A model generated the notes under the pieces. That model was not told the origin of the DNA, searched no databases, and worked only from the letters and a program-made list of their open reading frames with translations. DNA of 64,000 nt from Arthrobacter sunyaminii (GTDB taxonomy: Bacteria > Actinomycetota > Actinomycetes > Actinomycetales > Micrococcaceae), in contig NZ_CP076456.1 in the NCBI RefSeq assembly GCF_018866305.1, positions 3,844,001 through 3,908,000 of the forward strand, in the 5' to 3' direction. Both the position numbers and the translations under genes were made by a program. Below, in pieces: positions 1-64,000 of the stretch; positions within the stretch are counted from its first letter, which is position 1, and each line of letters starts with the position of its first letter.

Positions 1-971
1 ACGATGTCCCCGAGTGCCACCACCAGGATGAGCAGGAACACTCCGGCCAGGAAAGTGGAAATCCGGGTGCGGGCACCCGAGGCCTTGACGTTCATCATGG
101 TCTGCCCGACGACGGCGCAGCCGCCCATGCCGCCGAAGAAGCCGGTGACGATGTTGGCGATGCCCTGACCGGCCGCCTCACGCGGCTTGGAGGACCGGGT
201 GTCGGTGATGTCATCGACCAGTTTGGCGGTCAGGAGGGATTCCAGCAGGCCCACAAAGGCCATGGCGAGGGCGTACGGAGCGATGATCTGCAGCGTCTCG
301 AGGGTCAGCGGCACGTCGGGAAACAGCAGGGCGGGGAGACTGTCGGGCAGCGCACCCTTGTCCCCGACCGTGGGGATCTCCCAGCCCGCGGCAACGGCGG
401 CAACGGTCAGCACCACAATCGCCACCAGCGGTGCGGGCACCGCCGTCGTCAGCCGGGGCAGGCCGAAAACAATCACCAGCCCGACGGCGATCACCGGGTA
501 AACCAGCCAGGGCACGCCGATCAGCTCGGGCAGCTGGGAGGAGAAGACCAGGATGGCCAGGGCGTTGACGAAGCCCACCATCACGGAGCGCGGGATGAAG
601 CGCATGAGCTTGGCGACGCCGGCAAGCGCCAGCAGGATCTGCAGGATGCCGGCCAGGATGACCGTTGGCACCAGATACTGCACGCCGTGGCTGGCCACCA
701 CCGGGGCGATGACCAGGGCGACGGCGCCGGTGGCAGCGGAGATCATGGCCGGGCGGCCGCCCACGAAAGCGATGGTGACTGCCATGGTGAAGGACGCGAA
801 AAGACCCATCCGCGGATCCACACCGGCGATCACGGAGAACGCGATTGCTTCGGGGATCAACGCCAGGGCCACCACGAGTCCGGCCAGGACCTCGGTTTTC
901 AGCAGCCGCGGCGAGCGCAGCGTGGACAGGACAGACTGCCGGGCGGCCGGGGCAGGTGCACTTGGTGTCAT
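1..971 (-). CDS. SulP-family anion permease (3' end outside window)
   Basis: About 323 N-terminal residues of a SulP (SLC26-type) inorganic anion transporter, probably importing sulfate or a related anion across the cytoplasmic membrane. The reading frame is open from the ATG at 971 to the window edge, so the C-terminus and any STAS domain are not visible. Seen: a run of hydrophobic helices, the N-terminal family motif with [10 protein letters not shown], the segment [18 protein letters not shown], and the [18 protein letters not shown] stretch typical of the family core. It is transcribed away from the divergent lyase gene at 1261. Substrate cannot be told from sequence; SulP members also carry bicarbonate. 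Confidence 0.85.
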
Positions 972-1260
972 AGCGGGCAAGGCTGTTCCGTTCGAATGTG
1001 CTGGGAGGATCCGGTGGCCGGGACGGGGTGTGCGGGGCCGTGCGTCGAATCCGCTTCCAGATTACCGCCGCGCAGGCACCCTCCGATCCGGCTCCGCGGC
1101 ACGGGCGGCCGATGTCACACTGGCCCGGACTCTGTGAGGAGGGCGGTGATGTTCTACTGACAGGACCTGACCTCTCCGGAACGTCTTTGTCTGGGAACAT
1201 AATGCATACTAATGCGCAGCGGAAAGTGTGTTCGCTGCACATAATCGGAGGGAGCGTGCA

Positions 1261-2145
1261 TTGTTTACCGGCCTGAGCGCTTTTCCCCTGACACCGCTGC
1301 ACAATGACGCCGTGGATGAAAGTGCTTTTGTCCGCCTGATGGTGCGGCTGGCCGAGTCCGACGTCGATTCGATCGCAGTGCTGGGCTCCACCGGCTCCTA
1401 CCCCTATCTGAGCGCCGGGGAGCGCCGGCGCGTGGTGCAGCTGGCCGCGGCAAGTGCTGGATCGAAGCCGCTGATCGTCGGGGTCGGGGCGCTGCGCACT
1501 TCCGAGGTCCTGGCCCATGTCCGGGCTGCGGAAGAAGCAGGCGCCGCAGGGATCCTGCTGGCTCCGGTGAGTTACCAGGCCCTGACGGACGACGACGTTT
1601 ACGGCCTTTTCCGGGAAGTCACGGACTCCTCCAATGTGCCGGTCATTGTTTATGACAATCCCGGCACGACCCATTTCACTTTCAGCACCGCACTCTACGG
1701 CAGAATTGCGGAGCTGCCCGGAATAGCGTCGATCAAAATCCCTCCGGTATCCGCCGCAGCCGCACCGGAAAGGGTCAGAGCCGTCCGTGCCGTGATTCCG
1801 GACCATGTAACCGTCGGTATCTCCGGGGATGCTGCTGCCGCCGGCGGACTCACCGCCGGGTGCGACGCGTGGTACTCAGCCGCGGCGGGCACCCTGCCCG
1901 GCGAGATGGTGCGGATCATGCGTGCCGCACAGGAAGGCCGGTACGAAGACGCGGCAGCCGAGTCTGCACGGATGGCTCCGCTGTGGGAGCTCTTTGCCGA
2001 ACACGGGAGCCTGCGCGTCATTGCGGCCGTCGCCGAGCAGCTGGGCCTGGCTCACCGAAACTGCCTCCCCCTGCCGGTGCACGGGCTGGGGGTACGGGAA
2101 CGCAGGCACCTTGCCGGCGTCGTCGAGAAGCTGGAACTCGCGTAA
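1261..2145 (+). CDS. DHDPS/NAL-family lyase (dihydrodipicolinate synthase-like)
   Basis: 294-residue class I aldolase-type TIM barrel. The family Schiff-base lysine is K159 (SIKIPP) and the catalytic tyrosine is Y131 (YDNP), matching the spacing of E. coli DapA; GSTGS near residue 40 is the substrate-carboxylate loop. The frame stays open back to a GTG at 1228, but a strong GGAGGGA Shine-Dalgarno sits 7-8 bases before the TTG at 1261, and the family begins at FTGLSAFPLTPL, so TTG is chosen. It stands alone between SulP and a convergent CinA gene, away from lysine genes. It may therefore be a paralogue acting on another 2-keto acid rather than the housekeeping DapA. An AATGC motif repeats one helical turn apart at about 1202-1216. 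Confidence 0.85.
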   Translation: MFTGLSAFPLTPLHNDAVDESAFVRLMVRLAESDVDSIAVLGSTGSYPYLSAGERRRVVQLAAASAGSKPLIVGVGALRTSEVLAHVRAAEEAGAAGILLAPVSYQALTDDDVYGLFREVTDSSNVPVIVYDNPGTTHFTFSTALYGRIAELPGIASIKIPPVSAAAAPERVRAVRAVIPDHVTVGISGDAAAAGGLTAGCDAWYSAAAGTLPGEMVRIMRAAQEGRYEDAAAESARMAPLWELFAEHGSLRVIAAVAEQLGLAHRNCLPLPVHGLGVRERRHLAGVVEKLELA

Positions 2146-2158
2146 CCGCCCCGCAGTC

Positions 2159-2653
2159 TCAAACCTTCCGGGCCAGGTCGTACAGCTGCTGCAGCGCCGC
2201 GGCTTCGGTCTTTTCCAGCACCTCCGTCGGGTCTCCGTCAAACAAGTGCTCGGCGTGGCCTGTTTTCCCGTGCAGGCTCCAGCCGATGAAAACGGTTCCG
2301 GCCGGTTTCCCTTCCAACGGTCCCGGGCCGCCCGCCCCCGTGGTGGAGACGGTCAAATCGGCGTTGAACAACCGGGCAGCTCCCGCGGCCATTTCTTCAG
2401 CACACCGCGCAGTCACAACGGGGCATTCACTGACACCCAGCACGGTTTGCTTGATTTCCGTCAGGTAGGCAACGATCCCGCCGCTCAGCCACTCGCCGGT
2501 GCCCCCTCCGCGGCCCAGGGCGCCGGTAAGGTTGCCGCAGGTCAGCGACTCGGCGGTTGCCACCGTCAGGCCGGCCCGCTCCACTTCATCAGCGATCAGC
2601 TGCGGGAGTTCCTCCAGGGGGTTTGTCACCGCGTCCATATACAGCTTTGCCAC
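2159..2653 (-). CDS. CinA C-terminal-like nicotinamide-nucleotide amidase
   Basis: 164-residue stand-alone CinA C-terminal domain (PncC type). The known family reaction is deamidation of nicotinamide mononucleotide to nicotinic acid mononucleotide in pyridine nucleotide salvage. Visible motifs are TAESLTCG near residue 33 with the catalytic serine, and the glycine-rich STTGAGGPG region near residue 105. The N-terminal CinA (MoCF-like) domain is absent, as is common in stand-alone members. A second in-frame ATG five codons in is possible. Ends 13 bases from the convergent lyase stop. An AT-rich divergent promoter region (about 2660-2700) separates it from the glycosyltransferase operon. Confidence 0.85.
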   Translation of the reverse strand: MAKLYMDAVTNPLEELPQLIADEVERAGLTVATAESLTCGNLTGALGRGGGTGEWLSGGIVAYLTEIKQTVLGVSECPVVTARCAEEMAAGAARLFNADLTVSTTGAGGPGPLEGKPAGTVFIGWSLHGKTGHAEHLFDGDPTEVLEKTEAAALQQLYDLARKV

Positions 2654-2785
2654 CTTCCAGCGTCCGTATGCTATTGATTACTAACGGTACTTACTATTTC
2701 ATCTCCCGCGCCGCTCCCGGTTCTTACCGGGCACGGCGCCTTGAAGAAGCGGGGTCACAGATTGCAGCCGCGGAACTCCATACGG

Positions 2786-3883
2786 GTGGCGAGTATTCCT
2801 TCCGGACACGTCTACGTCCGCCATCTGGACCCCCTGCCGGGAACTGCGCCGGAAACCCCCGAGATTGTCCGCCTCCCGGATCCGGACCCGGACTCACCGG
2901 ACAACCCGGCCACGGGCAAATGGTGGCCCCCGGTGATGCTCTCCGCCCAGTGGATTGACGCCAACGCGGATCTCTTCGATGTGTTCCACATCCACTTCGG
3001 CTTCGACGCCCTGGACCCCCGGGACCTGCAGGAGGTGGTGGCGGCGCTCCGGCGGAACGGCAAGCCGCTGGTCTACACCGTGCATGATCTGCGCAACCCG
3101 CACCACGAGTCCCCCGCCGCCCACGACGCCCACCTGGATGTCCTGATTCCCGGCGCTGACGCGCTGATTACCCTGACCGAGGGTGCCGCAGCGGAAATTG
3201 AACACCGCTGGGGCCGCCGCCCGGACGTCATTGCCCACCCGCACGTCGTCGAACCCCAAACCATGGCGAAGTATGCCCGGCGCGCCGAGGAGGCCGGGAC
3301 CGGCGGCCCCTACCGTGTGGGCGTGCACGTCAAGAGCCTCAGGGCCAGCATGGACCCCCTGCCAGTGATCCGGGTGCTGCTGGAACTCGCCCGGGAAGAC
3401 GGCGGCATGGTGGTTCAGGTGAACGGGCACTGCGATGTCCTGGAGCCCGGCGGCGCACGGTACGACGCCGAGCTGGCGCAGTTCCTGGAACGAAAGTCCC
3501 GTTCCGGCGAACTCGAACTGCACATCCACGACTTCCTGCCGGATGATCAGCTCTGGGACTATCTCGCCGGACTGGATCTGTCAGTGCTCCCCTACCGCTT
3601 CGGCACCCATTCGGGCTGGCTGGAAGCCTGCCGGGACCTCGGCACCGCGGTGGCCGCACCCGACTGCGGTTTCTATGCAGATCAAGGTCCGGTGTTCGGT
3701 TACTCCCACAATGAGGACGGACTGGACGCCGCCTCCCTGAAAGCAGCCGTCCGGGCCGCACGGCACGCCGGCCCGCCCGCGCCGCTTGAGCCCCGCGCCC
3801 GGGCCGAGCAGCGGAATGCCATTGCCGCCCGTCACGCGGAACTCTACGCGGAGCTCCTCGAGCGCAGCGGTGTGCTGCAATGA
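2786..3883 (+). CDS. Glycosyltransferase, first gene of four-GT operon
   Basis: About 365-residue GT-B type glycosyltransferase, cytoplasmic. Seen: an N-terminal acceptor-type domain with the VFHIHFGFDALDP segment, LVYTVHDLRNPHH (typical of GT4-like enzymes), and a C-terminal half ending in a LDLSVLPYRFGTHSGWLEACRDLG nucleotide-binding-like region. Family members start at VASIPSGHVYVRHL, which points to GTG 2786. The frame is open upstream to TTG 2762 (GGGG 7 bases before it) and TTG 2741, so the start is uncertain. Its stop overlaps the next gene by four bases. Acceptor and donor sugar are unknown. Confidence 0.75.
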   Translation: MASIPSGHVYVRHLDPLPGTAPETPEIVRLPDPDPDSPDNPATGKWWPPVMLSAQWIDANADLFDVFHIHFGFDALDPRDLQEVVAALRRNGKPLVYTVHDLRNPHHESPAAHDAHLDVLIPGADALITLTEGAAAEIEHRWGRRPDVIAHPHVVEPQTMAKYARRAEEAGTGGPYRVGVHVKSLRASMDPLPVIRVLLELAREDGGMVVQVNGHCDVLEPGGARYDAELAQFLERKSRSGELELHIHDFLPDDQLWDYLAGLDLSVLPYRFGTHSGWLEACRDLGTAVAAPDCGFYADQGPVFGYSHNEDGLDAASLKAAVRAARHAGPPAPLEPRARAEQRNAIAARHAELYAELLERSGVLQ

Positions 3884-4947
3884 GGCTCTGCATCATCGGC
3901 CCCTCCCGCTTCCCCATCAGCGAACCGTTCGCCGGCGGCCTGGAGGCGCACACCCACGCCCTGGTCTCCGCCCTGACGGCCCGCGGGCATGAAATCACCC
4001 TCTTCGCAGCGGCCGGTTCCGACCCGGAGCTCCGGGTAAACTTCCTCGACATCCCGGTCTTCGAAATGAGCCAGACGGCGCGGAACGACGTCGGAGCCCT
4101 CCCCGAGCAGTGGATGGCAGAACATCATGCGTATCTCTCGCTCATGCTCGACCTGGCCGAACACGGGCATGAAAAGTACGACGCCGTCCTGAATACCAGC
4201 ATCCACCACCTGCCCATTGCCATGTCCCGAATGCTCCGCGTTCCGCTGATCACCACCCTGCATACGCCTCCGGTGGGATGGATCGAGTCGGCAATCCGTG
4301 TGCGCGGCGACGCCACACGGTTTATTGCCGTTAGTTCCCACACCCGAAATGCCTGGGCGGACCTGGTGGACAGCACGGCCATCCTGAACGGTATCGACAC
4401 CGGGCGCTGGCAGCAGGGCCCCGGCGGAGGCTCCGCCATCTGGTTTGGCCGGATTGTGCCGGAGAAGGGAACGGCCCTTGCCATCCAAGCGGCCAAAGCG
4501 GCGGGAATCCCCCTGGACCTGGCCGGCCCGGTCTTCGACAGCAGCTACTTCGAATCCGAGGTCCGCCCGCATCTTGGCACGGACATCCGCTACTTGGGGC
4601 ATCTGGACCATTCCCATCTGCGACGGGCCGTCCAGGGCGCCTGCGCAGCGCTCGTAACCCCGCGCTGGGATGAGCCGTACGGCCTGGTGGCGGCCGAAGC
4701 CCTTGCGGCAGGCACCCCGGTTGCCGCCTTCGAGCGGGGCGCCCTGCCCGAAATCCTCACTCCGGACTGCGGTCGCCTTGCACCGGCGGACGACGTCAGC
4801 GCCCTCGCCGTGGCCCTGCGCGAGGCGTCCGCTCTGGACCGGAACGCCGCGCGGCGCCGGGCTGAGACGTTCTGCTCCCATGAGCGGATGGTGGACGAGT
4901 ACGAAGCACTGCTTATCGAAGCCAGCCGGCAGATGGTCACAGCATGA
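3880..4947 (+). CDS. GT4-family glycosyltransferase
   Basis: 355-residue retaining GT-B enzyme. The N-terminus has the Gly-rich acceptor-side motif (FAGGLEAHTHALVSAL). The C-terminal Rossmann domain carries the GT4 E-x7-E motif at E265/E273 (EPYGLVAAEALAAG), which contacts the nucleotide sugar, preceded by FGRIVPEKG, a typical phosphate-binding strand. Starts within an ATGA overlap with the upstream gene and overlaps the next gene by the same four-base arrangement, so the set is translationally coupled. Probably acts in the cytoplasm on a shared glycan or small-molecule acceptor; the product is not identifiable from sequence. Confidence 0.85.
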   Translation: MRLCIIGPSRFPISEPFAGGLEAHTHALVSALTARGHEITLFAAAGSDPELRVNFLDIPVFEMSQTARNDVGALPEQWMAEHHAYLSLMLDLAEHGHEKYDAVLNTSIHHLPIAMSRMLRVPLITTLHTPPVGWIESAIRVRGDATRFIAVSSHTRNAWADLVDSTAILNGIDTGRWQQGPGGGSAIWFGRIVPEKGTALAIQAAKAAGIPLDLAGPVFDSSYFESEVRPHLGTDIRYLGHLDHSHLRRAVQGACAALVTPRWDEPYGLVAAEALAAGTPVAAFERGALPEILTPDCGRLAPADDVSALAVALREASALDRNAARRRAETFCSHERMVDEYEALLIEASRQMVTA

Positions 4948-5963
4948 TCGGCTACTACATCCATCATCAGGGCATGGGGCACCTGCGCCGAGCCCAGGCA
5001 ATCGCAGCGCATCTGCCGGCCGGAAGCGTGACGGCCCTGTCCTCCCTCCCCCGGCCCGGCGGCTGGGACAACCCGTGGATCCAGCTGGACCGGGATGACA
5101 CCGGTTCGGAACCGGCATCCGTGGATGCCAACGGCCGCCTGCACTGGGTGCCGCTGCACGACGCCGGGCTGCGCGAACGCATGGGACAGCTTTCGGCCTG
5201 GCTGCGGGAGGCTGCTCCGGCTGTTCTGGTTGCCGACGTCTCGGTTGAAGCCGCCCTGCTGGCACGGCTGCACGGCGTTCCCGTGGTCTCCGTGGCGCTG
5301 CCCGGGCTGCGCAGGGACCCTGCCCACACGCTTGGTTTTGGAATTTCGGACGCCGTGATTTCAGCCTGGCCACCTGAAGCACCGGACATGCTCGCCGTCT
5401 CAGATGACTGCCTCAGCGGAAAACTGGTCCCTGTCGGCGCGATCTCCGGCATCCCGGTCCGGCCCGGACGCCCGCCCGGGCCTGTCACCCGGGTCCTGGT
5501 TCTGGGCGGCGCCGGCGGCGGCGGGATGAATGACGCCGACATCGAGGACGCCCGGCGCCAGACACCCGGTGTGGAGTGGGTTGCGCTGGGGACAAACCCC
5601 GGAAACCGGACCGCGGATCCTCTCCCGCATCTCAGGGATGCTTCCCTGGTGGTTACCCACGCGGGGCAGGGCGCCGTTGCGGATGCCGCCGCTGCCGGTG
5701 TACCCGCAGTGGTCGTCCCCCTGGAACGGCCCCACCAGGAACAGTTCACCACCGGCCGGGCACTGTCCCGGATGCCCGGACTCCCCGTCATCGTCTCGCG
5801 TAGTTTCGCCCGAAGTGACTGGGCCCAGGTACTGGCGGCTGCCGAAAAACTGGACGGCCGCGGCTGGGCTGTCTGGAACGACGGTCAGGGAGCGGCCCGC
5901 GCCGCGCAGGTCATCGCGGACGTGGCCGCACCAAGACCCGTCCCGGCGGGAGCGGCGCCGTGA
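4944..5963 (+). CDS. GT28/MurG-like glycosyltransferase
   Basis: 339-residue GT-B protein resembling the MurG/GT28 and UDP-glucuronosyl superfamily. N-terminal YYIHHQGMGHLRRAQAIA is the G-x-G-H acceptor/diphosphate loop; the C-terminal half has VVTHAGQGAVADAAAAGVPAVVVPLERPHQEQF, the donor-binding signature with conserved His, Gly and Gln. Third member of the four-gene operon, with ATGA overlaps at both ends. No membrane segment is visible, though family members often work at the membrane face on lipid-linked acceptors. Substrate unknown. Confidence 0.8.
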   Translation: MIGYYIHHQGMGHLRRAQAIAAHLPAGSVTALSSLPRPGGWDNPWIQLDRDDTGSEPASVDANGRLHWVPLHDAGLRERMGQLSAWLREAAPAVLVADVSVEAALLARLHGVPVVSVALPGLRRDPAHTLGFGISDAVISAWPPEAPDMLAVSDDCLSGKLVPVGAISGIPVRPGRPPGPVTRVLVLGGAGGGGMNDADIEDARRQTPGVEWVALGTNPGNRTADPLPHLRDASLVVTHAGQGAVADAAAAGVPAVVVPLERPHQEQFTTGRALSRMPGLPVIVSRSFARSDWAQVLAAAEKLDGRGWAVWNDGQGAARAAQVIADVAAPRPVPAGAAP

Positions 5964-6808
5964 AGGTCACTGTCATCACCCTGGTGCACGGCCGGCACGC
6001 CCATCTGGCGGCCCAGCAGCAGGCACTGCTTCGCTCCTCGCAGCTGCCCGATGACTACGTGCTCGTCGCCATGGATGACCCCGAAATTGCCGCTTCCTTC
6101 CCGGACCCGCGCCTGCCCGGAACCGTCGTCGAACTCCCCCGGACGGGCACGGCGCTGCCGCTGGCCAAGGCCCGGAACGCCGGGGCGCGTGCAGCACTGC
6201 AGCGCGGCGCTGACCTGCTGCTCTTCCTGGACGTCGACTGTCTCCCGGGAACGGACCTGGTGGCCGGCTACGCAGCGGCAGCCAAGGATGACGCCGTCGC
6301 AGCGCGGCTGCTCTGCGGCCCGGTCACTTATCTGGAGCCGCCCGGACCTGGGGGCTACTGCCTGGACCGGCTCCAGGATTTGGACTCGCCGCACCCCGCC
6401 CGGCCTGCCCCGCAACCGGACGAGATCATCCCTGAGGACAACCCGGATCTGTTTTGGTCCCTGTCCTTTGCCGTCACGGCGGCAACCTGGGACCGGATCG
6501 GCGGGTTCTGCGAGGACTACACCGGCTACGGCGGCGAGGACACCGATTATGCACGCCTGGCCGGGCAGGCCGGGGCCGGCCTGGCCTGGGTCGGAGCGGC
6601 ACGGGCCTACCACCAGTTCCATCCCACTCAGGATCCACCCGTCCAGCATCTGGCGGACATTGTGCGGAACGCCAACCTGTTCCATGCCCGCTGGGGCACC
6701 TGGCCGATGGGCGGCTGGCTGCAGGGATTCCGTGAACTGGGACTCATCAAGGGCGGGCACGGGACAACGCCCTGCACCCTCACCGATCAGATGGGACAAC
6801 CAGCCTGA
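5960..6808 (+). CDS. GT2-type glycosyltransferase with galactosyltransferase-like C-domain
   Basis: 282-residue GT-A enzyme. The metal-binding DxD motif is D91-V-D93 (LFLDVDCLPG). The downstream GYGGEDTDYARL segment matches the acceptor-side motif of the galactosyltransferase C-terminal family. Three GT-B genes plus this inverting GT-A enzyme make a complete multi-step glycan assembly set. It is the last gene of the coupled operon; 160 bases then separate it from the acyl-CoA ligase. No hairpin terminator was recognised after it. Confidence 0.85.
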   Translation: MKVTVITLVHGRHAHLAAQQQALLRSSQLPDDYVLVAMDDPEIAASFPDPRLPGTVVELPRTGTALPLAKARNAGARAALQRGADLLLFLDVDCLPGTDLVAGYAAAAKDDAVAARLLCGPVTYLEPPGPGGYCLDRLQDLDSPHPARPAPQPDEIIPEDNPDLFWSLSFAVTAATWDRIGGFCEDYTGYGGEDTDYARLAGQAGAGLAWVGAARAYHQFHPTQDPPVQHLADIVRNANLFHARWGTWPMGGWLQGFRELGLIKGGHGTTPCTLTDQMGQPA

Positions 6809-6883
6809 ACGGAGCGTGTTCCGGCGGCGGAAAATTTCACCGCACCACCCCGTCGGAAGATGTCCGGGCAGGTTACACTGCGT

Positions 6884-6901
6884 ACATACCGCTCAGTATG
6901 T
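6884..6901. promoter_or_regulatory. Candidate palindromic operator before acyl-CoA ligase
   Basis: Perfect 6-bp inverted repeat ACATAC/GTATGT with a 6-base spacer, about 70 bases upstream of the ligase start and inside the presumed promoter. The size and dyad symmetry suit a TetR- or PadR-type dimer, regulators that often control fatty-acid genes, but no regulator gene is adjacent. Evidence is symmetry and position only. Confidence 0.35.
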
Positions 6902-6969
6902 GATGCTGGTCACCCATTTGGCCAGCTGGATGCTGACCTGCGTTCCATGTCTGATCAAAGGAGATCTTC

Positions 6970-8523
6970 ATGCAAAACCTCGCCGGAATTCTCACCGATA
7001 CGGCAGCCCGGATTCCGGACCGCCCGGTCCTGAAACTCGATGACACCACGGTCACGTATTCGCTGCTCGATGCCATGAGCGCAAAAGTCGCCGGCGTCCT
7101 CGCGGACCGCGGGATTGAACCGGGAGACCGGGTTGCCCTGATCATGCCCAACATTCCCCAAATGGCTTTCGCATACTACGGGGTGCTTCGCTACGGCGCC
7201 GTGGTGGTGCCCATGAATCCGCTTCTCAAAGCACGCGAAGTGGCTTATCACCTGCAGGATTCCGGCGCGAAGCTGGTTTTTGCCTGGGAGGGTATTGCCG
7301 CCGAAGCACTGGGCGGCGCCGAGGAAGCCGGCGGCATCGAGGTTATCCCCGTGGACGCCGGCGGCTTTCTGCAGCTGCTGGCTGAGGCTGACCCGGTGAT
7401 TGAGGTGCAGGACGTGGACGGGGAGGACATCGCCGTCATTCTCTACACCTCGGGCACTACGGGACGGCCGAAGGGCGCCGCTCTGACACACAACAATCTG
7501 GTCAGCAACGCCGAGATCTCACGGAACCTGCTGCACACCCTGGAATCGGACGTCATCTTCGGCGGACTGCCGTTCTTCCATGTGTTCGGTCAGACGTCAG
7601 CGCTGAACTCCGCGGTCATGGCCGGAGCCTCGATCAGCCTGCTCCCGCGGTTCGATGCCGGAAAGGCACTGGAGATCATTGAGCGCGACGGCGTCACCAT
7701 CTTTGAGGGCGTCCCCACCATGTACGTGGGCATGCTGCGTCACCCGAACCTGGCTGCGACTGATGTTTCCACTCTCCGCGGAGCAATAACGGGCGGCTCG
7801 GCCATGCCGCTGGAGGTGCTGCATGAGTTCGAACGGGTTTTCGGCACTCAGCTGCTGGAAGGCTACGGCCTCTCCGAAACCTCACCCGTGGTCTCCTTCA
7901 ATCTGCCGGGCCCGGACCGCATGGCCGGCTCCATCGGCAAGGCGGTGGACGGCATGCTGGTGCGCGTGGTGGACCAGGACGGCGCTGATGTGCCGGTGGG
8001 GGAAGTGGGCGAGCTTGCCGTTCAGGGCACCGGCGTGATGAAGGGGTACTGGAACAACCCCGAGGCAACGCAGGCGGCCATTCCGGACGGCTGGTTCCGC
8101 ACCGGAGACCTGGGCCGGGTCGACGAGGCCGGAAACATCTACATTGTGGACCGCAAGAAGGACGTCATTCTGCGCGGAGGTTACAACGTCTATCCCCGCG
8201 AGGTTGAGGAGGTGCTGTACGAGCATCCCGCCGTCGCGGAAGCTGCCGTCATTGGTGTCCCCGATGAACTGCACGGTGAGGAAATTGTGGCAGTGGTGGG
8301 CCTGAAGGAGGACGTCCTGCCTGCCGACGACGGTGCCCGGGCAGCGTTGCTCGCTGAGATCCGTGACTTCGCCAAGGACCGGCTGGCTGCCTACAAGTAT
8401 CCCCGGCGGGTCCTGCTGACCGACGCCCTGCCCAAGGGGCCCACGGGCAAGATCCTTAAGCGCGAGATCCGGGTGGATGCGGCAGCGGGTGCGAACGAGG
8501 CGCAGGTCGAACCGCAGGTTTAG
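6970..8523 (+). CDS. Long-chain fatty-acid-CoA ligase (FadD-like)
   Basis: 517-residue ANL-superfamily adenylating enzyme that activates a fatty acid to acyl-CoA with ATP. Motifs in order: P-loop YTSGTTGRPKG at about 159-169, YGLSETSPV at about 299, the DRKKDVILRGGYNVYPRE hinge, and the catalytic lysine K494 in KGPTGKILKRE. AAGGAG precedes the ATG with good spacing. Monocistronic: a candidate operator lies upstream and a GC-rich hairpin at 8531-8561 follows. Chain length and physiological role (catabolism or lipid building) cannot be resolved from sequence. Confidence 0.92.
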   Translation: MQNLAGILTDTAARIPDRPVLKLDDTTVTYSLLDAMSAKVAGVLADRGIEPGDRVALIMPNIPQMAFAYYGVLRYGAVVVPMNPLLKAREVAYHLQDSGAKLVFAWEGIAAEALGGAEEAGGIEVIPVDAGGFLQLLAEADPVIEVQDVDGEDIAVILYTSGTTGRPKGAALTHNNLVSNAEISRNLLHTLESDVIFGGLPFFHVFGQTSALNSAVMAGASISLLPRFDAGKALEIIERDGVTIFEGVPTMYVGMLRHPNLAATDVSTLRGAITGGSAMPLEVLHEFERVFGTQLLEGYGLSETSPVVSFNLPGPDRMAGSIGKAVDGMLVRVVDQDGADVPVGEVGELAVQGTGVMKGYWNNPEATQAAIPDGWFRTGDLGRVDEAGNIYIVDRKKDVILRGGYNVYPREVEEVLYEHPAVAEAAVIGVPDELHGEEIVAVVGLKEDVLPADDGARAALLAEIRDFAKDRLAAYKYPRRVLLTDALPKGPTGKILKREIRVDAAAGANEAQVEPQV

Positions 8524-8530
8524 TTGACGG

Positions 8531-8561
8531 GCCCGCCGCAGCGTGCAACCGGGCGGCGGGC
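8531..8561. terminator. Bidirectional hairpin between ligase and EamA gene
   Basis: Perfect 8-bp stem GCCCGCCG/CGGCGGGC with a 15-base loop between two convergent stop codons. There is no clear T tract, so efficiency is uncertain. Confidence 0.55.
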
Positions 8562-8562
8562 C

Positions 8563-9534
8563 TCAGGCCGACGGGTCCGGCTCCGGCAAAGCCTCCCCGG
8601 GCATACCGGCGGTTTTGTCGGAGCGAACCAGCACCACACCCAGCACAATCAGGGCACCGCCGATCAGCTGCACGGTGCCGGGCAGTTCGGACAGGAACAG
8701 CCAGGCCCAGAGCACCGCAAAAAGCACTTCGGTCAGCGACACAAAGGAGGCCACGCGGGATCCGAGGGTCCGTGCTGCCACAATCCCGGTGACATAGGCC
8801 AGCACCGTCGAGAACAACACCAGACCCGCCAGTGGAACCCACCACGGGGCCACCCGGCCGGCCAGCACCACGTCGCCGGTGCTGAAACCGGTGGGAAGAA
8901 TGCCCACGGCGCCCAGCACCACCATGGTGGCCGCCCCCACGATCATCCCTCCGGTGGCCAGCACGAGCGGCGGCAGGGAGTCGTTCTGCCTGGCGGTAAG
9001 GAAGAAGTAGATGGCAAGGCACACTGCCGCCGCCAGGCCCCAGAGGACACCCACCGGATCCAATTGCACCTCCCCGCCGATGTCCAGTACGAGCACAAGT
9101 CCGGCGATTGCCGCCAGGGCTCCGCCGATGGTCTTCAGCCCGGGCCGCCGCCGCGTGGCGGCCCAGATCCACAACACCATGAGCACGGGTGCCAGGAACT
9201 CCAGGAGCAGCGCCACACCTACTGACAACCTTTCCACTGCATTGAAGTAGAAGAATTGACAGCCCGCGACGCCAATGAATCCGAACGCAAGGATGGTTTT
9301 CCAGTTCTCATGGACCTGGTGCCAGCGGCCGTGCAGCACCAGCAGTGCCGGGATGAACAGCACCAGGGCGGCACCGCCCATGCGGACGGCAACGGCCGAA
9401 GTGGACGTCCACCCCGTTTCCAGCAGCGATTTGGCAAACGACCCCGAGAGGCCAAAGACGGCAGAGGACAAGAGGGCAACCGCAATGCCCGTGCTGCCCG
9501 GCTTCCCTCCGATGCTCCCGGAACTGTCAGCCAT
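8563..9534 (-). CDS. EamA (DMT) family transporter
   Basis: About 323-residue inner-membrane protein with ten predicted hydrophobic helices arranged as two EamA repeats, the fold of drug/metabolite exporters such as RhtA/YdcZ relatives. Start at ATG 9534 is preferred because AAGGGG precedes it by about 7 bases; an in-frame ATG at 9564 is the alternative. Divergent from the CGNR zinc-finger gene, with about 140 bases of shared promoter space, suggesting that the neighbour may regulate it. Substrate unknown; amino acid or metabolite efflux is typical of the family. Confidence 0.88.
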   Translation of the reverse strand: MADSSGSIGGKPGSTGIAVALLSSAVFGLSGSFAKSLLETGWTSTSAVAVRMGGAALVLFIPALLVLHGRWHQVHENWKTILAFGFIGVAGCQFFYFNAVERLSVGVALLLEFLAPVLMVLWIWAATRRRPGLKTIGGALAAIAGLVLVLDIGGEVQLDPVGVLWGLAAAVCLAIYFFLTARQNDSLPPLVLATGGMIVGAATMVVLGAVGILPTGFSTGDVVLAGRVAPWWVPLAGLVLFSTVLAYVTGIVAARTLGSRVASFVSLTEVLFAVLWAWLFLSELPGTVQLIGGALIVLGVVLVRSDKTAGMPGEALPEPDPSA

Positions 9535-9671
9535 CGTGGGCCCCTTGCCCGCGTAACGTTTCACGATGCCTCCAAGAGAGCAGAAAAGAGTCCCTCGGGA
9601 CCTGTCAGGTTCATTCTGACCCCTAGACCATTACACTGGAAAGACCTGTTACCAACATGTCAGGAATCATC

Positions 9672-10229
9672 ATGGCTTTAGGACATGACACTGTGGACTC
9701 GCTCGGCACGGTGGCAGCGCTTATCAACACCGCGGCAACCGGTCCCGATGCCCTGCTCACGCCTGCCGATTTGGACGTGTTCCTGGCCCGGGAGCGTTTC
9801 AGCGGCTCCCGCACGCACACCGCTGCGGAACTGCGAGCGGTCCGGCATCTCCGGACCGGACTGCGTCAGCTGTGGACCGCGGACGAAGAGCGCCTGGCAG
9901 TCGGCGTGAACCAATTGCTGCGCAACGCCCGCGCTTTGCCGCAGGTGGTCCGCCACGACGAGTGGGGATGGCATCTGCACTGCACCTCGCCCGCGGCGCC
10001 TCTGGAGGAACGGCTGGCCACAGAGGCTGCCATGGCGCTGGCCGACGTCCTGCGCGGCGGCGAGCTGGACCGGTTGGGAACCTGTGCCGCTCCGGACTGC
10101 GCGGCGGTCATCCTCGACCTGACCCGCAACCGGTCCAAGCGTTACTGCGACACGGGAAACTGTGGAAACCGAGAGCATGTTCGCTCCTACCGCAGCCGGC
10201 GGGCGGCAACACAGAAGGCCGCCCGCTGA
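9672..10229 (+). CDS. CGNR zinc-finger (ABATE) protein
   Basis: 185-residue protein with an N-terminal ABATE-type helical domain and a C-terminal CGNR zinc finger: a Cys pair (CAAPDC), KRYC, then NCGNREHVRSYRSRR, about residues 137-180. The family is presumed to bind DNA and act as a transcription regulator. ATG 9672 has AGGAA upstream; ATG 9657 five codons earlier has none. Divergent from the EamA exporter, which makes that promoter its likely target; this is an inference from context. Confidence 0.88.
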   Translation: MALGHDTVDSLGTVAALINTAATGPDALLTPADLDVFLARERFSGSRTHTAAELRAVRHLRTGLRQLWTADEERLAVGVNQLLRNARALPQVVRHDEWGWHLHCTSPAAPLEERLATEAAMALADVLRGGELDRLGTCAAPDCAAVILDLTRNRSKRYCDTGNCGNREHVRSYRSRRAATQKAAR

Positions 10230-10439
10230 CGCCCGCAGCTTTCTTGCCTCCGCTCTCCCCAAAACTGGTAAGTGGTCTTGTTAGTTTAGTCACCTGAAGC
10301 TATGATCACGTTGAGCTTCGTCCGCCGTCTCGGCGAACGGCTATTCAACACAGTCTCGATTCCGCGATGTTCCGGCCAGGGTTACCCCTGTGCCAATTAC
10401 GGAGATGCGGTCTGTGCCAGTACAAAATGGGGGTTTCAA

Positions 10440-13046
10440 TTGCAGGACAACTCGAGCGCGTTTTACAAACGCGTGGGCGCCTTGGGCGCCGCAACAGCAC
10501 TGGCGGTGAGCGGAGCGTTTATCGCTTCGCCGGCCATCGCCTCTCCGGCCGCAGAGCCGGACATCACACCAGCCACCGCAACCGCCGAAGCGCCGGTTGA
10601 CGAGACCGTCGTTGAAGAAACGGTTGTCGAAGAGGCCGTTCCCGCTGAAGAAGCTCCCGCCGAAGAGGCAGGAACCCTGGCTCCCGGCCTGGCCGAAGCC
10701 CTTCTGCGCGACCTCGGCATGACAGTCGAGGAATTCGAGGCAGCCGGCGAGCTGGGCCAAAAGGCAGCAGATGCCCTTCCCAGGCTCCAGGCCACCGAAG
10801 GCTTCGTAAGCGTTGTCATCGAAGACGGCAAGATTGTCATCACCGGTTCGGGAGAGGCCCTTGAGGCCCTCGCCCTCGAGCTGGATGCCACTCTGGTGGC
10901 CCCCGCAGCCAAAGAAGGCGATGTTGAGGCCGCCGAGCCGGAGGCTGAGGCCACCGAGGCAGCCACCGGGGCTCCCAGTGCCGAGCCGACCGAAGCTGCC
11001 GAAGAACCGGCGGCAGAGGAAGAAATCGCTGCTCCGGTAAGCCTCGCGGGCGACCCCCGCGAAGTCATTAGGAACCTTCGCACCGAATACATCTCCAGCG
11101 TCGGTGTGGAAGGCCTGCAGTCCATCATGCTGACGGCTGAGGGCTATGTCATCAAGGCGAAGAAAGCTGCGCCCGCTGTTGTTGATGGTTCGCTGCTCGC
11201 CGAGCGCCTTGCCGAAGCAGCCGGAACCACTCCGGCCGATGCCTTCGCCAAGAACAATCCCAGCGTTACAGTCATCGACGCGTCCGGTCCGGCCAATGCC
11301 CTGGAGGACGTTGTCAACGGTCACGGCTACGCCACCTTCACCGGCAACTCCGGCGGATCGTGCTCTATTGGCTTCAACGCCTTCAATGCCGAAGGTGCTC
11401 CCGCCGTGATCAGCGCCGGACACTGCGCCGATGACGGCCAGGCCACGGACACCATTCTTACGATTCCGGCGGACGACCCCGCAGGGAACGGCACCCAGCC
11501 TTCGCTGGGTTCCGATCTGGGCACCTGGGGATTCTCTCAGTTCGGCGGCGAGAACAATTCACCCACCGATATCGGCTCCACGGAGAACATCGGCACCGAT
11601 ATCGGTGTCATCAACGGCATCAACAGTGACCTTGACCTGCTGCCCGAGGTCACCCAGTGGACCAATCCGCAGGACCTGACGGCGGACACCGTCAAGGTCA
11701 CCGGAACCACCGACCCCGTTGTCGGCGCTCCGATGTGCAAGTCCGGCCGCACCACCGGCTGGAGCTGCGGTGACGTCTCCGCCATCGGCGAGTTCTACGT
11801 GGGCGCCGCAGATGGAGCCCGCGGCGTATGGGGTTTTGAATCGACGCTTGAGAAGAACGCCGCCCCGGGTGACTCCGGCGGCTCCGTGATTTCCGGTTCC
11901 AATGCCATGGGCCTCGTCAGTGCCGGCCCCGAGGATGGAAACTACTTCTTCTCCACCACTCTCTCCGACGGCATGTTGCGCCTGCCCGGCTACTCCGTTG
12001 CCGTGTTCGTTGAAGCGCCGGCTCTGACTTCGCATGAGGACAAGGGCACCGTTCTGACGGACGAGGCCATCACCGGAACCGCCGCCGGCACCAAGGTCCG
12101 GCTCACCATCAACGGTGAGACCGCGGACCTCGACGTCGTGAACGGAACCTGGAGCTTCCCGGCTCCGGCCACCGTTCCTGACGGCGGAAAGCTGAAATTC
12201 ACGGTTCAGGCAGTGAACGGCTTCAACGAGTCCAAGACCGTCTCTTACGAACTGACGGTCAAGGAAGCTCCGCTGCCTGCTCCGGTCATCACCAACCCGG
12301 CTGCCGGCGATAGAATCATCGATTCACTCACGACCATCAAGGGCACCGGCGCCCCCGGCGCCACGGTAACTGTAGAGGTCGCGGGTGCGTCCGCCGCTGA
12401 CACTGTAGACGCTGCGGAGGAAGCTGCCGCGGACGCGAAACCTGGCACCGCCACCGTCGATACCAAGGGAAACTGGGAGTACACGCTTGAGGACGCACTG
12501 TCCTACGGCAACTACACGGTAACCGCCCGTCAGGGTGGCATCGAGGGCAAGAATGTGTCACCGAAGGCCACCTCCAAGTTTGCGGTCATCCCGAACAAGC
12601 CGATCATCACCTCACTTAATGACGGCCAGGACTTCGCTGAGGATTCAACACCCGAAAAGATCTCCGGCACCGGCGTTGCAGGCGCCGAGCTTTCAGTCAT
12701 GATCGGTGATTTCAAGGCCAACGCTGAGGTTACGGAGGACGGAAGCTGGACCGTTGGTCTTCCGGCCCTCTCTCCAGGAAGCTATTCGGTACGGGCGTCA
12801 CAGACCCTCAACGGAGCAACCTCTGAGGACGCATATTTGGTCTTCACCGTCACTGCAGTCGTCGTCGAAGAGCAGGCACCGCCCGTAGCTCCCCAGCCGG
12901 GCGACCCCACACCGGACAACAACGGTGACGGCCTGCCCGACACCGGCGCTGCCGGCATGGGCCTCTTTGCCGGAGCAGGCGCACTGCTGACCATTGGTGG
13001 CATCAGCGCCCTGCTGATGAACCGCCGCCGGATGCAGGACGCCTAA
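10440..13046 (+). CDS. Secreted sortase-anchored S1 serine protease with Ig-like repeats
   Basis: 868 residues from TTG 10440, which has GGGGG 6 bases upstream and gives a standard signal peptide (hydrophobic core, then SPAIASPA). The frame is open to ATG 10302, but that would add 46 residues before the signal. Order: signal peptide, Glu/Ala-rich segment, streptogrisin-like pro-region, chymotrypsin-fold protease with H328 (SAGHC), D387 and S479 (GDSGGS), three or so bacterial Ig-like repeats, a Pro-rich linker, LPDTG at about 832-836, a membrane helix and a NRRR tail. It is predicted to be covalently wall-bound by a sortase. A strong hairpin terminator follows. Confidence 0.85.
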   Translation: MQDNSSAFYKRVGALGAATALAVSGAFIASPAIASPAAEPDITPATATAEAPVDETVVEETVVEEAVPAEEAPAEEAGTLAPGLAEALLRDLGMTVEEFEAAGELGQKAADALPRLQATEGFVSVVIEDGKIVITGSGEALEALALELDATLVAPAAKEGDVEAAEPEAEATEAATGAPSAEPTEAAEEPAAEEEIAAPVSLAGDPREVIRNLRTEYISSVGVEGLQSIMLTAEGYVIKAKKAAPAVVDGSLLAERLAEAAGTTPADAFAKNNPSVTVIDASGPANALEDVVNGHGYATFTGNSGGSCSIGFNAFNAEGAPAVISAGHCADDGQATDTILTIPADDPAGNGTQPSLGSDLGTWGFSQFGGENNSPTDIGSTENIGTDIGVINGINSDLDLLPEVTQWTNPQDLTADTVKVTGTTDPVVGAPMCKSGRTTGWSCGDVSAIGEFYVGAADGARGVWGFESTLEKNAAPGDSGGSVISGSNAMGLVSAGPEDGNYFFSTTLSDGMLRLPGYSVAVFVEAPALTSHEDKGTVLTDEAITGTAAGTKVRLTINGETADLDVVNGTWSFPAPATVPDGGKLKFTVQAVNGFNESKTVSYELTVKEAPLPAPVITNPAAGDRIIDSLTTIKGTGAPGATVTVEVAGASAADTVDAAEEAAADAKPGTATVDTKGNWEYTLEDALSYGNYTVTARQGGIEGKNVSPKATSKFAVIPNKPIITSLNDGQDFAEDSTPEKISGTGVAGAELSVMIGDFKANAEVTEDGSWTVGLPALSPGSYSVRASQTLNGATSEDAYLVFTVTAVVVEEQAPPVAPQPGDPTPDNNGDGLPDTGAAGMGLFAGAGALLTIGGISALLMNRRRMQDA

Positions 13047-13067
13047 TCTGCGGCTAGCGTGAAAAGA

Positions 13068-13112
13068 CCAAAGCGGGTCCCGGCCTTGTGCCGGGGCCCG
13101 CTTTGGTATTTC
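13068..13112 (+). terminator. Terminator after the serine protease gene
   Basis: Long stem CCAAAGCGGG-tCCCGGC paired with GCCGGgGCCCGCTTTGG around a CTTGT loop, about 22 bases after the protease stop, followed by a T-rich stretch. Strong rho-independent candidate. Confidence 0.8.
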
Positions 13113-13136
13113 GTACTTGGAAACCCAGGAGGCAAG

Positions 13137-13808
13137 ATGTCCATCCCGAAAAAGACCCGCGGCGCGGCTGCGGCACCGGTTGCGGCGCTGGCCACCGCTG
13201 TCCTGTTGCTCCTCAGCGGCTGCGGGCAGGATCCACAGTCTCAGGGGCCCTCTGCATCCCCGGCTTCCGCGGGCGCAGACTCATCAGCGAATCCCAAAAC
13301 CCCGGCAACCGCTGCCGCACCGGACAGCACCGCCGCCGGGACGACGGGCGCCGTTCCGGCCACTCCCTCTGGCCCCGACACAGCAATGGATGAAAACATG
13401 ACCCAGCTCCTGCAGCTGCACACACAGCTGAAAACCGATCTTGGTTCCGCATATTCCGATGCCTGGATCGAGGACAACCAACTCCACGTGGCCGTTACCA
13501 CCCCGGAAGCCGAGGCGGCAGTGACGGAAGCCGGAGCCGTTCCCTACCTGACCCAGTTCACGGCTGACCAGCTCAAGGATGCTGTGGATGCGTTCAAGAC
13601 CTGGCTGGGCACGGACTCGGCTCCGAAGGTCCAGCTGCACTGGCTCGGCACCAGCGGACGGACCGGCAGCATCACGGTCCGAGTTCCGGCAGACCAGGTC
13701 CAGCCCCTGACCGATGCCGTAGCTACCCAGCAGCCTACCGGGGCGGTAAAGGTCATTGTGGAGGAGTCCAGCGGCCTCGCAACCCCCCTCGCCACAAACG
13801 GACCGTAA
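13137..13808 (+). CDS. Lipoprotein of unknown function
   Basis: 223-residue predicted lipoprotein. ATG 13137 is preceded by AGGAGG, whereas an upstream in-frame ATG at 13059 lies inside the preceding terminator. A lysine/arginine-rich N-region, a hydrophobic core and the lipobox LLSGC (about residues 22-26) predict lipidation and membrane anchoring outside the cell. A long Ala/Ser/Pro/Thr linker follows, then a folded domain of about 135 residues with no family I recognise. The protease upstream may share an envelope role, but the terminator separates their transcription. Confidence 0.75.
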   Translation: MSIPKKTRGAAAAPVAALATAVLLLLSGCGQDPQSQGPSASPASAGADSSANPKTPATAAAPDSTAAGTTGAVPATPSGPDTAMDENMTQLLQLHTQLKTDLGSAYSDAWIEDNQLHVAVTTPEAEAAVTEAGAVPYLTQFTADQLKDAVDAFKTWLGTDSAPKVQLHWLGTSGRTGSITVRVPADQVQPLTDAVATQQPTGAVKVIVEESSGLATPLATNGP

Positions 13809-13899
13809 ACGGGCAACTGGCTGGTCCGGTCCGGTTGGGCCTGCCTAGACTTGAGGGCGTCGAGCAGACGGCACCACGGCCTCTTCCTAGGACCTGTTC

Positions 13900-14289
13900 A
13901 TGGATCAGAAGCTGCAGAACCTGTTCTTGTCCCTTCCATCCCGGACCGCCTGGATCATCATCGGCAGCTGCGCAGCGTACTGGCTCGCCTGCCTTACCGG
14001 CCTTTTGACGCCTCCCCTATCGGCGCCTCCGAACCTCGCGCTCTATTGGTTTTACGCCATGCTGATGCTGGCCCTGGCCTCCGGCCTTGCCGCCGTCGCG
14101 CTTGGAGGCCTGCTTGTCATACGGGGCCGGCGCGGCACTGTTGTATCCGGCGCCGCACAGCCCGGGTCAGGGGTGCCGGATCGCGAGGACCGGGACCAGC
14201 TCGCCGGACTCGGCCGGATGCTTGATGGTCCCGAGAACCTGCGGGCATCTGAAAGCCCCGCTCCCCCGGTTAAAGACCCCGGAGGATAG
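13900..14289 (+). CDS. Small two-helix membrane protein
   Basis: 129-residue protein with two predicted membrane helices (about residues 17-37 and 48-74) and a hydrophilic, acidic and Pro-rich cytoplasmic tail. No enzyme motif is visible. AGGAC lies upstream of the ATG. Faces the convergent gene at 14325 with a hairpin between. Function unknown. Confidence 0.6.
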   Translation: MDQKLQNLFLSLPSRTAWIIIGSCAAYWLACLTGLLTPPLSAPPNLALYWFYAMLMLALASGLAAVALGGLLVIRGRRGTVVSGAAQPGSGVPDREDRDQLAGLGRMLDGPENLRASESPAPPVKDPGG

Positions 14290-14293
14290 CAGC

Positions 14294-14325
14294 GTAAGCG
14301 GCGCCGCTAAGGGGCGGCGACTTAC
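14294..14325. terminator. Hairpin between convergent small membrane genes
   Basis: Inverted repeat GTAAG...CTTAC enclosing a CGCCGC/GCGGCG stem with a small internal loop, between two convergent stop codons. It could serve both directions; there is no clear T run. Confidence 0.45.
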
Positions 14326-14738
14326 TAGGCGGTGGGGTCAGCAGGCCGGGATTCGCCGCCGGCTTCCGGCTGCGTGCTTTTGCTGCTCTCCCGGGCGGTG
14401 CCCTCCCCGGCCTTTGGCCCGGTGGCTGAGCCGGGGGCGCCGATGGAACCGGCCCCACCGGGAATCTTGGCGGAGCTGCGGTGTACGCCGGATCCTTCGC
14501 TGAGGTGGTCCGGGTTCGGCTTTTCCGTCATGAGGAGCAGCGAACAGATCAGGAGCGAGGCGATGAACGCGATTCCGGCAGCCGTGAGACCCAGATCCAC
14601 TCGCAGTTCCTTCTCGGCGCCGCCGGTGGCAAAGATCATGGTGGCAACACCCGCAATCACAGCCAGCACGGCAGAGAAAATGAGCGGGGCCTTCACGGAG
14701 TTCCGCTTCTGCGGCCTTCCGGATGAGCTGTTCGCCAC
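14325..14738 (-). CDS. Two-helix membrane protein with Ser/Pro/Gly-rich tail
   Basis: 137-residue protein starting at GTG 14738, with AGGAGG about 8 bases upstream, which is decisive for the start. Two hydrophobic helices (about residues 18-38 and 48-70) are followed by a disordered, Ser/Gly/Pro-rich C-terminal half. No recognised family. Topology resembles other small membrane proteins here, but no sequence relationship to them is evident. Confidence 0.65.
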   Translation of the reverse strand: MANSSSGRPQKRNSVKAPLIFSAVLAVIAGVATMIFATGGAEKELRVDLGLTAAGIAFIASLLICSLLLMTEKPNPDHLSEGSGVHRSSAKIPGGAGSIGAPGSATGPKAGEGTARESSKSTQPEAGGESRPADPTA

Positions 14739-14815
14739 TGTTGTTCCTCCTGCTGCGTTGAATGTTCTCAGTTCTACAGTAGGTAGAACCGGAGTTGTCT
14801 AGTTTACGGCTTTTG

Positions 14816-15400
14816 TCATACGGCGGGCGACTGGCTCGGCTGGCCGCTGCCCTGTGACCGGGCATCCCACCTGGCACCGAGTCCCGACGTTGCCAGCATC
14901 ACGGCAATGATGATCGCCGAACCGCCGGTGACCCCCAGCATTGCGTGTGCCCCGAGGCCCATCAGCTGGACGACAGCCAGGATCAGGGCCGTTCCCAGGC
15001 TCACTGCCCCGGTGATCAGCCAGTCCCGTGCGGGCAGGAACGTTTTGCGGGACTTGGCCCAGAGGTAGAGTTCGACGACGCCCCCCACCACCAGGGCCAG
15101 GCCGGCAGCTGCAAGGAACGCTTCAACGGACCGAAGTGCCAGGACGGCCAGGCCTGCCAGTGCGTAGCCGGCGGCTTCCAGCAGCTGCAGGCTGCGGATC
15201 CGCGGTTCACCGCTGGTGCCCGCGAGGACGGCCATCCGCCAGACGGACACCCCCGTCAACAGCAGGTACAGGCCGCCGGCAACGGAGAGTACGCCCACGC
15301 CGGGTGACTGCCAAAAAACCGTAAGGATGGCAAAGGCAGCCGCCGTTGCGGACCGTAGGAGGATTGGTACCCACGGGGTGCCGTGGTTGGAATCGCCCAC
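14816..15400 (-). CDS. Polytopic membrane protein (DUF308/HdeD-like topology)
   Basis: 194-residue protein from GTG 15400, which has GGAGG 7 bases upstream; an ATG ten codons earlier lacks one. Six predicted membrane helices in three hairpins give an HdeD/DUF308-like layout, but this is topology only, not a motif match. The C-terminus is short and polar. Function unknown. Confidence 0.65.
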   Translation of the reverse strand: MGDSNHGTPWVPILLRSATAAAFAILTVFWQSPGVGVLSVAGGLYLLLTGVSVWRMAVLAGTSGEPRIRSLQLLEAAGYALAGLAVLALRSVEAFLAAAGLALVVGGVVELYLWAKSRKTFLPARDWLITGAVSLGTALILAVVQLMGLGAHAMLGVTGGSAIIIAVMLATSGLGARWDARSQGSGQPSQSPAV

Positions 15401-15457
15401 TGCCGAGCCTCCGCTTTCATGTCTGCGCATCGTATGGCCGGTTGGCCATCCACAAGC

Positions 15458-16822
15458 TTAGTCGCTTACGGCGCCCGGTGCCGCCCCGGTGACCATCCAC
15501 GCATCCTGGCGCACCCGCCAGGTCAGGGTCACGGCACGTGCACTCATGTAGCCGAGGGCAAAGGCCGCCCACAGCCAGGCAATCCCGCCCGGGCCCTCCA
15601 GCCCCGACGCGTGGACCCACCACAGCAGCGGGAGGTAGGCCACAAGATTCAGCACACCCGTGACCGCCAGGTACCGTGCGTCACCGGCACCGATGAGTAC
15701 GCCGTCGAGCACAAAAACCAGCCCGCAGATTGGTTGGGACATGGCCAGCACCCACAATCCCGCGGTGAGCGCGGACTGCACCCCGGCGTCGGGCGTGAAA
15801 ATCCATCCGGCAAAGGGAGCGGCGGCCGCCAGCAGCGCTCCGGTGATGATGCCGAAGCCCACACCCCAGCGGATCATCCGGCGGGTCATCTCCCGTGCCA
15901 GTGCCCGGTTGCCGGCGCCAAGTTCCTTGCCGATGAGCGCCTGCGCGGCTATCGCCAGGGCATCCAGGGCAAAGGCCAGGAACGTGAACATGGTCATGAC
16001 CAGCTGGTGGGCGGCGAGGGACTGTGGCCCCTGGGCGGTGGCGACGAGCACAGCGGCCAGCACGGCCAGGCGCAGGCTAAGCGTGCGCAGCATCAGCCAG
16101 GAGCCAACGTGGGCGGTAGCCCGGATGCCGGCGGCCGAGGGACGCAGCGGCACCCCGGCCCGGCGCACCATCCGTCCCACCAGAAGCAGATAGACGCCGG
16201 CCATTCCCCACTGGGTGATGCTGGTGCCCAGCGCGGACCCGGCCACTGAAAGGTTGAAGCCGTACACCAGCAGATAGTTCAGCCCGATGTTGACGCCGAA
16301 GCCCACGGCGGCGACCGCCAGCGGAGTGCGGGTGTCCTGCAGGCCGCGGAGCACTCCGGTGGCGGCCAGGACGACGAGCATTGCTGTCAGGCCCGGCATC
16401 GAATACTGCAGGTAATCCACGGCGAAAGCGTGCACTTCCCCGGTGGCCCCCAACGCGGTGGCGAGGGCGGGCGCAGCCAGGATGCCGGCGGCAGAGAGCA
16501 GCACCCCCAGGATGAGGGCCAGCCCGATGCCGTCCCGGCCGGCGGCCACGGCCTCGCGGTGGCGGTTGCCGCCCAGGTGCCGGGCCACGGTGCCGGTGGT
16601 GGAGTAGGCCAGGAAAACCATGAGGCCGACGGCGGTCTGCAGCACGGTGGATGCCAGGCCCACGCCGGCCAGCTCATTGACGCCCAGGTGGCCCACGATG
16701 GCGGAATCCGCGATCAGGAACAGCGGCTCGGCGATCAGCGCACCGAGTGCGGGTACGGCCAGGGCAAGGATGCGCCGGCCCAGGGAGGAGCCGGAGGTTT
16801 GTGCTGGAGTGCCCACCTTCAA
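15458..16822 (-). CDS. MATE-family multidrug efflux transporter (DinF-like)
   Basis: 454-residue, 12-helix Na+- or H+-coupled exporter of the MATE family, DinF subgroup. Visible family features are PALGALIAEPLFLIADSAIVGHLG in helix 1 and the second-half repeat with ALIGKELGAGN. Starts at TTG 16822. The Shine-Dalgarno (GGAGGA) lies in the last codons of the upstream MFS gene, whose stop is only 3 bases away, so the two exporters are translationally coupled. Likely exports cationic or other amphipathic toxic compounds. Confidence 0.9.
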   Translation of the reverse strand: MKVGTPAQTSGSSLGRRILALAVPALGALIAEPLFLIADSAIVGHLGVNELAGVGLASTVLQTAVGLMVFLAYSTTGTVARHLGGNRHREAVAAGRDGIGLALILGVLLSAAGILAAPALATALGATGEVHAFAVDYLQYSMPGLTAMLVVLAATGVLRGLQDTRTPLAVAAVGFGVNIGLNYLLVYGFNLSVAGSALGTSITQWGMAGVYLLLVGRMVRRAGVPLRPSAAGIRATAHVGSWLMLRTLSLRLAVLAAVLVATAQGPQSLAAHQLVMTMFTFLAFALDALAIAAQALIGKELGAGNRALAREMTRRMIRWGVGFGIITGALLAAAAPFAGWIFTPDAGVQSALTAGLWVLAMSQPICGLVFVLDGVLIGAGDARYLAVTGVLNLVAYLPLLWWVHASGLEGPGGIAWLWAAFALGYMSARAVTLTWRVRQDAWMVTGAAPGAVSD

Positions 16823-16825
16823 AGT

Positions 16826-18130
16826 TTACGGTCCTCCGGGTGGCCCGGCCGCGCCGGCTGAATCAGCAGTGGAACCCGTGCCTGACTCCGGCGTGAGCAC
16901 CACGGCAGCGGTTCCGGCTGCGAGAGCCATCAGGGCGCCCACAAATCCACTGAGTCCGGCCCAGCCCCAGGTCTGAAAGAAGATGCCGCCGATCCAGCCC
17001 AGCAGGCTCGACCCGGCGTAGTAAAAGAGGTTGTACAGCGACGAGGACTGGGCCCGGCCCGCAGTGGCGAGGAACGGCGCCCAGCCGGAGGCAATGGAGT
17101 GGGCAGCGAAGAATCCGCCCGTGAACACCACCAGCCCGGCAATCACTGCGGGCAGCCACGCAGTGAGCGTGAGGGCCAGCCCGGCGGCCATGACGGCAAT
17201 GGAACCCAGCAGCACCGTTTTGCGGCCGCCGCGGCTGGAAAGCCGGCCGGCGAGAACTCCGGCGGACCGCGAGGACCAGGTACCGGCAAGGTAGGCCAGG
17301 AACAGGAAACTGGCCACACTCTGCGGCAGCGAAAACGGTGCGGCACCGAGCCGGAAGCCCAGATAGTTGTAGACCGCCACAAAGCCGCCCATCAGGAGGA
17401 ACCCCTGCAGATACAGGCTCAGCTGCCGCGGGTTGCGCAGATTGGCCAGTAGGCGCCCGCCCAGTCCCGGACCCGGATCGGACCGGCGAAGCGGGGCAAA
17501 TCCCTGCTGTTTCGGTGCGGTGAGCATGAACACGACACCGGCGCCGGCGGCCAGGAGGCTGACGACGCCGACGCCGACGCGCCAGTCCGCCGCATCGGCC
17601 ACCGGAGCGGCAACCAGTCGCCCGGCCAGCCCGCCGATGGTGGTGCCGGAAACGTAGCTTCCGGCCGCGACGGCGGCGTGGACGCGTGATACTTCCTCGT
17701 TAAGGTAAGCCAGGGCAACAGCGGGAATCCCGCCCATGGCCGCACCTTCGGCGAACCGCAGCACCAAAAGCACGGGCAGATCGGGGCTGAACGGCACCAC
17801 CAGACCCAGCACCACCGCCGCGATGATCGCCAGCCGCATCACGGGCAACCGGCCAAACCTGTCCGCTGCAGCTGACCAGGGAATGACTGCTGCAGCCAGG
17901 CCCAAAGTTGCAGCCGAGACCGTAAGCGCGGCGGACGATGCGGTGATGTCCAGGTCCCGGGCCATTCCGGGCAGGATCCCCTGCACCGAGTACAGCTGCG
18001 CGAAGGTGGCCATGCCGGCCGCGGCCAGACCAATCAGCACACCCCGGTAACCCCGGCTGCCTTTGGCGTGCCCGGCCCACGGCTGGTCCCTGCTGCTTCC
18101 CGCTCCTGTTTCTGTCCCCTTGCGCACCAT
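16826..18130 (-). CDS. MFS transporter (YnfM-like)
   Basis: About 434-residue major facilitator permease with 12 helices. Features include the YSVQGILPGMARDLDI helix-1 segment of the YnfM/arabinose-efflux-like group and the loop 2-3 motif RFGRLPVMR. Start at ATG 18130 is a compromise: the G-rich Shine-Dalgarno is 11 bases upstream, and TTG 18133 or GTG 18127 would also fit; an upstream GTG at 18163 is less likely. First gene of a two-exporter operon with the MATE gene. Substrate unknown. Confidence 0.85.
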   Translation of the reverse strand: MVRKGTETGAGSSRDQPWAGHAKGSRGYRGVLIGLAAAGMATFAQLYSVQGILPGMARDLDITASSAALTVSAATLGLAAAVIPWSAAADRFGRLPVMRLAIIAAVVLGLVVPFSPDLPVLLVLRFAEGAAMGGIPAVALAYLNEEVSRVHAAVAAGSYVSGTTIGGLAGRLVAAPVADAADWRVGVGVVSLLAAGAGVVFMLTAPKQQGFAPLRRSDPGPGLGGRLLANLRNPRQLSLYLQGFLLMGGFVAVYNYLGFRLGAAPFSLPQSVASFLFLAYLAGTWSSRSAGVLAGRLSSRGGRKTVLLGSIAVMAAGLALTLTAWLPAVIAGLVVFTGGFFAAHSIASGWAPFLATAGRAQSSSLYNLFYYAGSSLLGWIGGIFFQTWGWAGLSGFVGALMALAAGTAAVVLTPESGTGSTADSAGAAGPPGGP

Positions 18131-18168
18131 CAAACTGTAGGCCCTCCCCCTCCCAGCCTGCACCGCGG

Positions 18169-19041
18169 TCAGCCCCGCTGCGGCAGTTCCCCTTCGGACA
18201 TGAGGTTGCTGCGCGCCTGCTCTTCCCAGCGGGCGCGGGCAACGGGTGCGGAAAAGATCGGATCGAGTTTCAGCAGGTCGGCCACCACGCGGCGGCGGCC
18301 CGCTTCGAAGGCTGCATCATTCAGATGCGGATACTCCAGCCGAACATCAGCCAGATACCGGCGGTAAGCCTCCGGGCTTCGGCCCAGGACCGACAGATCT
18401 GCATCGCAGAGCAGCGCACCCGACACATCCCCGGGTTCCGGGCGGTGGCCGGCCGTCAGCCGGACCAGGCGCTGGACCTCACGGATTTCCCGCGCCGGGC
18501 TTCCGGCTTCAGCGAGCAGGCTTCCGGCGAGGGAAGCTGAGTTCTCCTCGTCGTCGGCGGCGCCGCGGTACACCGCGTCGTGGAACCAGGCGGCCAGCAG
18601 CACCGTCCGCGGCGGCTCCCCGGAGAGCTGTTCCGCTGCTTCCAGCACCGCGAGCAGGTGCCGCCGGTCATGGTAGCGGCGGTGCGGTTCGCCCCAGCGG
18701 TTGAGCAGTTCCATGCCAACCCCGCGCGCACCCGGAACCAGCACGTCCCAGCGGGCCAGAAGCGGATGCACGAGTGAGGCATTGCGCTCCCGCGCCTTGA
18801 TCCGCAGACCGCTGCGGATGAGCACGCGCACCAGCATGCCGCCGTCGACCTCCACCGCCCCGCTGGCCACCAGATCCCGGTAGCGGTGCCGCGGTACGTC
18901 ATAGTGGTCCAGGTCGAAGGCACGGGTGCTGATCCCGGCGGCTGCGGCGAAGGCGTGGAGCTCAGACAGCGACGTGTCCGACACCAGATGTGAAAACACC
19001 GTGCCATGGGCGGGCCACCGCGGCGGATCAATATAGATCAT
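18169..19041 (-). CDS. DUF4031 - HD-domain fusion protein
   Basis: 290-residue cytoplasmic protein. Residues 1-80 are a DUF4031 domain (starting MIYIDPPRWPAHG, the usual family N-terminus). Residues 110-215 are an HD-type metal-dependent hydrolase, with H124, H154-D155 (WFHDAVY) and a later CDADLS aspartate as likely metal ligands. HD enzymes of this compact type hydrolyse nucleotides or phosphoesters. The reading frame stays open far upstream, but DUF4031 begins at this ATG. Convergent to nothing on its 3' side: it ends close to the MFS promoter. Substrate unknown. Confidence 0.8.
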   Translation of the reverse strand: MIYIDPPRWPAHGTVFSHLVSDTSLSELHAFAAAAGISTRAFDLDHYDVPRHRYRDLVASGAVEVDGGMLVRVLIRSGLRIKARERNASLVHPLLARWDVLVPGARGVGMELLNRWGEPHRRYHDRRHLLAVLEAAEQLSGEPPRTVLLAAWFHDAVYRGAADDEENSASLAGSLLAEAGSPAREIREVQRLVRLTAGHRPEPGDVSGALLCDADLSVLGRSPEAYRRYLADVRLEYPHLNDAAFEAGRRRVVADLLKLDPIFSAPVARARWEEQARSNLMSEGELPQRG

Positions 19042-19167
19042 CGCGCTGCGGGCCGGGACGGAGACAGGAAAGCCATATCCCATACCTACCGGACCCCCGC
19101 CCGGATTTCCACGCGAACCTTTCGGCATGCCCTTGTCCATGCCGCGGGTCCATGGTCCAATACCTGC

Positions 19168-20274
19168 ATGAATGAAGGGGACACTGCCGTCCTGGCCATC
19201 GGAACACGCAAGGGTTTGTGGCTGGCGACCAGTACCGACAGGCGTGATTGGAACCTGACCGGGCCGCACTTTTTGATGGAAGAGGTTGCTTCCGTGGCCC
19301 TGGATACCCGGGGTCCGGTTCCGCGGATCCTCGCGGGCATCATGGACTGGCACTGGGGCCCGTGCGTGGTCCACTCCGATGACCTTGGGCAGACCTGGAG
19401 TGAGCCGGAGGACGGCGCGGTCCGGTTCCCGCCGGACACCGGAGAAGGGCTCACGCGGGTCTGGCAGCTGCAGCCGGACAGTGCCGGGCGCCCCGGCGTG
19501 GTCTGGGCAGGTGCCGAACCCATTTCCGTGTGGAAATCCACCGATGGCGGAGAGCACTTCGAGATGAACCAGCCCTTCTGGGACCACCCGCACCGCAGCG
19601 GGTGGGGGGCCGGGTTCGGCGGAGCAGCCGCGCACACCGTTCTGCCCAGCCCGGACGATGACACCGTCCACGTGGCGATCAGCGTCGCGGGCGTCTACCG
19701 GACCGACGACGGCGGAGCGTCCTGGATACCGCGCAACACCGGCATCAGCGCCTATTTTCTTCCCGACCCTAATCCGGAGTACGGCCAGTGCGTGCATAAA
19801 GTGGCTCGTGATGCAGGTAATCCTGACCGGCTGTATGCCCAGAACCACCACGGCGTGTACCGCACTGACAACTCGGGCGATTCGTGGCAATCCATTGCCG
19901 ACGGGCTGCCGGCGGATTTCGGTTTTGTCATGTTGGCGCATCCCACCAGGTCCGGCACCATCTGGACTATCCCCTTGAAGGCCGACGGCGAGCGCATTGC
20001 CCCTGAGGGACATCTGGCGGTGTACCGCAGCACGGACTCCGGGGATTCCTGGACGCGGCTCGACGACGGTCTTCCCGAGACCGATTTCAACGCGGTGCTG
20101 CGTGATGCCGCCGCTGTGGACAGCGCCGATCCTGCCGGAGTGTACTTCGGCACCCGCGGCGGGCAGGTGTTCGGCAGCGCCGACGAAGGGGACAGCTTCT
20201 CTCTCATTGCCGGCAATCTTCCGGACGTGCTCTGTGTTCGGGCCGGCATTGTGCCGGCGGGTTCCTTGAGATGA
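19168..20274 (+). CDS. BNR/Asp-box repeat beta-propeller protein (exo-sialidase-like fold)
   Basis: 368-residue protein with five or so Asp-box turns (STDGGEHF, RTDDGGASW, RTDNSGDSW, STDSGDSW, SADEGDSF) typical of sialidase/VPS10-type beta-propellers. No signal peptide is visible, so it is cytoplasmic and unlikely to be a true sialidase; the arginine triad and FRIP motif were not found. The start at ATG 19168 fits the fold, although the Shine-Dalgarno is weak. It overlaps the MoaD/ThiS-like gene by four bases, indicating a functional pair. Confidence 0.8.
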   Translation: MNEGDTAVLAIGTRKGLWLATSTDRRDWNLTGPHFLMEEVASVALDTRGPVPRILAGIMDWHWGPCVVHSDDLGQTWSEPEDGAVRFPPDTGEGLTRVWQLQPDSAGRPGVVWAGAEPISVWKSTDGGEHFEMNQPFWDHPHRSGWGAGFGGAAAHTVLPSPDDDTVHVAISVAGVYRTDDGGASWIPRNTGISAYFLPDPNPEYGQCVHKVARDAGNPDRLYAQNHHGVYRTDNSGDSWQSIADGLPADFGFVMLAHPTRSGTIWTIPLKADGERIAPEGHLAVYRSTDSGDSWTRLDDGLPETDFNAVLRDAAAVDSADPAGVYFGTRGGQVFGSADEGDSFSLIAGNLPDVLCVRAGIVPAGSLR

Positions 20275-20564
20275 CAGCGCCGCCGGTCCGCGTGGTTCTT
20301 CCTGCCGCACTCTCAGCCGATGCCGGAGGGCAGCGCGAACTCGTCCGCCCCGCGGGCCCGGAACTGACCGCAGCCGCCCTGCTGGACGGGCTGGCCGCCG
20401 ACTATCCGCGGTTGGAACGCCGGATCCGGGATGAGGCAGGGAAGCTTCGCCGCTACGTGAACGTGTATCTCGACGGCGAAGAACTGCGTGCCCTTAACGG
20501 TCTGGACAGCCAGGTGCCCCCGGGCTGCGAGGTTTTGATCCTGGCGTCCGTGGCCGGTGGCTGA
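20271..20564 (+). CDS. MoaD/ThiS-like ubiquitin-fold protein
   Basis: 97-residue beta-grasp protein ending in a free Gly-Gly (ASVAGG), the feature by which MoaD/ThiS proteins are adenylated and thiocarboxylated as sulfur carriers. The internal VNVYLDGEELRALNGLDSQV segment is typical of the family. Translationally coupled (ATGA overlap) to the beta-propeller gene; no MoaE, ThiG or E1-like (MoeB/ThiF) gene is present here. It may supply sulfur to, or be conjugated with help of, an enzyme elsewhere; role inferred only. Confidence 0.85.
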   Translation: MTAPPVRVVLPAALSADAGGQRELVRPAGPELTAAALLDGLAADYPRLERRIRDEAGKLRRYVNVYLDGEELRALNGLDSQVPPGCEVLILASVAGG

Positions 20565-20604
20565 ACGGCGGAGACATCCCTGATGCATCATCCCTATATA
20601 ACGA

Positions 20605-20639
20605 GTGAAGGCGCCCCGCCGATGGCGGAGCGCCTTCAC
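20605..20639. terminator. Terminator between MoaD-like gene and rpf
   Basis: Perfect 10-bp stem GTGAAGGCGC/GCGCCTTCAC with a GC-rich loop between convergent genes; T-rich bases follow on the plus strand. Likely works in both directions. Confidence 0.75.
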
Positions 20640-20691
20640 ACTGTCATTTTCCGGTTCCCTGGCGATGCCGGGAATCCGGCTTAGACCTTCA

Positions 20692-21411
20692 TTAGGCCGG
20701 CAGCTGCAGGACCTGGCCGGTGAGGATCAGGTCCTGGTGGATGAGCGAGTCGGCGTTGGCGTTGTACAGCGCCTGCCATCCACCTTCAATACCCAGCTTC
20801 TCCGCGATGGCGGAGAGCGTGTCACCGGGCTGGATGGTGTAGGTCTCGCCGCTCACCGCAGGAGCAGGGGTCTGCACCGGTGCGAGCTCCTGGACCTGGG
20901 CTTCCGGCAGCACCGGAGTCTCAGGCACGACAGCCTCAGGGGCAACCTGGGTTTCCGGCTGGACCGGAGCTTCGGCTACGTATTCCTGCGTGGTCTGCGG
21001 CGCGGTGTACTGCTGGGTCTGCTCCGGAACGGTGGTCTGGCTCTGGGTGCTCACCGAGCCGGTGGCACCGCCGGACAGGCCGAGTTTGGCGGAGCAGGCG
21101 GGCCATGCACCCCAGCCCTGGCCGGCGAGAACGCGCTCTGCCACGGCGATCTGCTGTTCGCGGCTGGCGGAGGCGGGGTCACCCGTGCCGCCGTAGGCTG
21201 CCCAGGTGCTCGGAAGGAACTGGAGGCCCCCGGAGAATCCGTTACCGGTGCTGATGCCCCAGTTACCGCCGCTCTCGCACTGTGCCAGTGCATCCCATGT
21301 ACTTGCGTCGGCAGCCTGGGACGGTGCTGCGGTCAGTGCTACGCCTGCACCTGAGATGGCTGCTACTGCGAGTCCCCGGCGCACGGTTCGGCTGATCTTA
21401 GACTTGGTCAT
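20692..21411 (-). CDS. Resuscitation-promoting factor (Rpf) with LysM
   Basis: 239-residue secreted muralytic enzyme. Order: Arg/Lys-rich signal peptide cleaved near APSQAA (about 30-34), a lysozyme-like Rpf domain with catalytic E46 in CESGGNW and the GGLQFLPSTWAAYGG segment, a Gln/Pro/Val-rich linker, and a C-terminal LysM domain (YTIQPGDTLSAIAEKLGI, about 193-237) that binds peptidoglycan. Rpf proteins cleave the glycan strand and promote exit from dormancy. The long structured leader upstream suggests riboswitch control. Confidence 0.93.
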   Translation of the reverse strand: MTKSKISRTVRRGLAVAAISGAGVALTAAPSQAADASTWDALAQCESGGNWGISTGNGFSGGLQFLPSTWAAYGGTGDPASASREQQIAVAERVLAGQGWGAWPACSAKLGLSGGATGSVSTQSQTTVPEQTQQYTAPQTTQEYVAEAPVQPETQVAPEAVVPETPVLPEAQVQELAPVQTPAPAVSGETYTIQPGDTLSAIAEKLGIEGGWQALYNANADSLIHQDLILTGQVLQLPA

Positions 21412-21439
21412 TGGTATTGGCTGCTCCTAGGGCCCACCT

Positions 21440-21640
21440 GCGTTCCACCCTTCCCAGGGCTTCCTTACGCCGTCGCCAACCCCCTGACGAATCGAGGTCA
21501 TGGTACGGTGCCTGACGATGTGGCGACGTGAGATGGCTCGAGGCACCGAGCGCTGCGGCGGCACCTGGAACGGCGCCCGCCTGATGCCGGGACTTGGATG
21601 CCCGGCGGGGTTCGTTTTTCGAACCGTTAACCACGTTAGG
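21440..21640 (-). ncRNA. Candidate c-di-AMP (ydaO/yuaA) riboswitch in rpf leader
   Basis: On the minus strand the rpf leader has about 200 bases of GC-rich, strongly self-complementary sequence. It includes a GAACCCCGCC segment pairing with a GGCGGG-type segment, and a 3' part (TTCGTCAGGGGGTTGGCGAC then GGCGTAAGGAAG) reminiscent of the conserved 3' side of the ydaO motif. c-di-AMP riboswitches are known upstream of actinobacterial rpf genes, so position supports the call. Boundaries are approximate; similarity was judged by eye, not by a covariance model. Confidence 0.5.
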
Positions 21641-21789
21641 GCAACTGCCCTTAGATAACAAATTGATATCGGTCACGCAAAACTGTTGGACCCGGGCGGC
21701 ACCTTGATCGACTGCTGATCGCCTGCTTCAAGCCGCTCCACCTGCCGTTTCTAGACAGCGTGCCAGCGGCAGGTCTAGGGTTTGACCTC

Positions 21790-23775
21790 GTGCTGACATT
21801 CTTCAATGCGCTCAAACGCGTTCTGGTCGGGCGCCCCTACGGCAATGAACAGCTGGCGCACACCCTGCTTCCCAAGCGCATCGCACTGCCGGTCTACGCC
21901 TCCGATGCCCTCTCTTCCGCAGCTTACGCTCCGGACGAAATTCTGCTTACCCTGGCCCTCGCCGGGGTCACTGCCGTAACGCTCTCACCGTGGGTCGGTC
22001 TTGCTGTGATCATCGTCCTACTGACGGTAGTGGCGTCTTACCGGCAAAACGTTCATGCCTACCCCTCCGGCGGCGGGGACTACGAAATTGCCAGCACCAA
22101 CCTGGGCAAGCCCGCCGGATTGACAGTTGCTTCGGCACTGCTGGTGGATTACGTGCTGACGGTCGCCGTCTCGATGTCCTCGGCCTCCCACTATCTGATA
22201 ACGGCGGTGCCTGCCCTGAACGGACTCCAGGCACCGATTGCCGCCGTTGGCGTGGCCGGCCTGGTCCTGGTCAACCTGCGCGGCGTCCGTGAAGCGGGAG
22301 CGGTATTCGCGGTTCCCACCTACGTTTTCATGGCATCGGTGCTGGGCATGTGCGCTATTGGCGCCTTTCAGGCAGCCACCGGCAGTCTGGGCCAGGCGCC
22401 GTCGTCAGGCTTTGACCTGGTGCCGGAATCGGGACTGGACAGCGGCCTGGTGGGACTGGCCGGCGCGTTCCTGCTGCTGCGGGCCTTCTCCTCAGGGGCG
22501 GCGGCCCTGACCGGGGTGGAAGCAATCAGCAACGGAGTTCCCACCTTCCGCAAGCCCAAAAGCACCAATGCGGCCAGCACCCTGCTGCTCCTGGGTGGAA
22601 TCTCGGCGGCAATGCTGGCGGGAATCCTGGCGCTGGCCAACGCCACCAACGTCCGCGTCGTACAGGATCCGGCCACCCAGCTGATCTATGACGGCAGCCC
22701 GGTCGGTTCTGAATACGTGCAGCATCCGGTCATCAGCCAACTCGCGGAAACGATCTTCGGTGACGGCAGCCTCGCCTTCTACATCGTGATTGCCGCCACC
22801 GGACTGATCCTGGTCTTTGCCTCAAACACCGCCTTCAACGGATTTCCCGTACTGGCCTCCATCCTTGCCAAGGACGGCTTCCTGCCGCGTCAGATGCGCA
22901 CCCGCGGAGACCGGCTCGCCTTCAGCAACGGCATCGTGGCCCTGGGATTGGGTGCACTGGTTCTGATCCTGCTTTTTGACGCCGATGTCACCCGGCTGAT
23001 CCAGCTCTACATTGTCGGAGTGTTCGTCTCATTCACAGCCAGCCAGCTGGGCATGATCCGGCATTGGACGGCCCGGCTGCGTACGGAACGAAGCCGGGAC
23101 GCGCGGCGCGGCATGAAGCGCTCCCGCATCATTAACGCCGTCGGGTTCGGCATGACCGCGCTGGTTCTGGTGATTGTCCTGGTCACGAAGTTCACCCACG
23201 GCGCCTGGATTGCCCTGCTGGCCATGGGCTTGCTGTACCTGCTGATGTTCCTCATCCGGTCCCACTATGACTCGGTAGCCCGGGAACTGGCCGTGGATGA
23301 CGACGTGCAGGGCCTCGCACTGCCGTCGCGGGTCAATGCCGTGATCCTGGTGTCCAAGGTCCACAAACCCGCCCTGCGGGCCCTGGCCTACGCTCGCGCG
23401 TCGCGCCCTTCAAGCCTGAACGCCATCATTGTGGACATCGACCCCGAAGACACCAAGCGGGTGATGGAGCAGTGGGACCGGATGCAGATCCCGGTGCCGC
23501 TGACCGTGCTGTCGTCCCCGTACCGCGAGACCGTGTCCCCCGTACTCACGTATCTTCGCGAGGCCCGGCGGAATTCACCCCGTGAACTCTTTGTGGTCTA
23601 CATCCCCGAGTACGTCGTAGGGCGCTGGTGGGAGCAGCTGGTACACAACCAGACCGCGCTGCGCATGAAGGCCCGCCTGCACTTTGAACCGGGCATCATG
23701 GTGGCCAGCGTTCCCTGGCAGCTGGCGTCCAGCCGAGACCGGAACGCTACGCCCACACCGGGTTCCGGGCTGTAA
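21790..23775 (+). CDS. KimA-like APC-superfamily potassium transporter
   Basis: About 661-residue protein: 12 hydrophobic helices and a soluble C-terminal domain of roughly 150 residues, the layout of the KUP/KimA K+-H+ symporter branch of APC permeases. Typical motifs are LPKRIALPVYASDALSSAAY near the N-terminus and SGGGDYEIAS in the second helix region. GTG 21790 matches where relatives begin; GTG 21760 would add ten residues. Divergent from rpf across the riboswitch-like region. In Bacillus, KimA is inhibited by c-di-AMP; the same control here is an inference. Confidence 0.88.
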   Translation: MLTFFNALKRVLVGRPYGNEQLAHTLLPKRIALPVYASDALSSAAYAPDEILLTLALAGVTAVTLSPWVGLAVIIVLLTVVASYRQNVHAYPSGGGDYEIASTNLGKPAGLTVASALLVDYVLTVAVSMSSASHYLITAVPALNGLQAPIAAVGVAGLVLVNLRGVREAGAVFAVPTYVFMASVLGMCAIGAFQAATGSLGQAPSSGFDLVPESGLDSGLVGLAGAFLLLRAFSSGAAALTGVEAISNGVPTFRKPKSTNAASTLLLLGGISAAMLAGILALANATNVRVVQDPATQLIYDGSPVGSEYVQHPVISQLAETIFGDGSLAFYIVIAATGLILVFASNTAFNGFPVLASILAKDGFLPRQMRTRGDRLAFSNGIVALGLGALVLILLFDADVTRLIQLYIVGVFVSFTASQLGMIRHWTARLRTERSRDARRGMKRSRIINAVGFGMTALVLVIVLVTKFTHGAWIALLAMGLLYLLMFLIRSHYDSVARELAVDDDVQGLALPSRVNAVILVSKVHKPALRALAYARASRPSSLNAIIVDIDPEDTKRVMEQWDRMQIPVPLTVLSSPYRETVSPVLTYLREARRNSPRELFVVYIPEYVVGRWWEQLVHNQTALRMKARLHFEPGIMVASVPWQLASSRDRNATPTPGSGL

Positions 23776-23823
23776 CGCCCCCTGAAACCGGGCGTCCCGC
23801 AGCCTCTGCGGTTCCTGCGGACG

Positions 23824-24459
23824 TCAGCTGTCAGCGCCGGGGGCGGACAATCCCCTGCCGGCGAGGACCGACTGGTAGGCATAGTCCGTGAGCCGGCTCT
23901 CTGCGTGTGCCTGCACCACGTTCTCGAAGGACCGCGGCCCGGATTCGGCCGTGTACGGGAAGTGAATCAGCTCAGCGATCAGCTCCCACTCTTCGGCAAT
24001 GGTGTCGATAAGGTCATCGGGGGTTTCCTCCGGGCCGGGGCCGCCGCCCAGAACAGTCCATGTTCCCTCCGGAACGCGGTAGGCCTCCAGCCGGTCCAGG
24101 TCGGCAACGAGTTCTTCCAGGGACCCGTATTCGGTCTGGGCCTCGGGCGGGACGGAACCGTCCGGCGTCGCCAGCTGGCTCACGAATCCGGTTTCCAGCG
24201 GGAAGACGGATGTCGGCACGGGCTCGCCCTCCTCCAGATAGGCGGGCAGCTGCGACGGCATCCAGTACCAGGCGTCGCCGTCGAGCGCGCCGCCGGGCTG
24301 GTTCCGCTCGCTGATCCAGCCGCGGGACGTCAGCAGAGCCTCACCCTCGTCACTGGTAAAGGATTCGGTGTTGCCGAAAATCCGGTTCGTTTCATGCTCG
24401 GCGCGGCGGGCCTGCTTCTTCTTGGCGACGGCCTTCTTGCGGGGCTTGGACTTGGGCAC
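23824..24459 (-). CDS. Conserved hypothetical protein with basic N-terminus
   Basis: 211-residue soluble protein starting at GTG 24459, with AAGGAG four bases upstream. The first 25 residues are Lys/Arg-rich (KSKPRKKAVAKKKQARR), suggesting nucleic-acid or ribosome contact. The rest is acidic and Trp/Tyr-containing, with a helical C-terminus. No family recognised. It lies downstream of dnaB in the same direction with an 86-base gap; separate transcription is possible. Confidence 0.7.
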   Translation of the reverse strand: MPKSKPRKKAVAKKKQARRAEHETNRIFGNTESFTSDEGEALLTSRGWISERNQPGGALDGDAWYWMPSQLPAYLEEGEPVPTSVFPLETGFVSQLATPDGSVPPEAQTEYGSLEELVADLDRLEAYRVPEGTWTVLGGGPGPEETPDDLIDTIAEEWELIAELIHFPYTAESGPRSFENVVQAHAESRLTDYAYQSVLAGRGLSAPGADS

Positions 24460-24545
24460 GGAACTCCTTGGATACGGCTGGTCGGGGGTGGCACCGTGAG
24501 CGGACACGGGGCCGACCGGCAGCACCAATTCTAGTCGGGCGGCGG

Positions 24546-25928
24546 CTAGAAGCCTGAGCCGCCCTCCACCGCCATGTTGGAGAAGCGGGAGTAATGGCCC
24601 TGAAAGCCCACCACGATGGTTTTGGTGGGCCCGTTGCGGTGCTTGGCCACAATGACGTCTGCCTCGCCGGCACGCGGGGATTCCTTGTCATAGATGTCTT
24701 CACGGTGCAGCAGGATGACCATGTCGGCGTCCTGCTCAATGGAGCCGGATTCACGGAGGTCGGACACCATGGGTTTCTTGTCGGTGCGCTGCTCAGAGCC
24801 TCGGTTCAGCTGGGAGAGCGCAATCACCGGCACTTCCAACTCCTTGGCCAGCAGTTTCAGCGCACGGGAGAACTCCGAAACTTCCTGCTGCCGGGACTCC
24901 ACCTTTTTGCCCGAGGACATCAGCTGCAGGTAATCCAACACCACCAGCTTGAGATCATGGCGCTGCTTCAGGCGGCGGCACTTGGCCCGGATCTCCATCA
25001 GGGACATGTTCGGGCTGTCATCGATGAACAGCGGGGCGTCATTCATCCGGCCCATGGTGGTGGCGATCTTGCCCCACTGCTCGTCCTTGATGGTTCCCTT
25101 CCGCAGGTCCTGCAGCCCGATGGTTGCCTCGGCCGAAAGCAGGCGCATCGCAATCTCGTTGCGGCCCATTTCCAGCGAGAAGAAGACAGTGGTCATGTTG
25201 TTCTTGATGGCCGCGGACCTGGCGAAGTCCAGCGCGAACGTGGACTTACCGACAGCCGGACGGGCGGCAATGACGATCATTTGTCCGGGGTGCAGCCCCT
25301 GGGTCAGCTCGTCGAGTTCGTAGAAGCCGGTGGGCACACCGGTCATGCCTTCGCCGCGGTGGCCGGCCGACTCAATCTCGTCCACCGTTCCTTCGATGAT
25401 GTCCTTGAGCGGTACGTAGTCCTCGGCCGTGCGGCGCTCAGCCACGGCGTATACCTCGGCCTGGGCAGCGTTGACGATGTCGTCGACTTCCATGCCGTCG
25501 CTGGAGTAGCCCAGTTGGACGATCTTGGTGCCGGCGTCCACGAGCCGGCGGAGGACCGCACGTTCACGCACAATCTCCGCGTAGAAACCGGCGTTGGCAG
25601 CGGTGGGAACCGACTGGATCAGGGTGTGCAGATACGCGGGCCCGCCGATGCGGCCAATCTCACCGCGCTTGGTGAGTTCATCCGACACGGTGACGGCGTC
25701 CGCGGGCTCGCCGCGGCCGTACAGGTCAATGATGGCTTCGAAAATGGACTCGTGCGCAGGGCGGTAGAAGTCAATGCCGCGCAGGACCTCAACGACGTCG
25801 GCGATGGCGTCCTTGGAGAGCATCATGCCGCCCAGGACCGACTGCTCGGCAACCAGGTCCTGCGGCGGTGTCCGCGCAAAGTCGGAGCCCGAACTCGATG
25901 CCGGTGAGTCAGTATGCGTGAGCGACAC
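24546..25928 (-). CDS. dnaB: Replicative DNA helicase DnaB
   Basis: 460-residue hexameric 5'-3' helicase that unwinds DNA at the replication fork. The N-terminal helical domain (PQDLVAEQSVLGGMMLS) binds primase; the C-terminal RecA-type domain has Walker A with K228 (ARPAVGKST), the LVVLDYLQLM Walker B and the conserved SQLNRGSEQR loop. GTG 25928 with AAAGGG upstream gives the normal family length; the frame is open to 26093 without support. No intein interrupts it, although actinobacterial DnaB often carries one. Its promoter region holds a cluster of DnaA boxes. Confidence 0.95.
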   Translation of the reverse strand: MSLTHTDSPASSSGSDFARTPPQDLVAEQSVLGGMMLSKDAIADVVEVLRGIDFYRPAHESIFEAIIDLYGRGEPADAVTVSDELTKRGEIGRIGGPAYLHTLIQSVPTAANAGFYAEIVRERAVLRRLVDAGTKIVQLGYSSDGMEVDDIVNAAQAEVYAVAERRTAEDYVPLKDIIEGTVDEIESAGHRGEGMTGVPTGFYELDELTQGLHPGQMIVIAARPAVGKSTFALDFARSAAIKNNMTTVFFSLEMGRNEIAMRLLSAEATIGLQDLRKGTIKDEQWGKIATTMGRMNDAPLFIDDSPNMSLMEIRAKCRRLKQRHDLKLVVLDYLQLMSSGKKVESRQQEVSEFSRALKLLAKELEVPVIALSQLNRGSEQRTDKKPMVSDLRESGSIEQDADMVILLHREDIYDKESPRAGEADVIVAKHRNGPTKTIVVGFQGHYSRFSNMAVEGGSGF

Positions 25929-26126
25929 TGTGTAACCCTTTCCCAAGGTACTGCTGTGGTGCGATCCCTGCCCGGTGGGCAGCTGCTTCAGGTCTATCCC
26001 GCCGCGGTGACACTTTCGTGTGCGGCGGCTGCCGGTCCAACGGCACCGTCCCGGTAAGGGGCTAGGAGTCGAATAGGAGGGATTCACCCGCAACCGTAGT
26101 CCTGAAACCGCCTGCTCCCAAACGAG

Positions 26127-26384
26127 TTATCCACAAGCCTTGTGGACAAGGTGTTCATAACTGGGCGTGTCTTGTGCACAGGTTGGGTATAAGGGTGTGG
26201 ATAAACTATTAATTTCTCTCAAAAGATGGCTCTGACATGGGGAAACGTTCATCCACACCTGTGTATAGAAGGTATTTTTCGTCAACATTCATCACCTGGT
26301 TTCAGGTTGACAGATGATAAAAACAGGCCTATGGGGTGAAGTTATCCCCGGCGGGCAGGCAATTTTCCACAGCCGATATCCACA
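26127..26384. promoter_or_regulatory. DnaA-box cluster upstream of dnaB
   Basis: Two perfect boxes TTATCCACA at 26127-26135 (+) and 26196-26204 (-). One-mismatch boxes lie at 26141-26149 (-, TTGTCCACA), 26249-26257 (TCATCCACA), 26363-26371 (TTTTCCACA) and 26376-26384 (ATATCCACA), with a weaker one at 26172-26180. AT-rich stretches lie at 26201-26225 and 26269-26330. The cluster fills the gene-free interval between dnaB and rplI. It could couple dnaB expression to DnaA or titrate DnaA. The true oriC should lie beyond the right end near dnaA, so an origin call is not made. Confidence 0.7.
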
Positions 26385-26442
26385 GACACGCCGCGGTGTG
26401 GCCGCCCAGGGGTGCACAACGTCCGCTGAGGCTTCCGGGCAT

Positions 26443-26475
26443 GCAAAAGCGCCCCCCGCTAACGCGGAGGGCGCT
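26443..26475 (-). terminator. Terminator of rpsF-ssb-rpsR-rplI operon
   Basis: Read on the minus strand: 12-bp stem AGCGCCCTCCGC/GCGGGGGGCGCT (one mismatch-type pair), GTTA loop, followed by TTTTGC, 42 bases after the rplI stop. Typical rho-independent terminator. Confidence 0.85.
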
Positions 26476-26516
26476 GACGCGCTACACGCCCTCAGGGCGT
26501 GTTGACGGCCGAATTA

Positions 26517-26966
26517 CTAGCTGGCTACGACGTTGAGGTCGATGACAGCAGCAACGTCGTCGTGCAGACGAACGTTGGCCTGGAAGGAGCCAACCGACTT
26601 GATGTGAGTCGGCAGTTCAACCTTGCGCTTGTCGATGGTGCCGAGACCGGCAGCCTCAACAGCAGCAGCAACGTCGGCGGGCTTGACCGTGCCGAAGAGG
26701 CGTCCGGACTCGCCGGCCTTGACGGTCAGGGTGACCGGCTTGGCGGAGAGTGCAGCAGCCTGCTTCTGAGCATCTTCCAGGGAAGCGTGCTCGCGGGCAG
26801 CGCGGGCAGCCTTGATGGACTCAACCTGCTTCTCGCCACCCTTGGTCCAGGTCAGAGCGAAGCCACGGGGCAGCAGGAAGTTACGTGCGTAACCGTCCTT
26901 TACCTCGATGACGTCGCCGGCAGCGCCGAGACCGGTTACTTCGTGGGTCAGAATGAGCTTTGCCAT
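26517..26966 (-). CDS. rplI: 50S ribosomal protein L9
   Basis: 149-residue L9 of usual length: N-terminal domain starting [12 protein letters not shown] with the [14 protein letters not shown] rRNA-binding loop, a long connecting helix, and the C-terminal RNA-binding domain with [16 protein letters not shown]. Binds 23S rRNA at the base of the L1 stalk. Last gene of the S6-SSB-S18-L9 operon, 18 bases after rpsR, followed by a strong terminator. Confidence 0.97.
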
Positions 26967-26984
26967 GTGTTTAGGTTCCTTTCC

Positions 26985-27224
26985 TTAGCCGCGGCCAGCG
27001 CCGGAGTACGGCAGGAGAGCAACTTCACGGGCATTCTTGATTGCCTGTGCAATTTTGCGCTGTTCCTGCACGGTTACGCCAGTTACGCGACGGGCGCGGA
27101 TCTTTCCGCGGTCGGAAATGAACTTGCGCAGCAATGCTACGTCCTTGTAGTCGATGACAGTGATGTCAGCGGCCTTCAAGGGATTGGACTTTGGTTTGGG
27201 CTTGCGAAGTTCAGCCTTAGCCAT
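26985..27224 (-). CDS. rpsR: 30S ribosomal protein S18 (cysteine-free form)
   Basis: 79-residue S18. The core is recognisable from [18 protein letters not shown] and [28 protein letters not shown]. No cysteine is present, so this is the zinc-independent form; many actinobacteria encode a second, zinc-type S18 in a Zur-controlled locus. Forms a dimer with S6 on the 30S platform, consistent with operon co-location. Confidence 0.96.
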
Positions 27225-27371
27225 CGTGGAGCTCCTTATGTCTGGTGGAGCCCGTGGATCATTCCACGGGATGGGCTCGACGGCGAATGCCGTCTGAGGT
27301 TGCGCCCGAAGGCGCAGGGGTGAAGTGCTGCACGCTTACCGCGAGGCAAACGTGCCGCTCCTCGGTTGAGA

Positions 27372-27941
27372 TTAGAAGGGAGGATCGTTGGAATCCGGTC
27401 CGTTGCCCCAGCCGCCGGCGTTTCCGCCGCCTGCAGGAGCACCCCAGGGATCGTCAGCCGGCGCAGCCTGTGGCTGCTGCTGGCCGCCGCCCCATGCGGG
27501 GTTGGAATTGCCGCCGAAGCCGCTGTTTCCGGAGTTTCCGCTGTTGCCGCCAAAGCCGCCGCCACCGCCGCCGGAGCGCTGGGTGCGGGTAACCTTCGCG
27601 GAAGCGTACCGAAGCGAGGGGCCGATCTCGTCGACCTCAAGCTCCATTACGGTGCGCTTTTCGCCTTCTTTGGTTTCATACGAACGCGACTTCAGGCGGC
27701 CCTGGCAAACAACACGCGTCCCCTTGGTCAGGGATTCGGCCACGTTCTCAGCAGCTTCGCGCCACACAGATGCCCGGAGGAACAGCGTTTCGCCGTCCTT
27801 CCAGTCATTTGACGTGCGGTCGAAGGTCCGCGGAGTCGAGGCAATGGTGAAGTTGGCCACTGCCGAACCTGACGGCGTGAACCGGAGTTCCGGATCATTC
27901 GTTAGGTTGCCGACGACGGTAATAGTTGTCTCGCCTGCCAT
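27372..27941 (-). CDS. ssb: Single-stranded DNA-binding protein SSB
   Basis: 189-residue SSB. The N-terminal OB fold (about 1-112) starts [23 protein letters not shown] Gly/Asn/Gln-rich flexible linker with GNSG repeats follows, then the acidic tip SNDPPF, a variant of the DDDIPF tail that recruits partner proteins. Sits between rpsF and rpsR. The 147-base gap before rpsR could hold a processing or attenuator site; none was recognised. Coats ssDNA during replication and repair. Confidence 0.96.
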
Positions 27942-27974
27942 GTTGCCTCCTGATATCGGTTTGGTTTGCAGAAA

Positions 27975-28328
27975 TTACTCTGCGGAAACCTTTGCAGCTT
28001 CAGCCTTAGCGGCCTTCTTGGCATCCTTCTTCGAGATCTTCTGCTCTTCCGGGCGGATGATCTTGGTGCGCATGATGGTCTCGTTCAGGCTCAGCTGGCG
28101 ATCCAGTTCAGCAGCAGCTGCAGGCGTCGCGGTGAAGTTAACCACTGCGTAGATGCCTTCAGTCTTCTTCTGGATTTCGTAGGCGAGGCGGCGACGGCCC
28201 CAGATGTCGACCTTGTCGATGGTTCCACCATCGTTGCGGACAACATTGAGGAACTTGTCGAGCGAAGGCTCGACTGTACGCTCTTCTACCTCGGGGTCGA
28301 TGATAACCATCAGTTCATAAGCACGCAT
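27975..28328 (-). CDS. rpsF: 30S ribosomal protein S6
   Basis: 117-residue S6 starting at ATG 28328 behind a strong AAAGGAGGTGG sequence; an ATG four codons upstream overlaps that Shine-Dalgarno. Conserved core [26 protein letters not shown] and [22 protein letters not shown]; Lys/Ala-rich C-terminal extension common in actinobacteria. First gene of the operon, 33 bases before ssb. A hairpin in the leader may take part in S6-S18 feedback. Confidence 0.96.
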
Positions 28329-28357
28329 TTGTGAACCCACCTCCTTTGGGCTATACG

Positions 28358-28376
28358 GTCACGGCATTTCCGTAAC
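28358..28376 (-). promoter_or_regulatory. Hairpin in rpsF leader
   Basis: Minus-strand stem GTTACGG/CCGTGAC (7 pairs, one G-U) with a 5-base loop, about 15 bases upstream of the Shine-Dalgarno. rpsF leaders in many bacteria carry a hairpin with a CCG element bound by the S6-S18 complex for autogenous control; this one sits in the right place, but the full motif was not verified. A TAGACT -10-like element lies further upstream at 28466-28471. Confidence 0.4.
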
Positions 28377-28533
28377 AGGAGGTTCTTTTGCGTTGTCGTC
28401 CCGCCGGGCCTGGGTGACCAGGGGGCAGGAAAAGCGTCGGCAAGGCCGACAGCACAGACTTAGCTAGTCTACCGGACGGCGGCAGGTGTTTCTGACGCCG
28501 CGCACCCGGAGCCGGCATCTGCGCCGGTTGGCG

Positions 28534-29808
28534 TCAGCGGATAAAGAACACTTCACTCACCCGTGAAAGGTAGAAGGGATCCTGCACACCGGCCATCTCC
28601 CGGGCCGAATGCATGGACAGCAGCGGAATACCGACGTCGACGGTACGGATCCCCAGACGGGTGGCAGTCAGCGGCCCGATGGTGGACCCGCAGGGCATCG
28701 AGTTATGGGAAACGAACTCCTGGTAGGGAATTCCGGCGTCCCGGCATAGCCGGGCCCAGCGGGCGGCACCGGGAGCATCTGTGGTGTAGCGCTGGTTGGC
28801 GTTGATTTTGAGCAGCGGACCGCCGTTGAGCACGGGATGGTTGGCCGGATCATGGCGCTCGGCATAGTTGGGATGCACGGCGTGGCCGGCATCCGCGGAG
28901 ATACAGAACGACGCCGCGAAAGCCTGCTGCCGCTCCGCCTCCGACGCGCCCAGCCCGGCCGTAATCCGGTTCAGCACATCTTCCAGGAAGGGGCCTGCAG
29001 CACCGGACCGGCTCCCGCTGCCCACCTCCTCGTGGTCGAAAGCAGCCAGCACGGCGATGGAGCCGTCCGTCTTGTTCTCCGCGGCGGCAATCAGCGCCGC
29101 CAAACCGGCATGGACCGAGGACAGGTTATCCAGCCGTCCTGAGGCGAAGAACTCGTTCTCGGCGCCAAAGGTCCGCGGCTCCTGGGTGTCTGCGGCCACG
29201 ATGTCGTAGCCGCCGATCTCCTCCGGCGCCAGGCCTGCTTTCGCGGCCAAAAGGCCCACCAAGTCTGCGGCGGAGGGGTCCCCCAGGCCCCAGACCGGGT
29301 TCATATGCTGCTGCTTATCCAGCTTCAGGCCCTCATTTACGGCGCGGTCCAGATGGATGGCCAGCTGTGGAAAACGCATCAGCGGTCCGGTTTCCACCAG
29401 CCGCTCCTCGCCGTCGAAGGTGACCAGACGCCCGGCGAGCTGGAGTTCGCGGTCCAGCCAGGAATTCAGCAGCGGTCCCCCGTACACCTCCACGCCGGCC
29501 TGCAGCCACCCCAGCCGTCCGGTGGTGGGGCGGGGCTTGAGCTTGAAGGACGGCGAATCAGTGTGGGTGCCCAGGATCGAGAATCCCGTTCCGGGTCCGG
29601 CTCCTTCCGGAACGATCCAGGCGATCAGGGCACCGTCCCGCACCACGAGGTACTTCCCGGGCCCGGCCGGCCAGGACCGGTCCTCGCCGAGTTCGGTGAA
29701 CCCGGCAGCCGCGAGGCGGCGCGCGCCCTCACGGGCCGCATGGAAGCTGGAGGGGGAGGCGCTGACAAAAGCGCCAAGGTCATGAATGTGATCCAATGCA
29801 TCAGGCAT
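28534..29808 (-). CDS. M18-family metalloaminopeptidase
   Basis: 424-residue M18 (aspartyl aminopeptidase-like) enzyme, a dinuclear zinc exopeptidase of the cytoplasm that removes acidic N-terminal residues. Motifs: ILGTHTDSPSFKLKP (first zinc His/Asp), FDHEEVGSGSRSGA with the catalytic Glu pair, SADAGHAVHPN, and a C-terminal VDVGIPLLSMHSAREM with the last zinc histidine. ATG 29808 matches the usual family length; the GGAG is very close to it, so translation strength is unclear. An upstream open frame to 29922 is not supported. Monocistronic. Confidence 0.93.
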   Translation of the reverse strand: MPDALDHIHDLGAFVSASPSSFHAAREGARRLAAAGFTELGEDRSWPAGPGKYLVVRDGALIAWIVPEGAGPGTGFSILGTHTDSPSFKLKPRPTTGRLGWLQAGVEVYGGPLLNSWLDRELQLAGRLVTFDGEERLVETGPLMRFPQLAIHLDRAVNEGLKLDKQQHMNPVWGLGDPSAADLVGLLAAKAGLAPEEIGGYDIVAADTQEPRTFGAENEFFASGRLDNLSSVHAGLAALIAAAENKTDGSIAVLAAFDHEEVGSGSRSGAAGPFLEDVLNRITAGLGASEAERQQAFAASFCISADAGHAVHPNYAERHDPANHPVLNGGPLLKINANQRYTTDAPGAARWARLCRDAGIPYQEFVSHNSMPCGSTIGPLTATRLGIRTVDVGIPLLSMHSAREMAGVQDPFYLSRVSEVFFIR

Positions 29809-29881
29809 ACTCCGATTCAACCAGAGCCTGCTCCGCGCGCGTAATGGCTGCCCGAAACCGTGGACTGCCAACTTGTTAAAC

Positions 29882-29910
29882 ACAAAAACTCCCCGCTGTG
29901 GAGGAGTTTG
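29882..29910 (-). terminator. Terminator after ABC exporter operon 1
   Basis: Minus-strand stem AAACTCC/GGAGTTT extended by flanking pairs, followed by TTTGTGTTT, about 80 bases after the permease stop at 29988. Confidence 0.65.
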
Positions 29911-29987
29911 AGTGCCCGGCAACGGGGATCCGGGGAAAGAGGCTGCGGCCGTTCTTCCGCATCCTCCGTCCCCGAAGAATTCAGTCC

Positions 29988-30866
29988 CTAGACGTCGCGG
30001 CGTTTGGCCACGAGCAGGGAGATGATCAACAGCGCCACAGCCCAGGCCGCCATAACCAGGCCGCCTTCGAGGGCGGTGAGCTGCCCGGCTTCATCAGCTG
30101 GAATCAGGAGCATCCGGTCCCCGGCGTTGGTGGGGAGGAAGCGGGCGGCGTCAGGGATCCAGTCGGCCAGCCCCTGAATGAGGTTCACGATGATCACGGG
30201 GAAGACGAAGAACAAGCCAATGGCCGTCACCACGCCGCCGGCAGTGTTGCGCAGGAGCGTGCCGATCCCCATGGAGATCACTGCGATGAACGCCAAATAG
30301 GTTCCGGTGTTCAGGATGGAGCGCAGCACCCCGTCGGCAGCCAGGTCGAACTCCAGATTTTCCGCGGCGAGGATTGGCTGGGCCAGGAAATAGGAGATGA
30401 ATGCCGCGCCGGCACCCAGGACAAAGGCGATGAGGGCAATCACAAGGTTCTTGGCCAGCAGGGCAGGAATGCGGGTGGGAACGGCCACCATGGTGGACCG
30501 GATCATGCCGGTGCCCCACTCAGAGGCGATCAGGACAACCGCCAGTGAGGCAATCAGCAGTTGGCCGAAGATGTAGCCGCTGGCCGGTGCCATCAGCGCC
30601 TGCTCCCGGAGCATGTCCATGCCTCCACCCATCTGGGCCTGCATTTCCGGAGAAGCGTCCGCCATGAACCCAACGGACACTGCTAACTGCCAGGCATAAA
30701 GGGCGCTGAGTCCCACCATGACGACGAGCGTGATGCCCAGGAGGATCACGGTGGAGGGCACGGTGGTGACCTTGATCCACTCCGAGCGCAGGATGCGCCC
30801 GAAACTCAGGCCCGAGCCGTCCCGGCTTCGAGCCGGAGCAGGTGTTGGTGCTGTTTGGATGCTCAT
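29988..30866 (-). CDS. ABC-2 type permease, exporter 1
   Basis: 292-residue membrane subunit with six predicted helices. The central segment GTGMIRSTMVAVPTRIPALLAKN is shared almost word for word with the permease at 32024, showing a recent common duplication. Starts two bases after the stop of its ATPase (30869), so the pair is co-translated. ABC-2 systems of this kind usually export peptides, lipids or antibiotics; the substrate is not evident. A terminator follows. Confidence 0.85.
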   Translation of the reverse strand: MSIQTAPTPAPARSRDGSGLSFGRILRSEWIKVTTVPSTVILLGITLVVMVGLSALYAWQLAVSVGFMADASPEMQAQMGGGMDMLREQALMAPASGYIFGQLLIASLAVVLIASEWGTGMIRSTMVAVPTRIPALLAKNLVIALIAFVLGAGAAFISYFLAQPILAAENLEFDLAADGVLRSILNTGTYLAFIAVISMGIGTLLRNTAGGVVTAIGLFFVFPVIIVNLIQGLADWIPDAARFLPTNAGDRMLLIPADEAGQLTALEGGLVMAAWAVALLIISLLVAKRRDV

Positions 30867-30868
30867 GC

Positions 30869-31837
30869 TTACTTTCCTCCGCCGCTGATCAAAGTGGCTT
30901 CGGCTGCGGGGGCCTGTGCCTCTGGCTGCTCGATGGCCTGTGACTGGTATTCGACCTGGTCCCGGGTCAGTTCCATGTACGCCTCTTCGAGGGAGGACTG
31001 GCGGGGTGTCAGTTCATAGATCAGGATCTGCCGGGCCAGGGCGGCCTCGGCGATGCTGCGCGGATCCCGGCCGGTAATCTCCAGGAGGTCCGGTTCCAGC
31101 TGCGTGAACGTGGTTTCACGGTTCTCTAGTTCACGGCGCAGTTCTTCCGGCTGGTCTGTGCGCACCAGCGTGCGGATCTTGTCCTGCCCGGCAATGATCT
31201 CGGTAATCGGTGCATCGGCAATGATCCGGCCGCGCCCGATCACGATCAGGTGATCCGCGGTGACGGCCATTTCGCTCATCAGGTGCGAGGAAAGGAACAC
31301 CGTGCGTCCCTCAGAAGCCAGCCCCTTGGCCAGGTTGCGGACCCACAGGACCCCCTCCGGATCCAGTCCGTTGACCGGCTCGTCGAAGATCAGGGTCTGG
31401 GGGTCGCCCAGCAGTGCGACGGCGATGCCCAGCCGCTGCCCCATGCCCAGCGAGAAGCCGCCCACCCGCCTCTTTGCCACCGGACCCAGCCCGGTCAGTT
31501 CAATGACTTCGTTGACCCGCTTGTTGGAGATGCCGTGGGTGGCAGCCAGGGCGCGCAGGTGGTTGTACGCAGAGCGCTTGGTGTGGACGGCCTTCGCATC
31601 CAGCAGGGCCCCCACCTCATGCAGGGGCGCCTTGTGCTGCTTGTAGGGCTTGCCGTTGACGGTGACGGCACCGCCGGTGGGACGGTCCAGTCCCACGATC
31701 ATGCGCATGGTGGTTGACTTGCCGGCGCCGTTCGGGCCGAGAAAGCCGGTGACTTTGCCCGGCTGGACGGTAAATGAAACGTTGTCCACGGCGGTTTTGG
31801 CACCGTAGCGTTTCGAGAGGCCGAGTGCCTCAATCAT
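30869..31837 (-). CDS. ABC transporter ATPase, exporter 1
   Basis: 322-residue ATPase. Walker A GPNGAGKSTTMRM near residue 38, signature FSLGMGQRLGIA near 135, Walker B LIFDEPVNGLDPEG and H-loop SSHLMSEMA. The SLGMGQR signature is typical of BcrA/YtrB-like exporters. ATG 31837 has GAGGATCACC before it. Nearly identical in layout to the ATPase at 32872. The leader carries a 13-bp direct repeat (TTCCGCCCAATGT on this strand) and TCCTCTAGG repeats that may be operator sites. Confidence 0.9.
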   Translation of the reverse strand: MIEALGLSKRYGAKTAVDNVSFTVQPGKVTGFLGPNGAGKSTTMRMIVGLDRPTGGAVTVNGKPYKQHKAPLHEVGALLDAKAVHTKRSAYNHLRALAATHGISNKRVNEVIELTGLGPVAKRRVGGFSLGMGQRLGIAVALLGDPQTLIFDEPVNGLDPEGVLWVRNLAKGLASEGRTVFLSSHLMSEMAVTADHLIVIGRGRIIADAPITEIIAGQDKIRTLVRTDQPEELRRELENRETTFTQLEPDLLEITGRDPRSIAEAALARQILIYELTPRQSSLEEAYMELTRDQVEYQSQAIEQPEAQAPAAEATLISGGGK

Positions 31838-31847
31838 GGTGATCCTC

Positions 31848-31939
31848 ACATTGGGCGGAAATACATTGGGCGGAAGAAAATCTTGGGGGGCTTCCCCCAC
31901 CCTAGAGGAGCGGACGGCAGCCCGCACCGTCCTAGAGGA
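31848..31939. repeat. Short direct repeats in ABC exporter 1 leader
   Basis: ACATTGGGCGGAA occurs twice, at 31848-31860 and 31863-31875 (15-bp period). CCTAGAGGA occurs twice, at 31901-31909 and 31931-31939 (30-bp period). Both sets lie immediately upstream of the ATPase start and are candidate regulator sites. An 8-bp perfect hairpin ACTCAGGG-AAGA-CCCTGAGT lies just beyond, at 31976-31995. Confidence 0.6.
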
Positions 31940-32023
31940 TGATTTCGGTGCTTTTCCGGGTCCCCCCGGAGGATGACTCAGGGAAGACCCTGAGTCCGTT
32001 CAGGCGCCCGCCCCTGGTCCCGC

Positions 32024-32875
32024 TTAGACGTCCCGTTTCTTGAGAACGACGACGGCGGCGGCGAGCAGCACCACGGCCCAGCCGGCAAGAATGAGGCCGC
32101 CTTCCGCCTGGTTGAACGCATCCGGCTGGACCCGTGTGGCTACCAGCGCGGCAGAGGCGCTGCTGGGCAGGAAGCGCTCGGCGTCTTCCACCCAGTCCGC
32201 AAGGCCGGAGAGCAGTCCGGTGATAATCGGCAGGACAAAAAGTGCTCCGACGAGGGTCACCACTCCCCCGGCCGTATTGCGGAGCAGGGCACCGATGGCC
32301 ACGCCCATGACGGCGATCAGGGCCAGCACCGTGCCGGTGTTGATGATGGACGGCAACACCCCTTCAGCATCCAGCCCAAAATCCAGGTCGGAACCGGACA
32401 GTATCGGCTGGGCCACCAGATAGGTGGTGAACGCCGCCAGGACACCAAGAACGAAGGAAATGACAGCGATCACGAGGGTCTTGGCCAGCAGTGCGGGGGT
32501 GCGGGTGGGCACGGCCACCATGGTGGAGCGGATCATGCCCGTGGTGTATTCGGATCCGATCAGCACCACGGCCAGCGCGGCGATCAGCAGCTGGCCGAAG
32601 GGCAGCCCCGATGCCGGGATGTCATAGGCCAGGCTCTGCGCTGAGGTGCCGAATCCTTCGGGAGGGCCGGCCACCGGGTCATTCACCAGCTGAACCGTTC
32701 CCCAGGCGACCAGGGCGCCCAGCCCAACCATCACCGCGAAGCTCACCGCCAGCAGGATAACGGTGGAGGGGACCGTGGCGGTCTTGATCAGCTCGGAATG
32801 CAGCACCCGGGCGAAAGTGACACGGCCGGCGGCGGAACTCCGGGGCCCCCGTGCGGCCGCTGCTGCTGTGCTCAT
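32024..32875 (-). CDS. ABC-2 type permease, exporter 2
   Basis: 283-residue permease paralogous to the one at 29988: both share SELIK/SEWIK-TVPSTVILL at the N-terminus, TTGMIRSTMVAVPTRTPALLAK in the middle and LRNTAGGVVT later. Six helices. Overlaps the stop of its ATPase by four bases (ATGA). The cytoplasmic tail ends in KKRDV, as in the paralogue (KRRDV). Substrate unknown; a hairpin without a T run at 31976-31995 lies 3' of it. Confidence 0.85.
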   Translation of the reverse strand: MSTAAAAARGPRSSAAGRVTFARVLHSELIKTATVPSTVILLAVSFAVMVGLGALVAWGTVQLVNDPVAGPPEGFGTSAQSLAYDIPASGLPFGQLLIAALAVVLIGSEYTTGMIRSTMVAVPTRTPALLAKTLVIAVISFVLGVLAAFTTYLVAQPILSGSDLDFGLDAEGVLPSIINTGTVLALIAVMGVAIGALLRNTAGGVVTLVGALFVLPIITGLLSGLADWVEDAERFLPSSASAALVATRVQPDAFNQAEGGLILAGWAVVLLAAAVVVLKKRDV

Positions 32876-33819
32876 GATTGTTGTCCTTCTCCGGCCGGCA
32901 GATAGGGGGCGGTCCTCTGCTGTGACTGGTACTCAACCTCGCCGCCGGTCAGCTCCATGTAGGCGTCCTCCAGGGAGACCTGCTGCGGGGTGAGCTCGGT
33001 GATGAGGATCCCCCGGGAAAACGCCGTTTCAGCGATGCTGCGGGTGCTCAGACCAAGGATCTCCAACTGATCCGCCTCCTGTCTGCGCACTTCCACTCCC
33101 GGCGAGCCGAGGGCGGCGGCCAGGGCACCTGTGTCGTCCGTGCGCACCAGGACACGCTCCTGCTTGCTGCCGGCGATTACCTCGTCGATGGGAGCATCGG
33201 CCAGGATCCGGCCGCGGCCAATCACTATCAAATGGTCGGCGGTCACCGCCATCTCGCTCATCAGGTGGGAGGAGATGAAGACGGTGCGGCCTTCGGCTGC
33301 CAGTCCCCGGACCAGGAAGCGCACCCATTTCACGCCTTCCGGGTCCAGTCCGTTAACCGGCTCATCCAGGATCAGGGTTTGCGGGTCCCCCAGCAGTGCC
33401 GCTGCCAGACCCAGCCGCTGTCCCATGCCCAGCGAGTACCCGCCGACCCTTTTCCGCGCCGCGGATCCGAGGCCCGTGAGCTCGATGACTTCGTTGACGC
33501 GGGCCGCGGAAATGCCTTCGGTGGCGGCCATGGCCCGCAGATGGTTGTAGGCGGTGCGTTTGGGATGTGCTGCCTTAGCCTCCAGCAGGGAGCCCACCTC
33601 ATGGAGCGGAGACCGGTGCCCGGCGTACGGTTTTCCGTTGACGGTCACGGTGCCGGCGGTGGGATGGTCCAATCCGACGATCATCCTCATGGTGGTTGAT
33701 TTTCCGGCACCGTTCGGCCCAAGGAATCCGGTGACCTTGCCCGGCGGAACCGAAAAGGTAATGCCGTCGACGGCGGTTTTGTCGCCAAAGCGCTTGGTGA
33801 GTTCGCGTGCCTCGATCAT
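32872..33819 (-). CDS. ABC transporter ATPase, exporter 2
   Basis: 315-residue ATPase with Walker A GPNGAGKSTTMRM, signature YSLGMGQRLGLA, Walker B LILDEPVNGLDPEG and the C-terminal regulatory segment shared with the exporter 1 ATPase. Coupled by ATGA overlap to its permease. Same gene order as exporter 1 supports block duplication. The start ATG is the family start (MIEARELTKRFG). Confidence 0.9.
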   Translation of the reverse strand: MIEARELTKRFGDKTAVDGITFSVPPGKVTGFLGPNGAGKSTTMRMIVGLDHPTAGTVTVNGKPYAGHRSPLHEVGSLLEAKAAHPKRTAYNHLRAMAATEGISAARVNEVIELTGLGSAARKRVGGYSLGMGQRLGLAAALLGDPQTLILDEPVNGLDPEGVKWVRFLVRGLAAEGRTVFISSHLMSEMAVTADHLIVIGRGRILADAPIDEVIAGSKQERVLVRTDDTGALAAALGSPGVEVRRQEADQLEILGLSTRSIAETAFSRGILITELTPQQVSLEDAYMELTGGEVEYQSQQRTAPYLPAGEGQQS

Positions 33820-33864
33820 GGTGTGTCCTCACACTTGGTGTTTCCATCTTGCAGCCTGGGGTTC

Positions 33865-34710
33865 CTACCGGGAACTCACGGACTCAAACTTCCTCACGGC
33901 AAGCGGAACAAAGATGAGCAGCATTACCGCCGATCCGATCAGCACCGTGGCCACCGCGTGCTGCATGGGCCAGGTGTCGGGCACCGGGGTGGTTCCCAGG
34001 TTTCCGAACAGCTCCCGGACGGCCTGGACCAGGGCTGAGACGGGGTTCCAGTCCGCGAAAATGCGCAGCGGCGTGGGCAGCGTGGAGCTTTGCACGAACG
34101 CATTGGAAATGAAGGTGATGGGAAACAGGATCATGAAGGAGGCATTGTTGATGGTTTCGGGGGTGCGCACGGTCATGCCGAGCAGCGCCATGACCCAGCT
34201 GAAGGAGTAGGAGAAAAGCAGCAGGAGCCCCACGGCGGCCAGGAAGGACGCAAAGGACGTATTGACCCGCCAGCCCACCAGTAACCCCGTGCCCATCATG
34301 ATCAGCACCGAAATCGCGTTGAGCGCCAGGTCCGAGTTGGTCCGTCCGATCAGTACTGCGGAGGGGCTCATGGGCAGGGTGCGGAACCTGTCGATGATTC
34401 CCTCCTTCAAGTCCTGGGCCATGGCGGCACCGGAGAAGGTGGAGCCGAAGACCACGGTCTGCGCAAAGATCCCGGCCATCAGGTACTGCGTATAGTCCGT
34501 GCCGGCGACGTTGATGGATCCGCCGTAAACCTGGCTGAACAGCAGCACGAACATGACCGGCTGCAGGACGGCGAAAATGATCATGTCCGGGGAGCGCTTG
34601 ATCTTGATCAGGTTCCGTTTGGTGACCGTCCAGCCGTCACCGGCCCAGTTGGCCGCGGCCGAGTTACCGCGGGCGGCGGCTGCAGGAAGCCTGGTTGCGG
34701 CGGCACTCAT
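33865..34710 (-). CDS. ABC-2 permease, DrrB-like
   Basis: 281-residue six-helix ABC-2 permease of the DrrB/daunorubicin-resistance type. Typical segments: KIKRSPDMIIFAVLQPVMFVLLFSQVYGG near residue 35, and FRTLPMSPSAVLIGRT. Overlaps its ATPase by four bases. It differs in family from exporters 1 and 2, so it was not part of that duplication. Probably exports a hydrophobic drug or lipid. Confidence 0.9.
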   Translation of the reverse strand: MSAAATRLPAAAARGNSAAANWAGDGWTVTKRNLIKIKRSPDMIIFAVLQPVMFVLLFSQVYGGSINVAGTDYTQYLMAGIFAQTVVFGSTFSGAAMAQDLKEGIIDRFRTLPMSPSAVLIGRTNSDLALNAISVLIMMGTGLLVGWRVNTSFASFLAAVGLLLLFSYSFSWVMALLGMTVRTPETINNASFMILFPITFISNAFVQSSTLPTPLRIFADWNPVSALVQAVRELFGNLGTTPVPDTWPMQHAVATVLIGSAVMLLIFVPLAVRKFESVSSR

Positions 34711-35780
34711 CGGCGCGCTCCTTCCCTGTGCCGGGCTGCCTTGCCGTGTCCTTCAGCGGTGGACGGCTCCTCCGGTTCCTGTTCCTCCTCCGCCGGCCGG
34801 CCGGTCAGCTGCAGGAACACGTCATCGAGGGTGGGCCGCCGGATGCCGGCGTCGTGCAGTCCAATGTCCTGGGTTTGAAGGTCCGCCAGAACCAGCTGCA
34901 GGGAGGCCGGGCCGTTCTGAACCGCCACCTCCAGGGTCCTGCCGTCATCAGCGGTGTGGGGTGCAGCGGATCCGTGCCGGGCGAGTATTTCCCGTGCCGC
35001 GCCGGCGTCGTTCCCGTCCATCAGGGCCACCGCAACACTGTGACCGCCAATCCGGGACTTCAGCTGGTCCGAGGTGCCCTCGGCGATTACTACACCGCGG
35101 TCGATCACGGCCACGGCGTCGGCAAGCTGGTCTGCCTCCTCCAAATACTGAGTGGTCAGCAGCAGCGTGGTGCCGGCGGCAACGAGGTCCTTGATGACCT
35201 GCCACAGGGCCAGTCGGCTGCGCGGGTCCAGCCCGGTGGTCGGTTCATCCAGGAACAGGACCCGGGGGCTGTTGACCAGGGCGCCGGCCAGGTCCAGGCG
35301 GCGGCGCATGCCGCCGGAATAGCCTTTCACCGGCCGGTTGCCGGCATCCGTCAGTTCGAACATGTCGATCAATTCCGCGGCCCGTGTCCGGGCCTCTTTG
35401 GCGGGCAGGTGGTAGAGCCGGCCCACCATCCGCAGGTTTTCCTGGCCGGTGAGGTTTTCATCGACGGCGGCGTACTGGCCTGAGACGCCGATGATGCGGC
35501 GCACTTCCTTGGGGTCGGCCAGCACGTCGATACCGTCAATGCTCAGTGTGCCGGCGTCGGGTTTGATCAGGGTGGTGAGGACTTTGACGGCCGTGGTTTT
35601 CCCGGCACCGTTGGGGCCCAGCAGGGCCATGACGGTACCTTCCGGCACGGAGATATCCAGGCCGTCCAGCGCACGGACCGGACCCGATTTGGAGGAATAA
35701 ACCTTCGTGACTCCCTGTGCCCGGATCAGGCCCTGAACGGGGCCGGGCAGCCCCGAAGAAGAATTGGGGGTAGTGGACAT
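34707..35780 (-). CDS. ABC ATPase, DrrA-like
   Basis: 357-residue ATPase of the daunorubicin-resistance type. Walker A GPNGAGKTTAVKVLTTL near residue 58, the YAAVDENLTG Q-loop region, signature YSGGMRRRLDLA, Walker B LFLDEPTTGLDPRSR, and the DrrA-type C-terminal domain with TLDDVFLQLTG. ATG 35780 begins the family-like N-terminus; the frame is open further upstream into the next intergenic region without support. Coupled to the DrrB-like permease. Confidence 0.9.
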   Translation of the reverse strand: MSTTPNSSSGLPGPVQGLIRAQGVTKVYSSKSGPVRALDGLDISVPEGTVMALLGPNGAGKTTAVKVLTTLIKPDAGTLSIDGIDVLADPKEVRRIIGVSGQYAAVDENLTGQENLRMVGRLYHLPAKEARTRAAELIDMFELTDAGNRPVKGYSGGMRRRLDLAGALVNSPRVLFLDEPTTGLDPRSRLALWQVIKDLVAAGTTLLLTTQYLEEADQLADAVAVIDRGVVIAEGTSDQLKSRIGGHSVAVALMDGNDAGAAREILARHGSAAPHTADDGRTLEVAVQNGPASLQLVLADLQTQDIGLHDAGIRRPTLDDVFLQLTGRPAEEEQEPEEPSTAEGHGKAARHREGARR

Positions 35781-35865
35781 CGTCCGAAGGTAAACCGTGC
35801 GGTCAGCGTTCGGAACCCCTATTGCGGACAGCTCCGGTCCGCTGGAGCAAGACCCGGCCGGCTGA

Positions 35866-37092
35866 TCAGGGCTCCTGGATCGAGACCTTTTTTTGCTCGG
35901 CGGCGGCAGGCGCAAAAATGATGGAAAGCAGCATGGCTGCGCCCACCACCAGCAGGGAATTACGGATTCCCCAGTGTTCGCCCAGGAAGCCGAGCACCGG
36001 CGGGCCAATGAAGAAGGCCGAGTAGCCGATGGTGGAGACAACGGACACCCGGGCCGCAGCGTGCGCCGGGTCCTCGCCGGCGGCCGACATGCCCATCGGG
36101 AAGCCCAGCGCTGCGCCGATTCCCCACAGGACGGCGCCAAGCGCGGCCAGGGGAAGGTTGGGTGCCAGGACAAAGAGCAGCAGGCCCACGAGGGACGCGC
36201 CCATGCAGATCCGCAATGCCGGCACGCGGCCCATCCGGTCGATCAGCCGGGCGCCGAACCAGCGCGTCAGAGTCATGGCGGCCACAAAGGTTGCGAACAT
36301 TACGGCGCCGGCGGACTCACTGCTTCCCAGCCCGTCCACGGTCGCCTTGGCCACCCAGTCATTGGCGGCGCCTTCGGTCAGCGCCGCGCCCAGAACCACG
36401 ACGCCGATCAGCAGCGTACGTCCTTCTTTCCAGGCGCCGAAGCGGGAGGGTTTCACAGCCGCGCCGGTACCGTCGGTGCCGTGGACGGCATGGGACAGCT
36501 GCAGGAAGTTGCGCGGCACGATCAGCACCGCAATGCAGACCACGGTCAGGATGGCCAGCAGATGCAGGGACAGCGAGATACCCAGAGCGGACAGGCCGGC
36601 GCCGATCAGGGCGCCCACAAAGGAACCACCGGAGAACGCCCCGTGGAATTTAGGCATGATGTTCCGGCCAAGCCGGCGCTCCACGTCCGCGCCCTCCAGG
36701 TTCATCGCAACGTCCCAGCCGGCAATGCCGACGCCAAAGATCAGCAAACCCACGGCCGTCAGCGGAATCGACCCCAGGTACAGTCCCGCGGCGATGATCA
36801 GGGATGCGGCCGACGTCGTGATCCCGCCGGCACGCACAGTGCCGGCGGTGCCGATCCGCTGTGCCACCGAACCGGCCAGCGGAAGGGCCGTTACCGAGCC
36901 GATCGCGGAGAACAGCAGCAGCAGCCCCACGCCGGCCGCACCAATACCGAGGTCCTGGGCCGCGGCGGGAATGCGGGCCGCCCAGCTGGCAAAGACAAGG
37001 CCGTTGAGGCCGAAAACCACGAAAACGGCAATGAGTGCCTTGTTGAGGGCAGTCTCTCTTTGGACAGTGTCAGTCGGGTTCTTTTCGGTCAC
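35866..37092 (-). CDS. MFS transporter
   Basis: 408-residue major facilitator with 12 predicted helices. The N-terminal FVVFGLNGLVFASWAARIPAAAQDLG segment is characteristic of a fucose-permease/YbjJ-like MFS group. Located 14 bases after the stop of the ABC-F gene on the same strand, so probably co-transcribed with it. Efflux or uptake direction is not determinable. Confidence 0.88.
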   Translation of the reverse strand: MTEKNPTDTVQRETALNKALIAVFVVFGLNGLVFASWAARIPAAAQDLGIGAAGVGLLLLFSAIGSVTALPLAGSVAQRIGTAGTVRAGGITTSAASLIIAAGLYLGSIPLTAVGLLIFGVGIAGWDVAMNLEGADVERRLGRNIMPKFHGAFSGGSFVGALIGAGLSALGISLSLHLLAILTVVCIAVLIVPRNFLQLSHAVHGTDGTGAAVKPSRFGAWKEGRTLLIGVVVLGAALTEGAANDWVAKATVDGLGSSESAGAVMFATFVAAMTLTRWFGARLIDRMGRVPALRICMGASLVGLLLFVLAPNLPLAALGAVLWGIGAALGFPMGMSAAGEDPAHAAARVSVVSTIGYSAFFIGPPVLGFLGEHWGIRNSLLVVGAAMLLSIIFAPAAAEQKKVSIQEP

Positions 37093-37106
37093 GGCAATAT
37101 TGTCCC

Positions 37107-38789
37107 CTACCGCGCGCGGACCACGCGTTTCTCATCCCAGACCGGAGTCTCGGATTCATAGACCTTCCCGTCGGAACCGAACACCAGGAACCGGTCGAAG
37201 CTGCGGGCGAACCAGCGGTCGTGGGTGACGGCCAGAACGGTTCCTTCGAACGCCTCGATGGCCTTTTCCAGGGCTTCGGCGGAGTGCAGGTCCAGGTTGT
37301 CGGTGGGCTCATCAAGCAGCAGCAGCGTGGCACCGGAGAGTTCCAGCAGCAGGATCTGCAGCCGCGCCTGCTGCCCGCCGGAAAGCGAGTCGTATTTCTG
37401 CTCGGAGGACGCCGCCAGGCCGTAGCGGTCCAGGGCTCCGGCGGCGGCTTCGCGGCCGAGGCCGGAGCGGTGTTCATCACCGCGGTGCAGGATGTCCAGC
37501 AGGGTTTTTCCGAGCAGGTCCGGGCGCATCATGGTCTGGGCGAAGAACCCCGGCCGGATGCGGGCGCCGAGCTTGACGGAACCCTCGTGCGGAACGGGAG
37601 AGATTTCCACCTCGGACACCGGCTCGTGTTCCTTGTCCGGGTCGGTGCCGCCCAGGGCCAGCAGGCGCAGGAAGTGGGACTTTCCGGACCCGTTGGAGCC
37701 GAGCACGCCCACCCGGTCGCCAAACCAGATTTCCGTGCTGAACGGCTTCATCAGCCCGGTCAGCTCCAGTTTCTGCGCGACGACGGCCCGTTTGGCGGTG
37801 CGTCCGCCGCGCAGGCGCATCTTGACGTTCTGTTCAATCGGCAGGGCCTCGGGCGGACCCGCTTCGAGGAACTTGGCCAGCCGGGTCTGGGCGGCCTGGT
37901 ACCGGTTGGCCATGTCGGAGCGGAACGCCGCCTTGTTCTTGTACATGTTCACGAGCTCTTTGAGCTTGAGGTGCTCCTCATCCCAGCGCCGGCGCAGTTC
38001 CTCGAACCGAGCGTTGCGGTCCTCGCGCGCCGTGACATAGCTGCTGAAGCCGCCGCCGTGGATCCAGGCCGACGCGCCGTTGATGCCCGGTTCCAGGGTG
38101 ACGATGCGGGTGGCGGCGTTGTCGAGCAGTTCCCGGTCGTGGCTGACAAACAGGACGGATTTCTTGGACTCAGCGAGTTTGGCTTCCAGCCAGCGCTTGC
38201 CGGGAACATCCAGATAGTTGTCCGGCTCATCCAGCAGCAGCAGCTCATCCGGGCCGGAGAACAGTGCCTCCAGGACCAGGCGTTTCTGTTCGCCGCCGGA
38301 CAGGGTGGAGGCCTTGCGGTACTGGGCGCGGTCAAAGGGCATGCCCAGGGCCGCCATGGTGACCTCGTCCCAGACGGTTTCCTGCTCGTAGCCGCCGGCG
38401 TCTCCCCAGTCGGCAATGGCGGTGGCGTAGCGCATCTGGGTGGGCTCGTCGTCGTGCTCCATCATCGCCAGCTCCGCATCATCCACGGCTTTGGCGGCCG
38501 CGGCGAGCGCCGGCGGGGCGGCAGAGACCAAAAGGTCCCGGACCGTGCTGTCATCGCGGACCTGGCCCACGAACTGGCGCATGATGCCCATGGATCCGGA
38601 TTTGGACACGGTGCCCTCGTCGGCCTTCATGTCCTCGGCGATGATGCGCAGCAGGGTGGTCTTGCCGGTGCCGTTGGGTCCGATCAGGGCCGTCTTGTGC
38701 CCGTCCCCCACCTTGAAGCTGACGCCGTTGAGCAGCTGCCTGCCGTCGGAGAGGAAATAGTCAATGTTGGATACGTCGAGGTGTGCCAC
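37107..38789 (-). CDS. ABC-F family ATPase
   Basis: 560-residue soluble protein with two ABC domains and no membrane segment. Domain 1: GPNGTGKTTLLRI near residue 38, LSGGEQKRLVLE near 190, LLLLDEPDNYLDV. A linker (about 255-330) with basic, helical character corresponds to the P-site tRNA interaction motif. Domain 2: GSNGSGKSHFLRL, LSGGQQARLQIL, LLLLDEPTDNLDL. ABC-F proteins act on the ribosome, as translation factors or to displace antibiotics. Linkage to exporters is suggestive of a resistance role but not proof. Confidence 0.9.
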   Translation of the reverse strand: MAHLDVSNIDYFLSDGRQLLNGVSFKVGDGHKTALIGPNGTGKTTLLRIIAEDMKADEGTVSKSGSMGIMRQFVGQVRDDSTVRDLLVSAAPPALAAAAKAVDDAELAMMEHDDEPTQMRYATAIADWGDAGGYEQETVWDEVTMAALGMPFDRAQYRKASTLSGGEQKRLVLEALFSGPDELLLLDEPDNYLDVPGKRWLEAKLAESKKSVLFVSHDRELLDNAATRIVTLEPGINGASAWIHGGGFSSYVTAREDRNARFEELRRRWDEEHLKLKELVNMYKNKAAFRSDMANRYQAAQTRLAKFLEAGPPEALPIEQNVKMRLRGGRTAKRAVVAQKLELTGLMKPFSTEIWFGDRVGVLGSNGSGKSHFLRLLALGGTDPDKEHEPVSEVEISPVPHEGSVKLGARIRPGFFAQTMMRPDLLGKTLLDILHRGDEHRSGLGREAAAGALDRYGLAASSEQKYDSLSGGQQARLQILLLELSGATLLLLDEPTDNLDLHSAEALEKAIEAFEGTVLAVTHDRWFARSFDRFLVFGSDGKVYESETPVWDEKRVVRAR

Positions 38790-38902
38790 ACTTCCATCCT
38801 CCCATCCCGCCGGGATGGACAGCCGCGGCCCTGACGTGCCTAGGATGAAGGCCGCGTGTCTCCGCCCGGGACACGCCGGAAATACCCCGCTAAGGAGCGA
38901 AG

Positions 38903-39223
38903 ATGATCTTCATTACCGTCAAGTTCAACGTCAAGCCGGAATGGGTGGAGCGCTGGCCGGAACTGACCAAAGATTTCACCGCCGCCACCCGTGCCGAGCC
39001 CGGCAACCTGTGGTTCGACTGGTCACGCAGCCTGGAAAACCCCAACGAGTTTGTCCTCGTGGAAGCCTTCAAGGACGACGCCGCCGAGGCTCACGTGGGC
39101 AGCGACCACTTCCAGCAGGCCATGAAGGATATGGTCCAGGCGCTGGTCGAGACTCCGAAGATCATCAACACGGTCATCGAGGGCGAAGACTGGTCCCGGA
39201 TGGGTGAACTGACCGTCGAGTAG
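38903..39223 (+). CDS. ABM-domain antibiotic biosynthesis-type monooxygenase
   Basis: 106-residue ferredoxin-like-fold protein of the ABM (YgiN-like) family, cofactor-free quinol or aromatic monooxygenases. Visible: FITVKFNVKPEWVERWPELTKDFTAATRAEPGNLWFDWSR and FVLVEAFKDDAAEAHVGSDHF, the two conserved halves with the catalytic-pocket histidine. AAGGAGCGAAG precedes the ATG. Divergent from the ABC-F gene; the physiological substrate is unknown. Confidence 0.9.
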   Translation: MIFITVKFNVKPEWVERWPELTKDFTAATRAEPGNLWFDWSRSLENPNEFVLVEAFKDDAAEAHVGSDHFQQAMKDMVQALVETPKIINTVIEGEDWSRMGELTVE

Positions 39224-39247
39224 CCACCGGCCACGGGCCGGCGGATC

Positions 39248-39517
39248 CTACTTGGTGTCCAGCGTGTATCCGGCCCGGGTCAGCATTTTGCGCAGGTCCA
39301 CAACGGTCTGCTCGTCAATGTCCTTGCCCCGCGGAGGCTCCAGATAGTCGGTTTCACCGGCGAGGGTAACCTCATACTTGCCGTTGTGTTCCCGGGTGGT
39401 GTCGGCCACGGCCTCCAGCAGGGAGCGGACTCGCTTCCACTCAATGTTGGAACTGGTGGGATGCCGCAGGATCTCGTCCAGGGTGTCCCGGTGGTGGTTG
39501 TTCAGGTGCACGGTCAT
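39248..39517 (-). CDS. Small conserved protein, HicA-like fold possible
   Basis: 89-residue basic/acidic mixed protein starting at ATG 39517 behind AGGAGG. The pattern WKRVRSLLEAV...EHNGKYEVTLAGE...IDEQTVVDLRKMLTRAGY loosely resembles HicA mRNA-interferase-type folds. No HicB-like partner lies beside it, so a toxin-antitoxin call is not made. The upstream membrane gene lies on the same strand 79 bases away. Confidence 0.7.
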   Translation of the reverse strand: MTVHLNNHHRDTLDEILRHPTSSNIEWKRVRSLLEAVADTTREHNGKYEVTLAGETDYLEPPRGKDIDEQTVVDLRKMLTRAGYTLDTK

Positions 39518-39596
39518 CGGTAAACCTCCTGGTTCCAGTTGCCCATGCCGGGGTCCTGAGCGCAAGGGATGCAGGCCAGGTCACGGGCGGACGGTG

Positions 39597-40904
39597 TCAG
39601 TTCCCGGGGGTCCCGCTGAAGAATGCGGCCATCCGCCGCGGCACCAGGTGCCCCAGCTGGGGGGCCAGTGTCCGCGAGCCCGCTTCGATCACCAAACCCC
39701 AGGCGGCCATGACCAGGAACGTCCACCAGGCGGGGCCAACGGTTCCTGCTCCCGGGCCGAAGCCGCTGCCCCCGGCGGTGCCCTGTCCCGCCGCCACGAG
39801 GCTGATGACGGACAGCACCGCGCCGCCCAGACCGAAAACCGCCGGCAGGGTCAGCCATGATTCCTGCCCTGCCGGCTCCCCCCGGTTACGGCCCCGGCTG
39901 AGGGACCAGAGGACTGCCGCCGCCGTGGCCAGCAGCAGCACCAGGACTCCGACGGCGGCACTGGCCCAGACGGGCAGGTCGCCCACGGTCAGCGGAAAGA
40001 GTCCCGACAGCGGCAACCCCAGGTTCGCCACAGCGGACAGATGGCCGGTGGCGAAGGCCCAGGCCGACGCTGTCGGCAGCCAGAGCGGTGCGGCGAAGGC
40101 CACCGCAGCCCCGCCGTGCACCAGGGCCGTGACGAGCAGCGCCAGGCCGATCACGCAGGTGTAGGCAAGATAGTGGCAGCCGGCCAGGCGCAGCGCCGGC
40201 CGAAGTCCCGGCAGCGCTGCTTCAGCCCGCCTGAACCAGCGAAGCTCCGTACCGGCCTCGCGTTTCCGTCCCGCCCAGCTGGCCGCCGTCCCCAGCAGCA
40301 CGGCGCCGGCCACCAGGCTCGGTGAGGCAGCGGTCAGGAACGCGTCACCGGTGTCAGTGGTTCCGCGCAGTGAAACCAGGAGGCTCAGCAGCACGGAGAA
40401 GGCAGCCAGCGCCAGTCCCGTGAGTCCTGCGTAAAGCCAGCGGGCCCCGTCTGATTCCAGTGCCGCCTTACGTTCCGCGCGGCGGCCAAGACGCCAGAGT
40501 GATGCCGTTGCCACAGCTGTCAGCGCCAGGGGAAGAACCCCCACCCACACGCTGACCAGCGGCGCGCCGAAGTCCGTTACGGTGGAGGACACTGTCAGGA
40601 CCGTTGTTCCGCCCAGCGCCATCGCGGCCAGGAAAAAGGGATAGATCGCTAGGGCCGAGGGACCGTCAAGCCTGGCCCCCATGCTGCCGGCCGAATCATT
40701 CATGGCGTTCAGGGCACCCGCCCCGCCCAGGAAGAATCCCAGGACCAGCAGCGCCATGGTCACCAGGGCGGCGCCCAGGGTCAGGCCGTAGGCAATCAGT
40801 GCCGACTGCACTGCCAGCCACCAGCGCGGGCTCAGGCGCCCGGTTACGGGAGGCGGGACGAGGGTGTCCGGATTCGCCGGCTCCCCGTTGTCCTGGTTGT
40901 GCAT
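39597..40904 (-). CDS. Multi-pass membrane protein of unknown function
   Basis: 435-residue protein with a polar N-terminus and about ten hydrophobic helices with Ala/Leu/Val/Gly-rich composition. No transporter or enzyme motif was recognised; topology resembles the large DUF6350-type actinobacterial membrane proteins, a weak similarity. Monocistronic between the FAD oxidoreductase and the small protein gene. Confidence 0.65.
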   Translation of the reverse strand: MHNQDNGEPANPDTLVPPPVTGRLSPRWWLAVQSALIAYGLTLGAALVTMALLVLGFFLGGAGALNAMNDSAGSMGARLDGPSALAIYPFFLAAMALGGTTVLTVSSTVTDFGAPLVSVWVGVLPLALTAVATASLWRLGRRAERKAALESDGARWLYAGLTGLALAAFSVLLSLLVSLRGTTDTGDAFLTAASPSLVAGAVLLGTAASWAGRKREAGTELRWFRRAEAALPGLRPALRLAGCHYLAYTCVIGLALLVTALVHGGAAVAFAAPLWLPTASAWAFATGHLSAVANLGLPLSGLFPLTVGDLPVWASAAVGVLVLLLATAAAVLWSLSRGRNRGEPAGQESWLTLPAVFGLGGAVLSVISLVAAGQGTAGGSGFGPGAGTVGPAWWTFLVMAAWGLVIEAGSRTLAPQLGHLVPRRMAAFFSGTPGN

Positions 40905-40971
40905 GGTCCATTCCCTCTGCAGAGCGTGAGCGGGGTTCCGCTGGATTTAAACATACAAGCTTGCAGCGGCG

Positions 40972-42417
40972 TCAGCTGTTTACCCCTAGGTCCGGCATCG
41001 GCAGGGCATGCCGCCGGCGCAGTGCCAGCCCGGCGGCATGAAAGCCTCCCATACCGTGGACCCCGGGTCCCGGCGGCGTGGACGCCGAGCAGAGATAGAT
41101 CCCCGGAAGCGGCGTTTGCCATGGATTCACTGCCGGTACGGGGCGCGCCGCCATCTGCCACAGGCTCACTGCGCCGCCGCCAAAGTCACCGCCCACATAG
41201 TTCTCGTTGTAGCGCTCCAGGTCCGCCGCCGTCGTCACCTGCGAGCGCACGACGACGTCGCGGAAGCCGGGTGCGAACCGTTCAATCTGCGCGGTGACGG
41301 CTTCGGTCATGTCCACCGTGGAACCGGCCGGAACGTGGCAGTAGGTCCACAGGATATGGCGGCCCGCCGGTGCCCGGGAGGAATCGAAGGTGCTGGGCTG
41401 GGACAGCAGGACGTAGGGCTTGTGCGGATGCTTTCCCGCCGCGACCTGCGCCTCGGCGGCGGCAAGTTCGGCGCGGCGCCCGCCCAGGTGCACCGTTCCG
41501 GCCCGTCCCACTTCCCGGTTGGCCCACGGCACCGGGCCGGAGAGGATGAAGTCCACCTTGCAGGCCGCGTTGCCGTACCGGAACCGCTCCAGCGCTCCCG
41601 CATACCGTCCCGGCAGCTCCGGTCCGGCGAGCTCCAGCAGGGTCCTGGGGGAAACGTCGAGCAGGACGGTCCTGGCGCCGCGGACCTCATCGAGTGAGGA
41701 CACCCGGTGGTCCGTGACCAGCTCTCCTCCGTGTGCCTGCAGGTCCTTCACCATGGCATCGGCAATTGCCTGGGATCCGCCGTCGGGCACCGGCCAGCCC
41801 ACGGTGTGGGCGAGCAGGGCCAGAAGCAGGCCGCCGCCGGCCGACGGCAGTGAGGGCATGCGTCCCACCGGGTGGGCGGCGACTCCGGTGAGCAGGGCCG
41901 GCGCCTTATCGGCGGTGAACCGCGTGTTCCACAACGGGGTGCCCTGGTCCAGGGCGGCGCGGCCGAACGCCAGTGCCGCACCGGGCTGCCGGTAGCCCCG
42001 GATCAGCGGGGACATCAACAGCTCGGTGATGGCTTCGCTGCGCCGGACCAGCGGCGACATCAGCTTACGGAAGGCAGGCCCGTCTGCCCCCAGCCCCTCG
42101 ACGGTGCGTTCCAGGTCCTTGTAGGCCAGTCCGGCGTCGCCCCCGTCCAAAGGATGCGCATAGGAGATCTCCGGCACCGTGAGCTTGATGCGGTCGGCCA
42201 GTTCAAACCGGCGGAAGAAGGGGGACGCCAGGGCCATGGGATGCACGGCCGAGCACACGTCGTACCGGTGGCCGGGCTCCAGCAGTTCCTTGGTGCGGCT
42301 GCCGCCGCCGGCCGTTGGCCCCGCTTCGAAAACCTGCACCGACAGCCCCGCACGGGCCATGATGACCGCAGCCGCCAGACCGTTGGGCCCGGAACCGACC
42401 ACCGCGACATCGGTCAT
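40972..42417 (-). CDS. FAD-dependent phytoene-desaturase-like oxidoreductase
   Basis: 481-residue NAD(P)/FAD-binding amine-oxidase-superfamily protein. The N-terminal dinucleotide motif is VAVVGSGPNGLAAAVIMARAG, followed by GGGSRTKELLEPGHRYDV; the C-terminus has GIYLCSASTPPGPGVHGMGG, the FAD-closing motif of phytoene desaturase-like proteins. Its start overlaps the stop of the GT-C gene by four bases. No carotenoid genes are near, so the substrate is open; lipid-related dehydrogenation is one option. Confidence 0.88.
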   Translation of the reverse strand: MTDVAVVGSGPNGLAAAVIMARAGLSVQVFEAGPTAGGGSRTKELLEPGHRYDVCSAVHPMALASPFFRRFELADRIKLTVPEISYAHPLDGGDAGLAYKDLERTVEGLGADGPAFRKLMSPLVRRSEAITELLMSPLIRGYRQPGAALAFGRAALDQGTPLWNTRFTADKAPALLTGVAAHPVGRMPSLPSAGGGLLLALLAHTVGWPVPDGGSQAIADAMVKDLQAHGGELVTDHRVSSLDEVRGARTVLLDVSPRTLLELAGPELPGRYAGALERFRYGNAACKVDFILSGPVPWANREVGRAGTVHLGGRRAELAAAEAQVAAGKHPHKPYVLLSQPSTFDSSRAPAGRHILWTYCHVPAGSTVDMTEAVTAQIERFAPGFRDVVVRSQVTTAADLERYNENYVGGDFGGGAVSLWQMAARPVPAVNPWQTPLPGIYLCSASTPPGPGVHGMGGFHAAGLALRRRHALPMPDLGVNS

Positions 42418-43889
42418 GGTGTTCCTGCTTCCTTCGGAGTGGATGTCCGGGTGCCGGCTTCCCCAGCTGACGTGCCGCTGATCCTGCGGCGCAGCCGGAA
42501 CCGGTCGGGTGCGTGGTCGAAGGGCCCGCCCTGCGGATCATCGATGTTCAGCCGACGCACCGGATCGCGGGCGGGCACCAGGATGTCCCTGACCACCTGG
42601 GACATCAGCCAGGCCGTGGCCAGCACGTGCCCGGCCACGGCCCACACGTAGTAGGCGGCGTCGATGTTGTTCTGGGCGGAGCCGCCGGAGGTTTGCGCGC
42701 CCAGATACATCCAGATGGCCCACCAGTGGAGCACTTCGAAGAACTGCCAGACCAGAAAGTCTCTCCACCTGGGACGGGCAAGCGCCACCAGCGGAATCAG
42801 CCACAGGACAAACTGGGGCGAATACACCTTGTTGGTCAGGATGAAGGCGGCAACAATCAGGAACGCCAGCTGCGCCAGCCGGGGCCGCCTCGGAGCGGCA
42901 AGTCCCAGGAGTGCAATGCCCGCGCAGGCCGCGGTGAACAGGAAATAGGCCCAGAAATTGATGAACCCTGAATCCGCCTGCGACTGCCCCCACCGCTCCG
43001 CCAGCACGTTCCACGCAAACCATACGGAGGAATACCCCGCAGGCCGCTCCCCGGTGAAGGTCAGGAAGAACTTCCAGCCGGTGAAGTCGGCAACCATGAA
43101 CGGAACGTTCACCACCAGCCATGCGGCCGCAGCTGCGCCCGTTGCCTGGAAGGCCGGGCGCAGCCGCCCGGTCCGCAGTGCCAGAACCAGCACTGCGCCG
43201 AGGATCAGCACCGGATAGAGCTTCAGCGCCGCCCCCAGACCCAGCAGCACTCCGGCTAGGACCGGGCGGCTGCGCGCAAAAGCCAGCATGCCCAGCGCCG
43301 CCAGCAGCACGGCCCAAACGTCCCAGTTAATGAACACCGACAGGATCATGGCGGGGGCCAGCGCCACCATGGCAGCGTCCCAGGGCCTGCGGTTGGCCAT
43401 CCGCATGGTCGCGATGACCGTGCCGATCCAGGCCAGGACCGCCAGGACCGCATTGACGTCAAAGTAGGCCAGCGCGCGTTCCTGCGATCCGCCGTCGGGC
43501 ACCAGCAGGGCAACGGCGCCCGCCAGCAGCCCCAGCAGCACGGGGTATTCGAAGGCGGCGTCCGGGGTCAGGAAGGGAAAAACGCCCTGCGCCAGACCGC
43601 GGGAGTCGAACAGGACCGGCCAGTCCGAGTAACAGGCCTGATAGAAGTGGGTCGGTGCGGTCCAGCCGCCGGTGCGGCACGGCATTTTCACCAGCACCGC
43701 CACCAGAGCTGCTGCCGTGGTGAGCAGGATCAGGACCCGCTCCACGGTAAAGAACCCGGGCGTCACGATGCCCGGGGCGGTGTGGCGGCCCAGCGGACCG
43801 CCAATGCCCTCGGTGAGTTCGCGCAGCAGCGGGTCATTGCGGCTGGGCACCACTATCCGCAGCGGCTGGCGTCGGGGCTTGGGCTCCAT
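42414..43889 (-). CDS. GT87/GT-C type membrane glycosyltransferase
   Basis: 491-residue integral membrane protein with about 11 helices and a periplasm-facing early loop ([27 protein letters not shown]) containing the aspartate typical of polyprenyl-phosphate-sugar-dependent GT-C enzymes. ATG 43889 is chosen because the preceding open frame has no coding signal. It is translationally coupled to the FAD oxidoreductase. Mycobacteria have a comparable GT87-type gene (Rv0051) near ino1 and rpsF; the same neighbourhood here supports orthology, inferred. Confidence 0.82.
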
Positions 43890-44064
43890 GGTTACCAGTA
43901 TGCCGCTCCGCCCCGGCTTCTCCGGGTGCCGGACGGCACCGCAGTCGCCGCCGCTGCGCGAAGCTGTGATGCCAAACACTAATTGCTTGGGTAGAGGCCG
44001 TAGACTGGGCCCGGTCTTGCCGCCGCAGGTGCGGCGGTTGATAACTCGTCTTCAAAGGAGAACC

Positions 44065-45150
44065 GTGGCTAAGAACCCCATTCGGGTCGCAATCGTTGGT
44101 GTGGGAAACTGTGCGGCATCGCTGGTGCAGGGCGTGCAGTATTACCGCGATGCAGATCCGGACCTGACGGTCCCTGGTTTGATGCATGTGGAGTTCGGAA
44201 GCTACCACGTCAATGACGTGCAGTTTGTCGCCGCCTTTGACGTCGACAGCAAGAAGGTTGGCCTGGACCTGGCCGACGCCATCGGCGCCAGCGAGAACAA
44301 CACCATTAAGATCGCTGATGTTCCGGAAACCGGCGTCACCGTGCAGCGCGGCCACACCCTCGACGGCCTGGGCAAGTACTACCGCGAGACCATCGTGGAG
44401 TCCGACGCCGAGCCGGTGGACATTGTTGCCGCGCTGAAGGACAACGCCGTTGACGTGATGGTCTGCTATCTGCCCGTCGGTTCCGAGCAGGCTGCCAAGT
44501 TCTACGCCCAGTGCGCCATCGACGCCGGTGTTGCCTTCGTGAATGCCCTGCCCGTTTTCATTGCCGGTACCAAGGAGTGGGCGGATAAATTCACTGCTGC
44601 CGGCGTGCCGATCATCGGTGACGACATCAAGAGCCAGATCGGCGCCACCATTACGCACCGCGTGATGGCCAAGCTGTTCGAGGACCGCGGCGTGGTGCTG
44701 GACCGCACCTACCAGCTGAACGTCGGCGGCAACATGGACTTCAAGAACATGCTTGAGCGTGAGCGCCTGGAGTCCAAGAAGATTTCGAAGACGCAGGCCG
44801 TCACCTCCAATACCTCAGCCGATTTGAAGGCCGACGACGTCCACATCGGCCCCTCGGACTACGTTGCCTGGCTCGATGACCGCAAGTGGGCCTTTGTGCG
44901 CCTTGAGGGCCGCAACTTCGGCGACGCTCCGGTGTCCCTGGAATACAAGCTGGAGGTCTGGGACTCCCCCAACTCCGCCGGTGTCATCATCGATGCCATC
45001 CGGGCGGCCAAGATTGCGCTGGACCGGGGTGTGGGCGGGCCCATCCTCTCGGCGTCGAGCTACTTCATGAAGTCCCCGCCGGAGCAGTACAACGATGACA
45101 TTGCCAAGGAAAAGGTGGAGCAGTTCATCCGCGGCGAGGTGGAGCGCTAA
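44065..45150 (+). CDS. ino1: Inositol-3-phosphate synthase
   Basis: 361-residue NAD-dependent synthase converting glucose 6-phosphate to 1D-myo-inositol 3-phosphate. GTG 44065 with AAAGGAG is the start. Motifs: [16 protein letters not shown] near the N-terminus (NAD binding), [19 protein letters not shown], and [15 protein letters not shown] with active-site lysine and [11 protein letters not shown], as in the short actinobacterial/archaeal form. It feeds MshA (mycothiol) and phosphatidylinositol. TTGCTT and TAGACT elements occur upstream, but with a short 12-base spacer. Confidence 0.96.
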
Positions 45151-45184
45151 GCCCGGCGCTTCCCCGTTGCGGCACGCCCGCCGG

Positions 45185-46873
45185 TTATGAGAGGCCGGAG
45201 GGCGTGCCGTCCGCGGCAACGTCCATGCGCATTGCTGCCGGAGCCTTCGGCAGTCCGGGCATGGTCATTACGGCACCGGTGAGTGCGACGACGAATCCGG
45301 CTCCGGTCTTCAGGATCAGGTCCCGCACGTGCACGGTGAAACCGGTCGGTGCTCCGAGCAGGTCCGCGTTGTCCGAGAAGGAGTACTGGGTCTTGGCCAT
45401 GCACACCGGCAGCGAGTCCCATCCCCCGGCCTTGATTTCCTCCAGCCGGCGCAGGGCCGGCAGGGAAAACTCCACGTCGTCGGCTCCGTAAATGTCCCGG
45501 ACCACCGTCCGGATCTTCTCCTCGACCGGCACGTCCAACGGGTACAGATGGTGGAAATCCGCCGGTTCCTCCAGGGCTTCCAGGACCTTGGCGGCCAGCG
45601 CATCACCCCCGCTTTCCCCTCCGCCGTTGGCCCAGACATCGGCTGCGGCCGCGGCGACGCCTTCGCCTGCACACCACTGCAGCAGCCAGTCCACCTCTTC
45701 CTGCGTGTCCGTGGTGAAGGTGTTCACCGCCACGACGGGGCTCAGGCCGAACCTGGCGATGTTGCGGATGTGCCGGCGCAGGTTGGCCGTTCCCGCCTCC
45801 AGGGCGGCGAAGTCCGGCTCACTCAGCCGGTCCTTCGGCACGCCGCCGTGCATCTTCAGGGCACGGATCGTTGCCACCAGGACGACGGCGTCCGGGGCCA
45901 CGTCCGCGGCCCGCGAGGTGATGTCCATGTACTTTTCGGCGCCAAGGTCGGCGCCGAAGCCCGCCTCGGTGACCACGATGTCGCCGACGGTGCGGGCCAG
46001 TTCGGTGGCGATCACGGAGTTGCAGCCGTGTGCGATGTTGGCGAACGGGCCGCCGTGGACCAGCGCCGGCGTCCCGGCGAGGGTTTGGACCAGGTTCGGT
46101 TTCACGGCGTCTTTGAGCAGCAGTGTCAGTGCGCCCTCCACGCCCAGATCCCGCACCGTGACCGGCCGCCGGTCGTAGGTGTATCCCACTGTGATGCGGG
46201 CCAGCCGCTCCTTGAGGTCGGCGAGGTCGCGGGCCAGGCAGAAGACGGCCATGATTTCCGAAGCCACGGTGATGTCGAAACCATCCTGGCGCGGCACACC
46301 CTGCACCGGGCCGCCCAGGCCGATCACGATGTCCCGCAGCGAGCGGTCATTCATGTCCATGACGCGGCGGAAGGTGATCCGGCGCGGATCGATCCCCAGC
46401 TCGTTGCCCTGGTAGATGTGGTTGTCCAGCAACGCCGTCAACGCGTTGTTGGCGGTGGTGATGGCGTGGAAGTCGCCGGTGAAGTGCAGGTTGATGTCCT
46501 CCATGGGCACCACCTGCGACCAGCCGCCGCCCGTGGCTCCGCCCTTCATGCCCAGTACCGGCCCCAGTGAAGGTTCGCGCAGGGCTATGACGGTGTTTGC
46601 TCCGGCTTTGGCCAGTGCATCGCCCAGTCCGACGGTGACCGTGGACTTGCCTTCTCCGGCCGGGGTGGGGCTCATGGCGGTGACCAGCACCACCTTCCCG
46701 CGGGTGCTGCGTGCGGGCACCAGTGCCGGGTCAATCTTGGCTTTGTACCGTCCGTACAGTTCCAGGGCTTCTTCGGGGATGCCGGCTGCACGGGCGATGT
46801 CCGTAATGGGCTTCATCACGGCCCGGCGGGAGATTTCCAAATCGCTGGTCATGTCAGCGGCTGCGCGCATCAT
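45185..46873 (-). CDS. fhs: Formate-tetrahydrofolate ligase
   Basis: 562-residue enzyme making 10-formyl-tetrahydrofolate from formate, THF and ATP. The P-loop [10 protein letters not shown] is at about residues 69-78. Family segments [30 protein letters not shown] and [16 protein letters not shown] are intact. ATG 46873 (or the adjacent ATG) has AAGGA upstream. It lies convergent with ino1 and downstream of mshA in the same direction, with a 61-base gap. Supplies one-carbon units for purines; its place next to mycothiol genes may reflect mycothiol-dependent formaldehyde/formate metabolism, inferred. Confidence 0.95.
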
Positions 46874-46934
46874 TGCGGTCCTTCCGGTTCCCGCCGGTGG
46901 TCTTCATCGACGGTGGTGGCGTATCACCAAGCTA

Positions 46935-48182
46935 TCAGCGCACGGAGTGCGCCGAGAACTGTTCGGCGGCCTGCAGGTAGCTCTGCGCCGTGAGTGTGGC
47001 TGTGCGCTTCCAGCCAAACGCGGCAGCGTGCACTGCGGCGCCGTAGCCCAGCGCCCGCCGCATACCCTCGTCGTCGTACAGCCGTTCCAGCTCGGCGGAC
47101 CAGCGCCCGCTCTCGTGACCGTCCACCAGAAGCCCGGTGCGGCCGTGTTCCACAGCCTTGGGCAGCCCGCCCACGTTGGCGGCCAGCACTGGAGTGCCGC
47201 AGGCCTGGGCTTCAAGGGCCACGAGGCCGAAGGATTCGCTGAAGGAGGGCACGGCAACCACGTCGGCGGCCCTAAACCAGTCGGCCAGCACGGCGGCCTC
47301 CACGGGCGGATGGAGGGTCACCTGTCCGTGCAGCCCCAGCGAATCCGCCAGCGGCGCCAGGTCCAAAACATCGGCGCCGCTGCCGGCGCCGAGCACGGTG
47401 ACGTGCAGCGGGATGTCCGGACGGCGGGCGTGCAGTTCCGCGGCGGCCCGGATCAGCACCTGGGGGCCTTTCATCCGCTGGATACGGCCGGCAAAGACGA
47501 CGTGGAACACGCCGCGGGGCACGCCCAGCCGGGCGCGGGCCGCGCCGGAGTTCCGGCTCGAGAAAACCTGCAGGTCCACTCCCGGCGCGACGACGTCCAC
47601 GGCGCGGGGGTTGGCTCCGTACAGCGATTCCAGCTCGGCGGCTTCAGTGCTTGTATTGGCTATCAGGCGGGTGGCACCGCCCACGATGTCCTGTTCCCCG
47701 TCAATCCGCACCCGGGGCTCCGGCTTCTCTCCGGCCTGCAGACGCAGGTTCTTCACCCGGGCCATGGTGTGCATGGTGTGCACCAGGGGAAGGTCCCAGG
47801 CACGGGCAACAGCCAGGCCGGCTGTGCCGGAGATCCAGTAGTGCGAATGGATGACGTCAAAGTGCCGGTGGGAAGGGAATGGATGGCTGCCCGTCACGGA
47901 TGCTGCCAGGGCAGCTTCCAGCCCGGGGAGAGCTTCCTTGGCAATCTTTCGGCGCGGTCCCGCTTCAACGTGGCGCACCGTCACACCGGGAACAAGTTCC
48001 ACGGACGGACGCTGGTGCCGGTCGGTTGCCCGGGTGAAAATCTCCACCTCTACGCCTGTGGCAGCCAACTCCACGGCCACGGAGCGCACATAAACATTCA
48101 TGCCGCCGGCATCACCGGAGCCTGGCTGCTCCAACGGTGACGTATGCAGGGAGAGCATGGCGACACGCTTTACCTGAAGCAA
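46935..48182 (-). CDS. mshA: D-inositol-3-phosphate glycosyltransferase MshA
   Basis: About 415-residue GT4 enzyme that joins GlcNAc from UDP-GlcNAc to inositol 3-phosphate, the first mycothiol step. Seen: LHTSPLEQPGSGDAGGMNVYV (acceptor loop of MshA), HSHYWISGTAGL, FAGRIQRMKGPQVLI, and the donor E-x7-E in SESFGLVALEAQACGTPVLA. TTG 48182 has GGGAG 5 bases upstream. The frame is open to 48407, but that extends through the terminator at 48283-48329. Together with Ino1 it forms a substrate-product pair. A TATAAA -10-like element lies about 45-60 bases upstream. Confidence 0.92.
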   Translation of the reverse strand: MLQVKRVAMLSLHTSPLEQPGSGDAGGMNVYVRSVAVELAATGVEVEIFTRATDRHQRPSVELVPGVTVRHVEAGPRRKIAKEALPGLEAALAASVTGSHPFPSHRHFDVIHSHYWISGTAGLAVARAWDLPLVHTMHTMARVKNLRLQAGEKPEPRVRIDGEQDIVGGATRLIANTSTEAAELESLYGANPRAVDVVAPGVDLQVFSSRNSGAARARLGVPRGVFHVVFAGRIQRMKGPQVLIRAAAELHARRPDIPLHVTVLGAGSGADVLDLAPLADSLGLHGQVTLHPPVEAAVLADWFRAADVVAVPSFSESFGLVALEAQACGTPVLAANVGGLPKAVEHGRTGLLVDGHESGRWSAELERLYDDEGMRRALGYGAAVHAAAFGWKRTATLTAQSYLQAAEQFSAHSVR

Positions 48183-48282
48183 CAGCTCTCCCTTCCTGGC
48201 CGGCCGCTGTCCTTGTCCCCTACTGACTTTATAACGACACGGCGCAGAGCATGGTTTCCAGGCAGGCTGCGCCCACCACATA

Positions 48283-48329
48283 AAACGGGGGAGTCCGCAC
48301 TGCAGGACAGCGCGGACTCCCCCGGTTTT
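48283..48329 (-). terminator. Strong terminator upstream of mshA
   Basis: Minus-strand stem of about 16 bp (AAACCGGGGGAGTCCGC region pairing with GCGGACTCCCCCGTTTT) with a TTTTAT tail. It ends transcription of the short gene at 48350-48472 and insulates mshA. Confidence 0.85.
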
Positions 48330-48349
48330 GTTCCCGTCGGTTCGGGGGG

Positions 48350-48472
48350 CTACTTCGCCGACCAGGTGTTGTGGGCCATCAGATACCGGTGCGGACCGTT
48401 CCAGCACTGGTCCAGGCGTGCCTGATGAACGGCATCGGAACGGGCGAAGGACGCTAACAGTCGGAAAAACAT
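48350..48472 (-). CDS. Short SD-led protein, 40 residues
   Basis: A near-perfect Shine-Dalgarno GAAAGGAGGTG sits 6 bases before ATG 48472. The product is basic and Trp/His/Arg-containing, beginning MFFRLLASFARSDAVHQAR and ending NTWSAK. There is no signal peptide, although the first ten residues are hydrophobic and could form an amphipathic helix. A strong terminator follows 20 bases after the stop. The same frame stays open upstream to 48811; the SD argues for the short form. Function unknown. Confidence 0.6.
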   Translation of the reverse strand: MFFRLLASFARSDAVHQARLDQCWNGPHRYLMAHNTWSAK

Positions 48473-49059
48473 GGCGGACACCTCCTTTCGCAGCGGTGTT
48501 GGGACGCGGGCCGGACCAGGGGCTTCGCGGGCTTCGGTGGGGTTAGGTGCGTCGGTGGCATCGAGTGCTTGAACTGCTTCGCGTGCTTCAGGCGAAGCGA
48601 AGGGTTTTATCGGAACTGAAAAGGGCAGGCTGGATTTAGGCACAGTAAACTCCGGAAAAAGGCGCATGTTTTTGGGTGCGCAAAAGGAAACAATGGAAGA
48701 AGGAATGACCCAATGAGGCCGCAGGGAAATGAAGAGAATTACCCTGAAAAAGAACGTGCGGGAAATGGGAGTCCATACACGGGAACACTGCCTCCCCGGC
48801 CGGCCGGGCACCTGCGGTTCCTCACAGCGAGCGCATCACGTGAAGCTTCACGGCAGGGCCGCACCACGAGCACCGCGCAGCGGACGCCGGGAAGTTCAGT
48901 GAGTTGTCGAAGGAAGGATCAGCGCCGCACACCGTCCGGCGCAAAGCCAGGGCGGTGGCGTGCACACGCTTGGAGCCGCCGAACTGCGGCTACCAAAGAC
49001 TCGGCAGCCAGCGGCGGGGCAGTCAGCCCGCGGTTACCCGCCGGATGATCGGCCAGGGA
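48473..49059 (-). other. Gene-poor interval between two short ORFs
   Basis: No convincing gene. Seen: a comparatively AT-rich block at about 48590-48780, and a minus-strand open frame ending at about 48825 whose last 47 codons from a GTG encode a Cys-containing segment (SWCGPAVKLH) without a Shine-Dalgarno. The interval could be a leader or ncRNA linking the two short SD-led ORFs. Confidence 0.4.
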
Positions 49060-49236
49060 TTACCCGCGGCCACCGTCGAACGGGGGCCGTCGCCAGGAGA
49101 CTCCAAAACCCGCCGTGCCGGTGCCGGCCACCCGCCGTCCAAGGGGCCGCATCAGCGGCCCTGCAGTCGAAGGGATGGACGTGCGGGCCTGCGGGCAGGC
49201 AACCGTCGTGGCAGTGAGGAATTTGTGGATGTTCAT
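49060..49236 (-). CDS. Short SD-led ORF, 58 residues
   Basis: ATG 49236 is preceded by AAAGGGAGGTGAGGTA, a very strong ribosome-binding site. The predicted product begins MNIHKFLTATTVACPQARTS and is Arg/Gly/Pro-rich at the C-terminus. No family recognised. An AT-rich promoter-like region lies upstream (49240-49440). It may be a leader peptide rather than a stable protein, or the strong SD could be regulatory. Confidence 0.45.
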   Translation of the reverse strand: MNIHKFLTATTVACPQARTSIPSTAGPLMRPLGRRVAGTGTAGFGVSWRRPPFDGGRG

Positions 49237-49427
49237 TACCTCACCTCCCTTTCATGAGTGCATGGACTTGCGGATGGACCGGTCACAGAGCTGCGGACCG
49301 GAATAACACGTATTCACTGGCTGGTGCGGTATCAACCTGTAAGAAAGGTGGCCGCAGGAAAAACATACAACAGGTTTCCGTTCCCTGCCAAGACATTTAC
49401 GGAAACTTTTTTACATTCTTTTTGCGA

Positions 49428-50084
49428 CTAATAGTCCCAGCGCACTATCGCGGGAGTGTGCTTGTCCCAGCCCAGTGTGCAAACCGCAGCGGTTCCGAGG
49501 ACAAAATGCCGTCCCTGGTCCGCCCGAAGACCGAGCCAGCGGGCGGCGAGGATCCGCAGGAAATGTCCGTGCGCCACGAGGAGGACCTTCTCCACCGGGG
49601 TGGCATCCGGCGTGCGGTCCATCGGTGTTCCGCAGCCGGCCTGGACGAGCGAGATGATGCGGTCGGCCCGCTCCGCCACCTGGTCCAGGGTTTCACCGTT
49701 GGGTACGCCGTCGTTCCAGATGAGGTACCCGGGGTTCTCGGCACGGACCTGGGTGCTCTTTCGGCCCTCGTTGTCTCCGTAGTCCCATTCATGGGCGTGG
49801 GGAAGGATCTGAGGATTGGGGTAGCCCACCAGTTCGGCGGTGCGCCGCGCCCGGGCCAGCGGAGAGGACAGGACAAGATCAAAGTCCACGGCCCCGATCT
49901 TTTCCCTGGCGGCCCTGGCCTGGGCCTCGCCCGCCTCCGTCAGGGGGATGTCCGTCAGACCGGTGTAGTTGCCCTCCCGGGACCACTCCGTTTCACCGTG
50001 GCGCAGCAGCCACAGGCGCGGCAGCCGGGTACCTGCCGGCGTCGTATCCGGAACCGCGGGACCGAAGTCCTCAGCGTTACTCAT
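49428..50084 (-). CDS. Histidine phosphatase (phosphoglycerate-mutase-like)
   Basis: 218-residue branch-1 histidine phosphatase. The phospho-accepting histidine is H29 in LLRHGETEW. Other catalytic residues are R79-like (SSPLARARRTAE), the HEWDYGDNEGRKS acid/base region, and the second histidine in LLVAHGHFLRIL. The family includes phosphoglycerate mutases and small-molecule phosphatases; the sequence is closer to acid-phosphatase-like members. Lies 17 bases after pcnA on the same strand, so probably co-transcribed. Confidence 0.9.
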   Translation of the reverse strand: MSNAEDFGPAVPDTTPAGTRLPRLWLLRHGETEWSREGNYTGLTDIPLTEAGEAQARAAREKIGAVDFDLVLSSPLARARRTAELVGYPNPQILPHAHEWDYGDNEGRKSTQVRAENPGYLIWNDGVPNGETLDQVAERADRIISLVQAGCGTPMDRTPDATPVEKVLLVAHGHFLRILAARWLGLRADQGRHFVLGTAAVCTLGWDKHTPAIVRWDY

Positions 50085-50101
50085 TTACTTCCTTCCGCTT
50101 G

Positions 50102-51664
50102 TCAGGACGGATTTCCGTCCGACTCCATTTTGGCACCGCCGCGGGCGGCGGCATTGCCGGAGCTGTCAGCGGAAGGCTCTGCGGGCGCCGCGGGAGTATC
50201 GGCGTCTCCGGCGGCGGCGGCAGCGGAATTGTCGGGATTCTCGGGCTGGGAAGCCCACCAGCTGCGCAGCAGATCCGCCGCTTCAGCCTCACTGGAGGGC
50301 CCCTTTTCCATCCGTTCTTCCAGCAGGAACCGGTAGGCGCGGCCCACCACGGGGCCCGGCCGGATGCCCAGCAGGGCCATGATCTGCTGCCCGTCCAGAT
50401 CGGGCCGGATGGCGGCGAGTTCCTCCTGCTCGGCGAGCGCAGTGATGCGGGCTTCCAGGTCGTCATAGGCGAAGGCCAGGCGTTCGGCCTTGCGCCGGTT
50501 GCGGGTGGTGACGTCGGAGCGGGTCAACCGGTGCAGCCGCTGCAGCAGGGGGCCGGCGTCGTTGACGTAGCGGCGGACGGCGGAATCGGTCCAGCCCGCA
50601 TCGCCGTACCCGTAGAACCTCATGTGCAGCTCCACCAGCCGCGAGACCGCTTTGATGGTGTCATTATCGAAGCGCAGCGCTTTCATCCGCTTGGCGGTGA
50701 GCTTGGACCCGACGGCGTCGTGGTGCAGGAAACTAACGGAGCCGTTCGGTTCGAAACGGCGGGTGGCGGGTTTGCCGACGTCGTGCATCAGCGCAGCGAA
50801 ACGAAGGACAAAATCCGGACCCGGCACTGCGCCGTCGGCGTCCGTCTCCTGGCCGCAGGCCTGCCGGAGCACCGTCAGCGAGTGCTGGTAAACGTCCTTA
50901 TGGCGGTGGTGCTCGTCGATCTCCAGCTTCAGCGCGGACACCTCCGGCAGGACATGCTCGGCCAGTCCGCTTTCCACCAGCAGGTCAATGCCGGCCCACG
51001 GCGCCTTGCCGTTAATGAGTTTGACCAGTTCGTCGCGGACGCGTTCGGCGGAAATAATGGTGATCCGCCCGGCCATGTCCTTCATTGCCTCGAAGACCTC
51101 GGGCGCCACGTCCACTTCCAGCTGGGAGGCAAAGCGTGCGGCACGCATCATCCGCAGCGGGTCGTCGGAGAACGACGTCGAGGGGGCGCCGGGAGTGCGT
51201 ACGAGGCCCGCGTGCAGGTCCTTCGCTCCGCCGAACGGATCAACCAGTTCCATGGAAGGCAGCCGCAGAGCCATCGCGTTCATGGTGAAGTCGCGGCGGA
51301 AGAGATCGTCTTCGAGCTTGTCTCCGAACGCCACGGCCGGTTTGCGCGAATCCGGATCGTAGGCATCGGCCCGGTATGTGGTGATTTCAATCTGGAAGCC
51401 GGCCTTGCGCATACCGATCGTTCCGAACGCACGCCCGATCTCCCAGTAGGTGTCACACCAGCGGCGAATCACGCTGATGATGTCATCGGGGCGGGCGTTG
51501 GTGGTGAAATCCAGGTCCGGGGATACGCGCCCCAGAAAGAGGTCCCGCACCGGACCGCCCACGAGGGAAAGCTCGTAACCGGCGTCGTGGAACAACTGCC
51601 CGAGGTCGCCGACAACGGAGGGAAGGGGGGTTTTCAGGGCCGAGCTGTCAGAAAGGTGCGCCAT
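50102..51664 (-). CDS. pcnA: CCA tRNA nucleotidyltransferase with HD domain
   Basis: 520-residue class II CCA-adding enzyme (polymerase beta superfamily) that matures or repairs tRNA 3' ends. LVGGPVRDLFLG (about 34-45) binds the tRNA end and nucleotide; the metal-binding DLD is at about 50-52 in SPDLDFTT. RRDFTMNAMAL follows. A C-terminal HD domain (HHRHKDVYQHSLTVL, MHDVGKP) and a low-complexity Ala/Pro tail finish it. The mycobacterial counterpart lies in the same place beside a NUDIX gene and murJ. Confidence 0.95.
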   Translation of the reverse strand: MAHLSDSSALKTPLPSVVGDLGQLFHDAGYELSLVGGPVRDLFLGRVSPDLDFTTNARPDDIISVIRRWCDTYWEIGRAFGTIGMRKAGFQIEITTYRADAYDPDSRKPAVAFGDKLEDDLFRRDFTMNAMALRLPSMELVDPFGGAKDLHAGLVRTPGAPSTSFSDDPLRMMRAARFASQLEVDVAPEVFEAMKDMAGRITIISAERVRDELVKLINGKAPWAGIDLLVESGLAEHVLPEVSALKLEIDEHHRHKDVYQHSLTVLRQACGQETDADGAVPGPDFVLRFAALMHDVGKPATRRFEPNGSVSFLHHDAVGSKLTAKRMKALRFDNDTIKAVSRLVELHMRFYGYGDAGWTDSAVRRYVNDAGPLLQRLHRLTRSDVTTRNRRKAERLAFAYDDLEARITALAEQEELAAIRPDLDGQQIMALLGIRPGPVVGRAYRFLLEERMEKGPSSEAEAADLLRSWWASQPENPDNSAAAAAGDADTPAAPAEPSADSSGNAAARGGAKMESDGNPS

Positions 51665-51808
51665 AGTGCTTTAAGCGTGCCAGATAAAAGGTCCGGGGGT
51701 GCACATCCGGCTCCTTCCGGAACCCGGACACGCCGGGCATTCCCGCTTCCTCGCCGGGGTACCGCTGCCCAGTCATCATCCCCGGACAAAGATCGTTAGA
51801 GTGGTCCT

Positions 51809-52339
51809 ATGGCCCATCCCGTACCGAGCGCACCCAAGCGAACCCCGTTGACGGCGTCAATGGGCAATGCCGCCGCGCATCCGGTGCATGCTTCCCTTCC
51901 AACAGTGGAAGAGGTCTCCGCGGGGGGAATCGTGGTGGATGCCGCTTCAGCGGACCTGCCCGTGGCCATTATTGCCCGTCTGAACCGCGGCGGGCGGCTG
52001 GAATGGTGCCTTCCCAAAGGCCATCCGGAAAATGATGAAGACAGCCGGGAAGCAGCCATCCGGGAAATCGCCGAGGAGACCGGCATCGACGGGCGGATCC
52101 TGACAGCCCTGGGAAGCATCGACTACTGGTTTACGGTGAGTGGTCACCGCGTGCATAAAACCGTGCACCACTTCCTGCTGGCTGCCACGGGCGGTCACCT
52201 GACCATCGAAAATGATCCGGACCACGAAGCCGTGGATGTCGCCTGGGTTCCGCTGGCGGAACTGGGCAAGCGGCTTTCCTTTCCCAATGAACGGCGCATC
52301 GCTGACCTGGCGCGGGAAATCCTGCCCCGGTACCTCTGA
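51809..52339 (+). CDS. NUDIX hydrolase
   Basis: 176-residue NUDIX pyrophosphohydrolase. The NUDIX box G-x5-E-x7-REI-x-EE-x-G is intact from about residue 71 (GHPENDEDSREAAIREIAEETG). Substrate unknown; the family cleaves nucleoside diphosphate derivatives. There is no Shine-Dalgarno, but a TTAGAG -10-like element ends about 7 bases before the ATG, suggesting a leaderless transcript. Divergent from pcnA and upstream of murJ, an arrangement conserved with mycobacteria. Confidence 0.9.
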   Translation: MAHPVPSAPKRTPLTASMGNAAAHPVHASLPTVEEVSAGGIVVDAASADLPVAIIARLNRGGRLEWCLPKGHPENDEDSREAAIREIAEETGIDGRILTALGSIDYWFTVSGHRVHKTVHHFLLAATGGHLTIENDPDHEAVDVAWVPLAELGKRLSFPNERRIADLAREILPRYL

Positions 52340-52427
52340 CGGCACCGGTCCGGCATGCCGTGTTCCAGTGCTGGTGCAGTGCTGCGTTTTATCGGCTGCC
52401 GCACTGAAGTGAGAGCATAGGGACACC

Positions 52428-54089
52428 ATGGCCGAAAACAATATTGCTCCCAGCACGGCGCGTTCCAGCGCCGTCATGGCAGCCGGAACCCTCGTCTCCC
52501 GTGTCCTCGGCCTCGTCCGAACCGCTCTTTTGGCCGTGGCCATTGGCAACACGGGCCTGGTAACGGACATCTTCAGCTCTGCCAACGTGCTGCCCAACTT
52601 TATCTACCTGCTGCTGGCCGGCGGCGTTTTCAACGCCGTGCTGGTTCCGCAAATCATCAAGGCCAGCAAGCGGCCGGACCGGGGCCGGGAATACGTCTCG
52701 TCGATCATGACCCTGAGCCTGCTCGGGCTGGGCGTCCTGGCGCTGGTTGCAACCCTTGCCGCCCCGTGGATCCTGCCATTGGTGACACAGCTGGACGAAA
52801 CGCAGCTTCCGCTGGCCACAACCTTCGCCTACTGGCTCTTTCCGCAGATCTTCTTCTACGGCGCGTATGCGGTCATCGGACAGACGCTCAATGCCAACGG
52901 CCGCTTCGGAGCTTATATGTGGGCTCCGGTCGTCAACAATGTGGTTGCCATCGCCGGAATCGTGCTGTTCATCGCGCTGATCGGACGGGAAGAGACCAGC
53001 GCCTTCTCGCCGGAGAACTGGACCACGTCCGCCACCGTGCTGCTGGCCGGCAGCACCACCCTCGGCATCGTTGTCCAGGCCCTCGTCCTCTTAATTCCGC
53101 TGCGCAAACTCGGCCTGGGCCTGCGCCCCAACCTGCGGATGCGCGGCATCGGCCTGCGGCAGACCGGAAAAGTGGCCAAATGGACGATCATCACCATGCT
53201 GGTGGGCAACGGCGCCTATCTCGTTTACACCAACATTGCCACCATCGCCACGGCCGCACGCCCGGCCTATGCGGCGATGAACCCGCCCGAGGTCATTGCC
53301 GGGCACCTGAACCTTGAGACGGCTTCCATGTTCTACATGATCCCGCACTCCGTCATCACGCTTTCGCTGGCCACGGTGCTGTTCAACCAGATGTCCCACG
53401 CCTTCACCGAGGGAAACCTGAAGGCAGTACGGGACACCGTTTCCTCCGGCCTCCGCGCCATCGGTGTGGCAACCGTCTTCTGTTCCGCCGTGCTGGTGGT
53501 GCTGGCCGGTCCCCTGAGCATGTGGTTCAGCGGCGGATCCATTGCCTCCGCCGTGGTCCAGGGCCAGGTGCTGATGCTGCTGGCGATCAGTGCACCTTTC
53601 CTCAGCGCCACTTTCCTCATGAACCGTGCCTTTTACGCCGATGAGGACGGCAAGACACCGATGATCATGCAGATCATCCTGTCCGTTTTCGGCATCGCGC
53701 TGGCACTCGGTGCCGCCGCTCTTCCGCCCAACCGGATTGTCTTCGGTCTTGCCGTTGCATATTCGCTCGGCAATGTTGCCGGCGTGATCATCAGCCATAT
53801 CTTCCTGACCCGGAAGCTGGGTTACTACGGAGCCGGCGAAATCTTCGATGTCCACGTCCGGCTGACGGTCGCGGCCCTGGGCAGCGCCGTCCTCGGATCA
53901 GCGGCGCTGGGACTGCTGGGCGGCTATTCCGCTGACGGTTTCGCCTGGTCGTCCCTCACCGGTTCGCTGGTGGCTTTGCTGGTCTGCGGATCGCTGATGG
54001 CCGGGTCCTACTTCTTCATGCTGCGTGCCCTGAAGGTGAAGGAGCTCGATGCCTTCCTCGCACCGATTCTGGCAAAGGTGCGCCGCTAG
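52428..54089 (+). CDS. murJ: Lipid II flippase MurJ
   Basis: 553-residue MviN/MurJ of the MOP superfamily with 14 predicted helices, moving lipid II across the membrane for peptidoglycan synthesis. N-terminal SSAVMAAGTLVSRVLGLVRTALLAVAIG and NVLPNFIYLLLAGGVFNAVLVP are diagnostic, including the essential arginines. In mycobacteria MurJ is fused to a pseudokinase and an extracellular domain; here those follow as a separate gene. Confidence 0.95.
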   Translation: MAENNIAPSTARSSAVMAAGTLVSRVLGLVRTALLAVAIGNTGLVTDIFSSANVLPNFIYLLLAGGVFNAVLVPQIIKASKRPDRGREYVSSIMTLSLLGLGVLALVATLAAPWILPLVTQLDETQLPLATTFAYWLFPQIFFYGAYAVIGQTLNANGRFGAYMWAPVVNNVVAIAGIVLFIALIGREETSAFSPENWTTSATVLLAGSTTLGIVVQALVLLIPLRKLGLGLRPNLRMRGIGLRQTGKVAKWTIITMLVGNGAYLVYTNIATIATAARPAYAAMNPPEVIAGHLNLETASMFYMIPHSVITLSLATVLFNQMSHAFTEGNLKAVRDTVSSGLRAIGVATVFCSAVLVVLAGPLSMWFSGGSIASAVVQGQVLMLLAISAPFLSATFLMNRAFYADEDGKTPMIMQIILSVFGIALALGAAALPPNRIVFGLAVAYSLGNVAGVIISHIFLTRKLGYYGAGEIFDVHVRLTVAALGSAVLGSAALGLLGGYSADGFAWSSLTGSLVALLVCGSLMAGSYFFMLRALKVKELDAFLAPILAKVRR

Positions 54090-54255
54090 GCAGGCATGCC
54101 GCGCCCGGGAACCGGCGTTGCCTTCTGAAGGATTTCCCATTGCCCGCGGGTAGCATGGGTACAAAGCATGCGATGCAGTCTCGTCACGAATAATCAGCAG
54201 GTCAGTCCGCAGCAAAAATGAACGCAGTAATTTGCCGTTTCCATGGGAGGAACAC

Positions 54256-55845
54256 GTGCCACAGCCGGTAGACGTTGGCTCAACGCTGGGAGGCCGCTAC
54301 AAAGTGACCGCCTGGGTCCTGGCCTCTGCAGAAGATGATCTGGTCCTCGACGGCGTGGACCAGGTGCTGAACCGTGCGGTAAGCATCCTCCTGGCTGCAC
54401 CCGAAAACACCTCCCAGGTCAGTGCCAGTGCCCGTGAAATTGCCACGGGTGAACGTGCCAGCAATGTGCAGGTCCTGGATCTCGGCGTGAGCGACGGCCG
54501 CACCTATCTGGTGACCAACAATGCAAATGCAGCGGATTTGCTGGACCTGGTCATTGAGCGGGACGCACCGTATGTTGAACCCTTCTTTACCGACACCCTC
54601 GGCTCCGAAATTTTCGGCATGCCCCGTTCGCGGGAACCAGAGAACGAGGAAGAGGACAGGTACGTCGAGGAACCTGCCGAACGTGCACCGCGCAAACCAC
54701 TGATGTCCGGCCGTCCGCTGCCCAGGCTTCCCAAGTTTGGGCGAGGGGCTGCCGCGGCAGGAACCGGTGCCATGGTCTCCGGCGCCGAAGAAGCCGCCGC
54801 CGCACGCGACCTGGAGTTCGGCGAAGCCGAAGACGCTCCCGCAGAAGCAGCCACCGGTGCAGCCACGCTGCCGCCGCCGCCTTCCGCACGCCCCAAGGGT
54901 CCCCGCGTCCAGGAACGCGGCACGGCGCCGGCCACCGGCCAGACACCCAAAGTTTCACGCTGGACGGACACCGACTACTCCGAGGAAACCGCTTCCGACG
55001 ACGATGACACCGCCGCGGGCAGCATGTCGGAGACAAATCATCCGGTGCAGGATTCCGGCCGCCGGCCCTCCAACTTCCCCAGGTCCGCCGTGGCTGCGAC
55101 CGCCGCAGGATCCGGCAATGATTACAGTGAGAATTACCCGGACGACGGCGGCTACGACGAAGACGAGGATGACGCCCCGCCGCGCACCAACCGCACCATG
55201 GGGCGTGTCCTCGTGGGGACCCTCCTGACGCTGGTCCTGATCGTCGCCGTCGTCCTGTCCGTCAGCACCCTCGGCAGTCTCAAGGACCCCGATCCCCTGG
55301 CCGGCTCCGACACAACGCCTACGGCAGCCGCGCCGGAGCAGGCACCGGCCGCCGAAGCCCCTGCTGAGGAGCCCGCAGCCCCGGCTCCGGTACCTGCAGG
55401 GGTCAGCCGGCTTGTCCCCGCCAACCCCGCACTGGATGCTGAACATGACGGCGAACTTCCCCAGATCCTTGACGGCAATCCGGCAAGCTACTGGTCCAGC
55501 TACGAATACGCTAATGACACCTTCGGCGGGTACGCTCCCAACCTGGCCCTCGTCGTCGAGCTGGAGGAGGAATCCGCGATCAACAAGATCGACATCACCC
55601 AGCTCAACGGCACCGGCGGCAGCTTCTCCGTGCTGCTCAACGATTCTCCGACTCTGGACGGTGCCGTCACCGTAGCCGAGACCGGGTTCACCGGCCCGAC
55701 CACCAGCATTCCGGTACCCAAGACGAATGGTGAAACAGCCACCGCACAGTACGTGATTGTGAACTTCACGCAGCTGCCGCGCCTGACCGGGGTGCAGACC
55801 GCCTTTCCGTGGGGCCTGCGGATCGCCGAAATCGGCGTCTCCTAA
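54256..55845 (+). CDS. Membrane pseudokinase N-lobe plus discoidin-like domain (MviN partner)
   Basis: 529 residues from GTG 54256 with GGGAGGA upstream. Residues 1-110 resemble only the N-lobe of a Ser/Thr kinase (GSTLGGRYKVTAW at the P-loop), but the VAIK lysine is absent (RAVSILLAAP) and HRD and DFG are missing. A long acidic and Pro/Ala-rich disordered region follows, then one membrane helix (about 316-338) and an extracellular beta-rich domain of the F5/8-type galactose-binding sort (ILDGNPASYWSSYEYANDTFGG). In mycobacteria the equivalent parts are fused to MurJ (MviN). Confidence 0.8.
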   Translation: MPQPVDVGSTLGGRYKVTAWVLASAEDDLVLDGVDQVLNRAVSILLAAPENTSQVSASAREIATGERASNVQVLDLGVSDGRTYLVTNNANAADLLDLVIERDAPYVEPFFTDTLGSEIFGMPRSREPENEEEDRYVEEPAERAPRKPLMSGRPLPRLPKFGRGAAAAGTGAMVSGAEEAAAARDLEFGEAEDAPAEAATGAATLPPPPSARPKGPRVQERGTAPATGQTPKVSRWTDTDYSEETASDDDDTAAGSMSETNHPVQDSGRRPSNFPRSAVAATAAGSGNDYSENYPDDGGYDEDEDDAPPRTNRTMGRVLVGTLLTLVLIVAVVLSVSTLGSLKDPDPLAGSDTTPTAAAPEQAPAAEAPAEEPAAPAPVPAGVSRLVPANPALDAEHDGELPQILDGNPASYWSSYEYANDTFGGYAPNLALVVELEEESAINKIDITQLNGTGGSFSVLLNDSPTLDGAVTVAETGFTGPTTSIPVPKTNGETATAQYVIVNFTQLPRLTGVQTAFPWGLRIAEIGVS

Positions 55846-55864
55846 CCCCGGCATCGTCACGGAT

Positions 55865-55887
55865 CGGGCCGGGAGGCACCCGGCCCG
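55865..55887 (+). terminator. Hairpin after the pseudokinase gene
   Basis: Perfect 9-bp stem CGGGCCGGG/CCCGGCCCG with a 5-base loop, 20 bases after the stop, followed by CTCTCCT. Moderate candidate; the usual sigM gene of the mycobacterial locus is absent from this gap. Confidence 0.55.
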
Positions 55888-56038
55888 CTCTCCTGACATG
55901 TGCGGGACGCGCTGCCCGGAATAAGCTGGAGCCTGGAACGGTTGTGCCCAGTGATCCCGGAGTAAGCACACAGAACATGATTCGTCAGGACTACTGCAGG
56001 ATCGCTGAAGTTTTCAACAGGAAGAGGAACACCTAACC

Positions 56039-57064
56039 GTGAGCATCGAAACCCCCGCAGCCGCCGACGGCGTACGCGACGTCATCATTGTCGGTTCCGG
56101 TCCGTCCGGTTACACCGCCGCCGTTTACACGGCGCGCGCCAACCTCAAGCCGCTGCTGATTGCCAGCTCGGTTACCGCCGGCGGTGAGCTGATGAACACC
56201 ACGGACGTGGAGAATTTCCCCGGCTTCCCCGAAGGCGTCATGGGTCCGGACCTGATGGCCCAGTTCGAGAAGCAGGCAGCGCGCTTCGGTACGGAAATCC
56301 TTTTTGAGGACGTCACCTCCCTGGAGCTCGACGGCGACATCAAGAAGGTCACCATCGGCACCGGCGAAACCTTCCTGGCGCGGGCCGTCATCATCTCCAC
56401 CGGCTCCGCCTACCGCGAGCTGGGCCTTGAGGACGAGAAGCGCCTGTCCGGCCGCGGCGTCAGCTGGTGTGCCACCTGCGACGGTTTCTTCTTCAAGGGC
56501 CAGGACATCGCCGTCATCGGCGGCGGCGATTCCGCTCTGGAAGAGGCCCTGTTCCTGACGAAGTTTGCCTCCAGCGTGACCGTGGTACACCGCCGCTCCA
56601 CTCTGCGTGCGTCCAAGATCATGCAGGACCGCGCCCTGTCCCACGAGAAGATCCGCTTTGTCTGGGATTCGGAAGTGGCTGGCATCCACGGTGAAGACAA
56701 GGTCACCGGTCTGCGCCTGCGCAGCACGGTGGACGGCTCCGAGTCCGACCTGGCCGTCACCGGCGTCTTCGTCGCCATCGGCAACGACCCGCGGACCGAC
56801 CTCGTCAAGGACCAGCTGGAGCTGACCAGCGAAGGCACCATCGCCGTCGCCGGCCGCACCTCCAAGACCTCCCTGCCCGGCGTGTTCGCCGCCGGCGACG
56901 TCATTGACCCCACCTACCGCCAGGCGATCACCGCTTCGGGTTCGGGCTGCGTGGCTGCCATCGACGTTGAGCATTACCTGGCTGACCTGGGCGATTCGGT
57001 GGCCACCGCAGCCGAAGTGCCCACCCCGCCGGCTGAAGCCGTATCCGAACACGCCGCCCTCTAA
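56039..57064 (+). CDS. trxB: Thioredoxin reductase
   Basis: 341-residue NADPH-dependent flavoenzyme that reduces thioredoxin. Start GTG 56039. FAD motif VIIVGSGPSGYTAAVYTARA, redox-active C144-A-T-C147 (WCATCDG), NADPH motif VIGGGDSALEEA and the C-terminal FAD closure GVFAAGDVIDP. A short Ala/Pro-rich C-terminal extension. It forms an operon with trxA 28 bases downstream. Confidence 0.96.
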   Translation: MSIETPAAADGVRDVIIVGSGPSGYTAAVYTARANLKPLLIASSVTAGGELMNTTDVENFPGFPEGVMGPDLMAQFEKQAARFGTEILFEDVTSLELDGDIKKVTIGTGETFLARAVIISTGSAYRELGLEDEKRLSGRGVSWCATCDGFFFKGQDIAVIGGGDSALEEALFLTKFASSVTVVHRRSTLRASKIMQDRALSHEKIRFVWDSEVAGIHGEDKVTGLRLRSTVDGSESDLAVTGVFVAIGNDPRTDLVKDQLELTSEGTIAVAGRTSKTSLPGVFAAGDVIDPTYRQAITASGSGCVAAIDVEHYLADLGDSVATAAEVPTPPAEAVSEHAAL

Positions 57065-57092
57065 GTTCGCAGAAATCTGTAAGGAGCACCAC

Positions 57093-57419
57093 ATGAGCAA
57101 CGCTAAAGATGTCACCGACGCTTCCTTCGGCGCCGACGTCCTCACCGCCGACAAGCCCGTCATCGTTGACTTCTGGGCAGAGTGGTGCGGCCCGTGCCGC
57201 ATGCTCTCCCCCATCCTCGACGACATTGCCGCGCAGTACGCGGACAAGGTGGACGTCGTGAAGGTGAACGTGGATGACAACCCCGCCATCGCCGCCAAGT
57301 ACGGCATCACGTCCATTCCCGCTGTCTACGTATTCCAGGGCGGTGAAGTGGCTGCCACGTCCATCGGCGCCAAGCCCAAGCAGGTCCTGGAACAGGAATT
57401 TGCGGCCTTCCTGAAGTAA
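57093..57419 (+). CDS. trxA: Thioredoxin
   Basis: 108-residue classical thioredoxin with active site W31-C-G-P-C35 and the cis-proline region ITSIPAVYVFQGGE. AAGGAG lies 10 bases before the ATG. Reduced by the adjacent TrxB; the ten-base gap to the next gene suggests co-expression of all three. Confidence 0.97.
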   Translation: MSNAKDVTDASFGADVLTADKPVIVDFWAEWCGPCRMLSPILDDIAAQYADKVDVVKVNVDDNPAIAAKYGITSIPAVYVFQGGEVAATSIGAKPKQVLEQEFAAFLK

Positions 57420-57429
57420 GTCACCAACC

Positions 57430-58626
57430 ATGCACCCGGCAGGAGAAACCCTGCGGAGAATGGACGCCGGCCGGCGTGTCAGGGCGCTTCGCGAAGCGCT
57501 GCTGAGCGCCGGCATCTCCATGTCCTATTTGGCTCCGGACTCCGTCAACAACCCCGATCTCTTTGACGATCACGTGGACGCCGCCGTCCGTTCCTTCCAG
57601 CAAAGCCGCGGGCTCATCGTGGACGGCGTGGCCGGACCCGACACCCTGCGTGCCCTGGCTGAAGCGCAGTTCCGCTTCGGGGACCGCGTCTTGGCCCTGG
57701 TCGAAGGCCAGCAGCCAATACGGGGCGATGACGTTGCAGAACTCCAGCGGCACCTCTCGCACCTGGGGTTCTACTACGGCCACATCGACGGCGAATTCAA
57801 CGTCCGTACCCGTTATGCCGTTGCCGAGCTGCAGAACAACCTTGGCATTCCCGGCACCGGCGTCTGCGACCAGGACACTATTCGAGCCATGGCCCGGGTT
57901 AACCGCGCCATCACGCCCAGCCAGGCATTTGCCCTGCGTGACTATGAGCGGCTGGACCGTTCCACCGCTGCGCTGCGCGGCCGTTTGATCGCCCTCAGCA
58001 CCGGAAGCTCCGAGCTGGCCTCGCCCCACGCCGTCGACCGGCTGACATCCCGGCCACTGACCGAAGCCATGGTTGCCGCCGACATCGGGCAGCGCGTGGA
58101 GCGTATTCTGCGCGAGTTCGGTGCCGGAGTTGTTTCCCGTGCCTCCGCCTTCGCCGGGGTGGACGGCGGCGGCGAGAGGGTCCCCAGCCTCAGCCTGGAT
58201 CTCCACTGTGACTGGCTGGACCAGCAGGCAGCTTCCGGAATCGCCGCCTTTTACTGGGGCTTGCCCGGAACCGGTGAAGCACGATCACCCATCGGTCACC
58301 GCGCCGCCATCCTGCTGATGAAGGAACTGGCCGCCCGGACCGGTATGGACAGCCTGGGCGTCCACGGCCGCACGTGGGACACCCTCAAACTCTCCGGAAT
58401 CCCCTCCGTCGGCCTGGACCTTGGTTACCTCAGCAACCGCGGCGACGCGGAACGGCTGGCAGATCCGGTTTTCCGGCAAACGGTGGCCGATTCCATCGTT
58501 ATCGGCATTCAGCGCCTCTACCTGCTCGAAGAAGAGGACCAGCCCACGGGCACCTTGGCTCTGGACGATGTGTTCCGTTTTAATCCGGCGGAAGTTCCGG
58601 AGGAACGGCGCGTAGCCGGACTCTAA
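57430..58626 (+). CDS. cwlM: CwlM-type protein: two PG-binding domains and degenerate amidase
   Basis: 398 residues: two PG_binding_1 domains (about 15-75 and 90-155) and a C-terminal N-acetylmuramoyl-L-alanine amidase (Amidase_3) fold from about 180. Key residues look lost: the usual D-x-GHGG zinc histidine is STGSS at about 190-194, and the catalytic Glu of VEL-GFLSN is D330 (LDLGYLSN); H259 of the SxHxN-like site remains. No signal peptide. In mycobacteria CwlM sits at this locus and regulates MurA rather than cleaving wall. An intracellular regulatory role fits. A second ATG 30 bases in is possible. Confidence 0.85.
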   Translation: MHPAGETLRRMDAGRRVRALREALLSAGISMSYLAPDSVNNPDLFDDHVDAAVRSFQQSRGLIVDGVAGPDTLRALAEAQFRFGDRVLALVEGQQPIRGDDVAELQRHLSHLGFYYGHIDGEFNVRTRYAVAELQNNLGIPGTGVCDQDTIRAMARVNRAITPSQAFALRDYERLDRSTAALRGRLIALSTGSSELASPHAVDRLTSRPLTEAMVAADIGQRVERILREFGAGVVSRASAFAGVDGGGERVPSLSLDLHCDWLDQQAASGIAAFYWGLPGTGEARSPIGHRAAILLMKELAARTGMDSLGVHGRTWDTLKLSGIPSVGLDLGYLSNRGDAERLADPVFRQTVADSIVIGIQRLYLLEEEDQPTGTLALDDVFRFNPAEVPEERRVAGL

Positions 58627-58645
58627 CAGGCATCCACCGCACAAT

Positions 58646-58690
58646 ACGACGGCGGCGTCCCCCTTCGCGGGGGACGTCGCCGTCGTTGTT
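58646..58690 (+). terminator. Terminator after cwlM
   Basis: Very long stem: ACGACGGCGGCGTCCCC pairs with GGGGACGTCGCCGTCGT around a CTTCG loop, followed by TGTTT. Marks the right end of the intact gene set. Confidence 0.9.
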
Positions 58691-58792
58691 TAGGCGGCTA
58701 CTGGCAAGTGCCCGGCTTAGGAGGTGCCGGCTGTAGATCCCATAGTCGGTACCCATGCCGTTGCGAAGCCAACCAATTAACGCGTCGGCAGC

Positions 58793-59669
58793 GTGGTGAA
58801 AAGTATCCTCGCGAAAAGCCCCTGTTCGTTCGAACTGGACGTTGCAGTGGTGGGCATGGGCTACGTCGGGCTGCCGACTTCCCTGGCTTTCCGGAGGCCG
58901 TCTACCGGGTGATGGGGATCGACATCAACTCCCGCCGGCTGCAGGCCATTCAGGGCGCGCGTGCCGACCTGCTCGAAGGCGACCGCGACCGTTCGGACCG
59001 TGCGTTGGAGGACCCGGCGTTTGATCTGACGTGCGATCCGCCGCGGCTCTCCAGCGCCGCTGCTGTTGTCGTGGCCGTCCCCACGCCGGTCGACACATGT
59101 CTGGTGCCGGACTTTTCCATCCTGCGCAGCGCCTGCAGCACGGTGGTGGAACACGCCGTTCCGCGCCAGTTGCTCGTCCTGACGTCATCAACCTACGTGG
59201 GCAGCACCCGGGCTCTTTGTGGGCCCCCTGGCAACCCGCGGGTTGGATACAGGAAGGCACCTGCATGTGGCGTTCAGGCCGGAACGCATCAATCCGGACG
59301 TGGATGATTTCAGCCAGGAGGATGTCCCCCGGGCTGAACAAATACGTGCCCGCCGTGCATCTGGTGCCAGCGGCCGAGGCCGCGGAAATGACAAAGCTGC
59401 TGGAGAACACCTTCCGTGCCGTGGCTATCGCCCTGGCCAACAAGTTCGCCGATATCTGTGGGGCTCTGGGTATCCCGGTGATGGATGTCATCGACGCCGC
59501 AGACACCAAACCGTTCGGGTTCATGCGGTTCAATTCGGTGCCCGGGATGGGCGAGCACTGCATCCACACGCCGCACACCGACTTTGACGTGTCATGGCTG
59601 GCCTCGGTACCCGCCGTCCTGGACGCCGCCTACAGGCTTCCCGCAGGCCTCAACATCATTGCGCTGTGA
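58793..59669 (+). pseudogene. Nucleotide-sugar dehydrogenase (UGDH/WecC-like), broken
   Basis: Remnant of a UDP-sugar dehydrogenase. The N-terminal NAD motif DVAVVGMGYVGLPTSLAF is intact, but the frame shifts and stops at 58910-58912. Homology then resumes in another frame (VMGIDINSRRLQAIQ, PTPVDTCLVPDFS, LTSSTYVGSTR). A further frame carries the AFRPERI and QEDVPR segments, then a deletion leads to AEMTKLLENTFRAV and DVIDAADTKPFGF. The active-site cysteine region survives only as GMGEHCI. At least three lesions, so non-functional. The product would have made UDP-sugar acids for a polysaccharide. Confidence 0.8.
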
Positions 59670-59708
59670 TTCTCAGCCGCACCACTTCTTTGCAGGGAAT
59701 ACACCACC

Positions 59709-60112
59709 ATGAAAACAGCAGTAACGGCGGCGCCGGCTTTAACGGCAGCCATCTTTCTGAATACCTACTGGCCGCCGGCGACCACGTGACGGTTCTTGAT
59801 GATCTGTCCACCGGCTCCCTGGAAAACCTCCGCGGAGTGCTGGACCACCCCGGCATCCGCCTTGTCGAGGGAACCATTTTGGACCGGACCGCCGCTGAGA
59901 GTGTGATCGCCGGTGCGGACCGATTGTTCCATCTGGCCGCCGCCGTCGGCGTCATGCTCATTGTCGAAGACCCGCTCACAAGCCTGCGCCAATATCCAGG
60001 AACCGAAGTGGTGCTGGACGCCACCGTAGCTGCCGGTGAGTGCGGCTATTGCGTGGCTTTTCAACCGCCAATGGTGCTGCCGGAACCCCGGACGGTGGCC
60101 AGGATGGTCTCC
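59709..60112 (+). pseudogene. NAD-dependent sugar epimerase, truncated
   Basis: SDR-type epimerase/decarboxylase fragment. ATG 59709 begins MKTAVT; a one-base deletion at about 59723 shifts to GGAGFNGSHLSEYLLAAGD (the Rossmann motif, with I to N at one position), VTVLDDLSTGSLENL, LFHLAAAVGVMLIVEDPLTSLR and GTEVVLDA. The C-terminal catalytic Tyr-x3-Lys region is missing. It follows the dehydrogenase remnant in the same direction, as expected for a polysaccharide precursor operon. Confidence 0.75.
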
Positions 60113-60190
60113 TAGCCGTCGCGTGCCAACGTTTAGGAAGGAGGCTGAACCTGCCGCAGGTGGGCTGGTTGAGTTGGAGGGTCTTTGAAT

Positions 60191-61100
60191 ATGGGAACCA
60201 AGTCTGCTCGCCGACTGCCGTCGCACCGCAAACATAAACGGTCTCTGCAAACCTTTGCCGCTCTCCTGATGCTATCTCTTCCCATGGCCTTCCTGATCTT
60301 CGAGGCCTATGGCTGGCAGCGGCCGGCTGGGGTTCCCCGGACAACACATGTGCCGTCGCGGAAGCACAGCCCCTTCCGGCTTACATACCCTCCGAGTCGC
60401 TCCCCTTCGCCCCCCGGGCAAACGGTAGTGAGCCTGACGTTCGACGACGGGGTCAGCGGTGCGGCACGTGCGGCTGAAATCCTCAACGCCGTGGACATGA
60501 AGGGAACCTTCTACATGAAGTCAGGTTTGCTGGACGAAACCGGATTCATGGCCCTCCGGCAGGCCAAAGGCGTGGCCGGCCCATTGATGACGAATCCCTG
60601 CTCCATGAGTTTGTCGCCTGGCTGGCAATACGGGAAACCATCAGTCCGACTGTGGTCCTCTCCGTGCAGGAGGTGTTTGGCGGGCATTTGCTGGTCCCGG
60701 GCCGTTGCGGCAGCAACACCGCGGAGTTGACCAGGGCGCCGGGCCCGCGGGGAGGCACGGGTGGGCAGGTGTGACCGTGTGAGGCTATGAAAGCGGTGAT
60801 GCCAAACTGACACAGACGCAGGGTCTGGGTACGTTTTCCCCTGCCGTCCATCCTGGTCGCCGTTGCTTGTTGAGACTCTCCTGCACTGCCGATGTGCCAA
60901 CCCAGCTCAGTCTTTACTATCGGGCCAATTTGGGTGAATGGCAGAATGGACGGCCGGTCCCTTCTTGGAACCCTCCGAAGACTTCACTCCCACGGCATGG
61001 ACAACCCCTCCTGTTCCCGAAGGCGCAGCCGGCCTGACGTATGGTCCGTCATTGAGCGTCCGGGAGTCCTGCGGATGCGTCTACGGAGGGTGTGACGGAG
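60191..61100 (+). pseudogene. Polysaccharide deacetylase (NodB) with CBM-like C-terminus, broken
   Basis: ATG 60191 with GGAGGG upstream opens a basic N-terminus and a membrane/signal helix. It continues to the NodB motif VVSLTFDDGVSGAARAAEIL and MKGTFYMKSG, then loses frame and its core. The NodB C-terminal remnant (FVAWLAIRETISPTVVLSVQ) appears in another frame at about 60590-60680. A C-terminal carbohydrate-binding-like part is visible in two frames (TQLSLYYR at about 60900; AWTTPPVPEGAAGLTYG at about 60990). Several indels and deletions make it non-functional. Confidence 0.7.
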
Positions 61101-61164
61101 CGGTGATCGGCAATAGCTGCGAACCCGGGCTGCGGGCAGAAGACGAGGGTTGGTTGCATGGGTA

Positions 61165-61461
61165 TATGCTCCCCGCCGCGAAAATCGGTTCTGCCTTGAT
61201 CTCCCGTTCGACGACGTCAATGTTCCCCGGGCCTTCGCCATGCGGGGTTCCGTCGTCCCCTGGGCGGACGAGCCGGAATGCTACAGCCAGATCCATGACG
61301 CGGGACCGGCACTCTATGACGACGTCGCTTACGTTTTCGGGGATGACGACGTCCGTCCCGCCAATACCCTTCACAACGGTGCCGGCATGGACGTCTCGCC
61401 CGCTCTCAATGGCTGCCTGGGTTTTGAATCTCTGAACGCCGCCGACCGTGTGAGTCGGTAA
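61165..61461 (+). pseudogene. Fragment of a secreted protein with DVSPALNG motif
   Basis: One open stretch encodes DLPFDDVNVPRAFAMRGSVV, then WADEPE joined directly to IHDAGPALYDDVAYVFG and GAGMDVSPALNGCLGF. The blocks look like parts of a small secreted domain seen in actinobacterial polysaccharide loci, with an internal deletion and no start or signal peptide. Family assignment is from memory of similar sequences and is weak. Confidence 0.45.
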
Positions 61462-61593
61462 TTGCTGGACCAGACGCATGTTCCGGCCGACCCCTGGCGG
61501 GAGTCGTCACCGCCAGCCAGGTGCAGCATGAGTGAACCAGCAGCCACGCCGTCCGCAGTTCGAAGCTCATCTAAAAAGTCTTGGGGGGGGAAC

Positions 61594-62197
61594 GTGGAAC
61601 CATGCGCAATTCTGGTCATTGCACTGCTGATGCTGGGGATCGCCACTCCCCTATCGAGCACGGTAGGCCTGCTTCGCCGGATCGGGGAATTACATAACCC
61701 AAGCATCCCGAACCAGTTGGCCTGCCCACAGACATCACACTGTCTTCCTGAATCAGGTTGCCGTCCTGATAGCAGCACGCCATGAAGAACTCGTGATCGC
61801 GGAAACCATCGCCTCAGCCAAAGTGCTCATCCTTACCTCCAACCTTCACGTTGTTTCGGATGGTTCCACCGGCGCAACTTCGTTAATCGCTGAAGCCGAA
61901 GGGGTGAACTGTCTGGAACTGCATCCGAACCGGGGAAAGGCCAGTGCGCATGCCGCCGGAATTGGGTACTACGCTCTGGCGTCCATTTATGAGGGCATGC
62001 TCCTTCTCGATGCTGATACACGGTTGATGCCGGATTACGTCAAGACCAAGCTGCCTCGGTTCGCCGCATCTGACGTCGTCGCAGTCGCCGGCCGGGCGAA
62101 GTCCCTCCCTGCAGCGGATGCCGGAAACCAGTGGGTTGGGTTTTGCTCGCATGCCGGGAGCGCACTCAACAGCATTACTCAACGGGACCGGGAGTGA
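61594..62197 (+). pseudogene. GT2 polysaccharide synthase, truncated
   Basis: GTG 61594 behind a G-rich SD starts an N-terminal membrane helix (ILVIALLMLGIATPLSSTVGLLRRIGE). A frameshift near 61750 moves to QVAVLIAARHEELVIAET, VVSDGSTGATSLIAEAEGV, NRGKASAHAAGI and LLLDADTRLMPDYV with the DxD motif. The frame ends at 62197 before the Q-x-x-R-W motif and C-terminal helices. It resembles processive cellulose/hyaluronan-type synthases; together with the neighbouring remnants it defines a lost exopolysaccharide operon. Confidence 0.75.
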
Positions 62198-62511
62198 ACT
62201 GGATATCCCTCTCGGACTAACTCATCAGGTTCGTTGGCTTGCACACAAACAGCGGTACTACTCAGGTAGTTACTCGTGCACTGCATCGAAGTTACCTACG
62301 GACACCCCCACGAGATACGCCCGACGCATCCATTGACGATGGTCATCCATCCACGATGCCTCAGCACTCAGGCTAGCCAGGTCGCCGCTCGACTGAGGTG
62401 AAAGTGCCGCTACCACCGGTACCCGACGCCCGGCCACCGCCTTCAATATCGTGAAGACCGCAGTCCTCCGTAAACTCGACGGTTCACGGCCGGGCTCCCG
62501 CTGGGTGGCAG

Positions 62512-62527
62512 CGTTTCACGTGAACCA
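62512..62527. promoter_or_regulatory. parS-like site 1 (two mismatches)
   Basis: CGTTTCACGTGAACCA against the consensus TGTTTCACGTGAAACA; the TTTCACGTGAA core is intact. Weakest of the five. Confidence 0.6.
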
Positions 62528-62719
62528 AGGAACTGTGGTGGGGGTCGTCGAATCGCCATAGCTACGGCGGAGGACGGCGAGTGCACGTCGAAGTTCATCT
62601 AAACCGGTTGGAAGCGGCATGCAACACCTGGGTAGGACGGTGGCCGCGGACAACAATGGCATCTCCGGAATTCATAACGGACTCCTCGCGTGCGGCTACC
62701 TGGAGAGAAGCTCGACACT

Positions 62720-62735
62720 TGTTTCACGTGAAACA
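62720..62735. promoter_or_regulatory. parS site 2 (perfect)
   Basis: TGTTTCACGTGAAACA, the exact palindromic ParB-binding consensus shared by most bacteria. Confidence 0.93.
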
Positions 62736-63226
62736 GACATAGAGACCTAAGGGATTCGTCCCCTGGCAGGTGTTGAGCGGCGATGTCAGGACCGGGGACC
62801 GGGGACCGGAGCCGGCGACGAGTCAGATAGCCTGCCAGACCCCGGCCTTCAACCGGGCACGCGTCCGCGGCATACCAGCTGCACGTACACCGACAGGCCG
62901 GCGGACGGGGGCGATGAGTACCGTGAAAGACAGAGGCATGCATTCAAGTCGACGCGACCCCACCCAGACCGTACGCGGCCAGCCAGTGGGGTTTGGGGGC
63001 CTTCCGGCACGGCCGAGAGCAGAGGCACCCGCCAAGTGGAACCGTATCTCCACACCCCGTGGTCTACCGCTCCGGGATGATGCGCGCTGACAGTGTAGGA
63101 CGCCACTGGCGCACATTCTTCGGGGGTCACCGCCTACCAGGGTGTGCTGTTTCAAGGCCAGCAAGGAAACTGCGGCGTGTGCCGGCCGCGGATGGGGACG
63201 GGCGCCGTGGCACGGACAGTCCATGA

Positions 63227-63242
63227 CGTTTCACGTGAAACA
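63227..63242. promoter_or_regulatory. parS site 3 (one mismatch)
   Basis: CGTTTCACGTGAAACA; only the outermost base departs from the consensus. Confidence 0.88.
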
Positions 63243-63497
63243 GGAGGACCGTATGGCGTCCAGTAAAAATGGTGCGGGCCTTTATGTTAAATCGGGCGGT
63301 CCGCATTCGATCGGTCTCGGACATCCGCGCGAGCGGAACATAGGACGTCCACGGGGTAAGCAAGGTCTGCTTGTTGATACTCCGAACTGACAAGACACCT
63401 CCGGCTCGTGAGCCACGTACGATGCTATTCGGCGACCACGAACCGACCCGCATGTCGGTCATGCGTCACCCAGCAGCCAGAACTCACGTGGTCGTAA

Positions 63498-63513
63498 CGT
63501 TTCACGTGAAACA
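63498..63513. promoter_or_regulatory. parS site 4 (one mismatch)
   Basis: CGTTTCACGTGAAACA, identical to site 3 and about 271 bp from it. Confidence 0.88.
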
Positions 63514-63770
63514 CAAGAACGGACGGCTACTGACCTGGCTGTGGGCGACTACGGATTATGTCGGGAGCTGCGATCAAGCGCTCACGGACGACAGCCCATC
63601 TAACGTACTTCTGTTATTCGCGGTCTGTTCTCCAACCACACATGGCCTGAATCAGAGGTAGCCGCGAAGCGAAGACGGTTAATTGCCTATCCAGGAGCAG
63701 CACTACCCTGTGACCCTAACCCACGGAGCAAAGCGGATAAGTGGAGCCGACACAGCCGCACAAAAGACCA

Positions 63771-63786
63771 TGTTCCACGTGAAACA
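63771..63786. promoter_or_regulatory. parS site 5 (one mismatch)
   Basis: TGTTCCACGTGAAACA; one T to C change inside the left arm. Confidence 0.83.
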
Positions 63787-64000
63787 CAGGCGCCGGCACA
63801 TCCCCAACTCGTTAGGGCGAGAGGGCTGAGGCAGGGAGGCAACGAGCGACCAGGAGAACAGTTGGCTGTATAGCGCACTCAGAAACTGAATCATGCCGGT
63901 GTTCAGGACTGGCAGGCGGCAACCAGCCTTCTAGTCATCTCCAACCGATCCTGCGGCTCTTTGGGCCATGACTTGCTGCATGGAACAAGAGCTCTCCGTC

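Follow-up and report, generated by a model that had tools for sequence, protein, structure and literature searches.

Why should most of the parS sites of an Arthrobacter chromosome stand in DNA that holds no gene, beside the remains of a decayed gene cluster, and which part of such DNA is kept? The question is raised by the right-hand end of a 64-kb stretch of one genome (the window, C1:3844001–3908000 of a single contig of 3,914,265 bp). A sequence-only reading had noticed five parS sites there, in apparently non-coding DNA, and had taken the interval for a ParB-loading centromere of unusual position, kept for segregation.

The parS array near the origin

Scans were performed with the 16-bp palindrome TGTTTCACGTGAAACA as the parS consensus. 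The five sites at 62512–63786 were recovered (Table 1) and, as claimed, the window contained no further match even at three mismatches. The number expected by chance in the window was 0.11, and none of 100 shuffles gave five sites. In the whole 3.91-Mb contig, eight sites were found at up to two mismatches, all within C1:3906512–3910589 and 4.0–8.1 kb from the start of dnaA (the contig being taken as circular), with none far from the origin. Five are in the window, a sixth is in the same gap, and the last two are inside parB and parA; the array runs through the gap into the par genes, from which it had been thought absent. A third mismatch added four scattered matches across the genome (12 in total compared to 8 in a backwards control), and these four are at chance level.

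Table 1. Features of the parS array and its surroundings (window positions unless a contig or locus is given)
Feature	Position	Strand	Remarks
parS site	62512–62527	.	2 mismatches to TGTTTCACGTGAAACA; sequence CGTTTCACGTGAACCA
parS site	62720–62735	.	0 mismatches, perfect 16-bp palindrome
parS site	63227–63242	.	1 mismatch
parS site	63498–63513	.	1 mismatch
parS site	63771–63786	.	1 mismatch
parS site beyond window	C1:3908145		rest of the gene-free gap
parS site beyond window	C1:3909000		within parB
parS site beyond window	C1:3910574		within parA
Gene-free parS gap	62198–64000 in window	.	runs on to the parB stop; no called gene
parB	L013:8172–9476	-	stop 172 bp past window end
Family 2 glycosyltransferase fragment (pseudogene)	61793–62197	+	PF00535, 1.5e-5
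Polysaccharide deacetylase fragment (pseudogene)	60185–60730	+	PF01522, 7.5e-5, score at cut-off
NAD-dependent epimerase/dehydratase fragment (pseudogene)	59594–60115	+	PF01370, 1.9e-11; PF16363, 1.1e-11
UDP-glucose dehydrogenase remnants, two overlapping frames (pseudogene)	58708–59669	+	PF03721 in 58708–59307; PF00984 in 59031–59669
Intact N-acetylmuramoyl-L-alanine amidase with peptidoglycan-binding domains	57430–58626	+	past the variable slot

The gene order at the locus was rsmG-parA-parB. Past parA came rsmG, jag and yidC and then, across the contig end, dnaA (DnaA located at C1:340) and dnaN, an arrangement that we take to be the standard actinobacterial origin region. The ParA ATPase matched AAA_31 (6.4e-56) and ParB matched ParB_N (9.1e-35), HTH_ParB (1.1e-33) and ParB_C (2.9e-8) in Pfam. 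ParB scored 191.2 bits against TIGR00180 parB_part, above the cut-off of 58.45, and carried the CTP-clamp motifs GERRWRA at 227 (GERRxRA) and ENLHR at 261 (ENxxR). A Noc/NBS nucleoid-occlusion site was ruled out, the score against TIGR04285 (207.9 bits) being below the cut-off of 315. A plasmid or phage partition site was also ruled out: the locus is chromosomal and adjoins dnaA, and blastn of 62400–64000 (E 1e-5) found no match among 72,556 records of plasmids or among 50,697 of phages. The array, with its sites confined to the origin region, is almost certainly the origin-proximal chromosomal parABS centromere of an Arthrobacter-type actinobacterium, as the sequence-only reading had proposed.

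The gene-free gap across the genus

The full gap extends over 62198–64171 (about 1.97 kb) and abuts parB directly, the window edge cutting off its last part. Its non-coding nature was borne out. A hidden gene was rejected: nine open frames (one straddling the 62198 edge) gave nothing in Pfam at E 0.1, tblastn at E 1e-3 with 26 stop-to-stop frames of at least 50 aa gave no match to the fetched par loci, each about 15 kb long, of the other 28 genomes of the genus, and substitutions in the array showed no clear 3-base rhythm; parB was rhythmic in two pairs out of three, and in the remaining one there were only 12 differences to judge by. A structured RNA was rejected as well, with no Rfam match at gathering scores and no tRNA within the window. 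The GC content of the gap was 0.60 compared to 0.65 across window positions 1–57000. Four terminator-like sites were counted where 1.3 were expected, a weak excess; for promoter-like sites (0 compared to 0.6) the numbers were too small to inform.

The layout was compared in 29 genomes of the genus, the present one and G001–G028. All had one site in parA, one in parB, 843–882 bp before the parB stop, and 4–9 within 2.2 kb behind parB. Genome-wide, 263 of 265 sites fell in the fetched par loci (totals added by hand), the remaining two belonging, by subtraction, to G005. Gene calls were made with our own codon-score script, which is not a standard caller; by these calls every genome had its first gene 1746 bp or more behind parB (median 2872). 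This gene was convergent in 25 of the 29 genomes, as was the first strongly scoring gene in 28, and 196 of the 205 downstream sites came ahead of any called gene. The sites were evenly spaced, with a coefficient of variation of 0.38 compared to 0.78 expected at random and a median distance of 344 bp (150 gaps). Spacing was more even than the random median in all 29 genomes and below the 5% level in 14; the genomes are related, so these are not 29 independent tests.

To call the position unusual is only partly right: most sites do stand in the gap, which nevertheless abuts parB and has this layout throughout the genus, for which it is not unusual. Nor is an intergenic location exceptional. Corynebacterium glutamicum likewise has an actinobacterial parABS with parS of this 16-bp type near the origin and, in the available part of its description, 9 of its 10 sites are intergenic, in several intergenic regions within 35 kb and 73 kb from oriC (PMC7083940). 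Here, unlike in C. glutamicum, eight sites occupy 4.1 kb, 4–8 kb from dnaA, and six of them share one gap. The parS sites of Streptomyces coelicolor are spread over a much larger region. That species has 22 origin-near sites of the same family, more than here, according to the accessible part of PMC5815017.

We propose, with a probability of about 0.75, that the gap serves as a transcription-poor runway for ParB clamps, in which the sites and their spacing, and not the spacer sequence, would be under selection. Another explanation is that the gap is dead DNA, the genes behind parB dying repeatedly while the parS words survive in 2 kb that are themselves without function. The fragments at 58708–62197 are a decayed exopolysaccharide-type cluster that adjoins the gap, a gap of 4.3–4.4 kb reaches up to the amidase in G021, G018 and G009 (loci L125, L141 and L151), and the spacers drift like unconstrained DNA, all of which would suit such an origin. 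Dead DNA is expected to shrink by deletion, though, while the gap was never shorter than 1746 bp, with its 4–9 sites, in the 29 genomes and exceeded every other gap in the four regions compared. It is also present in G006 (L126), the one relative whose slot genes were checked by Pfam, where the same kind of array lies beside genes for a glycosyltransferase and a deacetylase, both full-length. The decay next door, real as the sequence-only reading had it, is therefore no precondition for the array, and we regard a functionless gap as rather unlikely. The slot between the gap and the amidase varies widely in length across the genus.

Fast-changing spacers between conserved sites

From the 406 pairs of genomes in the genus, ten were kept, the minimum being 0.70 for ungapped parB-tail identity and 0.55 for 4-fold identity. 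Of these, four were extended into the flanks (G027/G011, G008/G026, G014/G028 and G015/G014); the other six, with array alignabilities of 5–56%, were not. Two pairs from outside the ten were added, G002/G013 and the present genome with G021, its closest relative by ParB. Median 4-fold values were used because a handful of highly diverged genes seemed to have raised the mean for G008/G026 (0.075).

In G027/G011, whose flanks were mostly 98–100% identical, spacer divergence was 0.093 compared to a median 4-fold divergence of 0.019, and 1 of 125 genes was as diverged as the array. The corresponding values were 0.180 and 0.055 in G008/G026 (4 of 64 genes reaching the array value), 0.035 and 0.015 in G014/G028 (4 of 32), and 0.304, over the 43% alignable, and 0.111 in G015/G014 (0 of 32). 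Across these four collinear pairs, spacer divergence was 2.3–4.9 times the median 4-fold value. For the whole gap, in the same order of pairs, divergences of 0.074, 0.143, 0.042 and 0.274 compared with 0.020, 0.063, 0.012 and 0.067 in convergent intergenic DNA, a small control of 6, 8, 4 and 3 regions with 460–695 bp per pair; all other intergenic DNA gave 0.010, 0.028, 0.004 and 0.041 (62, 58, 20 and 21 regions).

The sites themselves hardly changed. Over five pairs (G014 used twice), 2 of 378 aligned bp differed in the inner 14 bp of parS compared to 1048 of 8677 spacer bp, a count restricted to aligned sites that were chosen by consensus in one genome per pair (Fisher p 6e-18, assuming independent bases). 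Both changes occurred in G002/G013. The site at +31 of G008 was deleted in G026.

The comparison of the present genome with G021 goes further. The flanks were about 83–97% identical per 500-bp bin and parB 77–84%, and no blastn match was found from +30 to about +5470 behind the parB stop. The six sites behind parB stood nevertheless at similar offsets: 12, 386, 659, 930, 1437 and 1645 in the present genome and 15, 375, 706, 1080, 1607 and 1804 in G021. Homology of the spacers could not be demonstrated: five of them gave z values of -0.5 to 2.8, compared to 29.3 and 4.0 in two control pairs. The closer pairs show that the turnover seen here is gradual. The interval had been said to be kept for segregation; the parS words and the gap are consistent with this, but the spacer sequence is not kept. 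In the same pair of genomes parB was the most diverged gene listed (4-fold divergence of 0.48 compared to 0.27 overall), so that the ParB gene is also fast-changing.

Could homologous recombination centred on the array, bringing in diverged alleles again and again, account for the divergence? In G002/G013 (L128/L137), parA and parB differed by 20%, the array by 10% and the downstream DNA by 2.5%; the border between parB and the array is probably a recombination junction, at which par alleles were swapped without the array. One 100-bp bin of G027/G011 held 30 differences. The four extended pairs, however, are close on both flanks and diverged in the array with the sites collinear, and in the three pairs inspected base by base the differences were spread over the array. 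Much the same picture was found in two further lineages, among 80 named related loci that partly overlap the 29 genomes (12 of the 80 being incomplete). These loci provided three close pairs, and two repeated the pattern of a fast array: L060/L061, with flanks mostly 92–98% and the array 68–83% identical, and L071/L073, compared without the downstream flank, with the upstream flank mostly 91–97% and the array 65–80% where alignable. The pattern was absent from the third, L079/L080, of Paeniglutamicibacter type with sparse sites. An origin by import appears improbable on this evidence.

The array could also be a local mutation hot spot, where untranscribed, origin-proximal DNA laden with ParB and SMC would be mutated or repaired differently. 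The excess over 4-fold sites points in this direction, as does an excess of about 2–5 times over convergent intergenic DNA, limited as that control is to 3–8 regions per pair, and in three pairs GC-neutral changes exceeded 4-fold sites by 4.5, 1.6 and 1.8 times. But the 4-fold sites (GC4 about 0.8, in a high-GC genome) are probably constrained themselves, as the short intergenic regions would be, and the GC content of 0.60 fits a released constraint. A special mutation spectrum was rejected, none being common to three pairs: a strand skew was seen in G014/G028 alone (CT 0.30 compared to AG 0.14, GT 0.24 compared to AC 0.09, about 70 changes). In G027/G011, moreover, divergence fell at +2100 to about +2600, where the DNA is still gene-free. 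We consider a hot spot to have little likelihood, and the same small chance is given to the wider proposition that altered mutation, repair or recombination makes centromere DNA loaded with ParB clamps and SMC turn over at more than the neutral rate. If it were true, few vertically inherited segments of the chromosome would change as fast as the centromere, its words and spacing being held by selection.

Suppressed indels were considered as a proof of selection on spacing and rejected, the indel to substitution ratio being about 0.07–0.10 in three pairs.

A model for the gap, and other lineages

In the established ParABS model, loading of ParB at parS is followed by CTP-dependent closure and by sliding. 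By analogy with known systems, ParB dimers would load at the eight palindromes 4–8 kb from dnaA, bind CTP, turn into sliding clamps and spread; ParA would move the ParB–parS complex and SMC would be loaded there. In the genus most sites stand in a gap, usually of 2–3 kb or more, that leads from parB to a usually convergent neighbour. Kept gene-free, this gap would let the clamps encounter few RNA polymerases, and a site every 340 bp or so between convergent genes would allow free loading and spreading. Selection would then hold the 14-bp core of parS, the presence of several sites and their roughly even spacing while the spacer letters drift, the spacers needing length and quiet and not a sequence.

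The available part of PMC7053999 indicates that DNA-bound TetR stops ParB spreading in vitro and that, in work it cites, DNA-binding proteins or RNA polymerase do so in vivo. On the other hand, two of the eight sites are inside genes (parB and parA), which counts against a runway. C. glutamicum achieves much of the function with a single parS (PMC7083940, in its accessible part), and the title of PMC4368675 states that in P. aeruginosa one site out of four is both necessary and sufficient, so that selection on the number and spacing of sites need not be strong.

A parS cluster as such is textbook knowledge. What is new and worth following is how fast the spacers change; among the matches listed, from open-licence papers, no report of fast parS spacer evolution was found. 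One genus offers a natural experiment in which the centromere words, their layout and rough spacing are held, the intervening DNA is replaced and the flanks are well conserved. It allows us to ask whether ParB spreading and SMC loading depend on a certain length of gene-free DNA, and whether DNA covered by ParB mutates faster; the array also offers a stretch of near-unconstrained DNA in high-GC genomes. A conserved function on fast-changing DNA recalls, as an analogy only, the fast-evolving eukaryotic centromeres. Satellites and CENP-A, features of those, are not known from the parS array, which, unlike them, is defined by a conserved sequence word.

Outside the genus set the layout varied. 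At least four sites within 2.3 kb behind parB were present in 32 of the 80 loci, 29 of these being among the 42 labelled Arthrobacter. In 22 of the 80, most of them from other genera (Nesterenkonia, Yaniella, Zhihengliuella and others), at least four sites lay within or close to the par genes, in the 5-kb stretch that ends at the parB stop. The gap layout is thus common in Arthrobacter-labelled genomes and not general in the family, of which a gene-free gap is not required. The related Micrococcales Nesterenkonia, Yaniella, Zhihengliuella and Kocuria share the palindrome and have multiple sites at the par locus, most of them, unlike here, before the parB stop.

In L060 and L061, which belong to another Arthrobacter lineage, the array reached as far as the amidase, over about 5.4 kb, and the majority of its sites had two mismatches to the consensus. 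Gene-like frames were called inside the array, a further point against the runway. Several site positions were unlike between these two genomes, which suggests gain or loss of sites.
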